DNA from: Cohnella thermotolerans DSM 17683
GTDB taxonomy: Bacteria > Bacillota > Bacilli > Paenibacillales > Paenibacillaceae
Assembly: GCF_000429825.1 (NCBI RefSeq)
Contig: NZ_AUCP01000034.1
Span: forward strand, 1 to 64,000
Reading direction: 5' to 3'
DNA length: 64,000 nucleotides
The position numbers and the translations under genes were made by a program. Below, in pieces: positions 1 to 64,000 of the stretch (position 1 is its first letter; each line of letters starts with the position of its first letter). The notes beneath the pieces are model-generated. The model saw nothing but the letters and a program-made list of their open reading frames with translations. It was not told the DNA's origin and searched no databases.

Positions 1-177
1 GGTCTTAGCATTCGTTTCCGAATGTTATCCCGGTCTTGCGGGCAGGTTGCCTACGTGTTACTCACCCGTCCGCCGCTAACCTTCGCGGGAGCAAGCTCCC
101 TTGAAAGTCCGCTCGACTTGCATGTATTAGGCACGCCGCCAGCGTTCGTCCTGAGCCAGGATCAAACTCTCCATAAA
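1..177 (-). rRNA. rrs: 16S ribosomal RNA, 5' end (partial)
   Basis: The minus strand carries the universal 16S 5' signature (AGAGTTTGATCCTGGCTCAG, complement of 150-169), followed by GACGAACGCTGGCGGCGTGC. The rest of the molecule lies beyond the left edge, so only about 177 nt are present. Transcription runs leftwards, away from all other genes here. The exact mature 5' end (about 176-178) is inferred by analogy with Bacillus. Confidence 0.97.
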
Positions 178-536
178 GGTAATCCTTATTGAAGAGCCCC
201 GTTGGCTCAAAAAGTCAAATCGTTGTCCGCCACTCAAACGAGTGACAGGGTCCGTATTACGCTCGATGTTCAGTTTTCAAGGAACAAGTTTGTTGCGTTC
301 GTCGCGATCGCCGTTTTCGGCGGCGACAGAAATAAATATTATCAGCTTCTCAAAAGTATGTCAACTACTTTTTTTGAAACTCTTTTAAACTTGGCCGCCC
401 TTTCGAAGCGGCGAAGAATAATGTACCATAGGTCGCCCATCGATTACAAGCACCATTATATGGAGTTTCCTCTCTTCTGCCGAGCTTGGCTAAGCCGTCG
501 ATTTTACGTATTTCGCTTCATAAATATATAAAACAG
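178..536 (-). promoter_or_regulatory. rRNA operon leader and promoter region
   Basis: About 360 bases precede the 16S gene with no credible gene. The stretch is A+T rich compared with its surroundings, as rrn leaders usually are. The best promoter is at 336-364 (listed separately). A second perfect TATAAT (minus strand, 455-460) has no good -35 hexamer and could be the -10 of an upstream tandem rrn promoter. I see no tRNA. Confidence 0.6.
336..364 (-). promoter_or_regulatory. rRNA promoter (SigA type)
   Basis: The minus strand reads TTGACA (359-364), a 17-bp spacer, then TAATAT (336-341). It lies about 160 bp upstream of the 16S 5' end, the usual arrangement for a Firmicute rrn P2 promoter. 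Confidence 0.8.
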
Positions 537-565
537 TTGACGATTAATACCCAATCGGTTAAGTT
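537..565 (+). promoter_or_regulatory. Promoter for the DUF4395 gene
   Basis: TTGACG (537-542), 17 bp, TAAGTT (560-565). It sits about 44 bp upstream of the start codon at 609, pointing the right way and divergent from the rRNA promoter. Confidence 0.5.
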
Positions 566-608
566 GGAATTAACGGGTTAACCATTTACGTTTCGGAGGT
601 GTCTCCTC

Positions 609-1022
609 ATGCGTGAGATTCCGATGCCCTATATTAAAGCGAATCAGACGGGAATCGTCCTCTTCGTCATCCTCTCCTTCCTGTTCCAACAACCTTGGCT
701 GCTGGCGGTATTATGGATCGTTCAAGCGGTCGGTCTGTTTACGGGCGGCAAATGGAACGCGTTCGTGCGGCTGGCTAAGCCGTTTCTGCGGACGGAAGGC
801 CGCGAGACGCAGGCCGAGGAACTGCAGCGCTTCAACAATTCGTTGGCCGTTCTGTTCCTCACCTTGTCCTTGCTCTCCTTCCTAATCGGCTGGACGATCG
901 CCGGTTACGTGTTTGCGGCCATGCTGCTTCTGGCTGCCGGGGTGGCTTTGCTCGGCTATTGCATCGGCTGCACGGTTTATTTTCAATACAAGCGTCTGGC
1001 CAGAAAGGCAAAAATGCTATAA
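609..1022 (+). CDS. DUF4395 family membrane protein
   Basis: A protein of 137 residues that I place in the DUF4395 family, whose function is unknown. It starts MREIPMP, a common opening for the family, and has two hydrophobic hairpins (about residues 15-45 and 75-120). The family-typical G-Y-C-x2-C element lies near the C terminus (about residue 117), so a redox or metal role is possible but unproven. The start is supported by GGAGGT at 595-600, eight bases upstream; a second ATG at 624 is less well placed. The gene stands alone, with its own promoter and a strong terminator. Confidence 0.8.
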   Translation: MREIPMPYIKANQTGIVLFVILSFLFQQPWLLAVLWIVQAVGLFTGGKWNAFVRLAKPFLRTEGRETQAEELQRFNNSLAVLFLTLSLLSFLIGWTIAGYVFAAMLLLAAGVALLGYCIGCTVYFQYKRLARKAKML

Positions 1023-1030
1023 GGAGGAAC

Positions 1031-1069
1031 GCCCCCCTGCCCGCACTCGAAGGCAGTGGGGGATTTTTT
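1031..1069 (+). terminator. Rho-independent terminator of the DUF4395 gene
   Basis: A C-rich arm CCCCCCTGCC (1032-1041) pairs with GGCAGTGGGGG (1052-1062), followed by TTTTTT at 1064-1069. Confidence 0.85.
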
Positions 1070-1278
1070 ATGTAACTGTCATGTCCTTTCCCGGGGCTTT
1101 TGAAGGCTTATTTATCCCCGTGCCTCAGATGAAATATTCGTTCTCTGCTGCTGTTTCGCTCCTCGATCGGTTGCCTCCACCTATGGGCGGTTTCCGTCCA
1201 CTGAACTGCGGGGATAAGCCCGTAAAAATGTTAAAATAAGGGGCAAGACGCAGCCCATCGCGCCCTCCCCTCGCCAAT
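1070..1278. other. Intergenic stretch, nothing recognised
   Basis: The stretch lies between the DUF4395 terminator and the ligA terminator. No gene with a ribosome site, no repeat and no RNA element is visible in about 210 bases. The only short reading frames are antisense shadows. Confidence 0.5.
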
Positions 1279-1317
1279 GAAATAAGCAGCCCCGGAAATC
1301 GGGAGCTGCTTATTTGC
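1279..1317 (-). terminator. Terminator-like hairpin after ligA
   Basis: AAATAAGCAGC pairs with GCTGCTTATTT around a CCCGG...CGGGA core. The T run is short (TTATTT on the minus strand), so the hairpin may act weakly, or in both directions. Confidence 0.6.
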
Positions 1318-1338
1318 GTGGCCTGAATCGAGCCGGTG

Positions 1339-3922
<2,584 letters not shown>

Positions 3923-6325
3923 TCATCCTCCTACTTTCGTGATCGGAGCGAAGGCGGCCAGCAGCCGCTTGACGCCGACCGGCGCCGGAAACGCGATCTG
4001 CAGCTCCGTATCGTTGCCGCTCCCCTTCACCGCCACGACCGTGCCGACGCCCCATTTGGCGTGCTGCACCTTGTCACCGGCGCCGACGGACAGGCCGCCT
4101 CCCTGGCCGGCGGCCGCAGCCCCCGGCTGCGGCACGAGCCGGGCCCCGCCCGCCGCGGGCTGCGGCCGCGAGCCGAACGCGCCGACCGTAGACGGCGCCG
4201 CCGGCCGGCTGCCGAACCCTTGCGGCGCGCCCGCTCCGCCGTAGCCGAGACGCGATGCGCCGTAGCCGCCATAGGAGCCTTGCACGCGCCCGCCCGCAGG
4301 TTCCACCGAATCCTTGAGCTCGTTTGGGATTTCCTGCAGGAACCGGGACGGCGCGTTGCTGCTCGTGCGCCCGTACAGCATGCGGGCGCGCGCGCAGGTA
4401 AGGTACAGCTTTTTCTCCGCGCGGGTAATGCCCACATACGCCAGCCGCCGCTCCTCCTCCATCTCTTCGTTGTCCAGGAACGCGCGGCTTCCGGGGAAGA
4501 CGCCCTCCTCCATGCCGACGATGAACACGACCGGGAACTCCAGCCCCTTCGCGCTGTGCATCGTCATGAGCACGACCGCATCGCCGCCGTCCTCCTCCGC
4601 GTCGTTCATCGTGTCGATGTCGGCGATGAGCGCCAGATCGGTCAGGAACGCGACCAGCGATTTGTCCTCGCTGCGCTTCTCGAATTCCTGCGTGACGGAC
4701 AGGAACTCTTCGATATTTTCCAGCCGGGCTTTGGATTCGAGCGTATTCTCGCGCTGCAGCTCAAGCCGGTACTCGGTCATCTCCAGCATTTTCTCCGTCA
4801 GTTCGGTCACGGACAAATATTCGACCATGGCGGACAGGTTGGCGATCAGGTAGCGGAAGCCCGACAAGGCGGTTTTGGCGCGCGCCGAAATGTCGAGATG
4901 ATACAGCCCGTCTCCGAGCAAGCCGTCTCCTTCGGCCAGCAGCCGGTAAATGGAAATCCCCCGCCGCGCCGCTTCTTCCTGCACCTTCGTCATCGTCGTG
5001 TCGCCGAGCCCCCGCTTCGGCACGTTGACGATCCGGTTCAGGCTGATGTCGTCGTCCGGATTGGAAATGAGGCGGAGGTAAGCGAGAATGTCCTTGATTT
5101 CCTTCCGGTCGTAGAACTTGGTGCCGCCGACGATCTGATACGGAATTTCCGACTTGATCAAAACTTCCTCGATCACCCGGGACTGCGCATTCGTGCGGTA
5201 CAGAATGGCGTGGTCGCCGTAACGCCGCCCGTTCTGCAAGTTGCGCTTGATCTCCCTCGCGACGAAGTAGCCTTCCTCATGCTCGGAATCGCCTTGGTAC
5301 ACCGTAATCTTTTCGCCCGCGCCCTGGTCCGTCCACAGGTTTTTCGCTTTGCGGCCCATATTGTTCTTGATGACCTGGTTGGCCGCTTCGAGAATGTTGG
5401 ACGTCGAACGGTAATTCTGCTCGAGCAGAATCGTCTTCGCCTCCGGGTAATCCTTCTCGAAGTTCAGAATGTTCGAGATGTCCGCGCCGCGCCAGCGGTA
5501 GATCGACTGATCGCTGTCGCCGACGACGCAGATGTTGTGATGCTTGCTGGCGAGCATGCGGCACAGCACGTACTGCGCGCGGTTCGTATCCTGATACTCG
5601 TCGACGTGAATGTATTTGAATTTGTTCTGGTAAAAGTCCAGCACTTCCGGAACGTCCTTGAACAGCTGGATCGTCAGCATGATCAAGTCGTCGAAGTCGA
5701 GCGCGTTGTTGCTCTTAAGCCGCTTCTGATACTGCGTGTACACCTTCGCGACGATCGTCTGGAAGTAGTCCCCCGCCCGCGACTCGTACATTTGGGGATC
5801 GATCAGCTCGTTTTTCGCGCCGCTCATCGTCGCTTGAATGGCTTTGGGCTCGAACTTCTTGGAGTCGATGTTCTGCTCCTTCATGATGTTGCGGATGACC
5901 GACAGCTGGTCGGCGGAATCGAGAATGCTGAAGTTCGAGCTGTAGCCGATGCGCTCGATGTCCCGCCGCAAAATGCGCACGCACATCGAGTGGAACGTGC
6001 TCACCCAGATGTCGCCGCCGGAAGGGCCGACGAGCTTGGACACCCGCTCCTGCATCTCGCGAGCGGCTTTGTTCGTGAATGTGATGGCGAGGATGCTCCA
6101 GGGCGCCGCGATCCGCTTCGCGATCAAATACGCGATGCGGTGCGTCAGCACGCGCGTCTTGCCGCTGCCGGCCCCGGCCATAATCAGCAGCGGCCCTTCG
6201 GTCGCAACCGCCGCCTCCCGCTGCTTCGGATTGAGGCGCTTGATCGCCTCGTCTATGTTCAGGCTGTAACCGCCGGACCTCGCATTTGCCGTTGTATCGG
6301 GTTCGTTCGCCGGTTCAAAAAACAT
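3923..6325 (-). CDS. pcrA: ATP-dependent DNA helicase PcrA
   Basis: An SF1A helicase of 800 residues (UvrD/Rep/PcrA family), moving 3'-5' in nucleotide excision repair, removal of RecA filaments and plasmid replication. Walker A is AGAGSGKT (50-57). Also seen are [11 protein letters not shown] (motif Ia), VDEYQDTN (motif II), [13 protein letters not shown] (motif III) and [15 protein letters not shown] (motif V). The C-terminal RNA-polymerase-binding Tudor-like segment is [17 protein letters not shown], ending in [13 protein letters not shown]. The region before it is Gly/Ala/Pro rich and makes the protein somewhat longer than average. AAAGGAG lies 8 bases before the ATG. The start overlaps the end of pcrB by 11 bases, so the two are translationally coupled. 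Confidence 0.97.
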
Positions 6326-7040
6326 GGTCTTGCTCCTTTGCGCTGAATTTCACGGCGTCGACCGTGCTAAGGGCCGCCTTCAGGTCGTCATAGACGACGT
6401 TGCCGACGACGACGGTGTCCGCCGCTTGGGCCGCTTCCCGCGCCTGCTCAGGCGTGCGGATGCCGCCCCCGTACAAGAGCTGGGCTTGCCGCAGTTCCTG
6501 CCGCACCCGGCGGACGAGAGCCATGTCCCCGAAGACGCCGCTGTACTCCATGTACAGCACCGGCACGCGAAGAAGCCGGTCGGCCAACCGGCCGTAAGCG
6601 ACGGCTTGCGCCGGCGTGAGCTCCGTCTCCGCTTCCGTCAGCCGCGCGGCCGTGCAGTCGGGGTTGAGGACGAGATAGGCTTCGCCCGCGACGGACTCCC
6701 ATGGCAGCAGATGGCCGTAATCCGCCAGCGCGTCCGCCTGCCGGCCGATCACCCATTCCTTGCGCGCCGCGTTCAGCACCATCGGGATGAAATAACCGTC
6801 GAATCCGGGCACGGCGCAGGCCGGGTCCGACAGCTCGAACGCGCACGGCACTTCGTACCGCCGGATGCGGGACATCAGCTCTACCGTATTGTCGAAGGTA
6901 ACGCCGCTCGAGCCGCCGACCAGAACCGCGTCGGTGCCGGACAGGCAAATCCGGCCCAGCGCTTCGTCGTCGATGTCGCGGTCCGGATCGAGCTTGAAGA
7001 CGTGCCTCCAGGAACGATAAAAAGAAGGAGATGCGATCAT
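6315..7040 (-). CDS. pcrB: Heptaprenylglyceryl phosphate synthase PcrB
   Basis: A TIM-barrel prenyltransferase of 241 residues that joins heptaprenyl diphosphate to glycerol-1-phosphate, an archaeal-type ether lipid step kept in Firmicutes. Seen are the N-terminal [25 protein letters not shown] (phosphate-binding), and [13 protein letters not shown] with [12 protein letters not shown] at the end of the barrel. The start is the ATG at 7040, with GGAGG five bases upstream; an in-frame ATG at 7052 overlaps that ribosome site. Upstream in the same frame lies the 51-bp repeat array, which stays open only because 51 is a multiple of three. The gene is first in the pcrB-pcrA-ligA unit. Confidence 0.95.
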
Positions 7041-7065
7041 GTGTTCCTCCATGACGTTTACCTTT

Positions 7066-7094
7066 AGTCTACAGGAATTCTTCCTATCTTCCAA
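7066..7094 (-). promoter_or_regulatory. Promoter for pcrB-pcrA
   Basis: The minus strand has TTGGAA (7089-7094), 17 bp, TAGACT (7066-7071), about 26 bp before the pcrB start. It lies between the palindrome array and the gene. Confidence 0.55.
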
Positions 7095-7136
7095 GACGGC
7101 GGGGGGAGTTGGAGGGATTTTACGATTGGCGCCCGA

Positions 7137-7418
7137 CCGTAGAGTCGATTTTCGATATTGCAGCCTCTCATCCGGCTCTCCACCCGTCTCCAATATCGAT
7201 TTTCGATATTGCAGCCTCTCATCCGGCTCTCCACCCGCCTGCAATATCGATTTTCGATATTACAGCCTCTCATCCAGCTCTCCACCCGTCTCCAATATCG
7301 ATTTTCGATATTGCAGCCTCTCATCCGGCTCTCCACCCGTCTCCAATATCGATTTTCGATATTACAGCCTCTCATCCGGCTCTCCACCCGCCTGCAATAT
7401 CGATTTTCGATATTGCAT
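7137..7418. repeat. Tandem array of 27-nt palindromes, 51-bp period
   Basis: Six 27-nt palindromic units start at 7137 (left arm degraded), 7188, 7239, 7290, 7341 and 7392. They are separated by five 24-bp spacers of nearly identical sequence (CCTCTCATCCGGCTCTCCAC plus 4 bases). Each palindrome has the form CTSCAATATCGA-TTT-TCGATATTRCAG. The last copy folds into a perfect 11-bp stem with a TTT loop. Copies differ at a few positions (GTCTCC or GCCTGC; ATTGCAG or ATTACAG; one CCAGCT), so the array is not a fresh duplication. It fills the gap between the nuclease-fold gene and the pcrB promoter. All frames stay open because the period is 51, but there is no ribosome site. Confidence 0.9.
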
Positions 7419-7429
7419 CCCAACTAAAA

Positions 7430-8089
7430 TTAAAGAAAACACCTTCTGCCCTTCTCGCTAATGATATAGGCGTGATGCCGGACCGAACCGCCGCCGAGCG
7501 GCATAAGCAGCTCTTTGTCCGACAATTTATGCAATACCTGACCGGCCGCGTTCGCCCTCATCTGCAAACATGCGCAAGCTTCAGCCAAGGAGAACGCCCC
7601 GTTCCGCGCAAACGCATACCTTAGAATCTCCCTCTCGTTGACGGAAAGTTCAAATAATTTCGCCCCCGGCGGACTCCCGTACCTCCCCAGCAACTCATAG
7701 ACGGCTCGGCAGCAGGCCTCGGGCTTTTTATCCAATTCGTCATAGCTGAAAGGAAGATATCGGAACCCCTGCAACGCAATCGTGCGCACCCGCATTTTTT
7801 CGAACGAGAAGCGGTCTCGCGTCAAATTCTCCCCATGAGCAACGAAGCCGTCGCACTCAAAAGCGGCAAACAATGGAGGATAAAACACGTCAATATAGAT
7901 GCGTACTCCCGTAGTGCTGACCATTTCATATTCCAGTATGATCCCGTCCAGCGAGCCTAACGTCGGTAACAGCACAGCCTCCAGCAACTTGCGCGTCCCC
8001 GTCAAGTCCCGCGACAGCATTTCCAGACGCTGCCCGGTGGCCGAGCGTTTCTGCTGCTCTACATAAGCGTCGAATTCGCGATCCAACAT
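7430..8089 (-). CDS. DUF559-like nuclease-fold protein with C-terminal winged helix
   Basis: A protein of 219 residues, function unknown. The middle (about residues 35-140) resembles the DUF559/Vsr-like PD-(D/E)xK fold: EYEM, IDVFYPPLFAAFECDGF, a following His, then DRFSFEKMRVRTIALQGFRYLPF. This matches the usual D...E-x-D-G...H...D..R...L...G-(W/F)..L.F spacing. The motif reads E-C-D rather than E-x-K, as in DUF559 proteins. The C terminus (about 145-219) looks like a winged helix (ILRYAFARNGAFSLAEACACL ... VLHKLSDKELL). The ATG at 8089 is chosen for GGAGGGG six bases upstream. It stands alone, with the palindrome array downstream. A role in DNA repair or defence is only a guess. Confidence 0.6.
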   Translation of the reverse strand: MLDREFDAYVEQQKRSATGQRLEMLSRDLTGTRKLLEAVLLPTLGSLDGIILEYEMVSTTGVRIYIDVFYPPLFAAFECDGFVAHGENLTRDRFSFEKMRVRTIALQGFRYLPFSYDELDKKPEACCRAVYELLGRYGSPPGAKLFELSVNEREILRYAFARNGAFSLAEACACLQMRANAAGQVLHKLSDKELLMPLGGGSVRHHAYIISEKGRRCFL

Positions 8090-8235
8090 GTGAATCCCCT
8101 CCAAATATAAAAGTTAAAAATACCGGGTACGAATACATGGCGATCAAGGATCGGACCCTATTCCATCCGGATAAGCTGTGGCTCGCAATGAGACTGAGGC
8201 CAGCGCTAGCAAAACTACCAACCGCCACGGCCGAC

Positions 8236-8271
8236 AAAAAAGCCGCCCGCCCCGATCGCGAGGCAAGCGGC
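8236..8271 (-). terminator. Terminator after galU
   Basis: On the minus strand, GCCGCTTGCCTC pairs with GGGGCGGGCGGC (including G-T pairs) and is followed by TTTTTT. Confidence 0.75.
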
Positions 8272-8300
8272 ATGTGCTTCATGCGCTCTAAAAAACACAC

Positions 8301-9179
8301 TTACGGATTCAATTTCTCCAGCAAATATTTCCTGACTTCCTCGCCCAAATCCGGACGCTCCAGCGCGAAATCGATAATGGTCTTCAGATACCCCATCTTC
8401 TCGCCCGTATCGTAGCGCTTGCCCTCGAACGTGTAGGCATAAATGGCCTCGTCCGCGAGCAGCCGGTAGATCGCGTCGGTCAGCTGGATTTCGCCGCCGG
8501 CTCCGGTATTCTGCGTCTCCAGCAAGTCGAAGATGGCGGGGGTCAAAATGTATCGTCCCATAATGGCGATGTTGGAAGGCGCTTTGTCCGGCGCGGGCTT
8601 CTCCACCACGCCGCGGACGCGGATCAGCGGAGCCTCGGGATCCGATTCCGGATCGGGATCGACGATGCCGTACCGGGACACTTCGTCCCGTGCGACCCGC
8701 TGCACCGCAAGCACGCTGCCTTGCACTTCTTCGAACACGTTCATCATCTGCTTAAGACACGGAACGGTGTCCGATTGCACAATATCGTCGCCGAGCAGAA
8801 CAGCGAACGGCTCGTTACCGATAAACTTGCGGGCGCACCAGATGGCGTGGCCGAGCCCTTTGGGCTCTTTCTGCCGTATGTAGTGGATGTCCGTCAGATC
8901 GGACGCCCGCTGCACTTCGGACAGCAGATCGAGCTTGCCTTTCTGCAGCAAATTTTGCTCCAGCTCATAATAGCTGTCGAAGTGGTCCTCGATCGCGCGC
9001 TTGCCTTTGCCCGTCACGATCAAGATGTCTTCGATGCCGGAGGCAACCGCCTCCTCCACGATATATTGAATGGCCGGCTTATCGATAATGGGCAGCATTT
9101 CTTTGGGCATGGCTTTGGTGGCGGGCAGAAAGCGGGTGCCCAATCCCGCCGCCGGAATAATGGCCTTGCGAATCTTCAT
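8301..9179 (-). CDS. galU: UTP-glucose-1-phosphate uridylyltransferase GalU
   Basis: A protein of 292 residues that makes UDP-glucose from UTP and glucose-1-phosphate, feeding wall polymers, glycolipids and exopolysaccharide. Visible motifs are [20 protein letters not shown] (nucleotide binding), [33 protein letters not shown] and [18 protein letters not shown] at 9179 is the usual start, with AAAGGA about 10 bases upstream. It follows ugd by 19 bp on the same strand, so the two form a two-gene operon making UDP-glucose and then UDP-glucuronate. Confidence 0.97.
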
Positions 9180-9198
9180 AGTGAGGCATCCTTTCTCT

Positions 9199-10560
9199 CT
9201 ACTTCCATTCAAGCGAATTAGCGGCGGACCCGGTCGGAAAATCGGCGGGGGTCGCCGGCAGACGTCCGATGCCGATGCAGACGACGCCCTGCGCGTTCAA
9301 CGCTTCGGCGTCGAGCGCATTGCGCCCGTCCAGCAGAATCGGACGGCGCATCCAGGATTTGAAGTCTTCGGCGCGAAGGGAGCGGAATTCCGGCCATTCG
9401 GTTACGAGAATGGCCGCGTCCGCGCCGCGAAGGGCGGACTCGGCCGAATCGCACAGCCGGACGGCGCTCGGCAGCGCGCGCTTCGCGTTCTCTCCGGCGG
9501 ACGGATCGTAGGCCGTCAGCACGATGCCCGGGTGCCGGCGCAGCAGCACCGCGGCCAGCCGAACGGACGGCGCCTCGCGCATATCATCCGTGCCCGGCTT
9601 GAACGTCAAGCCGAGCAGCGCCACCTTGCGGCGGGACGGTCCGGACAGCGCCGCCTCCAGCTTGCGGGCCATGCGCAGCGGCAGCATCGCGTTCGCGCGG
9701 AGCGCCGCGGCGACGAGCGTCTGCGGAGCGCCAGCCTCGTCCGCCAGCCGGACGAGCGCGCGGGCGTCTTTCGGCAGGCAGGAGCCGCCGAAGCCGAGCC
9801 CCGCGCCTAGATAGTGCGGACCGATGCGCTCGTCGAGCCCCAGAATGTGGGCGATCGCAGGATAATCGGCGCCGGTCTGCTCCGCCAGCGCCGCCATCTC
9901 GTTGGCGAACGACAGCCGAACCGCGAGATGGGCGTTGGCCGCCAGCTTGGCGAGCTCCGCGCTCCGGCGGTCGGTTCCGACGATTGGAGCCGGCAAGCGG
10001 CGATGGAGCAGCTCAAGCCGCTCGAACGTCTCCGGATCGGGAGCCCCGATCACGATGCGGGCGGGTTCGAAAAAATCGCGAACGGCGGTTCCTTCGCGCA
10101 GAAACTCGGGCACCGAGGCGACGCGCACGTCGCATTCCGGCGGCAGGCGGCCGCGCAGCCGGGCTTCCAGCCGCTCCGCGGTTCCGACGGGTACCGTGCT
10201 CTTGATGACGACGATGCGCGGTCTGCCTCCTTGCCAGGCGCCCAGCTTGTCGGCAGCGGCCCACAGCGAGGCCAACTGCAGATGGCCGTTGTCGCCCGAC
10301 GGCGTGCCCACGGCGAGGAAGATGACTTCCGCCTGGCTCGTCGACTGTTCGGGATCGAGCCCGAAGCGCAATCTTCCCGCTTCGGCGTTCCGGCGCACCA
10401 ACGTCTCCAGCTTAGGTTCGTGATACGGAACGACGCCAGACGCCAGTTGGCCGATTTTGCCCGCGTCGACGTCGCAGCATTCGACCTGGTGGCCCAATTC
10501 CGCAAACCCGGCGGCCGTAGTCAAACCGACGATGCCCGCACCCACCACCGCCAATTTCAT
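9199..10560 (-). CDS. ugd: UDP-glucose 6-dehydrogenase
   Basis: A protein of 453 residues that oxidises UDP-glucose to UDP-glucuronate with two NAD+. The N-terminal Rossmann motif is [32 protein letters not shown] and [11 protein letters not shown] are typical, and the catalytic cysteine lies in [14 protein letters not shown]. The C-terminal UDP-binding domain has [27 protein letters not shown] at 10560 is taken as the start, because GGGAGG lies 9 bases upstream while it abuts the alternative ATG at 10569. It is first of two genes with galU. The product could serve teichuronic acid or exopolysaccharide, but no glycosyltransferase is nearby. Confidence 0.95.
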
Positions 10561-10591
10561 GCGCCGCATCCTCCCTGTCCTATAACTCTAT

Positions 10592-10621
10592 TGTATAAGA
10601 AAACGCCGCCTAATGCGACAA
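10592..10621 (-). promoter_or_regulatory. Possible promoter for ugd-galU
   Basis: The minus strand shows TTGTCG (10616-10621), 18 bp, TATACA (10592-10597), about 30 bp before the ugd start. The hexamers are imperfect. Confidence 0.4.
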
Positions 10622-10875
10622 ATGATGGAACGGATTCAACTTTTTTCTCCACGATTCGATTCCCCTTCCGTCAGTGAACTTGGAATTTGCAACGATTGTA
10701 TCACCCGGATCGCAACAGATTTCCCGTTTTTCGTAAATTTGCAGTTAATATTTCCGCTTCGCTCCGTGCCTCATCCCTTCTACCCCGAACAAAAACGCCT
10801 TCTGCGTCCTTGGACGGCGAAGAAGCTTTGCGCAGCCGATTCGGACAGGAGTGAACGTGAAATTTATATCATCCC
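10622..10875. other. Intergenic stretch without a gene
   Basis: About 250 A+T-rich bases lie between the ugd promoter and the terminator of the U32 gene. No gene is supported. It contains AACGCCTTCTGCGTC (around 10796), which recurs at about 31930 in another intergenic region. Around this copy an imperfect hairpin can form, with GCGTCC facing GGACGGC. Confidence 0.5.
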
Positions 10876-10931
10876 AAAATAAACGTCCGCCCCGGCTCCC
10901 CCTCATACCCGGGGGATTCGGAGCGGACGTA
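10876..10931 (-). terminator. Terminator after the U32 gene
   Basis: On the minus strand, ACGTCCGC pairs with GCGGACGT around an inner CCCCC/GGGGG stem, followed by TTATTTT. Confidence 0.8.
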
Positions 10932-10959
10932 TGCACCGCATGCGCGGCTCGGATTGCGG

Positions 10960-13467
10960 TTAGCGAACGAGCTGGCCGCGGGTGACGCCGAGCTGGTTGG
11001 TCGCCTTCAGCTTGCGCCAAACTTCGCTTCCGCCGATGCGGCCGTCCATGGCGGCGCGGTACAGAGACAGCACCTCCAGCACCTTCTCTCCGCTCTCCTC
11101 CAGAAACTCCACCCGGTAAGATGGAACGCCCAGCTCCAGGAAGTCGCGCAAATATTCGGCGCCCGACTGTTCGATGGCGTTGTAAACGGTGTTGCGGCAG
11201 CCTTCGTCGACGCGAACCGGATGGGACATCCCGATGCGGTCCTGCAAGGATGCGCGGTGCTGCTCGCACGGGCGGCCGCAGTTGGTGTAGTCCGTTCCTT
11301 CGCTCAGGAACGTGCAGTAGACGCAGTGCTCCGTATGGAACATCGGCAAATGCTGGTGGATGACGATCTCGAGCCGGGACGTATCCGCCAGCCGCAGCAT
11401 GTCGACCATCTGCTGGATGTTCAGGTCGTAAGACGGCGTAATCCGGTCCAAGCCGACCTCGGTGAACAGCTCGACCGTCTTGTGATTGGACACGTTGAGC
11501 GAGAAGTCGCCGATCAGCTGCGGATGCTTCCCGCCGGGATTGTCGGCGCGTTCCTTCAAATAATAATAGAGCGCGCCCGTGTTGCGGACGAGCACGGCGT
11601 CCGGTTGCAGGTTGAGAATGTTGCGATGGTACCCGTTCTCTCCCGGCATATGGATGCGCGGCGTCGCCAGCGCGATCGGCTTGCCCGCTTCGCGGCAAAC
11701 GGCGATCGCTTCCGGAAACTGCTTGATAAACTCGAAGTCGGCGTAGATCATCGACACGTCGGTGCCGACCGCCGCCTTCACTTGATCCAGCGTGCGGCAC
11801 AGCGCCGTCAGCTTCGGAGCGGTAACCGGCGTTGCCTTCTTCGCCGGCGCCGTCTCGCGAATCGCGCGCTTGATATATTTCGGCGGCTGCTCTCTCAGCA
11901 GCTCCAACTGTTCGACCGCGTGGCGGCGAATGCGGTTGAGCTCGCTCTTCGGCACGATAACGTCGCCCTCCAGCGACACCGCAAGCTGCTCCAGCCGGTA
12001 CAGCGTGCCGCCGAGGCGGCCGAACTGCTCCTCCAGCACTTCGCGGCCCAGCGGCCGCTTCTCGGCGCGCTCGAGCGGCATCTCCGACTGCACGACTACG
12101 GTCGTGCCGCGGTCCGCATCCGTCCAGATCGTCCGGAGCGGCGTCCCCTCGCGTCCCTCGGCCGTGACCGCGACCGGGAACGTCCGGTACGGCTTCTCGG
12201 TCTCGAACGTGGCGCGAAGCCGCTTGTCGAGCGCCGGGTCGCTCGTCTTCCAGATGCGGTCGCCTTCATGCACTCGCGTCAGGTCGACGTCGTTGCGCCC
12301 CATGACGATCTCGATGCGCTCGCCTTCCGGCGATTCGCCCTCCAGCTTCACGCCGCTTTTGCGCAAATCGTAGACCCGGCCGCCCTCTTCCTTCTTCGTC
12401 GGATCACCGGCGTCGAACACGAGGCCGTCGCCGCGCTTAAGGGGCGCTTCGATCGTGCAGACGACGCTGTCGCGCAATACTTTCTCCACCCGTCCGAGAT
12501 AGACGCCGCGGCTCTTCGGGAACGTCCCCTCGACGAGCTTCTTGTTGTTCGTGCCTTCGAGGAAGCCGTGTGTGAACCCGCGCGAGAAGCTCTGCTGCAG
12601 CTCGCGCACTTCTTCGGCCGACGGCTCCGATTGGTCTCCCTCGAAATACTTGTCGATAGCCCGCCGGTATTTGCTCACGACGTTGGCGACGTATTCCGGG
12701 CTCTTGAGCCGCCCTTCGATTTTGAAAGAAGTGACGCCCGCCTCGATCAGCTCCGGCATCAGGTCGAGCGCGGCGAGGTCTTTGGGCGACAGCAGATAGG
12801 CGATGTCCCCCATCGGCTTCTGCACGCCGTCGACGATCAGGTCGTACGGCAGACGGCACGCTTGCGCGCATTCGCCGCGGTTGGCCGAACGGCCGCCCCA
12901 CACTTCGGACGTCAGGCATTGCCCGGAATAGGAGACGCACAGCGCGCCATGCACGAACACCTCCATCGGGAGCTTCGCCTGCTCGCCGATTTTCCGGATT
13001 TGCTTCAGGTTGTTTTCCCGTCCGAGCACGACCCGCTCCAGACCGAACGGCTTCGTGAACTCGACCGCCTCCGGAGAGGTGATCGTCATCTGGGTCGAGC
13101 CGTGAATGGGGAAGTCCGGGGACATCTCGCGGATCATTTTCACGAGTCCCAAATCCTGCACGATTACAGCGTCCACCCCGGCGTCGATGCACGCCTCCAC
13201 CAGCTCGCGCGCTTCCCTCAGCTCGTCTTCGAAGACGAGAATGTTGAACGTCAGAAATCCCTTAACGCCGTAGCGATGCAGGAACCTCATAATCTCCGGA
13301 AGCTCCGCCATCTTGAAATTGTTCGCGCGGGCGCGGGCGTTGAACTTCTCCACGCCGAAATAAACCGCGTCGGCCCCGTTCGCGACCGCGGCCCGCATGC
13401 ATTCCCAATCGCCGGCCGGAGCCAGCAGCTCGATATCTTCACGCCGTATGACGGCTTTGTCAGCCAT
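10960..13467 (-). CDS. U32 family protein, RlhA-type (DUF3656)
   Basis: A protein of 835 residues. The N-terminal U32 core opens with IELLAPAGDWECMRAAV. The conserved cysteine cluster (HGALCVSYSGQC ... NRGECAQACRLPYDL, about 170-205) is the one that binds an Fe-S centre in this family. A DUF3656-like region follows (about 380-500), then a second U32-like half with HTEHCVYC and CGRPCEQH. The E. coli relative RlhA hydroxylates a 23S rRNA cytidine; other U32 members modify tRNA or hydroxylate ubiquinone, and early reports called them collagenases. The two-part long form suggests rRNA hydroxylation here, by inference. A monocistronic gene with its own terminator. Confidence 0.85.
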   Translation of the reverse strand: MADKAVIRREDIELLAPAGDWECMRAAVANGADAVYFGVEKFNARARANNFKMAELPEIMRFLHRYGVKGFLTFNILVFEDELREARELVEACIDAGVDAVIVQDLGLVKMIREMSPDFPIHGSTQMTITSPEAVEFTKPFGLERVVLGRENNLKQIRKIGEQAKLPMEVFVHGALCVSYSGQCLTSEVWGGRSANRGECAQACRLPYDLIVDGVQKPMGDIAYLLSPKDLAALDLMPELIEAGVTSFKIEGRLKSPEYVANVVSKYRRAIDKYFEGDQSEPSAEEVRELQQSFSRGFTHGFLEGTNNKKLVEGTFPKSRGVYLGRVEKVLRDSVVCTIEAPLKRGDGLVFDAGDPTKKEEGGRVYDLRKSGVKLEGESPEGERIEIVMGRNDVDLTRVHEGDRIWKTSDPALDKRLRATFETEKPYRTFPVAVTAEGREGTPLRTIWTDADRGTTVVVQSEMPLERAEKRPLGREVLEEQFGRLGGTLYRLEQLAVSLEGDVIVPKSELNRIRRHAVEQLELLREQPPKYIKRAIRETAPAKKATPVTAPKLTALCRTLDQVKAAVGTDVSMIYADFEFIKQFPEAIAVCREAGKPIALATPRIHMPGENGYHRNILNLQPDAVLVRNTGALYYYLKERADNPGGKHPQLIGDFSLNVSNHKTVELFTEVGLDRITPSYDLNIQQMVDMLRLADTSRLEIVIHQHLPMFHTEHCVYCTFLSEGTDYTNCGRPCEQHRASLQDRIGMSHPVRVDEGCRNTVYNAIEQSGAEYLRDFLELGVPSYRVEFLEESGEKVLEVLSLYRAAMDGRIGGSEVWRKLKATNQLGVTRGQLVR

Positions 13468-13540
13468 TGCTTTCCTACCTCCATACCGCCGCTTGGCGGT
13501 CTATTGTCCCTAGTATATCAAACCGGACGACACCGGGCCA

Positions 13541-13584
13541 AAAGAAAAGTCCGGAAGCGGCATCGGACGATGCCTCTTCCGGAC
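13541..13584 (-). terminator. Terminator after the HtrA/CuAO-N gene pair
   Basis: On the minus strand, GTCCGGAAGAGGCATCG pairs with CGATGCCGCTTCCGGAC (one mismatch), followed by TTTTCTTTT. Confidence 0.9.
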
Positions 13585-13604
13585 CCTGAAATGGGCCAAA
13601 ACGG

Positions 13605-15518
13605 TTAAGCTTGCGTGAAAGCGAACGAGTTCAAGGAGTCCTCAAGCTGTTTCCTGTTCAACTCGGTACGACTGGAAGCCGCCAGACCGCCCTGGACGAT
13701 ATAAATGTTCCCCTTGTTTTCCACAAGATAAATCTTGAAGATGCTGCCTTCGGCTTCCGTGCCGTCCACGCCTTCAAATACCATTTGATAGCCATCGACG
13801 CCGCCGACAACGGCCTGAGTTTCGCTCGACAGCTTAAACAGGCCGGAGCTTTGGTATTGCGTCCGTGCCAGGTTCTTGTAAGTCTCCAGCCCGGATCCGG
13901 ACTTGGCGACAACCAGGAAGCTCAGGCCGCTCTTCTCATATTCAACGTAACCGTTGTTGATATCGGAATCGTCCGACGCGGTCCAGCGCTTCGGTATCGT
14001 GACGCTGAAGCCGTACTTGCTGCTGCTCTTGGTCGTCAAGGCGTCGCGATCGGTCGTGTCCGCGGGATCCGGAATTTCTCCAAACGTCCGCTCCACCTGG
14101 CCGAAGTCCAACTTCATGCCGTTCCGGATGCGCTGCAGAAGTTTCTCGCCCTGCTCCTTGTCGGTCCTGTTGTAATTCAGGCAGACGAGGAACTTATAGT
14201 TGCCGCTGACGGCCAAAATATCGTTCTCTTCGTACCACGTATCCTTGTCGCCTGTGAACGCGTACGAGACGAGCTTGGCCGGAACGCCGTTCCAGACGAT
14301 ATCGCTCGTTTCGGGCTCCGTTCGGTAGTCCTCTGCATAGGCGTCCTTGAAGTCCTGCACGTAACGGCCCGCCCAGGCTTCGACCCTATCGTTCGGCTGG
14401 AGCGAATACATCTCGACGCTAAGAGAGGAATCGTCTTTATAGAAATACAATTCCGAATCGGAGCCGTAGCTGTCGTTATGCCAACCGTACGGCAGCTCCA
14501 GCGACAAGCCGTAATCCTCGTCCGTAAACGTGACGTAGCCGTCCTTGATCTTCGTCAAATCTTTCAGGGAGGCGTTGGACGCGTCGAACTTCGGCTGGAA
14601 GCTGTCCAGAATGTTCGAACTCGCGCTCAGGTCGGCGGCGGACACCGCCTTTTTGCCGAAAATCAGCGTGTACATATAGCCGTTGGCCTGAAGGCCGCGA
14701 TAATCGTAGTAGTAGCCGTCTTTCGTTTTCGAGACGATCCGTTGGAAGGTGGCGCCGGAACGGACGACAGGCTTCATGTCGACAATGGTCTCTTCGCCGA
14801 GATAGTCTTTCAAATAATTCAACTGGTCGGAAGCGTCCATCGGTTCCGCGGCGGCTTCGACGTCGATCTCCAAATAATAGTTCTGCTTCACGTCTTCGAA
14901 GACGAGTTGGTCCCCGCTAGAGGATTGATAATTTTGAACGAGACCGGTCGGATAGTTCATCGACCACTGGAAGTAGCTGTCGCCGATAAGCGACTTGCCG
15001 GCATCCGTATCGATTCCGCCCGTTCCGGCCGAAGATGCAGCGGAAGCCTGCGCCGTGACGACGATCTCCTTGGTCGCCGCCGCGTACGTTACTTTGGCGC
15101 CGAAAGCTTCCACCGCGCGAATCGGAATCATCGTCAGTCCGTTGATGACGACGGGAGCGACGGGAAGCGCGAAGGCTTTGCCGTCGGCGGTTGCCGATTT
15201 GCTGCCGATCGTCAGGACGACCGTATGGCCCGATTGCTTCAAGGTGATCATCCTGTTGTCCTTCAGCTGCAATGTCGCTCCGAGCCCTTTCGTGACGACG
15301 CTAAGCGGCACGTAGGTCGCGCCGTTCTTCTGATAAGGCGCCTGCACGGCGACCGCTTGGCCGTTGACGGTCATCGTCTTGCTTCCGATCTTCAGGCGGA
15401 TGTTCAGCGCGGAGCCGGAAGCGGAGGTATCCGCATAGGCGGACAGTGCAGGAATGAGAAATATGGCCAAAGATAATCCAAGGACCCACACTTTGTTGAA
15501 TGAACGGCCGATGGTCAT
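13605..15518 (-). CDS. Secreted protein with copper amine oxidase N-like domain
   Basis: A protein of 637 residues with a signal peptide (about 1-29, cut after SAYA). A copper-amine-oxidase N-terminal-like domain follows (about 38-155: KTMTVNGQAVAVQAPYQKNG, TYVPLSVVTKGLGA, GLTMIPIRAVEAFGA), a wall or surface module common in Paenibacillaceae. Three repeats with a PsbP/lipoprotein-like pattern come next: YFQWSMNYPTGL, YGLSLELPYGWHND and YGFSVTIPKRWTASDD each open one. No enzymatic motif is seen. It lies 22 bp behind the HtrA-like gene, which carries the same kind of N domain, so they probably act together at the cell surface. The ribosome site (GGGAG, about 12 bases away) is weak, which could mean coupling to the gene in front. 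Confidence 0.75.
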   Translation of the reverse strand: MTIGRSFNKVWVLGLSLAIFLIPALSAYADTSASGSALNIRLKIGSKTMTVNGQAVAVQAPYQKNGATYVPLSVVTKGLGATLQLKDNRMITLKQSGHTVVLTIGSKSATADGKAFALPVAPVVINGLTMIPIRAVEAFGAKVTYAAATKEIVVTAQASAASSAGTGGIDTDAGKSLIGDSYFQWSMNYPTGLVQNYQSSSGDQLVFEDVKQNYYLEIDVEAAAEPMDASDQLNYLKDYLGEETIVDMKPVVRSGATFQRIVSKTKDGYYYDYRGLQANGYMYTLIFGKKAVSAADLSASSNILDSFQPKFDASNASLKDLTKIKDGYVTFTDEDYGLSLELPYGWHNDSYGSDSELYFYKDDSSLSVEMYSLQPNDRVEAWAGRYVQDFKDAYAEDYRTEPETSDIVWNGVPAKLVSYAFTGDKDTWYEENDILAVSGNYKFLVCLNYNRTDKEQGEKLLQRIRNGMKLDFGQVERTFGEIPDPADTTDRDALTTKSSSKYGFSVTIPKRWTASDDSDINNGYVEYEKSGLSFLVVAKSGSGLETYKNLARTQYQSSGLFKLSSETQAVVGGVDGYQMVFEGVDGTEAEGSIFKIYLVENKGNIYIVQGGLAASSRTELNRKQLEDSLNSFAFTQA

Positions 15519-15540
15519 GTTGTTCGGGGGACTCCCTTCT

Positions 15541-16671
15541 TTATTTAGCTAAACTGGTCGATAAAACAAGCTTGCGCGTCACCAGATCCCCGTCCGACAG
15601 CAGCGTGATCGGCACGGTCTGCCCCGGCAAATACGCCTTAAGCAGTTCGTTCAGCTCGACGAGCGTGGACACTTGCTTGCCTCCAACGCTGTACAACTGG
15701 TCGCCGACTTTGATGCCGGCGTTCTTCGCCTCCGCGGAAGAGACCGCCGTGACCGTCATCGGCTCCTCCGTCGGAAGACCGACGACCGCGGACCAGCTCT
15801 CCTCCAACTCGAAGCCGAGCGACGGCCTCATCACTTTGCCGTATTTGCTGAACTGGTTCAGCACGTACTGCACCGTGTCCGCCGGAATGGCAAAGCCGAC
15901 GCTGTCGATTTCGACGTCCACGAACTTCATCGAATTGATGCCCACGACCTCTCCCTTCAAGTTCACGAGCGGTCCGCCGCTGTTGCCCGGATTGATCGCC
16001 GCGTCGGTTTGAAGCAGGTTGTAGAAGGACGAGACGGAGCGGTTCATCCCGCTGATGACGCCGACGGTCGCCGTGTTTCTCAGCGAGAACGACACGGGAG
16101 TGCCGATCGCGACGACCGTCTCGCCCACTTGCACCTTAAGGGGCGCGGAGGCGAGCCGGGCCGGCTTGAGATTGGCGGCGTCGATCTTCAGAAGCGCAAG
16201 GTCGCTGGTCTCGTCGATTTGCTTCTTGATCCCCTCGTATTCCTTGCCATCGGACGTCACGACGACGATCCGGTCCATTCCGCTTACGACGTGGGCGTTC
16301 GTCAGAATGAGGCCGTCCTTCCGGACGACGACGCCCGTTCCGTGCGCCAGCGAGAACCGGTTGGCCGCCGATTCGTCTTGCGGCTTGCCGATAATCGCGA
16401 CGACGGAAGGCGACACCTTCTTCACGACGTCCGCGACCGGGTCGGCCGGGGTGTAGTTGTACTTCTTGCTCGCCGAATCGTACGTTCCCGTACCGCCCAA
16501 TTGGGCGACGAGCGACGAAGCCTTGACGTAAACGTCGCCGTCGATCACTTTCGCGTCCAGCGACAGCTTGGAGGGAGCGACCGCTTCGGCGTTTCCCGCG
16601 GCGAACCAGACGAGGCCGGCAAGGGCAAAAGCCGCCATCATGCGACTCCGCGGGCTTGTCCGCTTGTTCAT
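15541..16671 (-). CDS. Secreted HtrA/DegP-like serine protease
   Basis: A protein of 376 residues. After a signal peptide (about 1-30, ending NAEA) comes a short copper-amine-oxidase-N-like piece (GDVYVKASSLVAQLGG ... YDSASKKYNY), then the trypsin-like core. The triad is His in TNAHVV, Asp in SDLALLK and Ser in GNSGGP, and a C-terminal PDZ domain follows (IKVGDQLYSVGGKQV). This is a surface quality-control protease built on a secreted precursor, without the single membrane anchor of B. subtilis HtrA. AGGAGG lies 11 bases before the ATG. It is first in a two-gene unit with the secreted protein downstream, which may be its substrate or partner. Confidence 0.85.
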   Translation of the reverse strand: MNKRTSPRSRMMAAFALAGLVWFAAGNAEAVAPSKLSLDAKVIDGDVYVKASSLVAQLGGTGTYDSASKKYNYTPADPVADVVKKVSPSVVAIIGKPQDESAANRFSLAHGTGVVVRKDGLILTNAHVVSGMDRIVVVTSDGKEYEGIKKQIDETSDLALLKIDAANLKPARLASAPLKVQVGETVVAIGTPVSFSLRNTATVGVISGMNRSVSSFYNLLQTDAAINPGNSGGPLVNLKGEVVGINSMKFVDVEIDSVGFAIPADTVQYVLNQFSKYGKVMRPSLGFELEESWSAVVGLPTEEPMTVTAVSSAEAKNAGIKVGDQLYSVGGKQVSTLVELNELLKAYLPGQTVPITLLSDGDLVTRKLVLSTSLAK

Positions 16672-16925
16672 GCTGCGTTAATCCTCCTCTCTTGTCGCGC
16701 AACAAAAAAAACCTTGCCCATGAGCGGCCCGGCTATCGTAACGCCGGAAGATACCGGCGAAGTAGACCCGTGGCTTTGCGTCTCCGACTTTCGTACGGAT
16801 TTGCCTTTGTTCATGCCCGGTTTTCAGATGCGGAAAATCGGACTTCTCGCCCGGTCTTGACGAACTATATATCGACAAATGCCTGCAGAAATTAAAGAGG
16901 GGGGATTGGCGGCGCCTTGGCGGAC
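16672..16925. other. Upstream region of the HtrA-like gene
   Basis: About 250 bases lie between the protease start and the terminator of the DUF2759 gene. It should contain the promoter of the protease pair, but I cannot point to a convincing -35/-10 pair. No gene is supported. Confidence 0.4.
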
Positions 16926-16960
16926 AAAAAAAAACGAGCCGGAGATTTCCTCCGACCCGT
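16926..16960 (-). terminator. Terminator of the DUF2759 gene
   Basis: On the minus strand, ACGGGTCGGAG pairs with CTCCGGCTCGT (a G-T pair and a mismatch), followed by nine T. Confidence 0.85.
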
Positions 16961-16988
16961 TCCGAACAATGATTGAAGATGCAAACGG

Positions 16989-17195
16989 TTACCAGCCGCT
17001 GACCATTTTGACGTCGGCGATGAGGAACACGATCAACGCCAATGTTCCGAACCCGAGTGCGAAATAGTTCTTCTTGGGCCTCGCCATCAGCAGACGCACG
17101 AGTCCGATCGCGATCAGCACGGTAAAGATAACCATAAATACGTCGAACGGAGTGAACAAGCTAGCCGAATCCTCCGCATTGGACGCCAGGAACAT
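16989..17195 (-). CDS. DUF2759 family small membrane protein
   Basis: A protein of 68 residues with two predicted helices (about 17-37 and 45-62) and a basic loop, RPKKNYFALGFG. The pattern fits DUF2759, small Bacillales membrane proteins of unknown function. AGGAGG sits 8 bases before the ATG, and a strong terminator follows, so it is a real single-gene unit despite its size. Confidence 0.75.
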   Translation of the reverse strand: MFLASNAEDSASLFTPFDVFMVIFTVLIAIGLVRLLMARPKKNYFALGFGTLALIVFLIADVKMVSGW

Positions 17196-17480
17196 GGGTG
17201 CGACCTCCTTTTGTTCATAACCTTCCCATTATCCTATATGTTATATTCCGGAAGCCGCGGACGCAAGTCCGAATTTTTGTCCGCAACTGCAGGATCGTGC
17301 TGGCGGCGCGATCGTTTCCTCTCTCTTATTATAAGAAAAGCGCTGTCGATTTATCAGTAACTTTTATAGAATGGACTTGCCTCGTTGCATTGTCCGCAGG
17401 GGGGAATTATGTTACGATCAAAGACACAGCAAATTAATCGGAATTTATAATTTAACGTTCCGAATGGGGGGAACAGGACC

Positions 17481-19097
17481 ATGGCTTATGAAGCGGTATG
17501 GATGAAAAATCCAGACAAGCTGAATAAATTCGAACTTTACAAAATCGAAAAAGACGGGCTCGACATCATTCGCGACATTGTGGAGAAGTACGCCAAGGAA
17601 GGATACGATTCCATTCCGGAGGACGATTTCAACCTGTTCAAATGGGCGGGCATCTATCGCCAGAAGCCGAACACCGGCCACTTCATGATGCGGATCCGCA
17701 TTCCGGGCGGCGTCCTTACGAGCGCCCAGGCTCGCGTTCTCGCCGGCATCGGACGCGATTACGGCCGCGGCCTGATGGACGTAACGACCCGACAGGCCGT
17801 TCAGTACCACTGGCTTCGCATCGAGAACTTCCCGGACATCTTCGAACGCCTCGCTTCCGTCGGTATGTCCGCGATCGAAGCGTGCGGCGACTGCCCGCGC
17901 ACGATCGTCGGCAACCCGCTGGTCGGCATCGACCCCGACGAGCTGATGGACACGTCGCCGATCGTCGCCCAGTTCGAGAAGTTTTTCCTGAACAACCGGG
18001 ATTTCTCCAACCTGCCCCGGAAATATAAAATGTCCATTTCCGCCAACATTTATAACAATGCCAGCGCGGAAATCCAATGCTTGGCGTTCACGCCGGCGTC
18101 CAAAGTGATCGACGGCAAGGAAGTCATCGGCTTCCACGCCATGGTCGGCGGCGGTCTCTCCGCCAAGCCGCACCTCGGCAAGCAGCTCGACATGTTCATT
18201 CTGCCGGACGAATGCCTGAAAGTCGCCATCGGCGTTACGACGCTGTTCCGCGACCACGGCTATCGCGAGAAGCGCCATTATGCCCGCCTGAAATATCTTG
18301 TCGCCGACTGGGGCATCGAGAAGTTCCAGGAAGAGCTGATCAAGCTGATCGGGCCGATGCCGCCCCGCGGCGAAGACCGGATCGTCGGCTGGAACGGATC
18401 CTACTTTGACGGCGTGCACAAGCAGAAGCAGCCGGGCTTGAACTACGTCGGCCTGAACGTGCCCGTCGGACGGACCAGCAGCGACGAGTTCGACCAATTG
18501 GCCGATCTGGCCGACAAGTACGGCGACGGAACGATCCGCACGACGATCTCCCAGAACATTCTGCTTACCGGCGTTCCGGATGAGAAAGTCGAAGCGCTGC
18601 TGCAGGAGCCGCTTCTTCAGCGCCTGTCGCCGAACCCGAACCGCTTCATGAGCCGTACGGTCTCCTGCACGGGCAACGAGTTCTGCAACCTGGCCATCGT
18701 CGAGACGAAGGAATTCGCCCGCCGGGTCGCCCTCTATCTCGACGAGCACGTCGAGCTCGACCAGCCGCTGCGCATTCACTTCATCGGCTGCCCGAACGGC
18801 TGCGGCCAGAAGCACGTCGCCGACATCGGCCTGCAAGGCTCCCTCATCAAGACGCCGAATGGCATGGTCGACGCGTACGACATCGCCGTCGGCGGCACGC
18901 TCGGCCCGGGCGCGAAATTCAACACCGTGCTCAAAGGCCGGGTCCGGGGCGATCTCGTTCCGGGCGTGCTCGCTAAGCTGATCGAATTCTACAAAGCCGG
19001 CCGCAACGGTTCCGAGTCGTTCCACGACTTTGTGCACCGCGTCGGCATTCCGGTTATACAGGAGAAGCTCACCGAGATTCTCGCTGCGGCAGCTTAA
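17481..19097 (+). CDS. Siroheme nitrite/sulfite reductase
   Basis: A protein of 538 residues of the ferredoxin-type nitrite/sulfite reductase family, performing six-electron reduction of nitrite or sulfite with siroheme and a [4Fe-4S] cluster. Two ferredoxin-like half domains are seen (about 60-130 and 310-370). The cluster ligands lie in CTGNEFCNLA (about 395) and CPNGCGQ (about 435). Sequence alone does not decide between nitrite and sulfite. The absence of a flavoprotein subunit or cys genes nearby, and the T-G-N-E-F-C form, lean towards NirA-like, weakly. The ATG at 17481 follows a GGGGGG-rich ribosome site; TATAAT at 17446-17451 could be the -10. It is monocistronic, with a terminator. 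Confidence 0.85.
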   Translation: MAYEAVWMKNPDKLNKFELYKIEKDGLDIIRDIVEKYAKEGYDSIPEDDFNLFKWAGIYRQKPNTGHFMMRIRIPGGVLTSAQARVLAGIGRDYGRGLMDVTTRQAVQYHWLRIENFPDIFERLASVGMSAIEACGDCPRTIVGNPLVGIDPDELMDTSPIVAQFEKFFLNNRDFSNLPRKYKMSISANIYNNASAEIQCLAFTPASKVIDGKEVIGFHAMVGGGLSAKPHLGKQLDMFILPDECLKVAIGVTTLFRDHGYREKRHYARLKYLVADWGIEKFQEELIKLIGPMPPRGEDRIVGWNGSYFDGVHKQKQPGLNYVGLNVPVGRTSSDEFDQLADLADKYGDGTIRTTISQNILLTGVPDEKVEALLQEPLLQRLSPNPNRFMSRTVSCTGNEFCNLAIVETKEFARRVALYLDEHVELDQPLRIHFIGCPNGCGQKHVADIGLQGSLIKTPNGMVDAYDIAVGGTLGPGAKFNTVLKGRVRGDLVPGVLAKLIEFYKAGRNGSESFHDFVHRVGIPVIQEKLTEILAAAA

Positions 19098-19118
19098 TCG
19101 ACTCCTCAAGAAGCAAGA

Positions 19119-19160
19119 GGGCTGTGCCCGACGGTTCGCAACCGTGGGCGCAGCCCTTTT
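19119..19160 (+). terminator. Terminator of the nitrite/sulfite reductase gene
   Basis: GGGCTGTGCCC pairs with GGGCGCAGCCC (one G-T pair), followed by TTTT. Confidence 0.85.
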
Positions 19161-19179
19161 CCATATCAGGATGTAAAAC

Positions 19180-19208
19180 TTGACAAGCCCGGGAAGCGTA
19201 GATATCCT
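19180..19208 (+). promoter_or_regulatory. Promoter for the DinB-like gene
   Basis: A perfect TTGACA (19180-19185), 17 bp, TATCCT (19203-19208), ending 37 bp before the chosen start. Confidence 0.7.
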
Positions 19209-19244
19209 ACTTGTAATTCATGGATGGGAGGGTTCTCAGTTCTC

Positions 19245-19763
19245 ATGCGAAGCAGACCAGGCGATGATGAGTATTCTTCTTTTTTCGGCAATTACATTCC
19301 GCTGACGCCGGAAGGCGATCTGGCGGAAATTTTGGAGCGGCAGGGCCGGGACACGGTGAAGCTCTTGCAAACGCTGACGGAGGAGCAAGGCAACTATCGT
19401 TACGCGCCCGGCAAATGGAGTCTGAAAGAGGTCATCGGCCACGTCTCGGACAACGAGCGGATCATGAGCTACCGTCTGCTGCGCATCGCGAGGGGCGACA
19501 CCACTCCCCTTCCCGGCTACGAGCAGGATCTTCTCGTGCCCGGCGGAAGCTTCGATTCGCTCTCGCTCCGGCAGCTGACGGAGGATTACGCCGCGGTGCG
19601 CCAGGCGACGCTAACGCTGCTTAGAGGCTTGACCGAAGAAGCCTGGCTTCGCAAAGGAACGGCCAGCAACACGACGGTATCCGCCCGCGCGCTGGCCTGC
19701 GTCATCTGCAGACATGAGCTTCACCATCTCGCCATTCTTCGGGAACGGTACTTGAACGCTTAA
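19245..19763 (+). CDS. DinB superfamily protein
   Basis: A four-helix protein of 172 residues of the DinB/YfiT type (thiol-dependent or metal-dependent transferases, exact reaction unknown). The usual metal ligands appear as His in IGHVSDNERIM and the pair in RHELHHLAILRERY near the C terminus. The first helix has WSLKEVIGH, the standard W-[ST]-x-(K/R)-E-x(2)-G-H form. I take the ATG at 19245: GGGAGGG lies about 12 bases upstream, while the in-frame ATG at 19224 overlaps that site. Its last 62 bases overlap the 3' end of the opposing gene. Confidence 0.8.
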   Translation: MRSRPGDDEYSSFFGNYIPLTPEGDLAEILERQGRDTVKLLQTLTEEQGNYRYAPGKWSLKEVIGHVSDNERIMSYRLLRIARGDTTPLPGYEQDLLVPGGSFDSLSLRQLTEDYAAVRQATLTLLRGLTEEAWLRKGTASNTTVSARALACVICRHELHHLAILRERYLNA

Positions 19764-20598
19764 TCGGGTCCGCCTCGCCGGATTCCCCGGATCGGGCGGC
19801 TTCGCTCCGCGCTTCGGCGCGGGGCAGCACCCGGTATTTCAAGTCTTTGAGCTGAACGACAAGGATGATGCTGATGATGACGAGCAGAAACCAGGAACTG
19901 ATTTTCCCCCAATGGACGACATTCCAGTGGGCCTCCTGATTCGGGTACTGCCAGGCTCCCAGAAACGTCGATACGTTCTCCGCCACCCAGATAAAAAACG
20001 CGATCAAGGCGAAGGAGACCAGCAGCGGCATCCGCAGCGTTCGTCCGCCGACCCGGAATTCGACGAAGGAGCGGAAGAACAGCGCGAGCAGCGCGAGAAC
20101 GATCCACCACCGGACATCCGCGATATAATGATTCGTAAAAAAGTTCGCATAAATAACGACGGCGACTGCCCACATCCAATAAGGCTTCGGCAACCGAACG
20201 AAGCGCAAGCCGAACCGCCTCCACGCCTGGCAAATATAGCTCGCTACGCTCGCATACATGAAGCCGCTGTACAGCGGCACTCCCCCGATCTTCGTCCACG
20301 CCTCCTCCGGATAAGACCACGAGCCGATATGAACCTTGAACAGCTCCAGCCCCAGCCCGATGACGTGGAACAGCGTGATCACCTTGAGCTCGTCTAACGT
20401 CTCCAGCTTGAAGACGACCATCGCGGCCTGCATCGCCAGACATATCAGCAAGATCAAGTCGTATCGCGGAAAATGAGGAATGGGCGCCGCCTTCGTAACC
20501 GCCATCGCGGAGAAAATGACGACCGGGAACAAGCAGCAGAGCGCCTGCGTCCATCCGAACCTTACGAGCAGCCGGCTGGCCTTCGCCATCTTCGCCAA
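19702..20598 (-). CDS. DUF817 family integral membrane protein (YoaT-like)
   Basis: A protein of 298 residues with about eight hydrophobic segments, matching the DUF817 family (B. subtilis YoaT; function unknown). Typical parts are HVIGLGLELFKVHIGSWSYPE, GVPLYSGFMYASVASYICQAWRR and WQYPNQEAHWNVVHWGKISSWFLLV. The start is probably the TTG at 20598: AGAGGGG is 8 bases upstream of it but 17 from the ATG at 20589. The last 30 or so residues (EARSEAARSGESGEADPIKR onward) are not membrane-like and are encoded opposite the end of the DinB gene, so they look like a late extension. Confidence 0.8.
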   Translation of the reverse strand: MAKMAKASRLLVRFGWTQALCCLFPVVIFSAMAVTKAAPIPHFPRYDLILLICLAMQAAMVVFKLETLDELKVITLFHVIGLGLELFKVHIGSWSYPEEAWTKIGGVPLYSGFMYASVASYICQAWRRFGLRFVRLPKPYWMWAVAVVIYANFFTNHYIADVRWWIVLALLALFFRSFVEFRVGGRTLRMPLLVSFALIAFFIWVAENVSTFLGAWQYPNQEAHWNVVHWGKISSWFLLVIISIILVVQLKDLKYRVLPRAEARSEAARSGESGEADPIKRSSTVPEEWRDGEAHVCR

Positions 20599-20684
20599 TC
20601 GTCTCGCCCCTCTCGTTATCGCTTCTTACGTTATAACGAAGAAGAGGAGCGGGCGGTTTCGTTTTTCGATGCCGCTATACGCCA

Positions 20685-20774
20685 TCAGGCTCGCGAAAAT
20701 TGAGCCGCCAGCTCCTCATCCGACAGCTCCGCCAATCGGAGCATCTCCGCGTATAATACCCGATGTCCCGCCAT
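20685..20774 (-). CDS. Possible 29-residue ORF or gene remnant
   Basis: A short frame, MAGHRVLYAEMLRLAELSDE plus nine residues, has protein-like composition (amphipathic, Leu/Glu rich). It follows the broken TetR gene on the same strand. Its ATG lacks a well-spaced ribosome site. A GTG overlapping the TetR stop (GTGA) does have one (GGAGAGGAGAG), but it leads into another frame of odd composition. Either a small coupled protein that has suffered a frameshift, or chance. Low confidence. Confidence 0.25.
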   Translation of the reverse strand: MAGHRVLYAEMLRLAELSDEELAAQFSRA

Positions 20775-20784
20775 TCCGGCATTT

Positions 20785-21112
20785 TCACGAACTTCTCTCC
20801 TCTCCGCAAATCCCGTAGAAGAACAGATGAATGATCTCCTCAATGAATGCTTCCTTATCGTCTCTTTGCCCCGCCATCTCGAGAATCGACGAAGAGTAGT
20901 CCTTAAACATATGGAAGTAGGCCATAATCGTCCCCGTCGATACTTTGGAGGAGATTTCCCCCCGCTCCTTGCCTTCTTCGATGAATCGGATCATGAGCGG
21001 CATCGCCTTCGCCGTGTACAATTCTTCCACGTACGCGCTCATTTCCCGGTCGTCCAGCAGAAAGGATTTGAAGAAATCCGGAGAGAACGTCCGAATCGCT
21101 TCCCTGTCGTAA
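20785..21112 (-). pseudogene. TetR-family regulator, 5' part deleted
   Basis: The frame encodes about 105 residues typical of the ligand-binding part of a TetR regulator: DREAIRTFSPDFFKSFLLDD, YVEELYTAKAMPLMIRFIEE, GEISSKVSTGTIMAYFHMFK and EEIIHLFFYGICGEE. The DNA-binding helix-turn-helix is absent. Upstream of about 21112 the frame runs on into sequence that is the other strand of the ABC ATPase remnant, so this is a deletion junction. The missing part should have lain between this gene and the divergent transporter. It cannot work as a repressor. Confidence 0.8.
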
Positions 21113-21322
21113 AGAACCGAAGATGCGCGGCGGTTCGCGCAAGCGGAGGGGCTCAGCGCAGAGCTTGCGGACGGCCATCGCGTCGTCGTTCCGGTCCAGG
21201 GCAATTACAACGAGCTGATCCGGGAGGCGGCCAAATACCGGGTTCGCAGCCTCGATATCGCCGCCCAGAACCTTGAGGACGTGTTCATGCATTATTACGA
21301 CCGCAAGGAGGGAGCGCAATGA
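21113..21322 (+). pseudogene. ABC transporter ATP-binding subunit, only the C terminus left
   Basis: The 69 codons before the permease read DARRFAQAEGLSAELADG, VVVPVQGNYNELIREAA and RSLDIAAQNLEDVFMHYYDR. This is the C-terminal tail of a drug- or bacteriocin-type ABC ATPase (SLDIAAQNLEDVF matches the usual 'P-S-L-E-D-V-F' region). Walker A, Q-loop, signature and Walker B are gone. An in-frame stop at 21110 precedes it, and there is no start. The stop overlaps the permease start (ATGA), as in an intact operon. Confidence 0.85.
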
Positions 21323-22131
21323 ATGTTCCGCTGTTCAAACAAATGATGAAGCTCAACCTGAAAGGGATATCCAACTACGCGTTCGGATCGGCGTTCTACA
21401 TTCTGCTGATGTTCTGGCTGTACCCGGGCATCGCCCAGAACTCGGCCGCACTGAACGAACTTGTTGCAGCGATGCCTGCCGGCGTCGTGAACGCCTTCAA
21501 CATTCAGGGCGGGTTCGGGAGCATGGAAGCGTTCATCTCCGGCGAATATTACGGGCTCATTTTGCCCCTCCTGCTCTCGATCTTCAGCCTGATGCTGTCG
21601 ACGCAGCTCATGGCCAAGTTGGTCGACCAGGGCTCCATGGCCTATTTGCTGTCCACGCCGACGACGCGCGCCCGCGTCACGTTTACGCAAGCGGTCGTGC
21701 TGGTGACGGGCTTGCTGCTGATTCTGCTCGTGACGACCGCCGCCGGCTTCCTCGGCCGCGCCTTGTTCATCGGCGACCGGTACGCCTTCGACGCCTCGCG
21801 CTTCGTCTTGCTGAACGCGGTCGCCTTTATGCTCTTTTTCGCCGTCGCAGGCATTTCCTTCCTCGTCTCTTCGCTGTCGAACGACGAGAAACGGGCGCTC
21901 GGCATTTCCGGCGCCGTTACGTTCGGCATGTTCAGTCTCGATCTGCTCGGCAAAATAAGCGACAAAATCGAATGGCTCCGCTGCGTCTCCGCGTTCGCCC
22001 TGTTCCGGCCCAGCGAACTGGCCGGCGGCGGAGGCGACCCGGCGGTCGCTTCGGCCGTCCTGCTGCTGATCGGTCTGGCCGGCTTCGCGGCCGGCATCGC
22101 CGCCTTCCGCCGACGCGATTTGCCTTTATAA
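21319..22131 (+). CDS. ABC-2 type transporter permease (orphaned)
   Basis: A protein of 270 residues with six likely membrane helices (about 20-40, 68-92, 115-137, 152-178, 188-205, 243-262), of the ABC-2 permease type used for export of drugs, peptides or lipids. AAGGAGG precedes the ATG, and the start overlaps the ATPase remnant stop by four bases. The gene is full length. However, its ATPase and the divergent promoter region have been deleted, so it is probably not expressed or not functional, unless an ATPase from elsewhere pairs with it. Its 3' end overlaps the opposing kinase gene by six bases. Confidence 0.85.
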   Translation: MNVPLFKQMMKLNLKGISNYAFGSAFYILLMFWLYPGIAQNSAALNELVAAMPAGVVNAFNIQGGFGSMEAFISGEYYGLILPLLLSIFSLMLSTQLMAKLVDQGSMAYLLSTPTTRARVTFTQAVVLVTGLLLILLVTTAAGFLGRALFIGDRYAFDASRFVLLNAVAFMLFFAVAGISFLVSSLSNDEKRALGISGAVTFGMFSLDLLGKISDKIEWLRCVSAFALFRPSELAGGGGDPAVASAVLLLIGLAGFAAGIAAFRRRDLPL

Positions 22132-25100
22132 CGGGGCCTTTCGGCCGGGAATGCGAATCGTGACGATCGTCCCCCGCCCAGGCGTGCTGAGGATGTCCAA
22201 TCCGGCGCCGTACAGCGCCCGCAGCCGCCGGTCGATGTTGGCCAGTCCGACGCCTTGGCGGACGCCGCCGGTCACGGCGGGGGAATCCGGATCGGACGGC
22301 GGAGCCATCCCCGGACCGTCGTCCTCGACGATAATCGTGACGCCCGCGTCGCGCTCGGCCCGCGCCGTGATCCGGACCCGGCCCCCTTCCGGCCGTTTGG
22401 TCACACCGTGGCGAACCGCATTTTCCACGATCGGCTGAACGATCAGCGGCGGAACGTCGATTTCGATTCCGTCGTCCAGGTCGTATTCGACCCGCAACCG
22501 CCGTCCGAAACGAACCTGCTCGATGTGCAAATACGACTTCACCAGTTCCAGCTCCCGGGAGAGCGGGATCAATTGCTCGCGGTTGTCGAAGTCGAAGCTT
22601 TCCCTCAGGAACGAGCTCAGCTTGGTCAACAGCACCTGCGCCTCCTCGACGTCGCGATAGCTGACCGAGATGACGGTGTTGATCGTATTGAACAGGAAAT
22701 GCGGCTTGATCTGCGCCCGAAGGAAGGCCATCTCGGAACGGATCAGGTCCTCCGCCGACTTCTTCACGCCGAGGAGCGTGCGCACGCGGGCTTTGAGCTC
22801 TTCCGCTTCCACCGGCTTGCCCACGAAATCGTTCGCCCCGGCTTCGAAGCCGGCCAGCATGTCCTCGGTCCGGTTGCGCGCCGTCAAGATGAGCAGCGGA
22901 AGCTCGGACAACGAGAACCGGCTGCGCACCGCCCGGCATACGTCATAGCCGGACAATCCCGGCATCATCCAATCGACGACGATCAGGTCGATCTTCCGTT
23001 TGCCGTCCAGTTGAACCAACGCATCGTATCCGTCCGAGACGGCGATGACGGAGTAGCCCTCCAGCGTCAGCAGATTAAGCAGAACCTGGCGGTTGGCGGC
23101 ATCGTCGTCCGCGACCAGAATCGTAAACTCTCCGTCCCCGGCCGGTCCGGGGCGAAGCGGCCCGGATTCGGACGACGCCGAGACGGCCGATGCCGCAAGC
23201 GTCAGCTCCGGCAGCAAGGCGGCTTGTCTGGACTCGGCGCCGGCACCTTCCTTCTCCGCTCCGACCGCCGCCGGCAGCGTGAAGGTGAAGACCGAGCCCC
23301 GGCCGACTTCGGATTCGACCTGGATCCGTCCGCCGTGCAGCTCGACCAGCCTCCGGGTGACGCTCAAGCCGAGCCCCATGCCGCCGTATTCCCTAGAGAT
23401 TGCGCCGCCCGCTTGCTCGAACGATGCGAAGATCGCCTCCCGCCTCCCTTCCTCGATGCCGATGCCGGTATCCTCCACCCGAACGGTCAAGATGCCGTTT
23501 TTCTCCTGCGCAGAGACGGCGATCTCGCCCTGCTTCGTGAATTTAAGGGCGTTGCCGATCAGATTGTACAAAATTTGCGTCAGCCTGTCCTTGTCGGCCA
23601 TCGCTGGCGGCAGCCCGTTCGGCAACCGCTCGACGAACCGGACCGGCTTGTCGGCGGCCATATGGCCGAACATCCCGAATACGGCCTGCACCAACGGACG
23701 AAGATCGACCGGCCTCGTGCGCAGAACGATCTCTCCGTTCCTCAGCTTGGAGAAATCGAGAATGTCGCTGACCAAATTCGCGAGCCGCTTGCCCGCGCTG
23801 ACGATCAGCGACAAGTTCTCCTCCTGTGCGGGCGACAGCTTGCCTGCAGCTCCGCCGATGAGCGATTCCGCGATATTGATCATCCCGTACAGAGGCGTCC
23901 GAAGCTCGTGGGACGTACTGGCCAGAAACTCATCCTTCAGCTTGTCGAGAGATTTCAGCCGTTCGGACAGCTGCTCCACCGTCGTAAAGGCGTTCGTCAA
24001 CCGCTTGGACAGGAGCAAAACCTGCGACAGCATAAACCCCATGAATGCGAGGGGCTGAAGGAAATAAGCTTGCATCGCCCCGCCGTTGTACAAGAAGGAG
24101 CCCGTGTTGATCAGGAACAAAAACAAGGCGCTGGCCGCCATATAGGCGGAGCTCTCCATCTTTTTGACCGCGCCCGCCGCCATGATGTACATGACGTAAA
24201 ACATAAGAGTGAAGCTGAGAAGATAGTAGACGAAATCGATCTGTGAGAAAAAAACTGCAGGCGTCGCTGCAACGAAGAGGAATCGGGCGGCCAGTTCCCA
24301 TTCGAAAGCCCGGACGACCGGTTTGCGGCATAATTGCGGATACGAAATCCAGGTGTACCGGAGGAGAAAATATTCCGAGAGCAGGCCCGATATAAACTGG
24401 AGCTTCGTAAACCATTCGTATGGGATCGCGGGAAACGCCAGCGCCAGCAGCTTGTCCCCGTGCGTCAGGAGATACACGCTGTTCGCGATACAGGACAGTC
24501 CGAACAGCAGCCACGCCCGCTCCCACTTGCGCATTCGGTTCAGGACGAGGAAGTATACGCCCAGAATGAGAATGGCCAAGCCGACGATCGCGTCGAAGGC
24601 GATCGAATATTCGCGGTAGGAGACGACACGGCTCTGTTCCCCGAAATAAACGGGATGCGTGATGCCGCCCTTGGCGTAATGGAAATTGGCGACTTGGACG
24701 ACAATTTCGGCCGTGTCCCCATCCGCATGGAAAAAGCGGACATACGGCGTGTTGACGGGATGCGTCTTCTCCCGGCTCGTGCCGGGAGAACCGCCGGAGC
24801 CGATCTCTTCCCCATTCGCGAACAGGCGGTGGGCGGTTTTGATATTGTTGACGACGATGCCGTAAATCCGGTCGCTTTCGGCCGGTAGCCGGACGGTCAG
24901 GCGGAACGTTCCGCAACCGAACGCCGACGTCCCCTGCCCGTCCGATTTCGCCACGTTCCACGCCTTCGGCACGTTCACGTACCCGCTCAGGGCCGGCTTG
25001 CGGGAGCCGCCGTCGGCCGCTCCGTCTTTGAAGTCCTCGGGCGTAAGCAGTTGATTGCCGTAAAACTCCCACTGTCCGTTCAAAGGAACGAGACCTTGTC

Positions 25101-25254
25101 CGTGGAAGTCCCATTGCGCCAGATCCAACACCCCGTTAGAGGCCCGTGGGGCGCCGGAAGCGACCACTCGGTCGAATTCGAACCAGGAGGCGCAGATGAA
25201 GCAGACGCACAGAACGACAAGGATGGGAATGGTGACCGGCTTCAGCCTTCGCAT
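22126..25254 (-). CDS. Hybrid sensor histidine kinase with two kinase modules
   Basis: A protein of 1042 residues. Order: N-terminal anchor (about 5-25); extracellular 7TMR-DISM-type sensor (about 40-210); seven membrane helices (about 215-425); HisKA with His in STSHELRTPLYGMI (about 455); first HATPase (about 560-670, GNALKFTKQG, DTGIGIEE, GGMGLGLS); receiver domain with phospho-acceptor Asp in LIVVDWMMPGLSGYD (about 765); then a second, LytS/YehU-type kinase core (LRAQIKPHFLFNTINTVI) and HATPase (IVENAVRHG, DDGPGM, GVGLANIDRRL). So it joins an HPK1-type and a LytS-type kinase around one receiver. No separate response regulator is adjacent. The start at 25254 is supported by CGGAG; the longer frame is shadow. 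Confidence 0.9.
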   Translation of the reverse strand: MRRLKPVTIPILVVLCVCFICASWFEFDRVVASGAPRASNGVLDLAQWDFHGQGLVPLNGQWEFYGNQLLTPEDFKDGAADGGSRKPALSGYVNVPKAWNVAKSDGQGTSAFGCGTFRLTVRLPAESDRIYGIVVNNIKTAHRLFANGEEIGSGGSPGTSREKTHPVNTPYVRFFHADGDTAEIVVQVANFHYAKGGITHPVYFGEQSRVVSYREYSIAFDAIVGLAILILGVYFLVLNRMRKWERAWLLFGLSCIANSVYLLTHGDKLLALAFPAIPYEWFTKLQFISGLLSEYFLLRYTWISYPQLCRKPVVRAFEWELAARFLFVAATPAVFFSQIDFVYYLLSFTLMFYVMYIMAAGAVKKMESSAYMAASALFLFLINTGSFLYNGGAMQAYFLQPLAFMGFMLSQVLLLSKRLTNAFTTVEQLSERLKSLDKLKDEFLASTSHELRTPLYGMINIAESLIGGAAGKLSPAQEENLSLIVSAGKRLANLVSDILDFSKLRNGEIVLRTRPVDLRPLVQAVFGMFGHMAADKPVRFVERLPNGLPPAMADKDRLTQILYNLIGNALKFTKQGEIAVSAQEKNGILTVRVEDTGIGIEEGRREAIFASFEQAGGAISREYGGMGLGLSVTRRLVELHGGRIQVESEVGRGSVFTFTLPAAVGAEKEGAGAESRQAALLPELTLAASAVSASSESGPLRPGPAGDGEFTILVADDDAANRQVLLNLLTLEGYSVIAVSDGYDALVQLDGKRKIDLIVVDWMMPGLSGYDVCRAVRSRFSLSELPLLILTARNRTEDMLAGFEAGANDFVGKPVEAEELKARVRTLLGVKKSAEDLIRSEMAFLRAQIKPHFLFNTINTVISVSYRDVEEAQVLLTKLSSFLRESFDFDNREQLIPLSRELELVKSYLHIEQVRFGRRLRVEYDLDDGIEIDVPPLIVQPIVENAVRHGVTKRPEGGRVRITARAERDAGVTIIVEDDGPGMAPPSDPDSPAVTGGVRQGVGLANIDRRLRALYGAGLDILSTPGRGTIVTIRIPGRKAPL

Positions 25255-25288
25255 CGATGAACTCCGTTTCACTGACGATTTATAGGCT

Positions 25289-25966
25289 TCATGGCTCCAT
25301 GATCTCGACGCTGCCGTCCGACTTGCCGATGACGACGGCGGAAGCCATGCCAACGAACAGCCCGTTGTCCACGACGCCGGGAATTTCGTTAAGCAGCGCC
25401 TGCAGCCGCTCGGGATCTTCAATCGATCCGAACCGGCAATCGGCGATCCAGTTGCCGTTGTCCGTGACGTAGCGGCTGCCGTCGTCGGACGTGCGCACGA
25501 CCGGGTTGCCGCCGAGCGCCGTCAGCCGGTTCAGCGTCAGCCTCGAGCCGAAGGGCACGATCTCCACCGGCAGCGGGAAGGCCCCCAGCGTTCGAACCCG
25601 TTTGGACTCGTCCACAATGACGATGAACCGGTCGCTCGCCGCCGCCAGAATTTTTTCCCGCAGCAGTGCGCCGCCCCCGCCCTTGATCAGGTTGAGACGG
25701 TCGTCCGCTTCGTCCGCTCCGTCGATCGTCAGATCGATCCGGTCGATGTCGTCCAGGGAGACGAACGGAATGCCCAACTCCCTGGCCAATTGCTCGGACC
25801 GGATGGAACTGGCCGCCGCGCGAATGTTCAGGCCCTCCTTCACCCTTTCGGCAATCCGATGAATGGCCCAGTAGGCCGTCGAGCCCGTTCCCAGGCCGAC
25901 CGTCATGCCGTCTTCAATCCATTCGACCGCGCGATCGGCGGCCAATTTTTTCAAGTTGATGTCCAT
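25289..25966 (-). CDS. rpiA: Ribose-5-phosphate isomerase A
   Basis: A protein of 225 residues that interconverts ribose-5-phosphate and ribulose-5-phosphate in the pentose phosphate pathway. Standard motifs: VGLGTGSTAYWAI (phosphate site), DLTIDGADEAD (with the catalytic aspartates), LIKGGGGALLREKI (catalytic Glu) and VVDNGLFVGMA. MDINLKKLAAD at 25966 is the family start; AAGGTG lies about 10 bases upstream. It lies 34 bp before the hybrid kinase on the same strand, so the two could be co-transcribed, though they share no obvious function. Confidence 0.96.
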   Translation of the reverse strand: MDINLKKLAADRAVEWIEDGMTVGLGTGSTAYWAIHRIAERVKEGLNIRAAASSIRSEQLARELGIPFVSLDDIDRIDLTIDGADEADDRLNLIKGGGGALLREKILAAASDRFIVIVDESKRVRTLGAFPLPVEIVPFGSRLTLNRLTALGGNPVVRTSDDGSRYVTDNGNWIADCRFGSIEDPERLQALLNEIPGVVDNGLFVGMASAVVIGKSDGSVEIMEP

Positions 25967-26145
25967 TTTGTCTACACCTTGTGTTTTTATCGAAAAGTAT
26001 ACTACCAACGCAACCGAAAGGATAGTGCGGTTCCATCCGATGAATTTGGACGCGGAATTCAGCCGCGCGGTCTTCCTATCGCCCTCTTCCAGGCTGAGCA
26101 GCGGGGATAAGCTAACAAGACCGGTTCAGAGAGACTTCTCCGCAG

Positions 26146-26194
26146 AAAAAAGGCCGGCCGGACCGAACTTCATGCGAAATCCGGGCCGGCCGGC
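26146..26194 (-). terminator. Terminator after uvrA
   Basis: On the minus strand, GCCGGCCGG...CCGGATTT faces a matching arm ending CCGGCCGGCC, followed by TTTTTT. Confidence 0.9.
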
Positions 26195-26235
26195 AACGTC
26201 AGGTATACGGTTATAGAGTCGGCTAGAGATGCGAA

Positions 26236-29094
<2,859 letters not shown>

Positions 29095-29164
29095 CGGTAT
29101 AGCCCCTTTCGAGTACGGTCACTGCGGGGCTTGCGTCAAACCGGCCGCGGGTTCCGTTCCATAA

Positions 29165-29211
29165 GAATATGTGTTCCCATTTATTATAGCGGAGCCTTTA
29201 TTAGGTTGCAA
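29165..29211 (-). promoter_or_regulatory. uvrA promoter with LexA (SOS) box
   Basis: The minus strand has TTGCAA (29206-29211), 17 bp, TATAAT (29183-29188), then GAACACATATTC (29165-29176) at the expected transcription start. The Gram-positive LexA box is GAAC-N4-GTTC; one base differs. The uvrB promoter carries a nearly identical box in the same place. Confidence 0.75.
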
Positions 29212-29260
29212 ATGGAAATCCGGACCTCCCTTCAATTCTCCGTCCCTGGTCCCCATTCTA

Positions 29261-29289
29261 TTGTTTACCCGGCTCTCCTCCGCTAGAAT
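29261..29289 (+). promoter_or_regulatory. Promoter for the GNAT gene
   Basis: TTGTTT (29261-29266), 17 bp, TAGAAT (29284-29289), about 32 bp before the start at 29322. Confidence 0.55.
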
Positions 29290-29321
29290 CGATATAGGAC
29301 GCAAATGGAGGATACGGAGCC

Positions 29322-29855
29322 ATGGACGAAAGAAACGAGATCGCGATCGGATTCGCCGCGCTGGAGGATCTGCCCGCCATCGTGGACATTTACAACAGCA
29401 CCGTCGCTTCCCGGCGGGTAACCGCCGACCTGGAGCCCGTCACCGTCGAGAGCCGGCTGCCCTGGTTCGAGGCGCACACGCCGGATCGCCGGCCGCTGTG
29501 GACGGCGAAGCGCGACGGCCAAGTGATGGCTTGGGCGAGTCTGAGCACGTTTTACGGGCGGCCCGCTTACGACGCGACGGTCGAGCTGAGCATTTACGTG
29601 GCGGAGGAAGCCCGGGGCTCCGGCGTCGGCAGCCGGCTTCTGGCGCATGTGCTGGCGGAATGCCCCCGGCTGGGGGTTCATACGGTTTTGGGCTTCGTTT
29701 TCGCGCATAATGAGCCCAGTCTCGGTCTGCTGCGCAAATTCGGCTTCGAGCAGTGGGGCTACTATCCGCGGGTAGCCGTGCTGGACGGCGTGGAGCGCGA
29801 TTTGGCGGTTTTGGGCAAAAGGGTCGAAGCGGAAGCGCCGGCCGAAGGCGAGTGA
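29322..29855 (+). CDS. GNAT family N-acetyltransferase (phosphinothricin-type)
   Basis: A protein of 177 residues. The fold is complete: [24 protein letters not shown] at the N terminus (the phosphinothricin/methionine-sulfoximine acetyltransferase style), [21 protein letters not shown] (acetyl-CoA loop R-G-x-G-x-G/A) and [26 protein letters not shown]. The substrate is probably an amino-acid analogue, by family resemblance only. TGGAGG lies about 10 bases before the ATG. It is the first of two co-oriented genes in the uvrA-uvrB island. Confidence 0.85.
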
Positions 29856-29964
29856 ATAACGGTTCCTGCGCGATACGCGGCAGCCTGCGGCTTCTCTGCT
29901 TGCAAGATGACGGGCAGGCCGGAACGGTCCGGCAAACGCTGCTTGATTAAAGGAGATGGAACAA

Positions 29965-30756
29965 ATGGATATGGGATTGCGGGGAAAATCGGTTTTTGTC
30001 GCGGCGGCCAGCAAAGGGTTGGGGAAGGCGATCGCGCTTGAATACGCGCGGGAAGGCGCGAAGGTGACGATCGCGAGCCGAGACGAGCGGCAGTTGGAAG
30101 CAGCCCGCGGCGAGATCGCGGCGGTCGCAGGCAGCTCGCCGTTCGTAGTGCGTATGGACGTGCGCAGCGCGGACGACATCCGGGCGGCGGTCCGGGCGGC
30201 GGTCCGGGAGCATGGCGGGCTGGACGCCATCGTCACGAACGCGGGCGGCCCGCCGCAGGGCGGCTTCGAAGCGTTCGACGACGACGGCTGGCAGAGCGGC
30301 TTCGAGCTGACGCTGATGAGCGTGGTGCGGCTCATTCGCGAAGCGCTGCCGGCGCTGCGCGAGGCTGCGGACGGGGGCCGAATCGTGAACGTCGCCTCGA
30401 TGTCGGTCAAGGAACCGATCCGGAACCTCATCTTATCCAACGTTTTCCGGGCCGGCGTCAACGCGCTGACCAAAAGCCTGGCGACGGAGCTCGCGCCGGA
30501 TCGCATCCTGATCAACACCGTTGCGCCCGGGCGGATCGGCACGGACCGGCTGATCGACCTCGACCGCAAGCGCGCCGCGGAGCTGGGCGTGTCCGTCGAG
30601 GACGTGCAGCGCGAATCCGCCGCGCAAATTCCGCTCGGACGGGTCGGCACGCCGGAGGAATTCGCCCGCGCGGCCGTCTTCCTCGGCTCGTTCGCCAACA
30701 CCTACGTGACCGGACAAGCGCTGCTCGTCGACGGCGGCATCGTAAAGGCTTTATAA
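29965..30756 (+). CDS. SDR family oxidoreductase with atypical active site
   Basis: A short-chain dehydrogenase-like protein of 263 residues. The cofactor loop is AAASKGLGKAIA, with NAGGPPQGG and the C-terminal AAVFLGSFANTYVTGQALLVDGG. By eye the YxxxK catalytic pair is replaced: where others have Y-x3-K-A-G, this reads S-N-V-F-R-A-G (Tyr to Ser, Lys to Arg), although the Ser of NVASMS remains. Proteins of this sub-group are widespread but their chemistry is uncertain. The start is the ATG at 29965 (AAAGGAG 9 bases upstream); the ATG at 29956 touches the ribosome site. Confidence 0.8.
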   Translation: MDMGLRGKSVFVAAASKGLGKAIALEYAREGAKVTIASRDERQLEAARGEIAAVAGSSPFVVRMDVRSADDIRAAVRAAVREHGGLDAIVTNAGGPPQGGFEAFDDDGWQSGFELTLMSVVRLIREALPALREAADGGRIVNVASMSVKEPIRNLILSNVFRAGVNALTKSLATELAPDRILINTVAPGRIGTDRLIDLDRKRAAELGVSVEDVQRESAAQIPLGRVGTPEEFARAAVFLGSFANTYVTGQALLVDGGIVKAL

Positions 30757-30766
30757 GTAGAAAAAG

Positions 30767-30816
30767 ACGGCACCTCGCGAACCGATTGAATCCGGTGGCG
30801 AGGTGCCGTTCGTTTG
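30767..30816 (+). terminator. Terminator-like hairpin after the SDR
   Basis: ACGGCACCTCGC pairs perfectly with GCGAGGTGCCGT. The loop is 26 bases and the T tract is weak (TTCGTTT). Confidence 0.6.
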
Positions 30817-30828
30817 GCGGGGCGCCCA

Positions 30829-30972
30829 ATGGCCCATACCCGATCAATAATGGTGATGCTTGAAACGGGGATGCGCATCGGAGAGTTGATGAACCTTAAG
30901 GTCGGCGATCTTTTGGAAAATCAAGTTACGACGGATCCGCCATTTACGATTAAAATTTGGCCTGATATGTAG
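30829..30972 (+). pseudogene. Fragment of a tyrosine recombinase (phage integrase)
   Basis: An open stretch reads AHTRSIMVMLETGMRIGELM then NLKVGDLLE. This is the box I region of tyrosine recombinases, with the catalytic Arg in TGMRIGEL (compare TGLRISEL). Nothing before or after matches: box II (HxxR, catalytic Tyr) is missing and the frame ends at a stop at 30970. It abuts the 3' end of the low-GC SDR on the other strand, so it is probably a scar of the event that brought the island in. Confidence 0.7.
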
Positions 30973-31820
30973 GATGAATCATCGGAAGCCAGCAGCACGT
31001 AAGCCGGCGCCAATTCAAATGGCTGTCCCGGCCGTCTCAAAGGCACTTCTGTTCCAAAGGTTCTAACCTCTTCCGCTGTAAATGCAGACGGGATTAGCGG
31101 CGTCCAAGTGGGTCCTGGCGCTACCGCGTTTACCCGAATCCGATGTTTGGCCAACGACAGGGACAATGAACGGGTAAAGGACACAATGGCCCCTTTCGTG
31201 GCCGTATAATCGATCATATTCCCCATCCCGGAAAAAGCGGTATCCGAGGTCGTGTTTATAATGGAGCCCCCAGCGGGCAAATGAGGCAGCGCAGCTTTGA
31301 CCATATCAAAAAAAGAAATAATATTGGTATGAAACGTATTCATCAGCTGTTCTTTTGTAATATCCATAATACTGTTTTGATGAAACTGCACGCCGTGATT
31401 ATTCACCAGGACGTCGAGCCGTCCAAAGGTTTTGATCGTTGTCTCCACAATGTAGCGGCAAGCGTCTTCCTCCCTCAAATCCGCAGCTATAGGCATACAG
31501 TTTCGTCCAAGCTTGTCAATGATTCGCTTCGTTTCGGCCGCATCCTGGTGCTCGTCGAGATAAGGGATCACCAGATCGGCTCCTTCCTTGGCAAAAGCGA
31601 TGGCCACGGCCCGCCCGATTCCACTATCCCCGCCCGTCACAATCGCTACTTTTTTTTTCAACTTTCCGCTTCCCGTATAACCCGGATTATCGGAAAGCGG
31701 CCGGGGATTCATCAAATATTCAAATCCCGGATGTCTGTTCTGATGCTGCGGAGGAAAAACGACCGGAACATTTGTGCATTGCTGCTCCCAACCTAGATAA
31801 GGATACATGGGATACGCCAT
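30921..31820 (-). CDS. SDR family oxidoreductase (YdaD/YhdF-like)
   Basis: A protein of 299 residues with an N-terminal Pro/Gln-rich lead (MAYPMYPYLGWEQQ) and MNPRPLSDNPGYTGSGKL. The classical SDR core follows: VTGGDSGIGRAVAIAFAKEG, NNHGVQFHQNSIMDI, Ser in NTTSDTAFSG and the Tyr/Lys pair in DYTATKGAIVSFTRSLS. It resembles the Bacillus general stress dehydrogenases (YdaD/GsiB-regulon type), so a stress role is likely by analogy. AGAGGAG lies 8 bases before the ATG at 31820. Its base composition is clearly poorer in G+C than its neighbours, a sign of transfer. Confidence 0.88.
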   Translation of the reverse strand: MAYPMYPYLGWEQQCTNVPVVFPPQHQNRHPGFEYLMNPRPLSDNPGYTGSGKLKKKVAIVTGGDSGIGRAVAIAFAKEGADLVIPYLDEHQDAAETKRIIDKLGRNCMPIAADLREEDACRYIVETTIKTFGRLDVLVNNHGVQFHQNSIMDITKEQLMNTFHTNIISFFDMVKAALPHLPAGGSIINTTSDTAFSGMGNMIDYTATKGAIVSFTRSLSLSLAKHRIRVNAVAPGPTWTPLIPSAFTAEEVRTFGTEVPLRRPGQPFELAPAYVLLASDDSSYISGQILIVNGGSVVT

Positions 31821-32197
31821 TGTCCATTCTCCTCTCGAACTGCATTTCCATAACCTATTGTATTTTCGGCCGAAATCAAAAATGCTGATCTCACGGCGCT
31901 GCAGACGATGCAAGAGAGGGAAGCAACAACGCCTTCTGCGTCTTTAGGGCTTCATGGAGCATGACCGGGCAGGACGCCGAACGCTTACGGACACACAGGC
32001 TGTTATTTGGCCAAAAATCGCTTTTTTGATGTTCGAACGGACCCTGGTTCCGCTATGCGCCGGATTGTCCTCGATGAGGGCACGGTTTGAAGCGAATAAC
32101 GGATCCTATGTCCGTTGCAATTCCTAATACGCTTCCAGACGAGAAATAACGGATCCTCGGTCCGTCCCCCGATTGGAATCGGAACGCCCACGCGAAT
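31821..32197. other. Intergenic stretch between the low-GC SDR and uvrB
   Basis: No gene is supported in about 375 bases. It holds the palindrome copies listed separately (32036-32165), a perfect TTTCGGCCGAAA palindrome upstream of the SDR (around 31870), and a second copy of AACGCCTTCTGCGTC (about 31930). No clear promoter is visible. Confidence 0.5.
32036..32165. repeat. Three palindromic copies of AACGGA-N7-TCCGTT
   Basis: AACGGATCCTATGTCCGTT begins at 32098. A second copy, AACGGATCCTCGGTCCGTCC, begins at 32148, exactly 50 bp later; both are preceded by AAT. A more diverged copy (AACGGACCCTGGTTCCGCT) begins at 32036. Each is an interrupted palindrome that could form a 6-bp stem. This looks like an interspersed repeat and not a coding feature. 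Confidence 0.65.
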
Positions 32198-32242
32198 AAA
32201 AAAGGAGACTCGGGATGGGATAAACCTCCCCTAAAGTCTCCT
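32198..32242 (-). terminator. Terminator after uvrB
   Basis: On the minus strand, AGGAGACT pairs perfectly with AGTCTCCT, with an inner GGGGAGG...CCCATCCC stem, followed by TTTTTTA. Confidence 0.8.
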
Positions 32243-32330
32243 GGACAAGCATCTGAAGCTGTTATGCAAAGCTAGTGGGCATCATTGGGTTGCACAGGCC
32301 GCGAGACGCGGCGACTCATCGAGCCGGCGG

Positions 32331-34337
32331 CTACATGTTCGCCTTCAGCTCCAGCAGCGCGTCGCGCAGCTCGGCGGCGCGCTCGAACTGGAGATTTTTC
32401 GCCGCTTCCTTCATCTCGGCCTCCAACCGCTGGATGAGCGATTGGCGCTCCTTCTTCGACATCTTGTCGACGCTCTCCGCACCCGTCAAGTACGAGCTCT
32501 TCTGCTCCGCCACCTTCGTCGCTTCGATGACGTCGCGCACCTTCTTGCGGATCGTCTGCGGCGTAATGCCGTGCTTCTCGTTGTACGCGAGCTGGATCGC
32601 GCGGCGGCGCTCCGTCTCGCTGATCGCCTTCTCCATCGACTCCGTGATCTTGTCGCCGTACATGATGACGCGGCCTTCGGCGTTGCGCGCCGCGCGCCCG
32701 ATCGTCTGGATGAGCGAGCGCTCCGCCCGTAGGAAGCCTTCCTTGTCGGCGTCGAGAATCGCCACGAGGGAAACCTCCGGCAAGTCCAGACCTTCCCGCA
32801 GCAGGTTGATGCCGACGAGCACGTCGAACGTGCCGAGCCGCAGATCGCGCAGGATCGCCATCCGCTCGAGCGTCTTCACGTCGGAATGCAAATAGTTGAC
32901 CTTGATGCCTACTTCCTTCAGGTAGTCGGTCAGGTCCTCCGCCATCTTCTTCGTCAGCGTCGTCACGAGCACGCGCTCGTCCTTCGCGATCCGGGCGCGA
33001 ATCTCGCCGAGCAGATCGTCGATCTGTCCTTTCGTCGGGCGCACCTCGATGACCGGATCGACCAGCCCCGTCGGACGGATGATCTGCTCCACCATCGTCG
33101 GGCAATGCTCCAGTTCGTACGGGCCCGGCGTCGCCGAGACGTAGATGAGCTGGTTCGCCTTCTGCTCGAATTCTTCGAACTTGAGCGGCCGGTTGTCCTT
33201 TGCGGACGGCAGCCGGAAGCCGTGGTCGACGAGCACCGTTTTGCGAGCCTGGTCCCCGTTGTACATCGCCCGGATTTGCGGCAGGGTTACGTGGGACTCG
33301 TCGATGACAATGAGGAAGTCCTTCGGGAAAAAGTCCAGCAGCGTATAAGGCGTCTCCCCCCGCCCGCGGAACGTCAGCGGCCCCGAGTAGTTCTCGATGC
33401 CGGAGCAGAAGCCCATCTCCGCCATCATCTCCAGGTCGTAGCGCGTCCGCTGCTCCAGCCGCTGCGCCTCCAGCAGCTTGCCTTCCGCGCGCAGCTCGGC
33501 CAGACGCTCCTCCAGTTCCCGCTCGATGTTGACGAGCGCCCGCTTCATCTTCTCCTCGGCGGTCACAAAGTGAGACGCCGGAAAAATCGCCACATGCTCG
33601 CGCTCCCCGACGATCTCGCCGGTCAGCGTGTCGATCTCGGTAATCCGCTCGATCTCGTCGCCGAACAGCTCGACCCGGATCGCCCGGTCCCCGTGCGAAG
33701 CCGGGAAAATCTCGATGACGTCGCCGCGCACCCGGAACGTCCCGCGCACGAAGTTCAGGTCGTTGCGCTGGTATTGAATGTCGACCAGCTTGTGCAAAAT
33801 CGCGTTGCGCGGCTTCTCCATGCCGACGCGCAGGCTGAGCCGCAGATCGCGGTATTCCTCCGGCGAGCCCAAGCCGTAAATGCACGAGACGCTCGCCACA
33901 ATGATGACGTCCCGCCGCTCGAACAGCGCGGACGTGGCGGAGTGGCGCAGCTTGTCGATCTCTTCGTTAATGCTGGAATCCTTCTCGATGTACGTGTCGG
34001 TCGAAGGAATGTACGCTTCGGGCTGGTAATAATCGTAGTAGCTGACGAAGTACTCGACCGCATTGTTCGGGAAAAACTCCTTGAACTCGCTGCAAAGCTG
34101 CGCGGCCAGCGTCTTGTTGTGCGCGATGACCAGCGTCGGCCGGTTCGCCTGGGCGATCGTGTGGGCGATCGTGAACGTCTTCCCCGTCCCCGTCGCGCCG
34201 AGCAGCGTCTGATGCTTTAATCCCGCCTTCAAGCCTTCGGTCAGCTTCCGGATCGCTTCCGGCTGGTCGCCTTGCGGCTCGTAATCCGAGACGACCTGGA
34301 ACCTCGCTTGGCCGTATTCCACGGGCGTTTCCGCCAT
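32331..34337 (-). CDS. uvrB: UvrABC excinuclease subunit B
   Basis: A protein of 668 residues. Helicase-like core of nucleotide excision repair that verifies damage and recruits Uvr[14 protein letters not shown] is Walker A (about 48); the beta-hairpin region reads [30 protein letters not shown] is motif II; the C-terminal UVR domain ([20 protein letters not shown]) that binds UvrC is present. GGAGGTG lies 7 bases before the ATG. It has its own strong promoter with a LexA-like box. In most Firmicutes uvrA follows directly; here 3.2 kb of accessory genes intervene. Confidence 0.97.
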
Positions 34338-34396
34338 CGGTCAGCACCTCCATTTTTACGTACGTCAACATCTATATCCAATCGCAGGAAAAATCA

Positions 34397-34443
34397 GAAT
34401 ATACGTTCCCGTCTATTATATCGGTTTCCCGTACCCTCGTCAA
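34397..34443 (-). promoter_or_regulatory. uvrB promoter with LexA (SOS) box
   Basis: The minus strand has TTGACG (34438-34443), 17 bp, TATAAT (34415-34420), then GAACGTATATTC (34397-34408) overlapping the expected start of transcription. The Gram-positive LexA box is GAAC-N4-GTTC; one base differs, the same one as in the uvrA box. Confidence 0.8.
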
Positions 34444-34542
34444 AAAGCTGCCGATATCCAACCATTTATAGGCTGAATATTCAACCTCCTGTATAATAAA
34501 GAAAGTTCCCTACGGGACAATCGCCTGTTGCAATTTCGCCAA

Positions 34543-34578
34543 TTGTCGGTTACACTTTATTTAGATGATTATCTAAAT
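34543..34578 (+). promoter_or_regulatory. Promoter and ArsR-type operator of sdpRI
   Basis: A perfect inverted repeat ATTTAGAT-GATT-ATCTAAAT (34559-34578) is the classic operator form for ArsR/SdpR repressors. A -35-like TTGTCG (34543-34548) and a weak -10 (GATTAT, 34567-34572, 18 bp away) overlap it, so the regulator just downstream probably represses its own operon. Confidence 0.8.
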
Positions 34579-34616
34579 ATCAAAATAAAAACAGCGAAGG
34601 CTCAGGAGGCGCTGCC

Positions 34617-34892
34617 ATGAACGACACGTTCAAGGCGCTGTCGGATCCGACGCGCCGCCAGATCATCCAGCTCCTGAAGGAACGGGATATGTCCGCCGGG
34701 GAGATTGCCGAGCAATTTTCCATCTCCAAGCCGAGCATCTCCCACCATCTGACCATTCTGAAGAACGCCAAGCTCGTGCAGGACGAGCGGCAGGGGCAAA
34801 GCATCATTTACTCCCTCAATACGACTGTCATTCAGGAGGCGCTCGGCTGGTTTCTGGGCATGCTGGGGACGAAAGGAGAAGATGAGAAATGA
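34617..34892 (+). CDS. sdpR: ArsR-family autorepressor, SdpR type
   Basis: A winged-helix repressor of 91 residues. FKALSDPTRRQIIQLLKERD, then SAGEIAEQFSISKPSISHHL (recognition helix) and LKNAKLVQDERQGQSIIYSL are standard. No metal-binding cysteine pair is present, so it is of the SdpR kind, not a metal sensor. In B. subtilis SdpR represses sdpRI and is drawn to the membrane by SdpI when the SdpC toxin is bound. AGGAGG is 7 bases before the ATG, and its stop overlaps the next start (ATGA), so the two are coupled. Confidence 0.88.
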   Translation: MNDTFKALSDPTRRQIIQLLKERDMSAGEIAEQFSISKPSISHHLTILKNAKLVQDERQGQSIIYSLNTTVIQEALGWFLGMLGTKGEDEK

Positions 34893-35584
34893 CAAACCGA
34901 CAACAACAAGAGACGCCGAACGGCGCCAAACCGGTTCTCTGGTCCCGCAGAGACTGGATTTTGCCTCTCGTCAACGCCGCGCTCGTCGCCGCCGCTTACC
35001 TCCTTTTCAACGATAAGCTGCCGGCCCGGATCGCGTCCCACTATGACTTCCACGGCAACCCGAACCGCACCATGGCCAAGGAGACGTTCTGGCTTCTGTA
35101 TGCCGCGTTGACGATCCTCATTCCCGTGGCGCTGACGATCTCCCGCGCGCTCGATCCGCGCAAGGCCAATTACGTCAAATTTCAGTCTTACTTCAACCTG
35201 ATCCGTTGGACGATCAGCTTGTTCCTGCAAGTCATCTTCTATTCGATGGTGGTCGATCAGACGGACGGGTCCTTCTCGTTCGTGAACGTTGTGCTGGGCG
35301 CGCTGGGCGTCATGTGGATGCTGCTCGGCAATCGGATGGGCCAGGTGAAAAGCAACTTCTTCATCGGCATCCGGACGCCGTGGGCGCTGAGCAGCGAATC
35401 CAACTGGACCCGCACGCACCGGCTCGCCGCCAAGCTGTGGTTCGCCGCCGGCCTTGCGATGTTCCTGCTGGCCTGGTTCGTCCCCGCTTCCTGGGCCGTC
35501 GCGATCCTTCTCATTGGCGCGCTGGGAAGCTCGCTGACGCCGACGTTCTACTCCTACATCCTCTATAAACGCAGCCTCGGCTGA
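34889..35584 (+). CDS. sdpI: SdpI family immunity-type membrane protein
   Basis: A protein of 231 residues with six likely membrane helices. The N-terminal DUF1648 region has LPARIASHYDFHGNPNRTMAKE, and the SdpI motif is GNRMGQVKSNFFIGIRTPWAL with W-x-R-T-H-R-L-A-A following. It gives immunity to the SDP cannibalism toxin and, with SdpR, senses it. No sdpABC toxin genes are in the window, so here the pair may protect against neighbours' toxin or sense envelope stress (inference). Confidence 0.88.
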   Translation: MTNRQQQETPNGAKPVLWSRRDWILPLVNAALVAAAYLLFNDKLPARIASHYDFHGNPNRTMAKETFWLLYAALTILIPVALTISRALDPRKANYVKFQSYFNLIRWTISLFLQVIFYSMVVDQTDGSFSFVNVVLGALGVMWMLLGNRMGQVKSNFFIGIRTPWALSSESNWTRTHRLAAKLWFAAGLAMFLLAWFVPASWAVAILLIGALGSSLTPTFYSYILYKRSLG

Positions 35585-35590
35585 AGCAAG

Positions 35591-35611
35591 GGCTGACGGA
35601 AACCGTCAGCC
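35591..35611. terminator. Hairpin between convergent sdpI and the SMR genes
   Basis: GGCTGACGG-AAA-CCGTCAGCC is a perfect 9-bp stem with a 3-base loop. It has no T run and overlaps the stop codon of the SMR gene. It may be a weak bidirectional terminator. Confidence 0.4.
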
Positions 35612-35926
35612 TTCGCCGATGAATCTTAGACCCACCGCGGAGCCGACGACAAGCGCGAGGAAAAAAATCCGCCGCGGCTCCCGCGACTCCCCGTAGAAAA
35701 TCATCCCGACGAGCGTCGCGCCGATCGTGCCGATGGCCGTCCAAATCGCGTACGCGGTTCCCATCGAAATCGACCTCATCGCCAAGGTAAGCAGCAGGAA
35801 GCTGGCGGCGAAACCGGCGAGAAGCAGCGTCAGGGACGCAGCGTTGCGGCGCTCATTCCAGAGGTTAAGCCCCATGACGCCGGCCACCTCGCATAATCCC
35901 GCAGCCACAAGCATGAACCATTCCAT
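35606..35926 (-). CDS. ykkD: SMR family exporter subunit (YkkD-like)
   Basis: A protein of 106 residues with four helices. The membrane-embedded Glu of helix 1 is in AAGLCEVAGVMGLN, and the GTAYAIWTAIGTIGATLVGM helix 3 pattern is typical of SugE/Gdx-type small multidrug resistance proteins. It probably forms a heterodimer with the protein encoded just upstream, whose stop overlaps this start. The guanidine-I riboswitch ahead of the pair makes guanidinium export the likely job. Confidence 0.85.
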   Translation of the reverse strand: MEWFMLVAAGLCEVAGVMGLNLWNERRNAASLTLLLAGFAASFLLLTLAMRSISMGTAYAIWTAIGTIGATLVGMIFYGESREPRRIFFLALVVGSAVGLRFIGEG

Positions 35927-36267
35927 TACCGTTTCGCCTCCCTCTCCTCCGGTTGCCCGGTTGTCATTTTCAAGCCTGCAACTCCGCAGATCAGAATGAT
36001 GACCAACGCCAGCTTGCCCGCATGCAGCGGAACGCCGAAAAAGAGCGACTCGCTCAGCACCGTGCCGGCCGCACCGATGCCCGTGAACACCGCATAAGCG
36101 GTTCCGACGGGAAGCGCCCGCGTTACGGCCAGCAGCCCGAAGAAGCTAAAGAGGATCGCCGTCGCCGTCAGCAGCCAAGTCCATCCGTTATGCGCATGCT
36201 TCAGCCCCGACACCCAGCCGACCTCGCTCAGTGCGGATGCCCACAGCAACAACCAATACCGATTCAT
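35926..36267 (-). CDS. ykkC: SMR family exporter subunit (YkkC-like)
   Basis: A protein of 113 residues with four helices. The essential Glu is in ASALSEVGWVSGLKHA, and helix 3 is GTAYAVFTGIGAAGTVLSES. The basic/acidic tail TTGQPEEREAKR overlaps the next start. Such paired SMRs (YkkCD) act as heterodimers with the two subunits inserted in opposite orientation. It is the first gene after the guanidine-I riboswitch. Confidence 0.85.
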   Translation of the reverse strand: MNRYWLLLWASALSEVGWVSGLKHAHNGWTWLLTATAILFSFFGLLAVTRALPVGTAYAVFTGIGAAGTVLSESLFFGVPLHAGKLALVIILICGVAGLKMTTGQPEEREAKR

Positions 36268-36332
36268 CTAGCGCGACCTCCCCGTCTCATGGTGTCCCAA
36301 ACATCCTCCCGTACGCACTTCCCGGACAACAC

Positions 36333-36410
36333 AAAAACCCGCAAGCATCATCGCCGGCCCCCGGCAACGACATGCGTTGCCGAAGACCGTCTGCGCGATA
36401 CTCCCGGGCT
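36333..36410 (-). terminator. Riboswitch expression platform (attenuator)
   Basis: On the minus strand, the conserved 3' end of the aptamer (CCCGGGAGTATC) can pair instead with GATGATGCTTGCGGG, which is followed by TTTTT (36333-36337). Between them lies a perfect GGCAACG-CATGT-CGTTGCC hairpin. This is the usual logic for this class: without ligand the terminator forms, and with guanidine the aptamer holds its 3' strand and transcription goes on. Confidence 0.6.
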
Positions 36411-36518
36411 TTTGTCCCTCCGTGCTCGCCGCCCCCTTATCGGTCGGCGCCTTCCCTCTCGGACCCGTCCGGCGCGGCTCGCCCTTGCGCGAGACGACTG
36501 TGCCGCGGAACCCTAGGG
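36397..36518 (-). ncRNA. Guanidine-I riboswitch (ykkC class)
   Basis: The minus strand contains the three hallmark blocks in order: CTAGGGTTCCG (36506-36516), GGTCCGAGAGG (around 36460) and GGGACAAAAGCCCGGGAG (ending about 36401). These are the conserved parts of the ykkC/guanidine-I aptamer. It lies between a good promoter and a paired SMR exporter, the best-known gene set controlled by this riboswitch. The middle is more G+C rich than usual. Confidence 0.93.
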
Positions 36519-36536
36519 AACGTTCGATGTGGTCTT

Positions 36537-36565
36537 ATCCTAACAAAGTCGACAGGGGCCGTCAA
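36537..36565 (-). promoter_or_regulatory. Promoter for the riboswitch and SMR genes
   Basis: The minus strand has TTGACG (36560-36565), 17 bp, TAGGAT (36537-36542), placing the transcript start about 10 bases before the aptamer. It directly abuts the stop codon of the next gene upstream. Confidence 0.75.
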
Positions 36566-38020
36566 CTATTTCTTGGATTTCCTAGGCGGAAGCGCGCCGG
36601 ATTCGCCGCCGTTTAGCAAGCTCGGCAACGCGCCGGAAGCCTCCGGTCCGCCGCTCCCGCTTCCGGCGCCTCCCGCCGCTTCCGGCCCGGCCTCCGCCTC
36701 CGTCGCCGCGGCCAGCTCCCCGGCGGCGCCGGCCGCCTCCGACGCGGCCGCGCGCAAGGCCGCCGCCTTGCGCTTTCTCGCTCCCGCGCGCTGCAGCCCG
36801 CGCCAGATCGACGCCGAGCGCGGCGCAGCCACCCAATCGGCTTCCTCATCGGGAGCGAGGATGAGCCCAAGCTGGTAATGCTCGCCTTCGTAACGCGCCC
36901 GCTGCACGAATTTGACATGCCCTTCGCGGTTGACCACTTCCAGCCGGCAGAACGCCGACTGCAGCTGCAGCGCTTCGTGAAGCTGCTCCTTGCTCCGTAC
37001 GCGGGCGCCGTTCACCTTCGTGATCCGTTCTCCCGCCAGCAGCCCCATCTCCGCCGCCGGCGTGCGCGGCAGCACGGCGAGAATCGTCAGCCCCCGGCCA
37101 TCCTGCGCGTAAAGCGGCTGACGGCCGGCTTCCCGCCACCGGCCCCACAGCAGCAAGCCTTCGTGCAGGACGAACGCGCACACCGCGGCCACAACTGCCA
37201 GCGGCGACCAGAACCAGGCTCCCGCGGCAAGTCCCGCCACGATCAGGCCGTACGCGATCAAGCCGCCTCCCGTCTCGCGGGCTTTGCGCTCGGGCCAGCG
37301 CGTCTCGGTGCGAGTCGTAAACCCGACGAGCACCGGAAAAGCGGCGAGCCCCCAGCCCGCAACCGTTCCGTCCCATGCCGACAACGGCGTCCATGGCAGC
37401 GCAATCGCGTGCGGGCCGGACGCCGGAACGAGCCAAAGCAGCGGAACCGGCCACAGTCCGGACAGCGAATAGGCGCCGACCGGCTTGCCCCGCTTCCCTT
37501 CGAGGAACAGCGGCACGGCAAACCGGGAGCCTTGCCAGAGAACGAGCAACCCTTCCGCCACATGCAGCAGGCCCGCAAGGAACAGCAGGCCCGGAACGTC
37601 GATGCCGACGAGCGCCTTGGCGATCTCCCCGTCGGACGCGCCCACGCCGCACCACGACAACACCGCTTGCACGACGCCGAGCGCTCCGGCTGCGTAAGCG
37701 AGGCAAATATACCGCAGGCGGAACAGAAGCAATGCCGCGGTCGCAATCCAGACGCAGAACAGCGTCGCCGAATCGAGACGGGCTCCGGCTCCGAGACCGA
37801 GCAGCGAAATGACGAGGCCGGCCGCGAAGCCGGCCAAAGTGCGATACGCGGTCACCGCGAGCGAAGAATGCAAGCGGACGTGGAACAGCTGCCGCTGCAG
37901 CGTGGACGCCTGCCGAGCATGCCACCAGGCACCCAGGATTGCAATATACAAATAAGGCAGCGCAAGCATGCCCAGCGCGGCACGCCCCGCTTCCCGCAAC
38001 AGATCCAGCAGAGGATTCAT
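36566..38020 (-). CDS. PDZ-domain membrane protein, MinJ-like
   Basis: A protein of 484 residues with about eight to ten membrane helices (residues 10-320), then a PDZ domain (about 325-395: GLTILAVLPRTPAAEMGLLAGERITKVNGARV). A cytosolic tail follows, rich in Ala, Glu and Gly (about 405-484) and ending in KSKK. The layout fits B. subtilis MinJ (YvjD), which bridges DivIVA and MinCD in placing the division septum and lies beside ctpB there too. The low-complexity tail is not part of the family core. ATG at 38020, with AAAGG close upstream. Confidence 0.75.
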   Translation of the reverse strand: MNPLLDLLREAGRAALGMLALPYLYIAILGAWWHARQASTLQRQLFHVRLHSSLAVTAYRTLAGFAAGLVISLLGLGAGARLDSATLFCVWIATAALLLFRLRYICLAYAAGALGVVQAVLSWCGVGASDGEIAKALVGIDVPGLLFLAGLLHVAEGLLVLWQGSRFAVPLFLEGKRGKPVGAYSLSGLWPVPLLWLVPASGPHAIALPWTPLSAWDGTVAGWGLAAFPVLVGFTTRTETRWPERKARETGGGLIAYGLIVAGLAAGAWFWSPLAVVAAVCAFVLHEGLLLWGRWREAGRQPLYAQDGRGLTILAVLPRTPAAEMGLLAGERITKVNGARVRSKEQLHEALQLQSAFCRLEVVNREGHVKFVQRARYEGEHYQLGLILAPDEEADWVAAPRSASIWRGLQRAGARKRKAAALRAAASEAAGAAGELAAATEAEAGPEAAGGAGSGSGGPEASGALPSLLNGGESGALPPRKSKK

Positions 38021-38180
38021 AAAAGCCTTTCCCCCTTCGTACAAGCCTATAACCTATTCGACAGGGGGTCTTCGAAATCCTTCCGCAGCAAAATATGTCA
38101 GCGCGAATTCGGCCTTTCGGCGGATTAGGGCCCGGCTCGGCTCCGGCTTGCGGCATAGCGGCGGCACCAGATCTAATCGC

Positions 38181-39674
38181 TCACTGGGATGCGGCCAGCA
38201 GCAGCGCCTTCTCCCGGGCCGCTTGCCATTGCAGGTCGCGCTTCGGGTCCTGCAACGCCCGGTACAGCTCCTCCTCCAGCCGAGTCGCGGTCGCATCGTC
38301 GACCGTTCCCGTCACCGCCAGCTTCTCCCGCTGCTGGAACTGCTCGACCGCGGCCCGGGTCCCTTCGCTGTAGTAACCGTCCTTGCGGTCCGGCGGACAG
38401 CCGGCGGCTTCGAGCATGAGCTGCAAATTCCGCACGTCCCCGCTCGTCTCGTCGGGCTCGAGCGTTCGTCCGCGGGGCAGCGCCGCCGCCGCAAAATAAT
38501 CGGGCTGGTCGACGGCAACGTCGGGTTCGATTCCCGACGGCTGAACGGACGTGCCGTCCGGCAGCAGCCATTTCCGAACCGTCAGCTTCAGGAGGCTTCC
38601 ATCCCCCAGCTCGTTCTCGAAGCTCACTTGCACCGTACCTTTGCCGTACGTCGAAGACCCGACGAGAACCGCCTGCGCCGACTGCTTCAAGGCGCCCGCC
38701 AACACCTCGGACGAGCTGGCGCTTCCGCCGTTGACGAGCACGACGATCGGATACGGCTTGCCCCGGCCCGGATCGCCGCCGGCCGTCTTCGTCTGCCGCC
38801 TGCCCTCGCCGTCTTCCTCCACGACGATCGTCCTTCCGCTCGGGACGAACATCTCCGCCACCGATTCGGCGGCGCTCAGCACGCCCCCCGGATTGTCGCG
38901 CAAATCGAGAACGAGCGCCTTCATCCCCGCTTTCTCGAGCGCGTCAAGCTCCTGCTGCACCAACCGGGGCGTGTCGAAGGTGAACTGCGCGATCCGCAGC
39001 TTGCCGACGCCGTCCGCGCCGAGCTCGCCTTCGACCGTCTCGGCCACGATCAAGTCCCGGACGAGCTCCAGCTCGAGCGGCTCGGCGATCCCGGTCCGCT
39101 TCACCCGCAGCTTCGCTTTCGTTCCTTTGGAACCGCGGATTTTGGCGATCGCATCCCGGATTTCCACCCCTTCGAGGCTTTGCCCGTTCACCTCGAGCAG
39201 GATATCGCCTGCCTGCAAGCCGGCCTTCTCGGCCGGCGTCCCTTTCATCACCCGCTCGACGACGATCGCCCCGTCCGCCAGATCGAGCTTTGCGCCGATG
39301 CCCGTAAACGCTCCGTTCAGCGAATCGGCAAATTTCTCCGCTTCATCCTCGGAATAGTACGCCGAATAAGGGTCCCCCAGCGAACCGATCATCCCTGCGA
39401 TGGCGCCGTCCAGCAGCTTGTCCGCATCGACCCGGTCGATATATTGGCGGCGAATCAGATTCAACGCTTTATTCAACTTCGCAAGCTCGGCCTCGCTGAA
39501 GCCGCTTGCGGACGCGTCTTCCGGCGAACGGCCCGCAGCTTCGGCTCCGGTCGCCGTCGGAGAGAAAAAGCCGTTCGTCTTTCCCGCGATGCTCAAAGCC
39601 CCGATCGTGGCCAGACACGTGGCGAGCGCCGTAGCCAACATGATCGCCAGCACCGTTCGACCGCGAAACAACAA
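38181..39674 (-). CDS. ctpB: Carboxyl-terminal processing protease CtpB (S41)
   Basis: A protein of 497 residues. N-terminal signal anchor (about 7-30), PDZ domain (about 110-190: MKGTPAEKAGLQAGDILLEV), and an S41 serine protease core with Ser in VNGGSASSSEVLAGAL and Lys in STYGKGTVQV. A C-terminal peptidoglycan-binding domain follows (LQLMLEAAGCPPDRKDGYYS, then VEQFQQREKLAVTG). CtpB of B. subtilis cuts SpoIVFA in sporulation signalling. The start is TTG at 39674, with AGAGGGTGG six bases upstream and no ATG that fits. It lies between the M23 peptidase gene and the MinJ-like gene. Confidence 0.9.
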   Translation of the reverse strand: MLFRGRTVLAIMLATALATCLATIGALSIAGKTNGFFSPTATGAEAAGRSPEDASASGFSEAELAKLNKALNLIRRQYIDRVDADKLLDGAIAGMIGSLGDPYSAYYSEDEAEKFADSLNGAFTGIGAKLDLADGAIVVERVMKGTPAEKAGLQAGDILLEVNGQSLEGVEIRDAIAKIRGSKGTKAKLRVKRTGIAEPLELELVRDLIVAETVEGELGADGVGKLRIAQFTFDTPRLVQQELDALEKAGMKALVLDLRDNPGGVLSAAESVAEMFVPSGRTIVVEEDGEGRRQTKTAGGDPGRGKPYPIVVLVNGGSASSSEVLAGALKQSAQAVLVGSSTYGKGTVQVSFENELGDGSLLKLTVRKWLLPDGTSVQPSGIEPDVAVDQPDYFAAAALPRGRTLEPDETSGDVRNLQLMLEAAGCPPDRKDGYYSEGTRAAVEQFQQREKLAVTGTVDDATATRLEEELYRALQDPKRDLQWQAAREKALLLAASQ

Positions 39675-39740
39675 GGGAATCCACCCTCTTTTCTCTCAAC
39701 CGTCTTCGTTAAGGTATGATAGGCAAGCCCCCGACATGCC

Positions 39741-39819
39741 AAAAAAACAGCCGTTTCCCGTCCGCCGCTCCCCTTTCCTGTCTGACCAAGAGGACGCTGC
39801 GGACCGCGGAAGCGGCTGT
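39741..39819 (-). terminator. Terminator after the M23 peptidase gene
   Basis: On the minus strand, ACAGCCGCTTCC pairs with GGGAAACGGCTGT (two mismatches) across a long loop, followed by seven T. Confidence 0.65.
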
Positions 39820-39840
39820 CATCGCATGCGAAGCTGCGTT

Positions 39841-41016
39841 CTATTTCAAATACGGCGCGGGATTCACCGGCGTTCCGTCTTTTCGGACTTCGAAGTGCAA
39901 GTGGTACCCCGTGGCCGTTCCGGTCATGCCGACGAGCCCGATCTTCTCGCCGCGCTTGACGGTTTGGCCTTTCTTGACGAGGATGCCTCCCGGCTTCAAA
40001 TGGCCGTACAGCGTCCATAAGCCGTTGCCATGGTTGATGATGATGCAGTTGCCGTAGCCGCTCCACGACTGGGCGACGATGACGACGCCGGACTCGGCCG
40101 CGTACACCGGCGTTCCCTGCGGAACCGCCATGTCCATGCCGGTGTGCAGCTTCTTCTGCCCGGTGACCGGATGGATTCGGTAGCCGAACGGGGAGGACAA
40201 CCGATACTCCCGCTTCAGCGGCATGCCGAGCTTGCCGCCCCTGTAATAGTTCTTGATTTTGTTCTTTTGCTCGAGCAGCTTCGAGTACTTCTTGCCGAAA
40301 TCCATCAGCGCCTTCTCGGCTTCCTCGCTGATGTCCTCCGTCTCCTCGATCTGCTTGTCCAGCTTGGCGACGAGCACTTCCTTCGACCGCTCGTTCATCT
40401 CGAGCGTCGCCTTCCGGTCGGCCATCTCGGCGTACAGGCCCTTGACGACCTTCAGTTCGCCTTCGACCTGCGCTTTCTTGTCCGCGACGAGCGCCTTGTA
40501 TTGCTCGCTTTGGACGAGTACCTGCTTGTCTTGCTTCATAATGGACTGCAGCGCGTCGAAGCGGCTCACGAAGTCGCTGAAGCTCGTCGAACTGAGCAGC
40601 ACGTCGAGATACGACACCGCTCCGTTCGTATACATAAGACGAATGCGTGATCGCAGCAGATGGTCGCGGTTTTGCCGCTCCTTCTCCGCCGCCTGGAGCT
40701 CCTGCGTCGTCTTGAGCAGCTTGTCCTCCGCCTCGTCGATCTTGGCTTGCGTGGCGTCCATCTCACGAGTGGCCTTTTCGATCTCCGCCATAAGCCTGTC
40801 GATGTCTTCTTTGGTCGCTTCCTTCTTGGCGGCCAACGCCTTGCTGTCCTGCTCCGCCTTCTTCTTGCTCTCCGAAGCTTCGTTCATCTGCTGCTGAATC
40901 TCTTTGAGCTGGCGCTCGATCTTCTGCAATTGGGTCTCGGCATGGCTGTCGTAAGGCCGCCACAGGAACGCGACGGCGACCAACATGGCCGCAACGGCCA
41001 GCAGCTTGCGTCTCAC
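39841..41016 (-). CDS. Coiled-coil M23 peptidase (EnvC/CwlO-like) next to FtsEX
   Basis: A protein of 391 residues. Signal peptide (1-27), two long coiled-coil blocks (about 28-120 and 165-250), then an M23 (LytM-type) peptidase domain (about 280-391). Zinc ligands are seen as His and Asp in KKLHTGMDMA and the H-x-H of GYHLHFEV, so the domain should be active. Such proteins are wall hydrolases or activators held in check by their coiled coil and switched on by FtsEX. Here it follows ftsX by only 19 bp, which supports that partnership. It starts with GTG at 41016, with AAGGGGG six bases upstream. Confidence 0.9.
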   Translation of the reverse strand: MRRKLLAVAAMLVAVAFLWRPYDSHAETQLQKIERQLKEIQQQMNEASESKKKAEQDSKALAAKKEATKEDIDRLMAEIEKATREMDATQAKIDEAEDKLLKTTQELQAAEKERQNRDHLLRSRIRLMYTNGAVSYLDVLLSSTSFSDFVSRFDALQSIMKQDKQVLVQSEQYKALVADKKAQVEGELKVVKGLYAEMADRKATLEMNERSKEVLVAKLDKQIEETEDISEEAEKALMDFGKKYSKLLEQKNKIKNYYRGGKLGMPLKREYRLSSPFGYRIHPVTGQKKLHTGMDMAVPQGTPVYAAESGVVIVAQSWSGYGNCIIINHGNGLWTLYGHLKPGGILVKKGQTVKRGEKIGLVGMTGTATGYHLHFEVRKDGTPVNPAPYLK

Positions 41017-41035
41017 GGTAGTCCCCCTTCCGAGA

Positions 41036-41953
41036 TTACACCTTCAAATATTTGCGAACCGACACGACGCTTCCCCAAATGCCCAGCAGCGTCCCCAGAA
41101 TGAGCAGCGTCCCGGTAACGAACCAGCCGACTTCGCCGACGGTGGCAAACTTGATCATCATGAGCCCGAGGTCGAATTGAGCAGACTGGATCAATCGCGA
41201 ATAGCCGTAGAGAAGCAAAGCGCTGGTTAAGCCGGAGCCGACGAGGCCGATGAGCACCCCTTCGACGAAGAAAGGCCACCGGATAAAGCTGTTCGTCGCG
41301 CCCACGAGCTTCATAATGCCGATCTCCCGGCGCCGGGCGATGATGGTCATCTTGATCGTCGTGGAGATGAGGAACATCGCCATGACGGCGAGGCCTGCGA
41401 CGATGATCAGCCCGATATTGCGCACGGCGTTTGTGATGCGGAACAGCTTCTCCACCGTGCCCTTACCGTACTTCACGCCGAGAATCGGCTTGTCCGCGTC
41501 GGTCGTGTTGATCGCCTCGATCTGCTTGGCGACGTAGGCGACCTTCTGCGGCTCGAACACTTCGACGTCGAAGCCGTCCGGGAGCGGATTATTCTCGTTC
41601 TCGTAGCCGTCGAGCGCTTTTTTGGCGCTGTCGTCCATGCTCTCCATCAGCCGCCGCATGCCTTCCTCTTTGGAGACGAACGTGACCTTCTTCACTTCCG
41701 GAATGCGGCCGATGATGCGGTTGATCTCGTCGATCTTGTCCTGCTTGGTGTCAAGCTGCAAGTAGACGCTTATTTGAACCTGGCTTTCGACTTGGTCGGC
41801 CAGCTTGTTCACGTTCAAGGCAAGCAACATAAAGACGCCGAGGATAAAAAGGGAGACGACGATCGAGCCCATCGATGCGAACGACATCCATCCGTTGCGG
41901 AAGACGTTCTTCACGCCTTCGCGGATATGCCGGACGAGGGTGCTAAATCTCAT
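41036..41953 (-). CDS. ftsX: Cell division permease-like protein FtsX
   Basis: A protein of 305 residues with four membrane helices (about 22-45, 180-205, 230-250, 272-295) and an extracellular loop between the first two (about 50-175). MRFSTLVRHIREGVKNVFRNGWMSFASMGS opens the family in its usual way, cytosolic before helix 1. It forms a complex with FtsE to drive wall hydrolases. Its start lies 11 bases inside the 3' end of ftsE. Confidence 0.95.
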   Translation of the reverse strand: MRFSTLVRHIREGVKNVFRNGWMSFASMGSIVVSLFILGVFMLLALNVNKLADQVESQVQISVYLQLDTKQDKIDEINRIIGRIPEVKKVTFVSKEEGMRRLMESMDDSAKKALDGYENENNPLPDGFDVEVFEPQKVAYVAKQIEAINTTDADKPILGVKYGKGTVEKLFRITNAVRNIGLIIVAGLAVMAMFLISTTIKMTIIARRREIGIMKLVGATNSFIRWPFFVEGVLIGLVGSGLTSALLLYGYSRLIQSAQFDLGLMMIKFATVGEVGWFVTGTLLILGTLLGIWGSVVSVRKYLKV

Positions 41954-42629
41954 AGCCGTATTCCCCTCTCATCTCGTCCCGAACGATGGTCCCCCGCTCG
42001 ATGGCGATGACACGCTTGCGCAGCGTGTTCACGATCTCTTTGTTGTGCGTGGCCATGACGATGGTCGTGCCCCGGAAGTTGATCTCCTCCAAAAGTTTCA
42101 TGATCCCCCACGACGTCTCCGGATCGAGGTTCCCGGTCGGTTCGTCGGCGACGATGACGGCCGGATTGTTCACGATCGCCCGGGCGATGGCGACGCGCTG
42201 CTGCTCGCCGCCCGACAATTGCGCCGGCAGGCTGCCCGCCTTATGCTTCAGGCCGACCAGTTCCAGCGCTTCCATCGTGCGCCGCTTGATCGTCCGCTTC
42301 GGGGCTTCGATAACCTCCATCGCGAACGCGACGTTCTCGTAGGCGGATAATTTGGGGAGAAGACGGTAATCTTGGAATACGACGCCGATGTTGCGGCGAA
42401 CGTAGGGAATTTTGCGCTGCTTCAGCTTGCCTATATTGAATCCGTTGACGGATAATTGCCCTTTGGTCGGCACTTCCTCCCGGTAGATCAGCTTCATGAA
42501 CGTCGACTTGCCGGCGCCGGACGGGCCGACGATGTAGACGAATTCGTTGCGATCGATGACGACGCTGACGCCTTGAAGCGCGGTCGTACCGTCCGGGTAG
42601 GTCTTCCATATGTCGTGCATTTCAATCAC
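41943..42629 (-). CDS. ftsE: Cell division ATP-binding protein FtsE
   Basis: A protein of 228 residues. ABC ATPase with GPSGAGKSTFMKLIY (Walker A), Q-loop in VVFQDYRLLP, signature QLSGGEQQRVAIARA, Walker B VIVADEPTGNLD and switch His in MATHNKEIV. The start is probably the GTG at 42629 (V-I-E-M-H-D), with GGGAAG 7 bases upstream and the family length of 228. The ATG three codons later is the alternative. It is first of ftsE-ftsX-M23. Confidence 0.95.
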   Translation of the reverse strand: MIEMHDIWKTYPDGTTALQGVSVVIDRNEFVYIVGPSGAGKSTFMKLIYREEVPTKGQLSVNGFNIGKLKQRKIPYVRRNIGVVFQDYRLLPKLSAYENVAFAMEVIEAPKRTIKRRTMEALELVGLKHKAGSLPAQLSGGEQQRVAIARAIVNNPAVIVADEPTGNLDPETSWGIMKLLEEINFRGTTIVMATHNKEIVNTLRKRVIAIERGTIVRDEMRGEYGYEI

Positions 42630-42876
42630 ATAATCACTTCCCGTTAGAATTCGGACTTTAGATACTTCGACATCATGCCTGAAAATCCTCTCTTTGTCGA
42701 TGTTTCCCGGCGGGTTAAATCGGGTTTTGTCGCCGGAAACGCTTGTCCGCGTTGGCTTGGAGGAAAAAACTGAAAAATTTCTAATCCGGCGCTTTAACAT
42801 TGCTACGTGAAATTTCGTCTATGAAGTTGGAAGCCGATTAATGTTCCGGATTCATTTGGGGATGGGGAGATGCCCG

Positions 42877-44397
42877 ATGAAAAAAGGCTGGATATGGACG
42901 GCCGCCATCGCGGCCGCGATCGGACTCGGAATCGGAACGGCGGGCGGGTACGCGCTGAGCGGCGGCGACGACCGGCTGCCCGACCGGATGTCGGTCGGCG
43001 GGCTCGAGGTCGGAGGCCGGACGGCGCAGGAGGCGCTGACGGCCGTGCGGGAGCGCATCCGGGCGCTGGAGGAGACCGAAGTGGCGCCGGGAGGACGGAT
43101 TTTGGCGGGCGGCGGCGACGGCCGGGCGGATTCGGAGCCGGCGCCGAAGCTGACCTTGAAGCGGCTGGGAATGTCGGTCGGCGCGGAAGAGGCCTTGCGC
43201 GACCTGGAAGCGTTCCGGGACGCGAAATGGTGGCAACGGGGGAAAATGAAGAAAACGCTGCGGCAGACGTACGCGATCAACGTGAAGTGGGACGAAGCGG
43301 CGTTCAAGCGCGAGGCGGAGAGCGCCTGGGGCCGGCTGGTAGCCGCGCCTGCGCGCGACGCGTCCCGTTCCATCAACGAACGCGACGAGGTCGTCTATAC
43401 GCCGGAGGCGCCCGGCACCGCCCTGGACACGAAGACGCTGATGGCGGAGGTTGTGAGGCGCGCGCCGACTTCGCTGGCGCCGGGCGGGTTGTCGGCGGCG
43501 TCCGCCGGGAGCTTCCAGGCGCTGAGCGTCGGGCTGCCGACCGTCAAGACGGCCCCGAAGGCGACGGTCGCAAGTCTGAAGGAGGAAGGCATCTCGCGCA
43601 AAATCGCCGAGTTCGCCACCTCGTTCGCGACGAGCTCCGAGGGACGCTCGCACAACGTGACCGTCACCGCCAAGGCGCTCGACGGCACGCTGCTCCAGCC
43701 GGGCGAAGTGTTCGACTTCGGGGCGATCGTCGCCAAAGCCGAGAAGGAATACGGCTACCGCGAAGCGCCGGTCATCGTGAACGGCAAGCTGACGCCCGGC
43801 GTCGGCGGAGGCATCTGCCAGGTGTCGAGCACGCTGTACAACGCCGTGATCCGCACGGAAGGCATCGACATCGTGGAGCGGCGCAACCATTCGCTGCCCG
43901 TCCACTATTTGCCCGCGGGGCTGGACGCAACCTTCGCGGAAGGGTACATCAATTTCCGCTTCCGCAACTCGACCGGCAAGCAACTGCTGATCAAGACGGA
44001 CGTGCGGGATCGGCAGCTGACCGTCAAGCTGTTCGGCACGATGGACGAGAGCGTGTCGTACGGGATCGAGACGGTGGAGCGGCAAATCGTCGCGCCCAAA
44101 GTCGTTTACGTCGCCGACGGAACGCTCGCCCCCGGGGAATCGAAGGTGCTGCAGAAGGGCGACTCCGGCTACGTCATCGAGTCTTACCGCGTCAAGTACG
44201 TCGACGGCAAGTTCGTGGAGCGCGCGAGGCTGTCCCGCGACACGTACCGGTCGCAGAACGAGCTGGTCGCCGTCAACGCCGCGGACCCGCGCCTGGCGCC
44301 GCCCGAAGCCGACGGCAACAACGGCGGCAACGAGGCGCCCGCCCCGACACAGCCGCAGCCCGACGCCGGCAACGGGGGGCCGGTGGAGCCGGTGTGA
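42877..44397 (+). CDS. VanW family protein with G5-like domain
   Basis: A protein of 506 residues. Signal anchor (about 1-30), a peptidoglycan-binding-4-like N-terminal region (YAINVKWDEAAFKREAE), then the VanW domain (about 230-345: SHNVTVTAKALDGTLLQPGE, VGGGICQVSSTLYNAVIR, RRNHSLPVHYLP). A G5-like segment follows (VVYVADGTLAPGESKVLQKG), then a Pro/Asn/Gly-rich tail. Such proteins (YoaR-like) act at the wall, function unproven. ATG at 42877, with GGGGAG 7 bases upstream. It is divergent from ftsE. Confidence 0.85.
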   Translation: MKKGWIWTAAIAAAIGLGIGTAGGYALSGGDDRLPDRMSVGGLEVGGRTAQEALTAVRERIRALEETEVAPGGRILAGGGDGRADSEPAPKLTLKRLGMSVGAEEALRDLEAFRDAKWWQRGKMKKTLRQTYAINVKWDEAAFKREAESAWGRLVAAPARDASRSINERDEVVYTPEAPGTALDTKTLMAEVVRRAPTSLAPGGLSAASAGSFQALSVGLPTVKTAPKATVASLKEEGISRKIAEFATSFATSSEGRSHNVTVTAKALDGTLLQPGEVFDFGAIVAKAEKEYGYREAPVIVNGKLTPGVGGGICQVSSTLYNAVIRTEGIDIVERRNHSLPVHYLPAGLDATFAEGYINFRFRNSTGKQLLIKTDVRDRQLTVKLFGTMDESVSYGIETVERQIVAPKVVYVADGTLAPGESKVLQKGDSGYVIESYRVKYVDGKFVERARLSRDTYRSQNELVAVNAADPRLAPPEADGNNGGNEAPAPTQPQPDAGNGGPVEPV

Positions 44398-44507
44398 GAG
44401 CGAGGCGGGGGAGTGCGGGAACCGGTTCGGGAGCGTGGCAGGGAAATGCGAATCCTATGCCTCGCGGCGCGGCATTGAGAAAATACACCTATTACCCCCC
44501 AATTTTT

Positions 44508-44545
44508 AAAAAGCCTGTCCGGGTTCGTCACCCGACAGGCTTTTT
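44508..44545. terminator. Bidirectional terminator between the VanW gene and argH
   Basis: AAAAAGCCTGTC-GGGT-tcgtc-ACCC-GACAGGCTTTTT is symmetric, so it can end transcription of both convergent units. Confidence 0.92.
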
Positions 44546-44551
44546 GACCGC

Positions 44552-45967
44552 TTATTTGCTCTTCTCCGCATATTCGGCCGCCCATGCATGCGTGCGGGCC
44601 AGCTCCGCTTCCGCGCGCTCGATCGCCGCCGCCACCTGCGGCGCGGCGGTGCCTCCGTAGACGTTGCGGGCGTTGACGACGTTTTGCGGCTGCAAGACGT
44701 CGTAAATCCGCTCGTCGAACAGCGCCGAGAACTGTTTGAACTCGTCCAGCGTCAGATCCAGCAGAAACTTGCCGTTCTCGATGCAATACAGCACCGTTTT
44801 GCCGATCACTTCGTGCGCCTGGCGGAAAGGAAGTCCCTTGCCCACCAGGAAGTCGGCGATATCCGTCGCGTTCGAGAAGTCCTGATCGACGGCGCGGCGC
44901 ATTTTGTCCTTACGCACCTTCATCGTCTCGATCATCGGCGCGAACAGTTGCAGCGCTCCCTGCAGGGTGCGGACCGTGTCGAACATGCCCTCTTTGTCTT
45001 CCTGCATGTCCTTGTTATAAGCCAGTGGCAAGGACTTGAGCACGGTCAGCAAGCCGATCAAATGGCCGTATACACGTCCGGTCTTGCCGCGAACAAGCTC
45101 GGGGACGTCCGGATTTTTTTTCTGCGGCATAATGCTCGAGCCCGTGCAGAACGCGTCGTCCAGCTCAATGAACTGGAATTCGGTGCTGGACCAGAGGATC
45201 AGTTCCTCGCTCAGGCGGGACAGATGCGCCATGATGAGCGAAGCGCCCGCCAGAAATTCGACGATGAAGTCGCGGTCGCTGACGGCGTCCAAACTGTTCT
45301 CATATACGCGGCCGAAGTTCAGCAGCTTCGCCGTATAATGGCGATCGATCGCGAACGTCGTGCCCGCAAGCGCCCCCGCGCCTAGCGGCAGCGCGTCGAT
45401 GCGCTTGTAGCTGTCCTGCAGGCGCTCGATGTCTCGGCCGAACATGGACACGTACGCCATCAGATGATGGGCGAACAGGATCGGCTGCGCCCGCTGCAAG
45501 TGCGTATAGCCCGGCACGATCGTATCGAGATTCGCCTTGGCTTGTCCGATCAGCGCGGCCTGCAGCTTCGCCAGCAGCTCGACGAATTCCACCACGCGCT
45601 TGCGCAGGTACAGGTGCATGTCCGTGGCCACCTGGTCGTTGCGGCTCCGCCCCGTATGCAGCTTGCCGCCGACCGGCCCGATTTCCTCGATGAGCGCCTT
45701 CTCGATGTTCATGTGGATGTCTTCGTCGCTGATCGCGAATTCCAGCTCTCCCCGCTGAATCCGGTTGCGGACCTTCAGCAGCCCTTCCTTGATCGTCTCC
45801 ACGTCCGCCGCCGGAAGAACGCCGCAATGCCCCAGCATCGTCACGTGCGCGAGACTGCCTTGAATATCCTCCTCGGCCAGCTCCTTGTCGAACGTGATCG
45901 ACGCGGTATATTCCTCCACCAGTTGGTCGGTCTTCTTCGTAAACCGGCCGCCCCAAAGCTTGCTCAT
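44552..45967 (-). CDS. argH: Argininosuccinate lyase
   Basis: A protein of 471 residues. Last step of arginine synthesis: argininosuccinate to arginine and fumarate. Family signature [12 protein letters not shown] with the catalytic Ser loop; [13 protein letters not shown] and [10 protein letters not shown]-type motif ([13 protein letters not shown]) are present. The start is the ATG at 45967 ([12 protein letters not shown]), where the family begins; GGGAG lies about 11 bases upstream. The frame is open for another 280 bases upstream, but that part has no homology and contains a palindromic repeat pair. Confidence 0.97.
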
Positions 45968-46346
45968 GTGCTGCCAGACTCCCTTCGTTTCTTCAACTTC
46001 CCCTGCCTCTAATGACTCGATAGCCGGGCTCGGCGGTTTTTGGGTTCTTACCATGCGTCCAATGGCCTCGATTTCGTCGAACAACGCGCCATGTGCAAAC
46101 CAATTCCACCTGGCGATAAACCTGTAACCCAACATTATCGGCTTACAGTAGCCATTCCGGCCCCGCGCGCCTCTGTAATCCGACATCTGCGGCTTACAGC
46201 CGCCAAAACATGGCTCCCCGCATGCCCGCAAAGCGGCCCATAACGGCAAAGCGGGAGCGCCGCCGGCGCCCCGAGCGCCCGCGATGCTCCCCGCATGCCG
46301 AAGGCGGCCGCCGCCGAAAAGCGCCAGCCGCCCCGGCCCCCAAAGA
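45968..46346. other. Long argG-argH gap with palindromes
   Basis: A gap of 379 bases in an otherwise tight operon. It contains two 27-nt palindromes at a 51-bp distance (listed separately), then a very G+C-rich part (46200-46340) with repeated CCCCGCATGCC. I see no gene and no clear promoter for argH. Confidence 0.5.
46122..46199. repeat. Two 27-nt palindromes at 51-bp spacing
   Basis: CTGTAACCCAAC...GGCTTACAG (46122-46148) and CTGTAATCCGAC...GGCTTACAG (46173-46199) are each 27 nt with CTGTAA/TTACAG arms. They are separated by 24 bp that includes CATTCCGGC. Palindrome length, spacer length and the CAT(T)CCGGC core of the spacer all match the six-copy array at 7137-7418, though the palindrome centres differ. 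I take both to be members of one repeat family. Confidence 0.75.
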
Positions 46347-47588
46347 TCAGTTCAATCCCGAAGCGCCGTTCACGCCGGACGACACTTTGAGGCGCAGCGC
46401 GTTCAGCCGGATAAAGCCGGTCGCGTCGCCTTGGTCGTACGCCTGCGTCGGGTCCGCTTCCATCGTGGCGATGTGCGGGTTGTACAGGCTGACCGGGCTC
46501 TTCAAGCCGGCGGCCATGACGTTGCCCTTGTACAGCTTCAGCCGCACGGTGCCCGTCACGTTCTTCTGGCTCTCGTTCACCAGCGCCTGAATGGCCAGGC
46601 GCTCCGGCGCGAACCAGAAGCCGTTATAGACGAGCGAGCTGTATTTGGAAATGAGCGAGTCCCGCAAATGCATGACGTCGCGATCCATCGTCAACGACTC
46701 CATCTTGCGGTGGGCGACGAACAGAATCGTGCCCCCCGGCGTCTCGTACACGCCGCGGCTCTTCATGCCGACGAAGCGGTTCTCCACCATGTCGACGCGC
46801 CCGATGCCATGCTTGCCGCCCAGCTCGTTCAGCTTCTCCATGACGCCCAGCGGCGACAGCTTCTCGCCGTTCACGGCGACGCAGTTGCCCGCTTCGAAGT
46901 CCAGCTCCACATATTCGGCCTTATCCGGCGCCTGCTCCGGCGAGACGCTCAGCACGTACATGTCCTGCACGTCTTCCGCGCTCGAATCGAACCACGGGTC
47001 CTCGAGCATGCCGCTCTCGAAGCTGATGTGCAGCAGGTTGCGGTCCATCGAATACGGCTTCGCGGCCGAAGCCTGCACGGGGATGCCGTGCTTCTCGGCA
47101 TAAGCGATCATCTCGGCGCGGCCCGGGAACGCGGCGCGGAACGCCTCGTCGCGCCACGGCGCGATCACCTTGATGTCCGGCGCCAGCGCGGCGGCGGTCA
47201 GCTCGAAGCGGACCTGGTCGTTGCCTTTGCCCGTCGCGCCGTGCGCGATGGCGGTGGCGCCTTCCGCGCGGGCGATCTCGACCATGCGCTTCGCGATCAG
47301 CGGACGCGCGATCGAGGTGCCGAGCAGATACTGGCCTTCGTACAGGGCGCCGGCCTGGAACATCGGATAGATGAAGTCTCTCGCGAACTCTTCGCGCAGA
47401 TCGTCGATGTACACCTTGGAAGCGCCGGTCTTGATCGCTTTCTCCTTGAGACCGTCCAGCTCCTCCTTCTGGCCGATGTCGGCGGTGAAGGTGATGATCT
47501 CCGCGTCGTAGGTTTCCTTGAGCCACGTCAGGATGACGGACGTGTCGAGGCCGCCGGAATAGGCGAGCACGATTTTTTCTTTTGCCAT
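46347..47588 (-). CDS. argG: Argininosuccinate synthase
   Basis: A protein of 413 residues that condenses citrulline and aspartate with ATP. The N-terminal PP-loop is [26 protein letters not shown] and [14 protein letters not shown] are standard. ATG at 47588 (MAKEKIV) with AAGGAG 12 bases upstream; the in-frame TTG at 47609 overlaps that site. It follows argF by 34 bp. Confidence 0.97.
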
Positions 47589-47622
47589 GGGAAAATAACG
47601 CTCCTTCAATGGTCGAAAATAG

Positions 47623-48582
47623 TTACATAATCGCGGCCATAATCGCTTTTTGCGCGTGAAGCCGATTCTCGGCCTCGTCGAAAATGATCGAGTTCGGCCC
47701 GTCGATGACGCCCTCGCTCACTTCCTCCCCGCGGTGGGCGGGCAGGCAGTGCATGAACAGGTAATCCGGCTTGGCATATTGGACGAGCTGTTCGTTCACC
47801 TGGTAGTTTTTGAAGGCGCGCTCGCGCTCCTTCTGTTCTTCCTCGAAGCCCATGCTCGCCCACACGTCGGTGTAAACGACGTCCGCGCCCTCGATCGCCT
47901 CGCGCGGGTCGCGCAGAATGTCTATTTTCGCGCCGGTTTCGGATGCAAACTCGCGGGACAGGCGCACCTGCTCGGCATCCGGCTCGTAGCCTTCCGGCGA
48001 CGCGCTGGCGAAATGCATGCCCAGCTTGCTCGCCCCCATCATGAGCGAATGCAGCATGTTGTTGCCGTCGCCGATATAGGCGATCTTCAGCCCTTCCAGC
48101 TTGCCCTTCTTCTCCAGCACCGTCTGGTAATCGGCCAACGCCTGGCACGGATGGGACTGGTCGGACAGCGCGTTGATGACCGGAATGGTCGCCGAGCGCG
48201 CCAGCTCCACCACGTTGCGGTGGCCGAACGTGCGGATAATCATGCCGTCGAGATAGCGGGACATGACCATCGCCGTATCGCGAATCGTCTCGCCGCGGCC
48301 CATCTGGATGTCGTTGCGGCTCAGGAACAGCGCGTGGCCGCCCAGCTGGTACATGCCGACTTCAAAAGATACCCGCGTGCGGGTGGACGATTTCTCGAAA
48401 ATCATGCCGAGCGTTTTGCCCTTCAGGGGCTGATAGATCTCGCCGTTTTTCTGTTTGCGTTTCAGGTCGATCGCCAGATCGATCAAATAACGGATTTCCT
48501 CCGGCTTGTAATCAACGAGGCCCAGAAAGTCGCGGCCTTTGAGACCGGCGGCAAGCTCCTCCACGTTCGTGGTCGAAAACAA
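47623..48582 (-). CDS. argF: Ornithine carbamoyltransferase
   Basis: A protein of 319 residues that forms citrulline from ornithine and carbamoyl phosphate. Carbamoyl-phosphate motif [10 protein letters not shown], then [12 protein letters not shown] and [11 protein letters not shown]; the ornithine site is in WASMGFEEE (S-M-G loop) and [12 protein letters not shown] has the catalytic Cys. It starts with TTG (48582): AGGAGG is 7 bases upstream and no ATG fits. Carbamoyl phosphate synthase genes are not in the window. Confidence 0.96.
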
Positions 48583-48678
48583 GGCGATCCCTCCTTCAAT
48601 ATGGGTTCGGCAGCCGGCTGGGCTGCCGTCAGATTTTATCGGGTCGATTGCCGACGGACAGGCAACCGCCCGTTCCGT

Positions 48679-49863
48679 TCATTGCTTCGCCGACAAAGCG
48701 GCCGCCTGTTCGGACAATACGGCGGCGATGATGGCGACCGCTTCTTCGATCTCCTCCGCAGTGACGAGCAGGTTCGGCAGCAAGCGCAGCACGTTCGGCC
48801 CCGCCGTAATGACGAGCAGTCCGCGATGCTGCAGCGCCGCGACGATGTCCGCGACCGGACCGGCGCATTCGATGCCGACGAGCAAGCCTTTGCCGCGCAC
48901 CTCGACGACGTTCGGCAGCCCGTTCAGCGCTTCCTTCAGCTTGCCGATCAGCAGCTCACCGGAAGCCGCGGCCCGCTCGGGCGCCTGTTCGAGAAGCATC
49001 GTCTCGATCGTCGCCGCGACGGCGGCGGTGGCGATCGGCGTTCCGCTGAACGTCGAACCGTGGGAGCCGGCGGTAAAGGCCGGAATGAGCGGAGCCTTGG
49101 CCAGCATGGCGCCAACCGGGAAGCCGCTGCCGATTCCTTTAGCCAGGGTGAAGATGTCCGGCTCGATGCCGTAATGCTCGTAGGCGAACATTTTCCCCGT
49201 GCGTCCCATCCCGGTTTGAATCTCGTCCACAATGAGCAGCAGCCCCTGGCGGTCGCACAGCTCGCGCACCGCGCGCAAGAACGCGGGATCGACCTCGTGG
49301 ACGCCGCCTTCCGCTTGAATAAGCTCGAGCATAATAGCGGCCGTCTTGTCGTTCACCGCCGCCTCCAGCGCCGCTAGATCGTTCAGCGGCACGTGCACGA
49401 AGCCCTCCGGCAGCGGCAGGAATCCTTCCTTCACCTTATCTTGACCCGTCGCCGTCAGCGTAGCCAGCGTCCGCCCGTGAAACGACCGGGTAAATGTGAT
49501 AATCTCGTAGCGGCCGTTGCCGAGCACCTTCTGATGGTAGCGGCGGGCGAGCTTGATCGCCGCTTCGTTCGCCTCCGCGCCGCTGTTGCAGAAGAAGACG
49601 GCGTCGGCGCAGCTGTTGTCGGTCAGCAGCTTGGCCGCTTTCTCCTGATTCGGATTGTAGAACAGATTGGATACGTGCCACAGTTGGTCGAGCTGGCTGA
49701 CGAGCGCGTTTTTCACCCGCTCCGGAACGTGCCCCAGACTCGTCACCGCGATGCCGGTCATGAAGTCGAGGTATTCCTTGCCCTGATCGTCCCAAAGCCG
49801 GCTTCCCTTCCCCTTGACCAAAGTGATCGGATAACGCGCAAAGGTAGGAAACAAACTGCTCAT
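48679..49863 (-). CDS. argD: Acetylornithine aminotransferase
   Basis: A class III PLP aminotransferase of 394 residues that makes N-acetylornithine. FCNSGAEANEAAIKLAR, FHGRTLATLTATGQ, VDEIQTGMGRTG and the PLP-binding Lys in FTLAKGIGSGFPVGA are seen. The ATG at 49863 is preceded by GGGAGAG. A longer open frame runs back through argB, but there it is only the shadow of argB in another frame. It is separated from argB by 194 bp, most of it one large inverted-repeat element. Confidence 0.96.
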   Translation of the reverse strand: MSSLFPTFARYPITLVKGKGSRLWDDQGKEYLDFMTGIAVTSLGHVPERVKNALVSQLDQLWHVSNLFYNPNQEKAAKLLTDNSCADAVFFCNSGAEANEAAIKLARRYHQKVLGNGRYEIITFTRSFHGRTLATLTATGQDKVKEGFLPLPEGFVHVPLNDLAALEAAVNDKTAAIMLELIQAEGGVHEVDPAFLRAVRELCDRQGLLLIVDEIQTGMGRTGKMFAYEHYGIEPDIFTLAKGIGSGFPVGAMLAKAPLIPAFTAGSHGSTFSGTPIATAAVAATIETMLLEQAPERAAASGELLIGKLKEALNGLPNVVEVRGKGLLVGIECAGPVADIVAALQHRGLLVITAGPNVLRLLPNLLVTAEEIEEAVAIIAAVLSEQAAALSAKQ

Positions 49864-49909
49864 GCCGAACTCTCCCTTCGTATTGGGCGACGACTCAACC
49901 TTAACAGCA

Positions 49910-50018
49910 CGGATCGTTCTTCCGCTCGCTGTTGCCCGCAGATTCCTGGGATCGATAACCCCTAGCAGGGTGGGAATCTGCGGACAAAGGCGATCACTTC
50001 GTTGCTCCAGAACGATCC
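49910..50018. repeat. Nested inverted-repeat element between argB and argD
   Basis: Two perfect 11-bp inverted repeats are nested: CGGATCGTTCT (49910-49920) with AGAACGATCCG (50008-50018), and CCGCAGATTCC (49935-49945) with GGAATCTGCGG (49972-49982). Inside the second is a small CCC-TGCTA-GGG hairpin. In the argB-argD transcript this would fold into a three-tier structure of about 109 nt, ending some 47 nt before the argD start. It is no standard terminator (no T run) and matches no riboswitch or T-box I know. Confidence 0.8.
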
Positions 50019-50057
50019 GCTCTTTGCCGGTTGATTCATCGCCTGATTTTTTTAACA

Positions 50058-50843
50058 CTACCCCCGCAAAATGCGGGTCCCAATGCCGCCCTCGCGCACG
50101 GCTCTGCTCAGCACGCGCGGCTCCGCGCCGTTGACGATGACCACTTCCCGCACGTCCCCGTGCAGGCAGCTCATCGCCGCGCGCACCTTCGGAATCATGC
50201 CGCCGTAAATCTCGCCGCTCGCGATCATCTCTTCGATCTCGGCGAACGTGACTTGCGGCAGCACCTTCTTCTCGCCGTCCACTGTCCGCATAATGCCGGG
50301 GACGTCGGTGACGACGATCATGGCGCTCACGCCAAGGCGGGACGCGACCGCCCCGGCCGCCGTGTCCGCGTTGATGTTGTAGCGCTGCCCTTCGGCGTCG
50401 ATGCCGATCGGCGCAATGACGGGCAGGTAGCCTAGCCCGATAATGCCTTCGATCAGCGCCGCGTTCACGCCGGTAATGTCGCCGACGAAGCCGATCTCGT
50501 CGGCGTTCGCGACCGGCCGCGCCTCGATCAACCGGCCGTCCGTGCCGGACAGGCCGAGCGCCTTCGCCCCGTTCTGCTGCAGCCTTCGAACGATCTCCTT
50601 GTTGATCCGTCCCGCGAGCACCATCTCGACGACCTCGAGCGTCGCCTCGTCGGTGGCGCGAAGACCGTTCACGAACCGGCTCTCGATGCCGAGCTTGCCG
50701 AGCGTCTCGTTGATCGCCGGGCCGCCCCCGTGAACGATGACCGGCTGGATGCCGCCGTTCTGAAGCTCCGTCAAATCCTGAAAAAAGGCGTCCGGCAGCG
50801 CAGCCAGCGTGCTGCCTCCGCATTTCATCACGAACCGTTCCAT
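50058..50843 (-). CDS. argB: Acetylglutamate kinase
   Basis: An amino-acid kinase fold of 261 residues that phosphorylates N-acetylglutamate, the second step of the pathway and often feedback-controlled. FVMKCGGSTLAALP, VIVHGGGPAINETL, NINADTAAGAVASRLG and GGMIPKVRAAMSCL are typical. It lacks the N-terminal extension of arginine-inhibited hexameric forms, so feedback inhibition by arginine is less likely (inference). AGGAGG is 9 bases before the ATG, 13 bp after argJ. Confidence 0.96.
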   Translation of the reverse strand: MERFVMKCGGSTLAALPDAFFQDLTELQNGGIQPVIVHGGGPAINETLGKLGIESRFVNGLRATDEATLEVVEMVLAGRINKEIVRRLQQNGAKALGLSGTDGRLIEARPVANADEIGFVGDITGVNAALIEGIIGLGYLPVIAPIGIDAEGQRYNINADTAAGAVASRLGVSAMIVVTDVPGIMRTVDGEKKVLPQVTFAEIEEMIASGEIYGGMIPKVRAAMSCLHGDVREVVIVNGAEPRVLSRAVREGGIGTRILRG

Positions 50844-50856
50844 CGCGGCGCTCCTC

Positions 50857-52083
50857 CTACGTCCGGTAAGCGGCGTTGATCCGCACGTAATCGTAAGTCA
50901 GATCGCAGCCCCACGCGACCGCCCGGCCTTCCCCCGTATGCAAGTCGACGCGGATCGCGACGGTATCGCCCTTTAAGTACGCCAGCGCCGCGTCCTCATC
51001 GAATGGAACGGGCCGCGACTGCTCGAGCACCCGAATGTCGCCGAGCCGGATGTCGACAGTGTTCACGTCGACCGGAACGCCTGCGCGTCCGACGGCGGCG
51101 ATAATCCGTCCCCAGTTGGCGTCCGCTCCGAACGCCGCCGACTTGACGAGGCTCGAGCCGATAATCGTCTTCGCGATCGCCCGGGCGTCTTCGTCGCTGC
51201 GGGCGCCCGTGACGGTCGTCTCGATCAGCTTCGTCGCCCCTTCGCCGTCGCGGGCGATCGCCTTCGCGAGCTGCTCGCATACGTAGCGCAAGCCGTCCGC
51301 GAACGCCGCGAAATCCGGATGCTCCCGGCTCAGCTCCCGATTGCCCGCCAGACCGCTCGCCATCGCAACAAGCATGTCGTTCGTGCTCGTGTCGCCGTCG
51401 ACGGTAATCATATTGAACGTGACGTCGGTCGTCTCGCGGAGCAGCTCCTGCAGCAGCGAAGCCGGAACGGCGGCGTCCGTCGTGACGAAGCCGAGCATCG
51501 TCGCCATGTTCGGGTGAATCATGCCCGAGCCTTTGGCCGCGCCGGCGATCGTGACGGTCTCGCCGTCGACCGTCAGCTTGACGCAGGCCGTCTTCTTCAC
51601 GAGGTCGGTCGTCAGAATCGCCTGGCAGAAATCGTCCGAGCCTTGCGCATCCGCGCGCAGCCGTTCCGGAAGCTTGGCGATGCCGGAGGAGACGCGGTCC
51701 ATTTTGAGCAATTCGCCGATGACTCCCGTGGACGCCACCGCCACCTGATGCTTCGGTACGCCCAGCGCTTCCGCGATCTCCGAACGCATCGTGCGCGCGT
51801 CTTCTTCGCCTTGCTTGCCCGTGCAGGCGTTGGCGTTGCCGCTGTTGACGAGCACGACCCGCAGTTTGCCTTCCTCGGCGAGGCTCTCGCGCGTCACCTG
51901 AAGCGGCGCCGCCTGGAACAAATTCGTCGTGTACACCGCCGCAGCCGCGGCCGGCACCTCGCAGACGATCGCGCCGAGATCGTGGCGATCCGTTTTTTTC
52001 AGGCCGCAGTGGAGCCCTCCGGCCTTGAATCCTTTAGGCGCCGTGATGCCGCCGTCCGGAACGATGTCGTATGTTTTCCCCAT
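50857..52083 (-). CDS. argJ: Bifunctional ornithine acetyltransferase / N-acetylglutamate synthase
   Basis: A protein of 408 residues. It moves the acetyl group from acetylornithine to glutamate, recycling it, and may also make acetylglutamate from acetyl-CoA. The self-cleavage site is Ala-Thr in HPNMATMLGFVTTD, with Thr becoming the nucleophile; VLVNSGNANACTG and ASTGVIGELL are typical. The presence of argJ explains why no argA or argE is needed. GGAGG lies about 12 bases before the ATG, 33 bp after argC. Confidence 0.96.
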   Translation of the reverse strand: MGKTYDIVPDGGITAPKGFKAGGLHCGLKKTDRHDLGAIVCEVPAAAAAVYTTNLFQAAPLQVTRESLAEEGKLRVVLVNSGNANACTGKQGEEDARTMRSEIAEALGVPKHQVAVASTGVIGELLKMDRVSSGIAKLPERLRADAQGSDDFCQAILTTDLVKKTACVKLTVDGETVTIAGAAKGSGMIHPNMATMLGFVTTDAAVPASLLQELLRETTDVTFNMITVDGDTSTNDMLVAMASGLAGNRELSREHPDFAAFADGLRYVCEQLAKAIARDGEGATKLIETTVTGARSDEDARAIAKTIIGSSLVKSAAFGADANWGRIIAAVGRAGVPVDVNTVDIRLGDIRVLEQSRPVPFDEDAALAYLKGDTVAIRVDLHTGEGRAVAWGCDLTYDYVRINAAYRT

Positions 52084-52116
52084 GAGAAGTCCGTTCCTCC
52101 GTTATGAGCGTAATCG

Positions 52117-53175
52117 TTAAGGATAAACCGGAGTAAACCGCAAGCCGAGCGCCTCGTCCCAGCCCATCATCAGGTTCAGGTTCTGGATCGCCTGGCCGGC
52201 CGCTCCCTTGACCAGATTGTCGATGACGGAGATGATCGTGATTCTGCCGGTCCGCGCGTCGACGTTCAGGCCGATATCGCAATAGTTCGAGCCGTACACT
52301 TCCTTCGTCGCCGGATAGGTGCCGGTCGGACGCACCCGGACGAAACGCCGGCCTTCGTAAAATTGACGGTATAATTGCGTGAAATCCTCGCTCGTCCGGC
52401 TGCGGTCCGTCAACGCCGCGTACATCGTGCTCATGATGCCGCGCGTCATCGGGACGAGGTGCGTCGTGAAGGTGGTCGTCACGGGCCGGCCGGCCGCGCG
52501 CGACAGCACCATCTCGATCTCCGGCGTATGCTGGTGTTGGCCGACTTTGTAAGCTTTGAAATTTTCGTTCACTTCGGAAAAATGCGCCGACAGGTTGAGC
52601 CCGCGGCCCGATCCCGACACGCCCGTCTTCGAGTCGATCACGATGCTGTCCGGATCGATCCAGCCCGCTTGCACCGCCGGATAGAGGCCGAGCGTCGTCG
52701 CCGTCGGGAAGCAGCCCGGGTTCGAGACGAACTTCGCGCCGCTTACCTCTTCCCCGAACAGCTCGCTCATGCCGTAGACGGCAAGGTCGAGATACGCCTG
52801 GTCGGGCGCGTCCTTCTTGTACCATTCCTTGTACGTCGCCGGATCCTTCAACCGGAAATCGCCGGACAAGTCGATCACCTTCAGCCCCGCTTCGAGAAAG
52901 TCGGGCGCCAGCTTTGCGCTGACTCCGTGCGGCGTGGCGAGGAACACGACGTCGGCTTTGCCGCGGATGAGCTCCGGATCGACGGCGTCCAGCGTGTCCG
53001 TGACGATCTCCGTCAAATGCGGAAACCCTTCCGAGAAAAGCGTCCCCGCCGCGGACGAGGAGACGACCGACGTAACGGTCACGTTCGGATGGGCCGCCAG
53101 CAGGCGGATCAGCTCGACCCCGCCGTAGCCGGTAGAGCCGACGATGGCCGCGCGTACGTTCGTTGATTGCGTCAT
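52117..53175 (-). CDS. argC: N-acetyl-gamma-glutamyl-phosphate reductase
   Basis: A protein of 352 residues that reduces acetylglutamyl phosphate with NADPH. Rossmann motif IVGSTGYGGVELIRLL, catalytic Cys in SNPGCFPTATTLGL, and His in FTTHLVPMTRGIMST. GGGAGAG is 7 bases before the ATG. It is first in argC-J-B-D-F-G-H, behind two ARG boxes. Confidence 0.97.
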   Translation of the reverse strand: MTQSTNVRAAIVGSTGYGGVELIRLLAAHPNVTVTSVVSSSAAGTLFSEGFPHLTEIVTDTLDAVDPELIRGKADVVFLATPHGVSAKLAPDFLEAGLKVIDLSGDFRLKDPATYKEWYKKDAPDQAYLDLAVYGMSELFGEEVSGAKFVSNPGCFPTATTLGLYPAVQAGWIDPDSIVIDSKTGVSGSGRGLNLSAHFSEVNENFKAYKVGQHQHTPEIEMVLSRAAGRPVTTTFTTHLVPMTRGIMSTMYAALTDRSRTSEDFTQLYRQFYEGRRFVRVRPTGTYPATKEVYGSNYCDIGLNVDARTGRITIISVIDNLVKGAAGQAIQNLNLMMGWDEALGLRFTPVYP

Positions 53176-53289
53176 ATGCGTTCTCTCCCTATGAAAGGTC
53201 CAACAGCCTGGAAAAAACCACCCTTATTGTACCGAATCCAGCCGTGGAAGTAAAAAACAAAAGATGAATCGACCGGACGTTTCGAACTT

Positions 53290-53324
53290 TGTATTATTAT
53301 ACATCCGACGTATTATTTATACAA
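53290..53324 (-). promoter_or_regulatory. Promoter and double ARG box of the arginine operon
   Basis: TGTATTATTATACA (53290-53303) and GTATTATTTATACA (53310-53323) are two palindromic ARG boxes with centres 20 bp apart, as expected for a hexameric ArgR/AhrC. The promoter on the minus strand is TTGTAT (53319-53324), 17 bp, TATAAT (53296-53301), and lies within the boxes. Arginine-bound repressor should therefore block RNA polymerase. Confidence 0.85.
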
Positions 53325-53338
53325 TGGTTTCCGCATGG

Positions 53339-53373
53339 AAAAATCCCCGCGGGAAGGAGATTCCCACGGGGAT
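53339..53373 (-). terminator. Terminator of the amylopullulanase gene
   Basis: On the minus strand, ATCCCCGTGGGAA pairs with TTCCCGCGGGGAT (one G-T pair), loop TCTCC, then TTTTT. Confidence 0.92.
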
Positions 53374-53379
53374 GGCCGG

Positions 53380-56300
53380 TCAGTCGATCCGTTGAAAGAG
53401 TCTGTATACAAGAGCCGCCGCCTGAGCCCGGGTGGACGGGGCTTGCGGTTCGAAAGCGCCGTTCCCGGTGCCGCTCATGATGCCGGCTTGCCGCAAAGCC
53501 TCGACGGCCTCCTTGGCATAGGCCGAGATCGCGGCTTCGTCCTTGAAGCCGTCCGGGTTCGAGCCGTTCTCCAGGCCGGCTTGCAGCAAGCTCGCCGTCT
53601 TGAACGCAAGAACGGCCATATCCTGCCGGGAGATCGGATCGCCGGCGCCGAACGTCCCGTCCGCCTTGCCGCTGACGATGCCCAGCTTCTGGGCGGAAGC
53701 GACGGCGCCGTAGTACCAGGCGCCGCTTCGAACGTCGCCGAGCGTCGTCGCCGCCTGGTCGTCCAGCAGCCCGAACGCGTTCACCAGCATGGCGACGAAT
53801 TCCGCTCGCGTCACGCGGCCGGACGGATCGAATCTTCCGTCTCCGACACCGCCGACCGCCCCTCTTGCCGCCAGTGCGGCAATCGGCTCGGCGAACCAGC
53901 CGGTTGCCGGCACGTCGGCGAAGCTTACGCCCGCATAAACCGCCGCGTACCGTCCGAGACGGTTCGGCTTCAACGTCAGCTTCCCGGTTGCGGCGTCATA
54001 CTTGGCGTTGCCGACCGTTCCGAGCTTGCCGTCTTCGCTCACATACACGGCTACCGCTTGGTAGGGCCGCTCGCCCGGCTTCAGCGTGTAGGCGAGCTCG
54101 ACGACCGCCTTGCCGCCGCCCACGTCGGCTACCGGCTGCCCATCCGCGCTGAGCGCGATCTCGTATACCGGGCTGCCGCCAAGCCGGTTCCGAACGTCGG
54201 CCGGCAGCGAATTGGCGTCGACTTCGGCTACGGTCAGCTTCAGCGTGTTCGGCGGCGTACCCGCTCCCGCGAGCCAGCCGGTCGGCACTGTCACAGAAGC
54301 AAGGCCGGCGTCGATCCGGATCGTCCCGATGCGGGTGCCGCCGTCCAGCAGCGGCTGCACCGGCAGCTCGACGTTCACCGTCCTCGTCCCTTCGTCCGGC
54401 TTCACTTCAAACGTGAAAGTGCTCCCCGCCGCCTGCTGCAGCGCGTTCGTCACCTCGTCGGCCGTGAAGGCGACCGACGCCGTTCCTTGCGCATCCGGCT
54501 TCGCGGACGCTTGCAGCTTGCCCGGCCGCTCCGGCGTCGGCTTCGTCCCCGGCTCCGGCGTCGGCTTCGTCCCCGGCTCCGGCGTCGACGCGCCCGGTTG
54601 ATCCGCAACCGGGCCCGACGGCTTCGAAGGCTTGCTTGCCGCCTCAACGCCCGCCGAGACGTTGCCCGAAGCGTCGACGGTTTGAACGAGCAGCGTATAC
54701 TTCTTGCCGTTCGTCAGCCCGCGGATAACCGCTCGCTGGACGCCTTTGTCGACGACCACCGGATCGACTGTCCCGTCGCCCTTGACCGACACCTTGACCT
54801 TCGCCAGGTCGCTGTCGGCGGGATCCTTCCAGGTGACGGTCAGCTTGCCGTTGCCCGGAATCGCTCTCGCTCCCGTCACTTCGCCGGGCGCGGTCGTATC
54901 GCCTCCGCCTTCGCCCGTGCGGTTGATCGTCAGCTTCAGCGTCTTGGTCGCCTGGCTTGCGCGCCCGTCGTCCGTGTACCAGGGAAGGTCGATCGTCTCC
55001 TGCGTCGGCTCGATGTGCAGCTCGAAGCGGTTCTCCCCGAGGGAGAGCGGGATATTTTCCACGTATACGTTGCCCTGTGCGTCCATGCCACCGTCCGCCA
55101 GCGGCTCGCCGTTGATCGTAAATCGCACGCCGTACGGCACTTTGGCCTTGAGCGTGAACTTGTCGTCCGTCGTCTCGTAAGCGATGTCGTCGCCATAGGA
55201 GATGCGGGGCATCGTCACGATCATCGGCATGTCGCTCCAGCGGAGGACATAATCGTCGATGGTCATTTGGTTGCCGCCCTCGTTGCGAATCGTCAGGCGC
55301 ATGTTCGTGTCGGTCGAGCTGTAAGCCCAGTTGCCGTAGTCCTCGGTATCGTTCTCGACGCGGTTATGGCTCGTGAACGCTTCCGTCGACCAGCTGCCGC
55401 GGGTATATTTGTACTCGATCGATTTGCCCGCCATCATCTTGAACTTGTATTCGACGACGCTCCGGTCGGTGGCGCCGCTAGGCACGTTAAGCTTGCCGCC
55501 GTTCGCGGTCCAGCCATTCAACGTTCCCGCAATGTAAATGTCGTCGGTGGCCGGCGTGTAATCCGGAAGATGGAGCCGCAAGGTGACGTCGACCATGACG
55601 AGCTGCGGCGTAACGCTCCGCTCCCCGGAGAACGCCCGGTTGTACGAGGCGTCGAAGGCCGCCACCTTGTACGTGTACTTCGTCCCGTTGCTCACCGTGT
55701 AATCGGTATAGGACTCCGCGTTCCGCAGCGTCGCGATCTTCGCGTACGTTCCGTCTCCCGATTTGCGGTAAACCTCGTAGCCCGCGGCAGCGTCGCCGGA
55801 AGCCGTCCAGCTCAGGCTCGCCTGCCCGGATTCCGTCACAATCGGCTGGAGCTCCGGAGCAGCGGGAGGCGTCGTATCGCCCGGGTCGGACACGGCGGTG
55901 AAGGACGCTTCCTCCGAGGATACGAACGTCTCCTCGTTGTCCGTCGACGCTTGGGCATAATAGCGGTATACGCCGGGCTCGGTCGGCTCGAATTTGGCTT
56001 TGTACGTTTTGGCCGGACCGTTGTCGCCCTTGTACGCCATGGCGATCTCGGCCGCGTTTGCGGCGTCCCCGTCTTTGTAGACGATCAGCCGTACGGCGAG
56101 ATGGGGCGCTTCTTCGCCGGCGTAAGCCGCGTCGTCCGTCAAGCCGGCCGCTTCGACGTCGACCGTGATGTCGCCCGTCGTATTGCCGACGCCCAGCGTC
56201 ACGTCGGGCGCCTGGCTCGGCTTCGCCACCGACGTAATCGGGAACGACGGCGTCGCGGACGCCATGTCGCCGAGCAGGCTCTCGCCCGATCCCTGAGTAG

Positions 56301-59300
56301 CCGTCACCGCGTAATAGTACTTGATGCCGTTCTCGACAGCGGCATCGGTATAGCTCGTTCCGGTCACGCCGCCCAGCAGCTCGACGGCCCCGCCCTCGAT
56401 CGGCGCGCGGTAGACGCGATAGCCGTCGGCTCCTTCTACGGCGTCCCAGGTCAGCGTCACGCTGCCGTTCCCCGCCTCCGCCTTCAGGTTGGCGGGCGTC
56501 CGGACTGCGGTCAGATTGCCTTCCGACACCATCATGTAGCCGCTCAGCGCCGGAACGGTCAGCTTGATCTTGCCGCCTTCGACCGCAGCGCTGACGCTGC
56601 CGCCCAGCCGGTCCGTCAGCTTCGTGCCGTCCGGCAAATAGCCGGCCACGTCCGCTTCGATCTCGCTTGCCGTATTGCCGCTGTTGACGACGACGAGCGC
56701 GCCCTTCGTCTCGTTCTTGCGCGCGTACGCGATCGTGTTGTCCTGCGCGTAAGCGAGCTTCAGATCGCCGGTGCGGAACACTTCGTTGGCGTTGCGCACT
56801 TCCGCCGCTTTCTTGTACGTGTTGTACAGCTCGGCGTAGCGGCCCGCCGCCTCGTATGCGCCGTTCGATCCGCCGATGCGCTCCCACGGGAACGTGCGCC
56901 GGGAGTCGGGATCCTTCGTGCCGGTGACGCCCACTTCGTCGCCGTAATAGATCGTCGGCGCGCCGGGATAGCCCATCTGGAAGAGCGCGATCAGCGCTTG
57001 CTGCTTGAGCGCCTTGTCGGACGCTTCCGGCGCGATCTTCACGTTCTCTTCTTCCCAGGTCGGATTGTCCAGCTTCGTCAGCGAGCGCACCGTATCGTGG
57101 GAATCGACCAGGTTCAGCATCGCTTGCCAGGCTTCCTTCGGATAATCCTCGCGGATGCGCTCGAGCGCGTCGTTCAGGTTGGCCGCGTTGTTCGCGTTCA
57201 CCGTCTCTTTGCCGCCGTTGATGATGAAGTCCTGGATCGCTCCGCGAAACCGGTAGTTCATGACGGAGTCGAACTGGTCGCCCAGCAGGTACTTCGTCGC
57301 TACGCCCCATTCTTCGCCGAGAATGATCGGCTCGTCGATCGGCTTGCCGTTCGCGTCCGCCCGGCCTTCCGCCGACTTGACGGCTTCGCGGAACTTCCGC
57401 CACGTGCCGCTCGAGACGTCTGGGGCGACGTCCAGCCGCCAGCCGCTGGAGCCCATCCACAGCCACCTCTGGGACGCCGTGTCCTGCATCGCCTTGGCGG
57501 CCTCTTCGTCGGATTTGCCCGTCAGATCGTAGCCGATGACATTGTTGCGGTAGTCCGTGTTGTTCCATTCGTGCTGGCCGTCCAGCGCGTCGGCGTCGCC
57601 TTCCTGCGGCTCCTTCGCGTCCATGGCCGGCAGGGAATCGTAGCCCCACCAAGCGTCATAAGCGTAATGGGTGTTCGAGGTGTCCTTGTCGAGAACCGTC
57701 TGCTCGCCGATCGTAAACCAGGTCGTGAAGCCGAAGTCGTCCGGATACTTGTAATGCTTGCCGGTCGCCGGATTGATCTTGCTCGTGAATTCGGCGATGA
57801 CCTTCTGCTCCGCCTGCTCCTTCGTCATGCCGGGCGTATTGGCTTTCGTCCGCCACACCTTGGCCCAATATTCGTACGCTCCGATCTCCGGATATTTCTC
57901 GTAACGGTCGAAGTAGATCGAGTCGTCGCCCACATGGTTGAAAACGCCGTCGTTAATAATCCGGATGCCCTTCTGGGCCGCCGCCTTGGCGAACTTCTCG
58001 AAGACGGCGTCTGACTTTTTGCGCGTCTCCTCGTAATTCAGCCCGGACGCCGGGTCGCCCGGCTTGTTGTAGACCGGTTCGCCGAACATCGGATCGAGGT
58101 GCTTGTAATCAGTCGCGTCGTACTTGTGGTTGGACGCTGCCCAGGCGACCGGATTCAAGTAAACCGCCGTGACGCCGAGCTGCTTTAGGTAGTCGAGCTT
58201 CTGCTCGATCCCTTGAATGTCCCCGCCGTAAAATTCGTTGGTCCAGACGCCGTCCGTCTTGGCATCGGGATAATAAGGCGCGTTCTCCGGCGAGCTGCGG
58301 TCCGGCCGCTCCGGCACGTCGCCCCACTTGCCCCACACCTGGTCCGGAGCCGGATCGTTCGGGACGCCGCCGTCGAAATATTGCACAGGCGTCTTCTCGA
58401 TCTGTCCCGCGTTCTCGCCCGTCTCGGTGCGGACGCCCCGGGAGCCGTCCGCCAGCTTCGCCCGGTTGTTGCTCTTGTCGCCGTCGAAGAACCGGTCCGG
58501 GAAAATCTGATAGACGACCGCGTTCTTCATCCAGTCCGGGGTATGGTAGTCGGCGGCATAGACGGTCAGGTTGAACGGAATCGCCCCGTCCGCGACGGCC
58601 GTGCCCGTCCCCCCGCTGTTGCCGTCGTCGCCGTACTCCATTTTCTCGGAACCGTCGATCAGAATGAATTTATAGCCCCAAATCCCGATCGTGGTGAAAA
58701 CGTCCTTGGAAATGACCGCCTCATAGTAATCCTGATCGCCGACCGTCGTCGTCTTGCGCATCGGATACGTAGAGGCTATCCCTTCGCCGTCCGTCAGCTC
58801 GACGCGGGCGACCTGCACGTCGTCGTGCTTCACCGCGATGCGGAGCGTCAAGTCCTCCGCGCCTTGCTTGATCGCGCCGAACGGCTTTTTGAACGTAATC
58901 GAGCGGCTGTCGAACGCAACTCGGCTCGCATCCACTTTGCCGTCGTATTTGCCGGTGCCGATCTTGTAATCGGCCGTCAGCCTTTTGGGGCTGGCGGAAT
59001 TGTCGAAGGAGAACGTGACGTCGGCCGTGTCCGACAGCTTGAACTTCAAATTGTCGTTGCCGTCGCCGAAGTTCTCCGCATCCCAGGAGGAGCCCATGAC
59101 CGCCTTCGCTTCATGCGTCCCTTCCGTCAACGTGCGCTGCAGCTTGTAAACCGTATCGTTAAAATAATAATCGACGAAAAATTGCTTGGCTTCCCCTGGC
59201 GACCAGGCGCCTTCGCCGAACTGCTCCTGCAACGAACCGACGAGCCGCGGCCAATTCTCCTCCGTCCGCTTCGGCGCGAAACGCTCGATTCCGGTTACGG

Positions 59301-60507
59301 TCGCGTCATCCGGAACGAGAATTCGCGCTTCCTTCGTCTCCCCGTTAACGTAGAAATTGACCTTCGCTTGCGAGGGCAGCGTGAAGGAGATGTTGTTGCC
59401 GCCGTTGGAGATGCCGCTGTCCCAATCCCCGTTGCGGGTTATTTTGAACTCGTAGGTGCCCGCGTCCAGCACCGCGGAATAGGCGTAGTACTCGCCGACA
59501 AGATGCTTCATTCGGGTGACGGTGCCGTCGGGCTTCCAATCCGCGGACTCGCCCAACCCCTTCTGAAAGCTGCCGGCCAGCACCCAATTCGTCTTGCCGC
59601 CCGGCTGCTCGTCGAACGTGTCCGGCTCCAGCGCCGGCGCCGTTGCGCCGACGACAAGCTTGCTGTTGCCGTTCGAGGCCTTGAGCGGATTCGTCGGGTC
59701 GTTGAAATAGACCTGATCGCCGGCGACGTCCGCGATGAACTTGTATTCGTACGAACCGTCCTCCAGGACCCCGGTCGTGAATGACAGCACGCCGTCCTGT
59801 TCGCTCAACGCTTGCTCCTGCGTCCAGCCGTCGAAGCTCCCTTTGACCCAGAAAGTGACGGCCGGAAGCGGAAGATGCAGCGTCCCGTTCCCGTCGGCAA
59901 CCGCTTTCAAATTATCGCCGTGGGTCCACTCCCCGTTGATCAGCAGCTTATAGGCGTATTCTTTGCCCGGCTCCAGCCCTTCAAGCTTTAGAAACGTCTG
60001 GGTGGAATCGTTTGCATCTACAGTCTGAGAAGGGCCCGGCTGATGGCCCCAATCGTTGAAATCCCCGTTTGCGGTCACCCGGACCTGGCCAAGCGGCAGG
60101 CGGAACGTGATCGTCCCGTCTTCGTTTACGGCCGTAGCCGCTTCCTGCGCCAACGCCGTCTCTTCGGCGGATACCGACGCCTCGGTTCCGGCTGTCGCCT
60201 CTGCATCGTCTGCAGGCGTTGCCGCAGGAGCGTCTGCAGGCGTCGTGGCTTCGGAATCGTCCGCCTCGGTCGTGCTCTCTGCCGGAGGCGCCGCTTCGGG
60301 CTCCGACGTGGCCGTTGCATCGTCTGCGGGCGCAGCCGCCGGCGGCTGCTCGGTTTGAACCTGAACCGTTGAATCCTCGGCTGCCGCTCTTCCCGCGCCG
60401 GCCCAAGCTCCGATTCCCAATTGAACGATCAACACGACGCTGAGCAGAATACTCCATCCCCGCCGCTTGAGCGGGCGCTGCCGATTGCGGCTTGCTTCTG
60501 TTCTCAT
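53380..60507 (-). CDS. S-layer-anchored multidomain amylopullulanase (GH13)
   Basis: A protein of 2375 residues. Order (approximate): signal peptide 1-43; Ala/Thr/Pro/Glu linker 45-130; two sugar-binding-like beta modules 132-290; two X25-type modules of pullulanases 306-509; N domain 522-647; GH13 catalytic barrel 656-1250 with DGVFNH, nucleophile Asp in GWRLDVAPD (about 1022), Glu in ILGEEWG (about 1063) and Asp in LVDSHD (about 1136); fibronectin III at 1333-1420, 1550-1636 and 1871-1956; starch-binding CBM20-like 1638-1763; Pro-Glu-Pro-Gly-Thr-Lys linker near 1975; three SLH domains 2192-2374 (VTRAEFVAMLVNAFG). It should degrade starch and pullulan at the cell surface. The ATG at 60507 has AGGAGG six bases upstream. 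Substrate range is inferred. Confidence 0.92.
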   Translation of the reverse strand: MRTEASRNRQRPLKRRGWSILLSVVLIVQLGIGAWAGAGRAAAEDSTVQVQTEQPPAAAPADDATATSEPEAAPPAESTTEADDSEATTPADAPAATPADDAEATAGTEASVSAEETALAQEAATAVNEDGTITFRLPLGQVRVTANGDFNDWGHQPGPSQTVDANDSTQTFLKLEGLEPGKEYAYKLLINGEWTHGDNLKAVADGNGTLHLPLPAVTFWVKGSFDGWTQEQALSEQDGVLSFTTGVLEDGSYEYKFIADVAGDQVYFNDPTNPLKASNGNSKLVVGATAPALEPDTFDEQPGGKTNWVLAGSFQKGLGESADWKPDGTVTRMKHLVGEYYAYSAVLDAGTYEFKITRNGDWDSGISNGGNNISFTLPSQAKVNFYVNGETKEARILVPDDATVTGIERFAPKRTEENWPRLVGSLQEQFGEGAWSPGEAKQFFVDYYFNDTVYKLQRTLTEGTHEAKAVMGSSWDAENFGDGNDNLKFKLSDTADVTFSFDNSASPKRLTADYKIGTGKYDGKVDASRVAFDSRSITFKKPFGAIKQGAEDLTLRIAVKHDDVQVARVELTDGEGIASTYPMRKTTTVGDQDYYEAVISKDVFTTIGIWGYKFILIDGSEKMEYGDDGNSGGTGTAVADGAIPFNLTVYAADYHTPDWMKNAVVYQIFPDRFFDGDKSNNRAKLADGSRGVRTETGENAGQIEKTPVQYFDGGVPNDPAPDQVWGKWGDVPERPDRSSPENAPYYPDAKTDGVWTNEFYGGDIQGIEQKLDYLKQLGVTAVYLNPVAWAASNHKYDATDYKHLDPMFGEPVYNKPGDPASGLNYEETRKKSDAVFEKFAKAAAQKGIRIINDGVFNHVGDDSIYFDRYEKYPEIGAYEYWAKVWRTKANTPGMTKEQAEQKVIAEFTSKINPATGKHYKYPDDFGFTTWFTIGEQTVLDKDTSNTHYAYDAWWGYDSLPAMDAKEPQEGDADALDGQHEWNNTDYRNNVIGYDLTGKSDEEAAKAMQDTASQRWLWMGSSGWRLDVAPDVSSGTWRKFREAVKSAEGRADANGKPIDEPIILGEEWGVATKYLLGDQFDSVMNYRFRGAIQDFIINGGKETVNANNAANLNDALERIREDYPKEAWQAMLNLVDSHDTVRSLTKLDNPTWEEENVKIAPEASDKALKQQALIALFQMGYPGAPTIYYGDEVGVTGTKDPDSRRTFPWERIGGSNGAYEAAGRYAELYNTYKKAAEVRNANEVFRTGDLKLAYAQDNTIAYARKNETKGALVVVNSGNTASEIEADVAGYLPDGTKLTDRLGGSVSAAVEGGKIKLTVPALSGYMMVSEGNLTAVRTPANLKAEAGNGSVTLTWDAVEGADGYRVYRAPIEGGAVELLGGVTGTSYTDAAVENGIKYYYAVTATQGSGESLLGDMASATPSFPITSVAKPSQAPDVTLGVGNTTGDITVDVEAAGLTDDAAYAGEEAPHLAVRLIVYKDGDAANAAEIAMAYKGDNGPAKTYKAKFEPTEPGVYRYYAQASTDNEETFVSSEEASFTAVSDPGDTTPPAAPELQPIVTESGQASLSWTASGDAAAGYEVYRKSGDGTYAKIATLRNAESYTDYTVSNGTKYTYKVAAFDASYNRAFSGERSVTPQLVMVDVTLRLHLPDYTPATDDIYIAGTLNGWTANGGKLNVPSGATDRSVVEYKFKMMAGKSIEYKYTRGSWSTEAFTSHNRVENDTEDYGNWAYSSTDTNMRLTIRNEGGNQMTIDDYVLRWSDMPMIVTMPRISYGDDIAYETTDDKFTLKAKVPYGVRFTINGEPLADGGMDAQGNVYVENIPLSLGENRFELHIEPTQETIDLPWYTDDGRASQATKTLKLTINRTGEGGGDTTAPGEVTGARAIPGNGKLTVTWKDPADSDLAKVKVSVKGDGTVDPVVVDKGVQRAVIRGLTNGKKYTLLVQTVDASGNVSAGVEAASKPSKPSGPVADQPGASTPEPGTKPTPEPGTKPTPERPGKLQASAKPDAQGTASVAFTADEVTNALQQAAGSTFTFEVKPDEGTRTVNVELPVQPLLDGGTRIGTIRIDAGLASVTVPTGWLAGAGTPPNTLKLTVAEVDANSLPADVRNRLGGSPVYEIALSADGQPVADVGGGKAVVELAYTLKPGERPYQAVAVYVSEDGKLGTVGNAKYDAATGKLTLKPNRLGRYAAVYAGVSFADVPATGWFAEPIAALAARGAVGGVGDGRFDPSGRVTRAEFVAMLVNAFGLLDDQAATTLGDVRSGAWYYGAVASAQKLGIVSGKADGTFGAGDPISRQDMAVLAFKTASLLQAGLENGSNPDGFKDEAAISAYAKEAVEALRQAGIMSGTGNGAFEPQAPSTRAQAAALVYRLFQRID

Positions 60508-60602
60508 ACCCATCCTCCTGATTTGGAATCGCCATCGGATGGAGCCCTTGAGAAGCCTAGCGGGTACCTTCGCGGTCTCTTCAGGCTCCGCATTTGTGCA
60601 TT

Positions 60603-60621
60603 CGTTTGCGCAAACGTTTGC
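60603..60621. promoter_or_regulatory. Overlapping LacI/MalR-type operators
   Basis: CGTTTGCGCAAACG (60603-60616) and GCAAACGTTTGC (60610-60621) are two perfect palindromes that share bases. GCAAACGTTTGC is the core bound by maltose-type LacI-family regulators (MalR). It lies downstream of the predicted promoter and upstream of the coding start, so it could work by blocking transcription. No regulator gene is nearby. Confidence 0.7.
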
Positions 60622-60644
60622 ACCAAATGAGGACGACAGACGCT

Positions 60645-60658
60645 TGTAAGCGCTTGCG
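60645..60658. promoter_or_regulatory. CRE-like (CcpA) site
   Basis: TGTAAGCGCTTGCG fits the CRE consensus TGWAANCGNTNWCA apart from the last base. It begins about 13 bp after the -10 of the amylopullulanase promoter, a position typical for catabolite repression. Confidence 0.65.
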
Positions 60659-60670
60659 TATTTGTTTCCC

Positions 60671-60700
60671 ATCGTAGCACCGACTTCGCCCGCCCGTCAA
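60671..60700 (-). promoter_or_regulatory. Promoter of the amylopullulanase gene
   Basis: The minus strand has TTGACG (60695-60700), 18 bp, TACGAT (60671-60676). The CRE-like site and the MalR-type palindromes lie just downstream. The leader to the start codon is about 155 bases. Confidence 0.6.
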
Positions 60701-60736
60701 TAGGAGAATTGGAGAAACATGGAACGTGCCTTCAAC

Positions 60737-60797
60737 AAAAAAAGGCCCAAGCGGCCCCTCCCTCTTCACTGCCGAAGATAAGAGTGCCGCTTAAGCC
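60737..60797 (-). terminator. Terminator after prfB
   Basis: On the minus strand, GGCTTAAGCGGC pairs with GCCGCTTGGGCC (G-T pairs), followed by seven T. Confidence 0.8.
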
Positions 60798-60879
60798 GTT
60801 TTAGCCGTCTAGCGGGTAACTGATTGCCTATCGCGCGCTCATGCCGGGCGAATGAGCCCGTACGAGCGCCCTGGACGCT

Positions 60880-62002
60880 CTAATTCGCATCCGTCTGCTT
60901 GATCTGGCTCCGCAAATAGCCGTCGATGAACGCATCCAGATCGCCGTCCATGACCGCCTGCACGTTGCCCGTCTCGACGCCGGTGCGGTGATCCTTCACC
61001 ATGCTGTACGGATGGAACACGTACGAGCGGATCTGGCTCCCCCAGGCGATGTCCATCTGCTCGCCGCGGATGGCGGCCAGCTCCTTCTGCTGCTCCTGGA
61101 TTTTCAGCTCGTACAGCTTCGACATCAGCATCTTCATGGCGCGGTCGCGGTTCTGAATCTGCGAGCGCTCCGTCTGGCAGGCGACGACGATGCCTGTCGG
61201 AATGTGCGTAATCCGAACGGCCGATTCCGTCTTGTTGATGTGCTGGCCGCCCGCGCCGCTCGAACGGTACGTATCGATCTTCAAGTCCTCCGGACGGACA
61301 TCGATCTGCACGTCGTCCGGAATCTCGGGCACGACGTCGCACGAGACGAACGACGTATGGCGGCGTCCCGAAGCGTCGAACGGCGAAATCCGCACGAGCC
61401 GGTGAACGCCCTTCTCCGCCTTCAGATAGCCGTAGGCGTTGTAGCCTCGGACCATAATGGTCACGCTCTTGATGCCCGCCTCGTCGCCCGGCAAATAGTC
61501 GAGCACCTCGACCTTGAAGCCGCGCTTCTCCGCCCAGCGGGTATACATCCGATACAGCATTTGCGCCCAGTCCTGCGACTCCGTGCCGCCCGCTCCAGGA
61601 TGAAGCTCGAGGATGGCGTGGGACTTGTCGTACGGCTGGTTAAGCAGAAGCTGCAGCTCGAAATCGTCGACCTTGCGGACGAATGCCTTCACGCTCTCCG
61701 TCCACTCCGCCTCCAGTTCTTCGTCGGCTTCCTCTTCCAGTATTTCGAGCATGCCTTCCAAATCTTCCTGCTCCGAGGAGAGCTGGCTGTACTGCTCCAC
61801 GACGCCTTTGATTGCGTTCAGCTCGGCGATGACGCTTTGCGCTTTCTCGTTGTCGTCCCAGAAGTCGGGCGCCGCCATCTTCACCTCGTAGTTCTCAATC
61901 ATTTCCTGCTTCAGATCTAAGTCAAAGAGACCCCCTAAGCTGCTGGAGTCGCTTCGCGGCTTCGCGAAGGTCTTGCTTGATTGCCACATCGATGTTCGAC
62001 AT
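60880..62002 (-). CDS. prfB: Peptide chain release factor 2 (programmed +1 frameshift)
   Basis: RF2 of 373 residues, made from two frames. The first 26 codons ([10 protein letters not shown]...LRGSL, 62002-61925) end at an in-frame TGA. After a +1 slip at CTT-T the second frame runs from GAC (61923) to 60880. RF2 features: stop-reading tripeptide SPF in [14 protein letters not shown] and the GGQ motif in [15 protein letters not shown]. The frameshift lets RF2 control its own level by TGA read-out. GAGGTGG is six bases before the ATG. It follows secA by 90 bp, the usual Bacillales order. Confidence 0.96.
61921..61936 (-). promoter_or_regulatory. prfB programmed frameshift site
   Basis: The minus strand reads AGGGGG-TCT-CTT-TGA-C. 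The SD-like AGGGGG sits three bases before the CTT slip codon and in-frame TGA. This is the conserved RF2 recoding signal. Confidence 0.95.
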
Positions 62003-62092
62003 GCTGATCCACCTCTTCGAAAAATGTAAGTCTATGACAGGCATAACGGTGCCCCGTCCGCGAATCCGGCCGTTGCACCGTCACGTTCTTCC

Positions 62093-64000
62093 TCAACCTA
62101 TGCGGCCGTGGCACATTTTGTATTTCTTACCGCTTCCGCAAGGGCACGGGTCGTTGCGTCCGATCCGCTCTTCGGCGCGCTTCGCGGGACGCTTCGGTCC
62201 TTGCTCGGCCTTCGTGTCGACGGCCTGACCTTCCGCAACCGCTTCGCGCTTCACGTTGCTCTCGACGTGCGCCTTCATGGCGTACAGCGTCACTTCCTCT
62301 TCAATCCGCTCTACCATGGCGAGGAACATGTTGTGACCCTCGAATTGGTACTCGCGAAGCGGATCGTTGCCGCCGTAAGCCCGCAGATGGATACCTTGGC
62401 GCAGCTGATCCATCGCGTCGATATGGTCCATCCACTTGCTGTCGACCGCGCGAAGCACGACGACCTTCTCGAACTCGCGCATCGTCTCGGCGCCGATCTG
62501 CTCTTCGCGCTCGTTGTAGTAAGCCTCGACGCGCTCCATGAGCCACTCGACCATCTCTTCCTTCTCCTTGCCCCACAAGTCCTCCTTGGTGACGCGGTCT
62601 TCCGGAAGGATGTTCGTATGAATGTAGCTGACCAGGCCGTCCAGATCCCAATCCTCCGGCACGGCGTCAGCCGGACAATGATTGTCGACCGCCCGGTTCA
62701 CGACGGAGCGGACCATGCCGATCACGACATCCCGGATGTTGTCGGAGAACAGAATTTGACGGCGGTCGCCGTAAATTTTCTCCCGCTGCAGATTGATGAC
62801 GTCGTCGTATTGAAGCACGATGCGGCGGGCGTCGAAGTTGCTGCCTTCGACCCGCTTCTGGGCCGATTCGATCGCCCGGGTGATGAGCTTGCTCTCGATC
62901 GGGGAATCCTCGTCGAAGCCCAGGCGCTCCATCATGCCCATAATATTGTCGGCGCCGAAGCGGCGCATCAATTCGTCTTCCATCGACAAGTAAAATTGCG
63001 AGGAACCCGGGTCGCCCTGACGTCCCGCCCGGCCGCGGAGTTGGTTGTCGATCCGGCGGCTCTCATGCCGCTCCGTGCCGATAATGTGCAGCCCGCCCAG
63101 TTCCGCCACGCCTTCGCCCAGCAGAATGTCGGTACCGCGGCCCGCCATGTTGGTGGCGATCGTCACGGCGCCCTTCTGGCCCGCGTTGGCGATGATGGCG
63201 GCCTCTTCGGCGTGGTACTTGGCGTTCAATACCTGGTGTTTGATGCCCTTCTTCTTGAGCATCTCCGATACGCGTTCGGAGTTCTCGATCGAGACCGTGC
63301 CGACGAGCACGGGTTGTCCCGTCTTATGGCGTTCCACGATCGCGTCGACGACGGCGCGGTATTTGCCGTTCTCCGACTTGTAGACGACGTCCGGGAAGTC
63401 GACGCGGATATTCGGCCGGTTCGTCGGAATCTGTACGACCTCAAGCCCGTAAATGCGCTTGAATTCCTCTTCCTCCGTCTTCGCCGTACCGGTCATGCCC
63501 GCCAGCTTCCGGTACATCCGGAAGTAGTTCTGGAACGTGATCGTCGCGAGCGTCATGCTCTCGTTCTGAACCTCGAGATTTTCCTTCGCTTCGATCGCCT
63601 GGTGCAGCCCGTCGCTGTAGCGGCGGCCCGCCATCAGCCGTCCCGTGAACTCGTCGACGATGACGACTTCGCCGTCCTGAACGACGTAGTCGACGTCGCG
63701 CTTCATAATATAGCGAGCGCGCAGCGCCTGGCTGATATGGTGATTCAGCAGGACGTTTTCGTGCGAGAACAGGTTGTCGATGCCGAACATCGCCTCGGCC
63801 TTGCTCACCCCTTGGTCCGTCAGGGCGATGCTGCGCATTTTCACGTCGATCGTGTAGTCTTCCGTCTCCTTCAACGTGCTGACGAAACGGTCGGCCGTAA
63901 AATACAGCTGCGTCGACTTCTGCGCCTGACCCGAGATGATCAGCGGCGTCCGGGCTTCGTCGATAAGGATGGAGTCGACTTCGTCGATAATGGCATAATA
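62093..64000 (-). CDS. secA: Preprotein translocase ATPase SecA (3' part)
   Basis: 635 residues of the C-terminal three quarters are present; the start lies beyond the right edge. SecA drives secretion through SecYEG with ATP. Seen from the edge: [20 protein letters not shown] (motif II, DEVD), [39 protein letters not shown] and [17 protein letters not shown] (motifs of the second RecA fold), the helical scaffold, and the zinc-binding tail [14 protein letters not shown] that binds SecB or lipids. prfB follows by 90 bp. Confidence 0.97.

Follow-up and report, generated by a model that had tools for sequence, protein, structure and literature searches.

The element that lies between argB and argD of Cohnella thermotolerans DSM 17683 is very probably a mobile repeat that is conserved in structure and travels in the arginine operon as a passenger. 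It was analysed in a window of 64,000 nucleotides, which is the whole stretch of DNA considered here. The evidence comes from the stability of its fold, from relatives at unrelated loci throughout the order Paenibacillales, from base pairs that change together in diverged copies, and from orthologous sites where the element is missing. That the folded form is single-stranded DNA is a further step, which we regard as plausible but short of probable.

Position and fold of the window copy

The arginine genes of the window (argC-J-B-D-F-G-H) are all encoded on the minus strand, and the element is therefore read on this strand, which is that of the arg mRNA. As the initial annotation had stated, the gap between argB (50058–50843, minus strand) and argD (48679–49863, minus strand) is 194 bp long, whereas that between argJ and argB is 13 bp. 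Its two nested 11-bp inverted repeats are also real. The outer repeat, P1, pairs CGGATCGTTCT at 49910–49920 with AGAACGATCCG at 50009–50019, which places its end at 50019 rather than 50018, and the inner repeat pairs CCGCAGATTCC at 49936–49946 with GGAATCTGCGG at 49973–49983; CCCC (49959–49962) and GGG (49968–49970) are found close to the tip. The extent of 109 nt first assigned to the element is too short, as a third, imperfect outer arm (49886–49920/50009–50043, 35 nt, 77% complementary) belongs to a full palindrome of 158 nt at 49886–50043, within which both nested repeats lie. The features of this copy are as follows.

49886..50043, minus strand: whole palindromic element of about 158 nt with tips GGCGATGAATC...GAGTCGTCGCC and outer arms, between argB and argD; we infer its exact ends from the outer arms and from the empty gap of genome G001 compared with the filled gap of genome G006
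49906..50024, minus strand: conserved core of the fold, where covariance model R1 scores 128.6 bits
50009..50019, minus strand: 5′ arm of helix P1 (the outer repeat first annotated); 8 of 10 P1 pairs covary
49910..49920, minus strand: 3′ arm of helix P1, pairing with 50009..50019
49996..50002, minus strand: mini-hairpin AC-GAA-GT with a GNA triloop, closed by A-T here and by G-C in other copies
49973..49983, minus strand: 5′ arm of the inner helix (the inner repeat first annotated); 13 of 15 inner-helix pairs covary
49936..49946, minus strand: 3′ arm of the inner helix, pairing with 49973..49983
49947..49972, minus strand: variable tip with a small GGG/CCCC hairpin, in which the helix is weakly kept, with 58% of cells paired

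The stems had been judged improbable by chance, and the fold is indeed far beyond it. As RNA, the element folds with −84.7 kcal/mol, compared with −54.6 ± 4.3 kcal/mol in dinucleotide shuffles (z = −7.0), and the corresponding z-scores for single-stranded DNA are −6.8 for this strand and −5.9 for the opposite one. No T run is present 3′ of the element, and no Rfam 15 family covers it at gathering or relaxed thresholds, both in agreement with what had been noted from the letters. Elsewhere in the window, Rfam identified a guanidine-I riboswitch (36399–36527, minus strand, 66.8 bits, above gathering), a c-di-GMP-I riboswitch (16720–16815, minus strand, 62.1 bits), and the 5′ part of a 16S rRNA gene (1–177, minus strand), which is cut off by the window start.

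Distribution across Paenibacillales

In the same genome, BLAST revealed one more complete copy and a partial copy on another contig; among the 60 relatives searched, four congeners had further copies, and one genome from a different family matched weakly. All of these copies share one asymmetry, a GGAGnAACGAAGTG bulge in one of the arms, by which their orientation is defined. Twelve copies were used to build covariance model R1 (119 positions, 34 pairs), which matched 19 of 37 same-genus genomes, including a distant subgroup in which the outer helix is of wholly different sequence while the internal motifs are the same. The search over Paenibacillaceae that had been proposed at the outset, with its question of recurrence away from the arginine genes, found full-length relatives in 122 of 150 genomes, as well as in other families of the order, at unrelated, non-arg loci. 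Copy numbers per genome are lower bounds, as scoring took in at most 24 or 45 candidates, and lie between 1 and 45 or more. Matches of the model on the antisense strand were rejected as additional copies, being the palindrome seen from behind.

A degenerate core pattern was also run against 84,980 species, and Paenibacillus, Cohnella and one "Bacillus sp." were among the matches listed. No virus record matched the core pattern, the viral contigs and phage records were also free of the element, and among plasmids it occurred in one, a Paenibacillus megaplasmid. Tandem arrays were encountered in two genomes, with five copies at G081:C1:562775–563696 (spacing of about 222 bp) and three at G140:C1:5421718–5422105 (about 182 bp). 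At another locus (L041), a T-box-like leader at 392–645 (minus strand, 58.8 bits, below gathering) lies beside a copy of the element and not on it.

Selection on the fold

Covariation was measured in alignment A6, in which 55 diverged copies were aligned by MAFFT and not fitted to the structure. In this alignment, 91.8% of cells pair, compared with 70.6% in shuffles, and changes on both sides occur in 29 of 35 base pairs, with 419 such cells versus 127 in shuffles. The covariation score is 0.582, as opposed to 0.187 for shuffled alignments and at most 0.182 for slid partners. Judged by these compensatory changes, the core of the element is under structural selection, and the early suggestion of selection on a fold is borne out. 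It had also been proposed that many unrelated genomic copies would reduce the element to a plain dispersed repeat; such copies do exist, but the term undersells the element because its stems covary across many diverged copies.

Amid the changing stems, several unpaired motifs stay fixed, namely, a GGA/GGA internal loop, the GNA mini-hairpin, and GCCUUUG/CAACAGC. The loop of the mini-hairpin is GNA in nearly all copies and GNNA in a few, and its closing pair (24–35 in A6) is GC in 32 copies, AT in 22, and another combination in 1. In well-aligned pairs, G-T outnumbers A-C by 49 to 10, and one strand is therefore the folded strand.

Empty sites and target duplication

The argB–argD gap was compared in 30 congeners, the window included. 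The element is present in two of them, the window and G006, and 28 gaps are without it, most being only 2–60 bp long. The window and G006 copies align throughout, which is consistent with one shared insertion, and comparison with the 28 gaps lacking the element supports reading the window copy as an insertion. The gap of G006 (553 bp, locus L118, upstream of argD) additionally holds tandem CCGCCAAAATGGnnGTTACAGAGC-like repeat copies beside the element.

A Paenibacillus copy in genome G183 (locus L358) has a clean empty orthologous site in seven same-genus relatives. The empty site reads CTTTTGTTAGCTCAGG (G103; CTTTTGT-TA-GCTCAGG), and the filled site reads CTTTTGT-TA-[element]-TA-GATCAGG. This proves that TA was duplicated on the clean insertion of this copy, at one locus of one Paenibacillus subfamily, the window copy having different terminal repeats (GGCGATG...). 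TA duplication is a mark of IS630-type MITEs, and the likeness to the IS630/Tc1 type applies to this one locus and subfamily, which is not that of the window. The more general features of MITEs are all found: the element is short (158–200 nt) and non-coding, bears terminal inverted repeats such as CTATATAAGTTGAAC/GTTCAACTTATATAG, and in the G183 copy shows target duplication relative to the seven empty sites. With copies at unrelated loci and empty orthologous sites, the initial annotation was right to list a mobile palindromic element or interspersed repeat among its options.

At locus L245, one copy is nested in the tip loop of another. A preference for palindromic targets is not claimed, as the signal is weak (permutation p = 0.006) and comes mainly from one nested copy. 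Copies at the L358 site in L473 and L477 contain additional sequence (AAGCTTTCTGAAAGAAAGCTGC...) that separates the bulge arm from the inner helix of the core, perhaps a second small element.

Orientation of the copies

A reading that we consider possible, if rather unlikely, is that of a dispersed structured RNA, whose core would be co-transcribed with its neighbours and would serve as a protein-binding site or undergo processing, for example, by RNase III, the RNA fold being what is selected. The folding is strand-specific and tolerates G-U pairs, copies are rare in divergent (promoter) gaps, and in co-directional gaps 28 copies are sense and 14 antisense, all as might be expected of an RNA; the bcr repeats of Bacillus cereus are likewise often part of mRNAs (PMC3446304). 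However, GNA triloops rather than GNRA tetraloops dominate the mini-hairpin, and the copies carried by IS1182 have their folded strand antisense to the transposase gene.

The orientation of the copies relative to replication bears on the same choice. In six single-contig genomes, the folded strand was concordant with the leading strand for 153 copies and discordant for 46, with the origin assumed at the contig start, an assumption supported by GC skew at 69 of 77 loci. Such concordance means that the folded strand lies on the lagging-strand template, the strand on which IS200/IS605 elements (IS608/ISDra2) act (PMC6006769). In three genomes, gaps on the leading strand held 59 sense and 6 antisense copies, a ratio that would also suit a transcribed RNA, whereas the sense bias is gone in lagging-strand gaps, with 4 sense and 6 antisense (Fisher p = 0.0007; the split comprises only 10 lagging-strand gaps of one genus, with heuristic gene calls and some copies common to the genomes). 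In the same three genomes, where flanking genes point in opposite ways, convergent and divergent gaps still showed a bias of 19 leading to 7 lagging. The lagging-strand gaps and the convergent and divergent gaps together suggest an influence of replication direction over and above that of transcription, in favour of the single-stranded DNA reading rather than the RNA. The genomes are not uniform: with the origin so assumed, G162 is free of strand bias, and in G140 alone orientation fits gene direction. Overall, orientation seems to follow replication direction more than gene direction, and a purely gene-driven orientation is disfavoured by the 4:6 ratio, small as the number of lagging-strand gaps is and heuristic as the gene calls are.

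Candidate mobilising enzymes

The terminal repeats of the element vary between subfamilies, while the core is constant. An improbable alternative is that the element belongs to the REP/RAYT type and that a Y1 (HUH) tyrosine transposase mobilises it by acting on the folded single-stranded DNA of the lagging strand. The folded strand does lie on the lagging-strand template, as for IS608/ISDra2, and unpaired motifs are conserved within variable stems. REP/RAYT systems have a Y1 transposase in the genome or beside the repeats, but no Y1_Tnp (IS200/IS605) transposase was found in the copy-rich genomes G001, G006, G003, G016, G183, G176, and G126, and a Y1/RAYT transposase was rejected as the mobiliser on this ground; moreover, TA duplication and terminal inverted repeats are not the REP pattern, and there is no GTAG tag.

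The only transposases that recur beside copies are of the IS1182 type (identified by NF033551, 1.6e-136). In a Cohnella subgroup, the element lies inside IS1182, flanked by the transposase gene on one side and the right terminal repeat on the other, at 8 or more loci, so that all other copies might be remnants of such insertion sequences. We consider this very improbable: most copies are without IS1182 ends, G001 has 7 copies and no IS1182 transposase, and the element is present in only 6 of 30 fetched IS1182 loci. IS1182 as the universal parent was rejected, with only some Cohnella copies being IS1182-borne, and it is more likely that one subgroup of the element was captured by an IS1182 than that IS1182 was the source of all copies. 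Rfam "Ref64" (Enterococcus sRNA 64) gave matches below gathering (L059 1390–1461, L057 1394–1463, and L053 1660–1731) beside the element, in the hairpin that leads into IS1182 transposase genes; Ref64 may itself be an IS1182 leader.

The arginine operon

A role of the argB–argD element as a riboswitch, an attenuator or a processing site, of the metabolite-sensing or attenuating kind first envisaged, is hardly credible: the element does sit inside the operon with a very stable fold and fills the same gap in one related genome (G006), but a riboswitch or leader would keep its place before arg genes, and only 2 of 30 gaps hold the element, relatives lie at purF–purM, fakA–degV, and many other non-arg loci, and neither a T run nor an Rfam match accompanies it. 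The 28 empty gaps together with these non-arg relatives refute arginine regulation as the function of the family. A copy-specific effect of the window element on the arg genes is possible; most likely, the element is a passenger in the operon.

Comparison with known repeat families

Open papers were searched by title and abstract for Paenibacillus palindromic, REP, MITE, structured-RNA, and interspersed repeats, subscription papers lying outside this scope, and none of them describes the element. The bcr1–bcr18 repeats of the Bacillus cereus group, of which bcr1–3 are MITE-like and bcr10 and bcr18 have conserved RNA folds (PMC3446304), are similarly dispersed, intergenic, structured Firmicutes repeats, often in transcribed gaps. 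However, they belong to another host group, no match in sequence or fold is seen here, and the present element joins MITE behaviour with very deep covariation and spans an order. ERIC, which folds into one long stem-loop (PMC2267715), Correia/NEMIS, and RUP are likewise palindromic intergenic MITEs of 100–200 bp with few to many copies. TA duplication, as in MITEs of the IS630 type, is a further common point. Unlike these families, the element has no Rfam match, several types of terminal repeat are fitted to one core, and its stem sequences differ almost entirely from copy to copy, whereas the unpaired motifs inside are fixed.

REP/BIME sequences with their RAYT share a folded single strand that is kept by structure and tied to the lagging-strand template (PMC3733652, PMC6006769), whereas the core described here is longer, has a junction mini-hairpin, and is accompanied by the terminal inverted repeats and TA duplication given above, in the absence of the GTAG tag and, in several copy-rich genomes, of the Y1 transposase. 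The mini-hairpin obeys the loop rule of the extraordinarily stable DNA mini-hairpins d(GCGNAGC), with their GNA/GNNA loops (PMC4686876), including the rare GNNA. The latter are a structural motif and not a mobile family, and the A-T-closed ACGAAGT of the window falls below the published G-C requirement.

Proposed mode of mobility and significance

In our preferred explanation, the mobile passenger would be an order-wide (Paenibacillales), non-autonomous element of the MITE type, about 160–200 bp long, whose ends an IS630/Tc1-like transposase that duplicates TA would cut and join in trans, with another transposase doing so in other subfamilies. A TA-duplicating DDE transposase needs no folded single strand, and selection on the core is therefore unexplained by that route. 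A putative factor would read the core as a folded single strand, more likely single-stranded DNA of the lagging-strand template than RNA. Any effect of the hairpin on argD expression would be incidental. We tentatively suggest, while regarding it as doubtful, that the family represents mobile elements of a new class, in which lagging-strand DNA exposed by replication would fold into a junction with DNA-favoured motifs (the GNA mini-hairpin and the GGA/GGA loop) recognised by a putative factor, and in which one core would have come to be combined with several unrelated terminal repeats and with one carrier, an IS1182.

The family occurs in about four-fifths of the Paenibacillaceae genomes sampled, many of which carry tens of copies, and is absent from Rfam and the searchable papers. 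It shapes operons and intergenic sequence in an order that matters both to ecology and to industry. The covariation of its pairs suggests that some further protein or process recognises the folded nucleic acid, and the biased orientation of its copies offers a direct handle on whether single-stranded DNA at the replication fork is the substrate.
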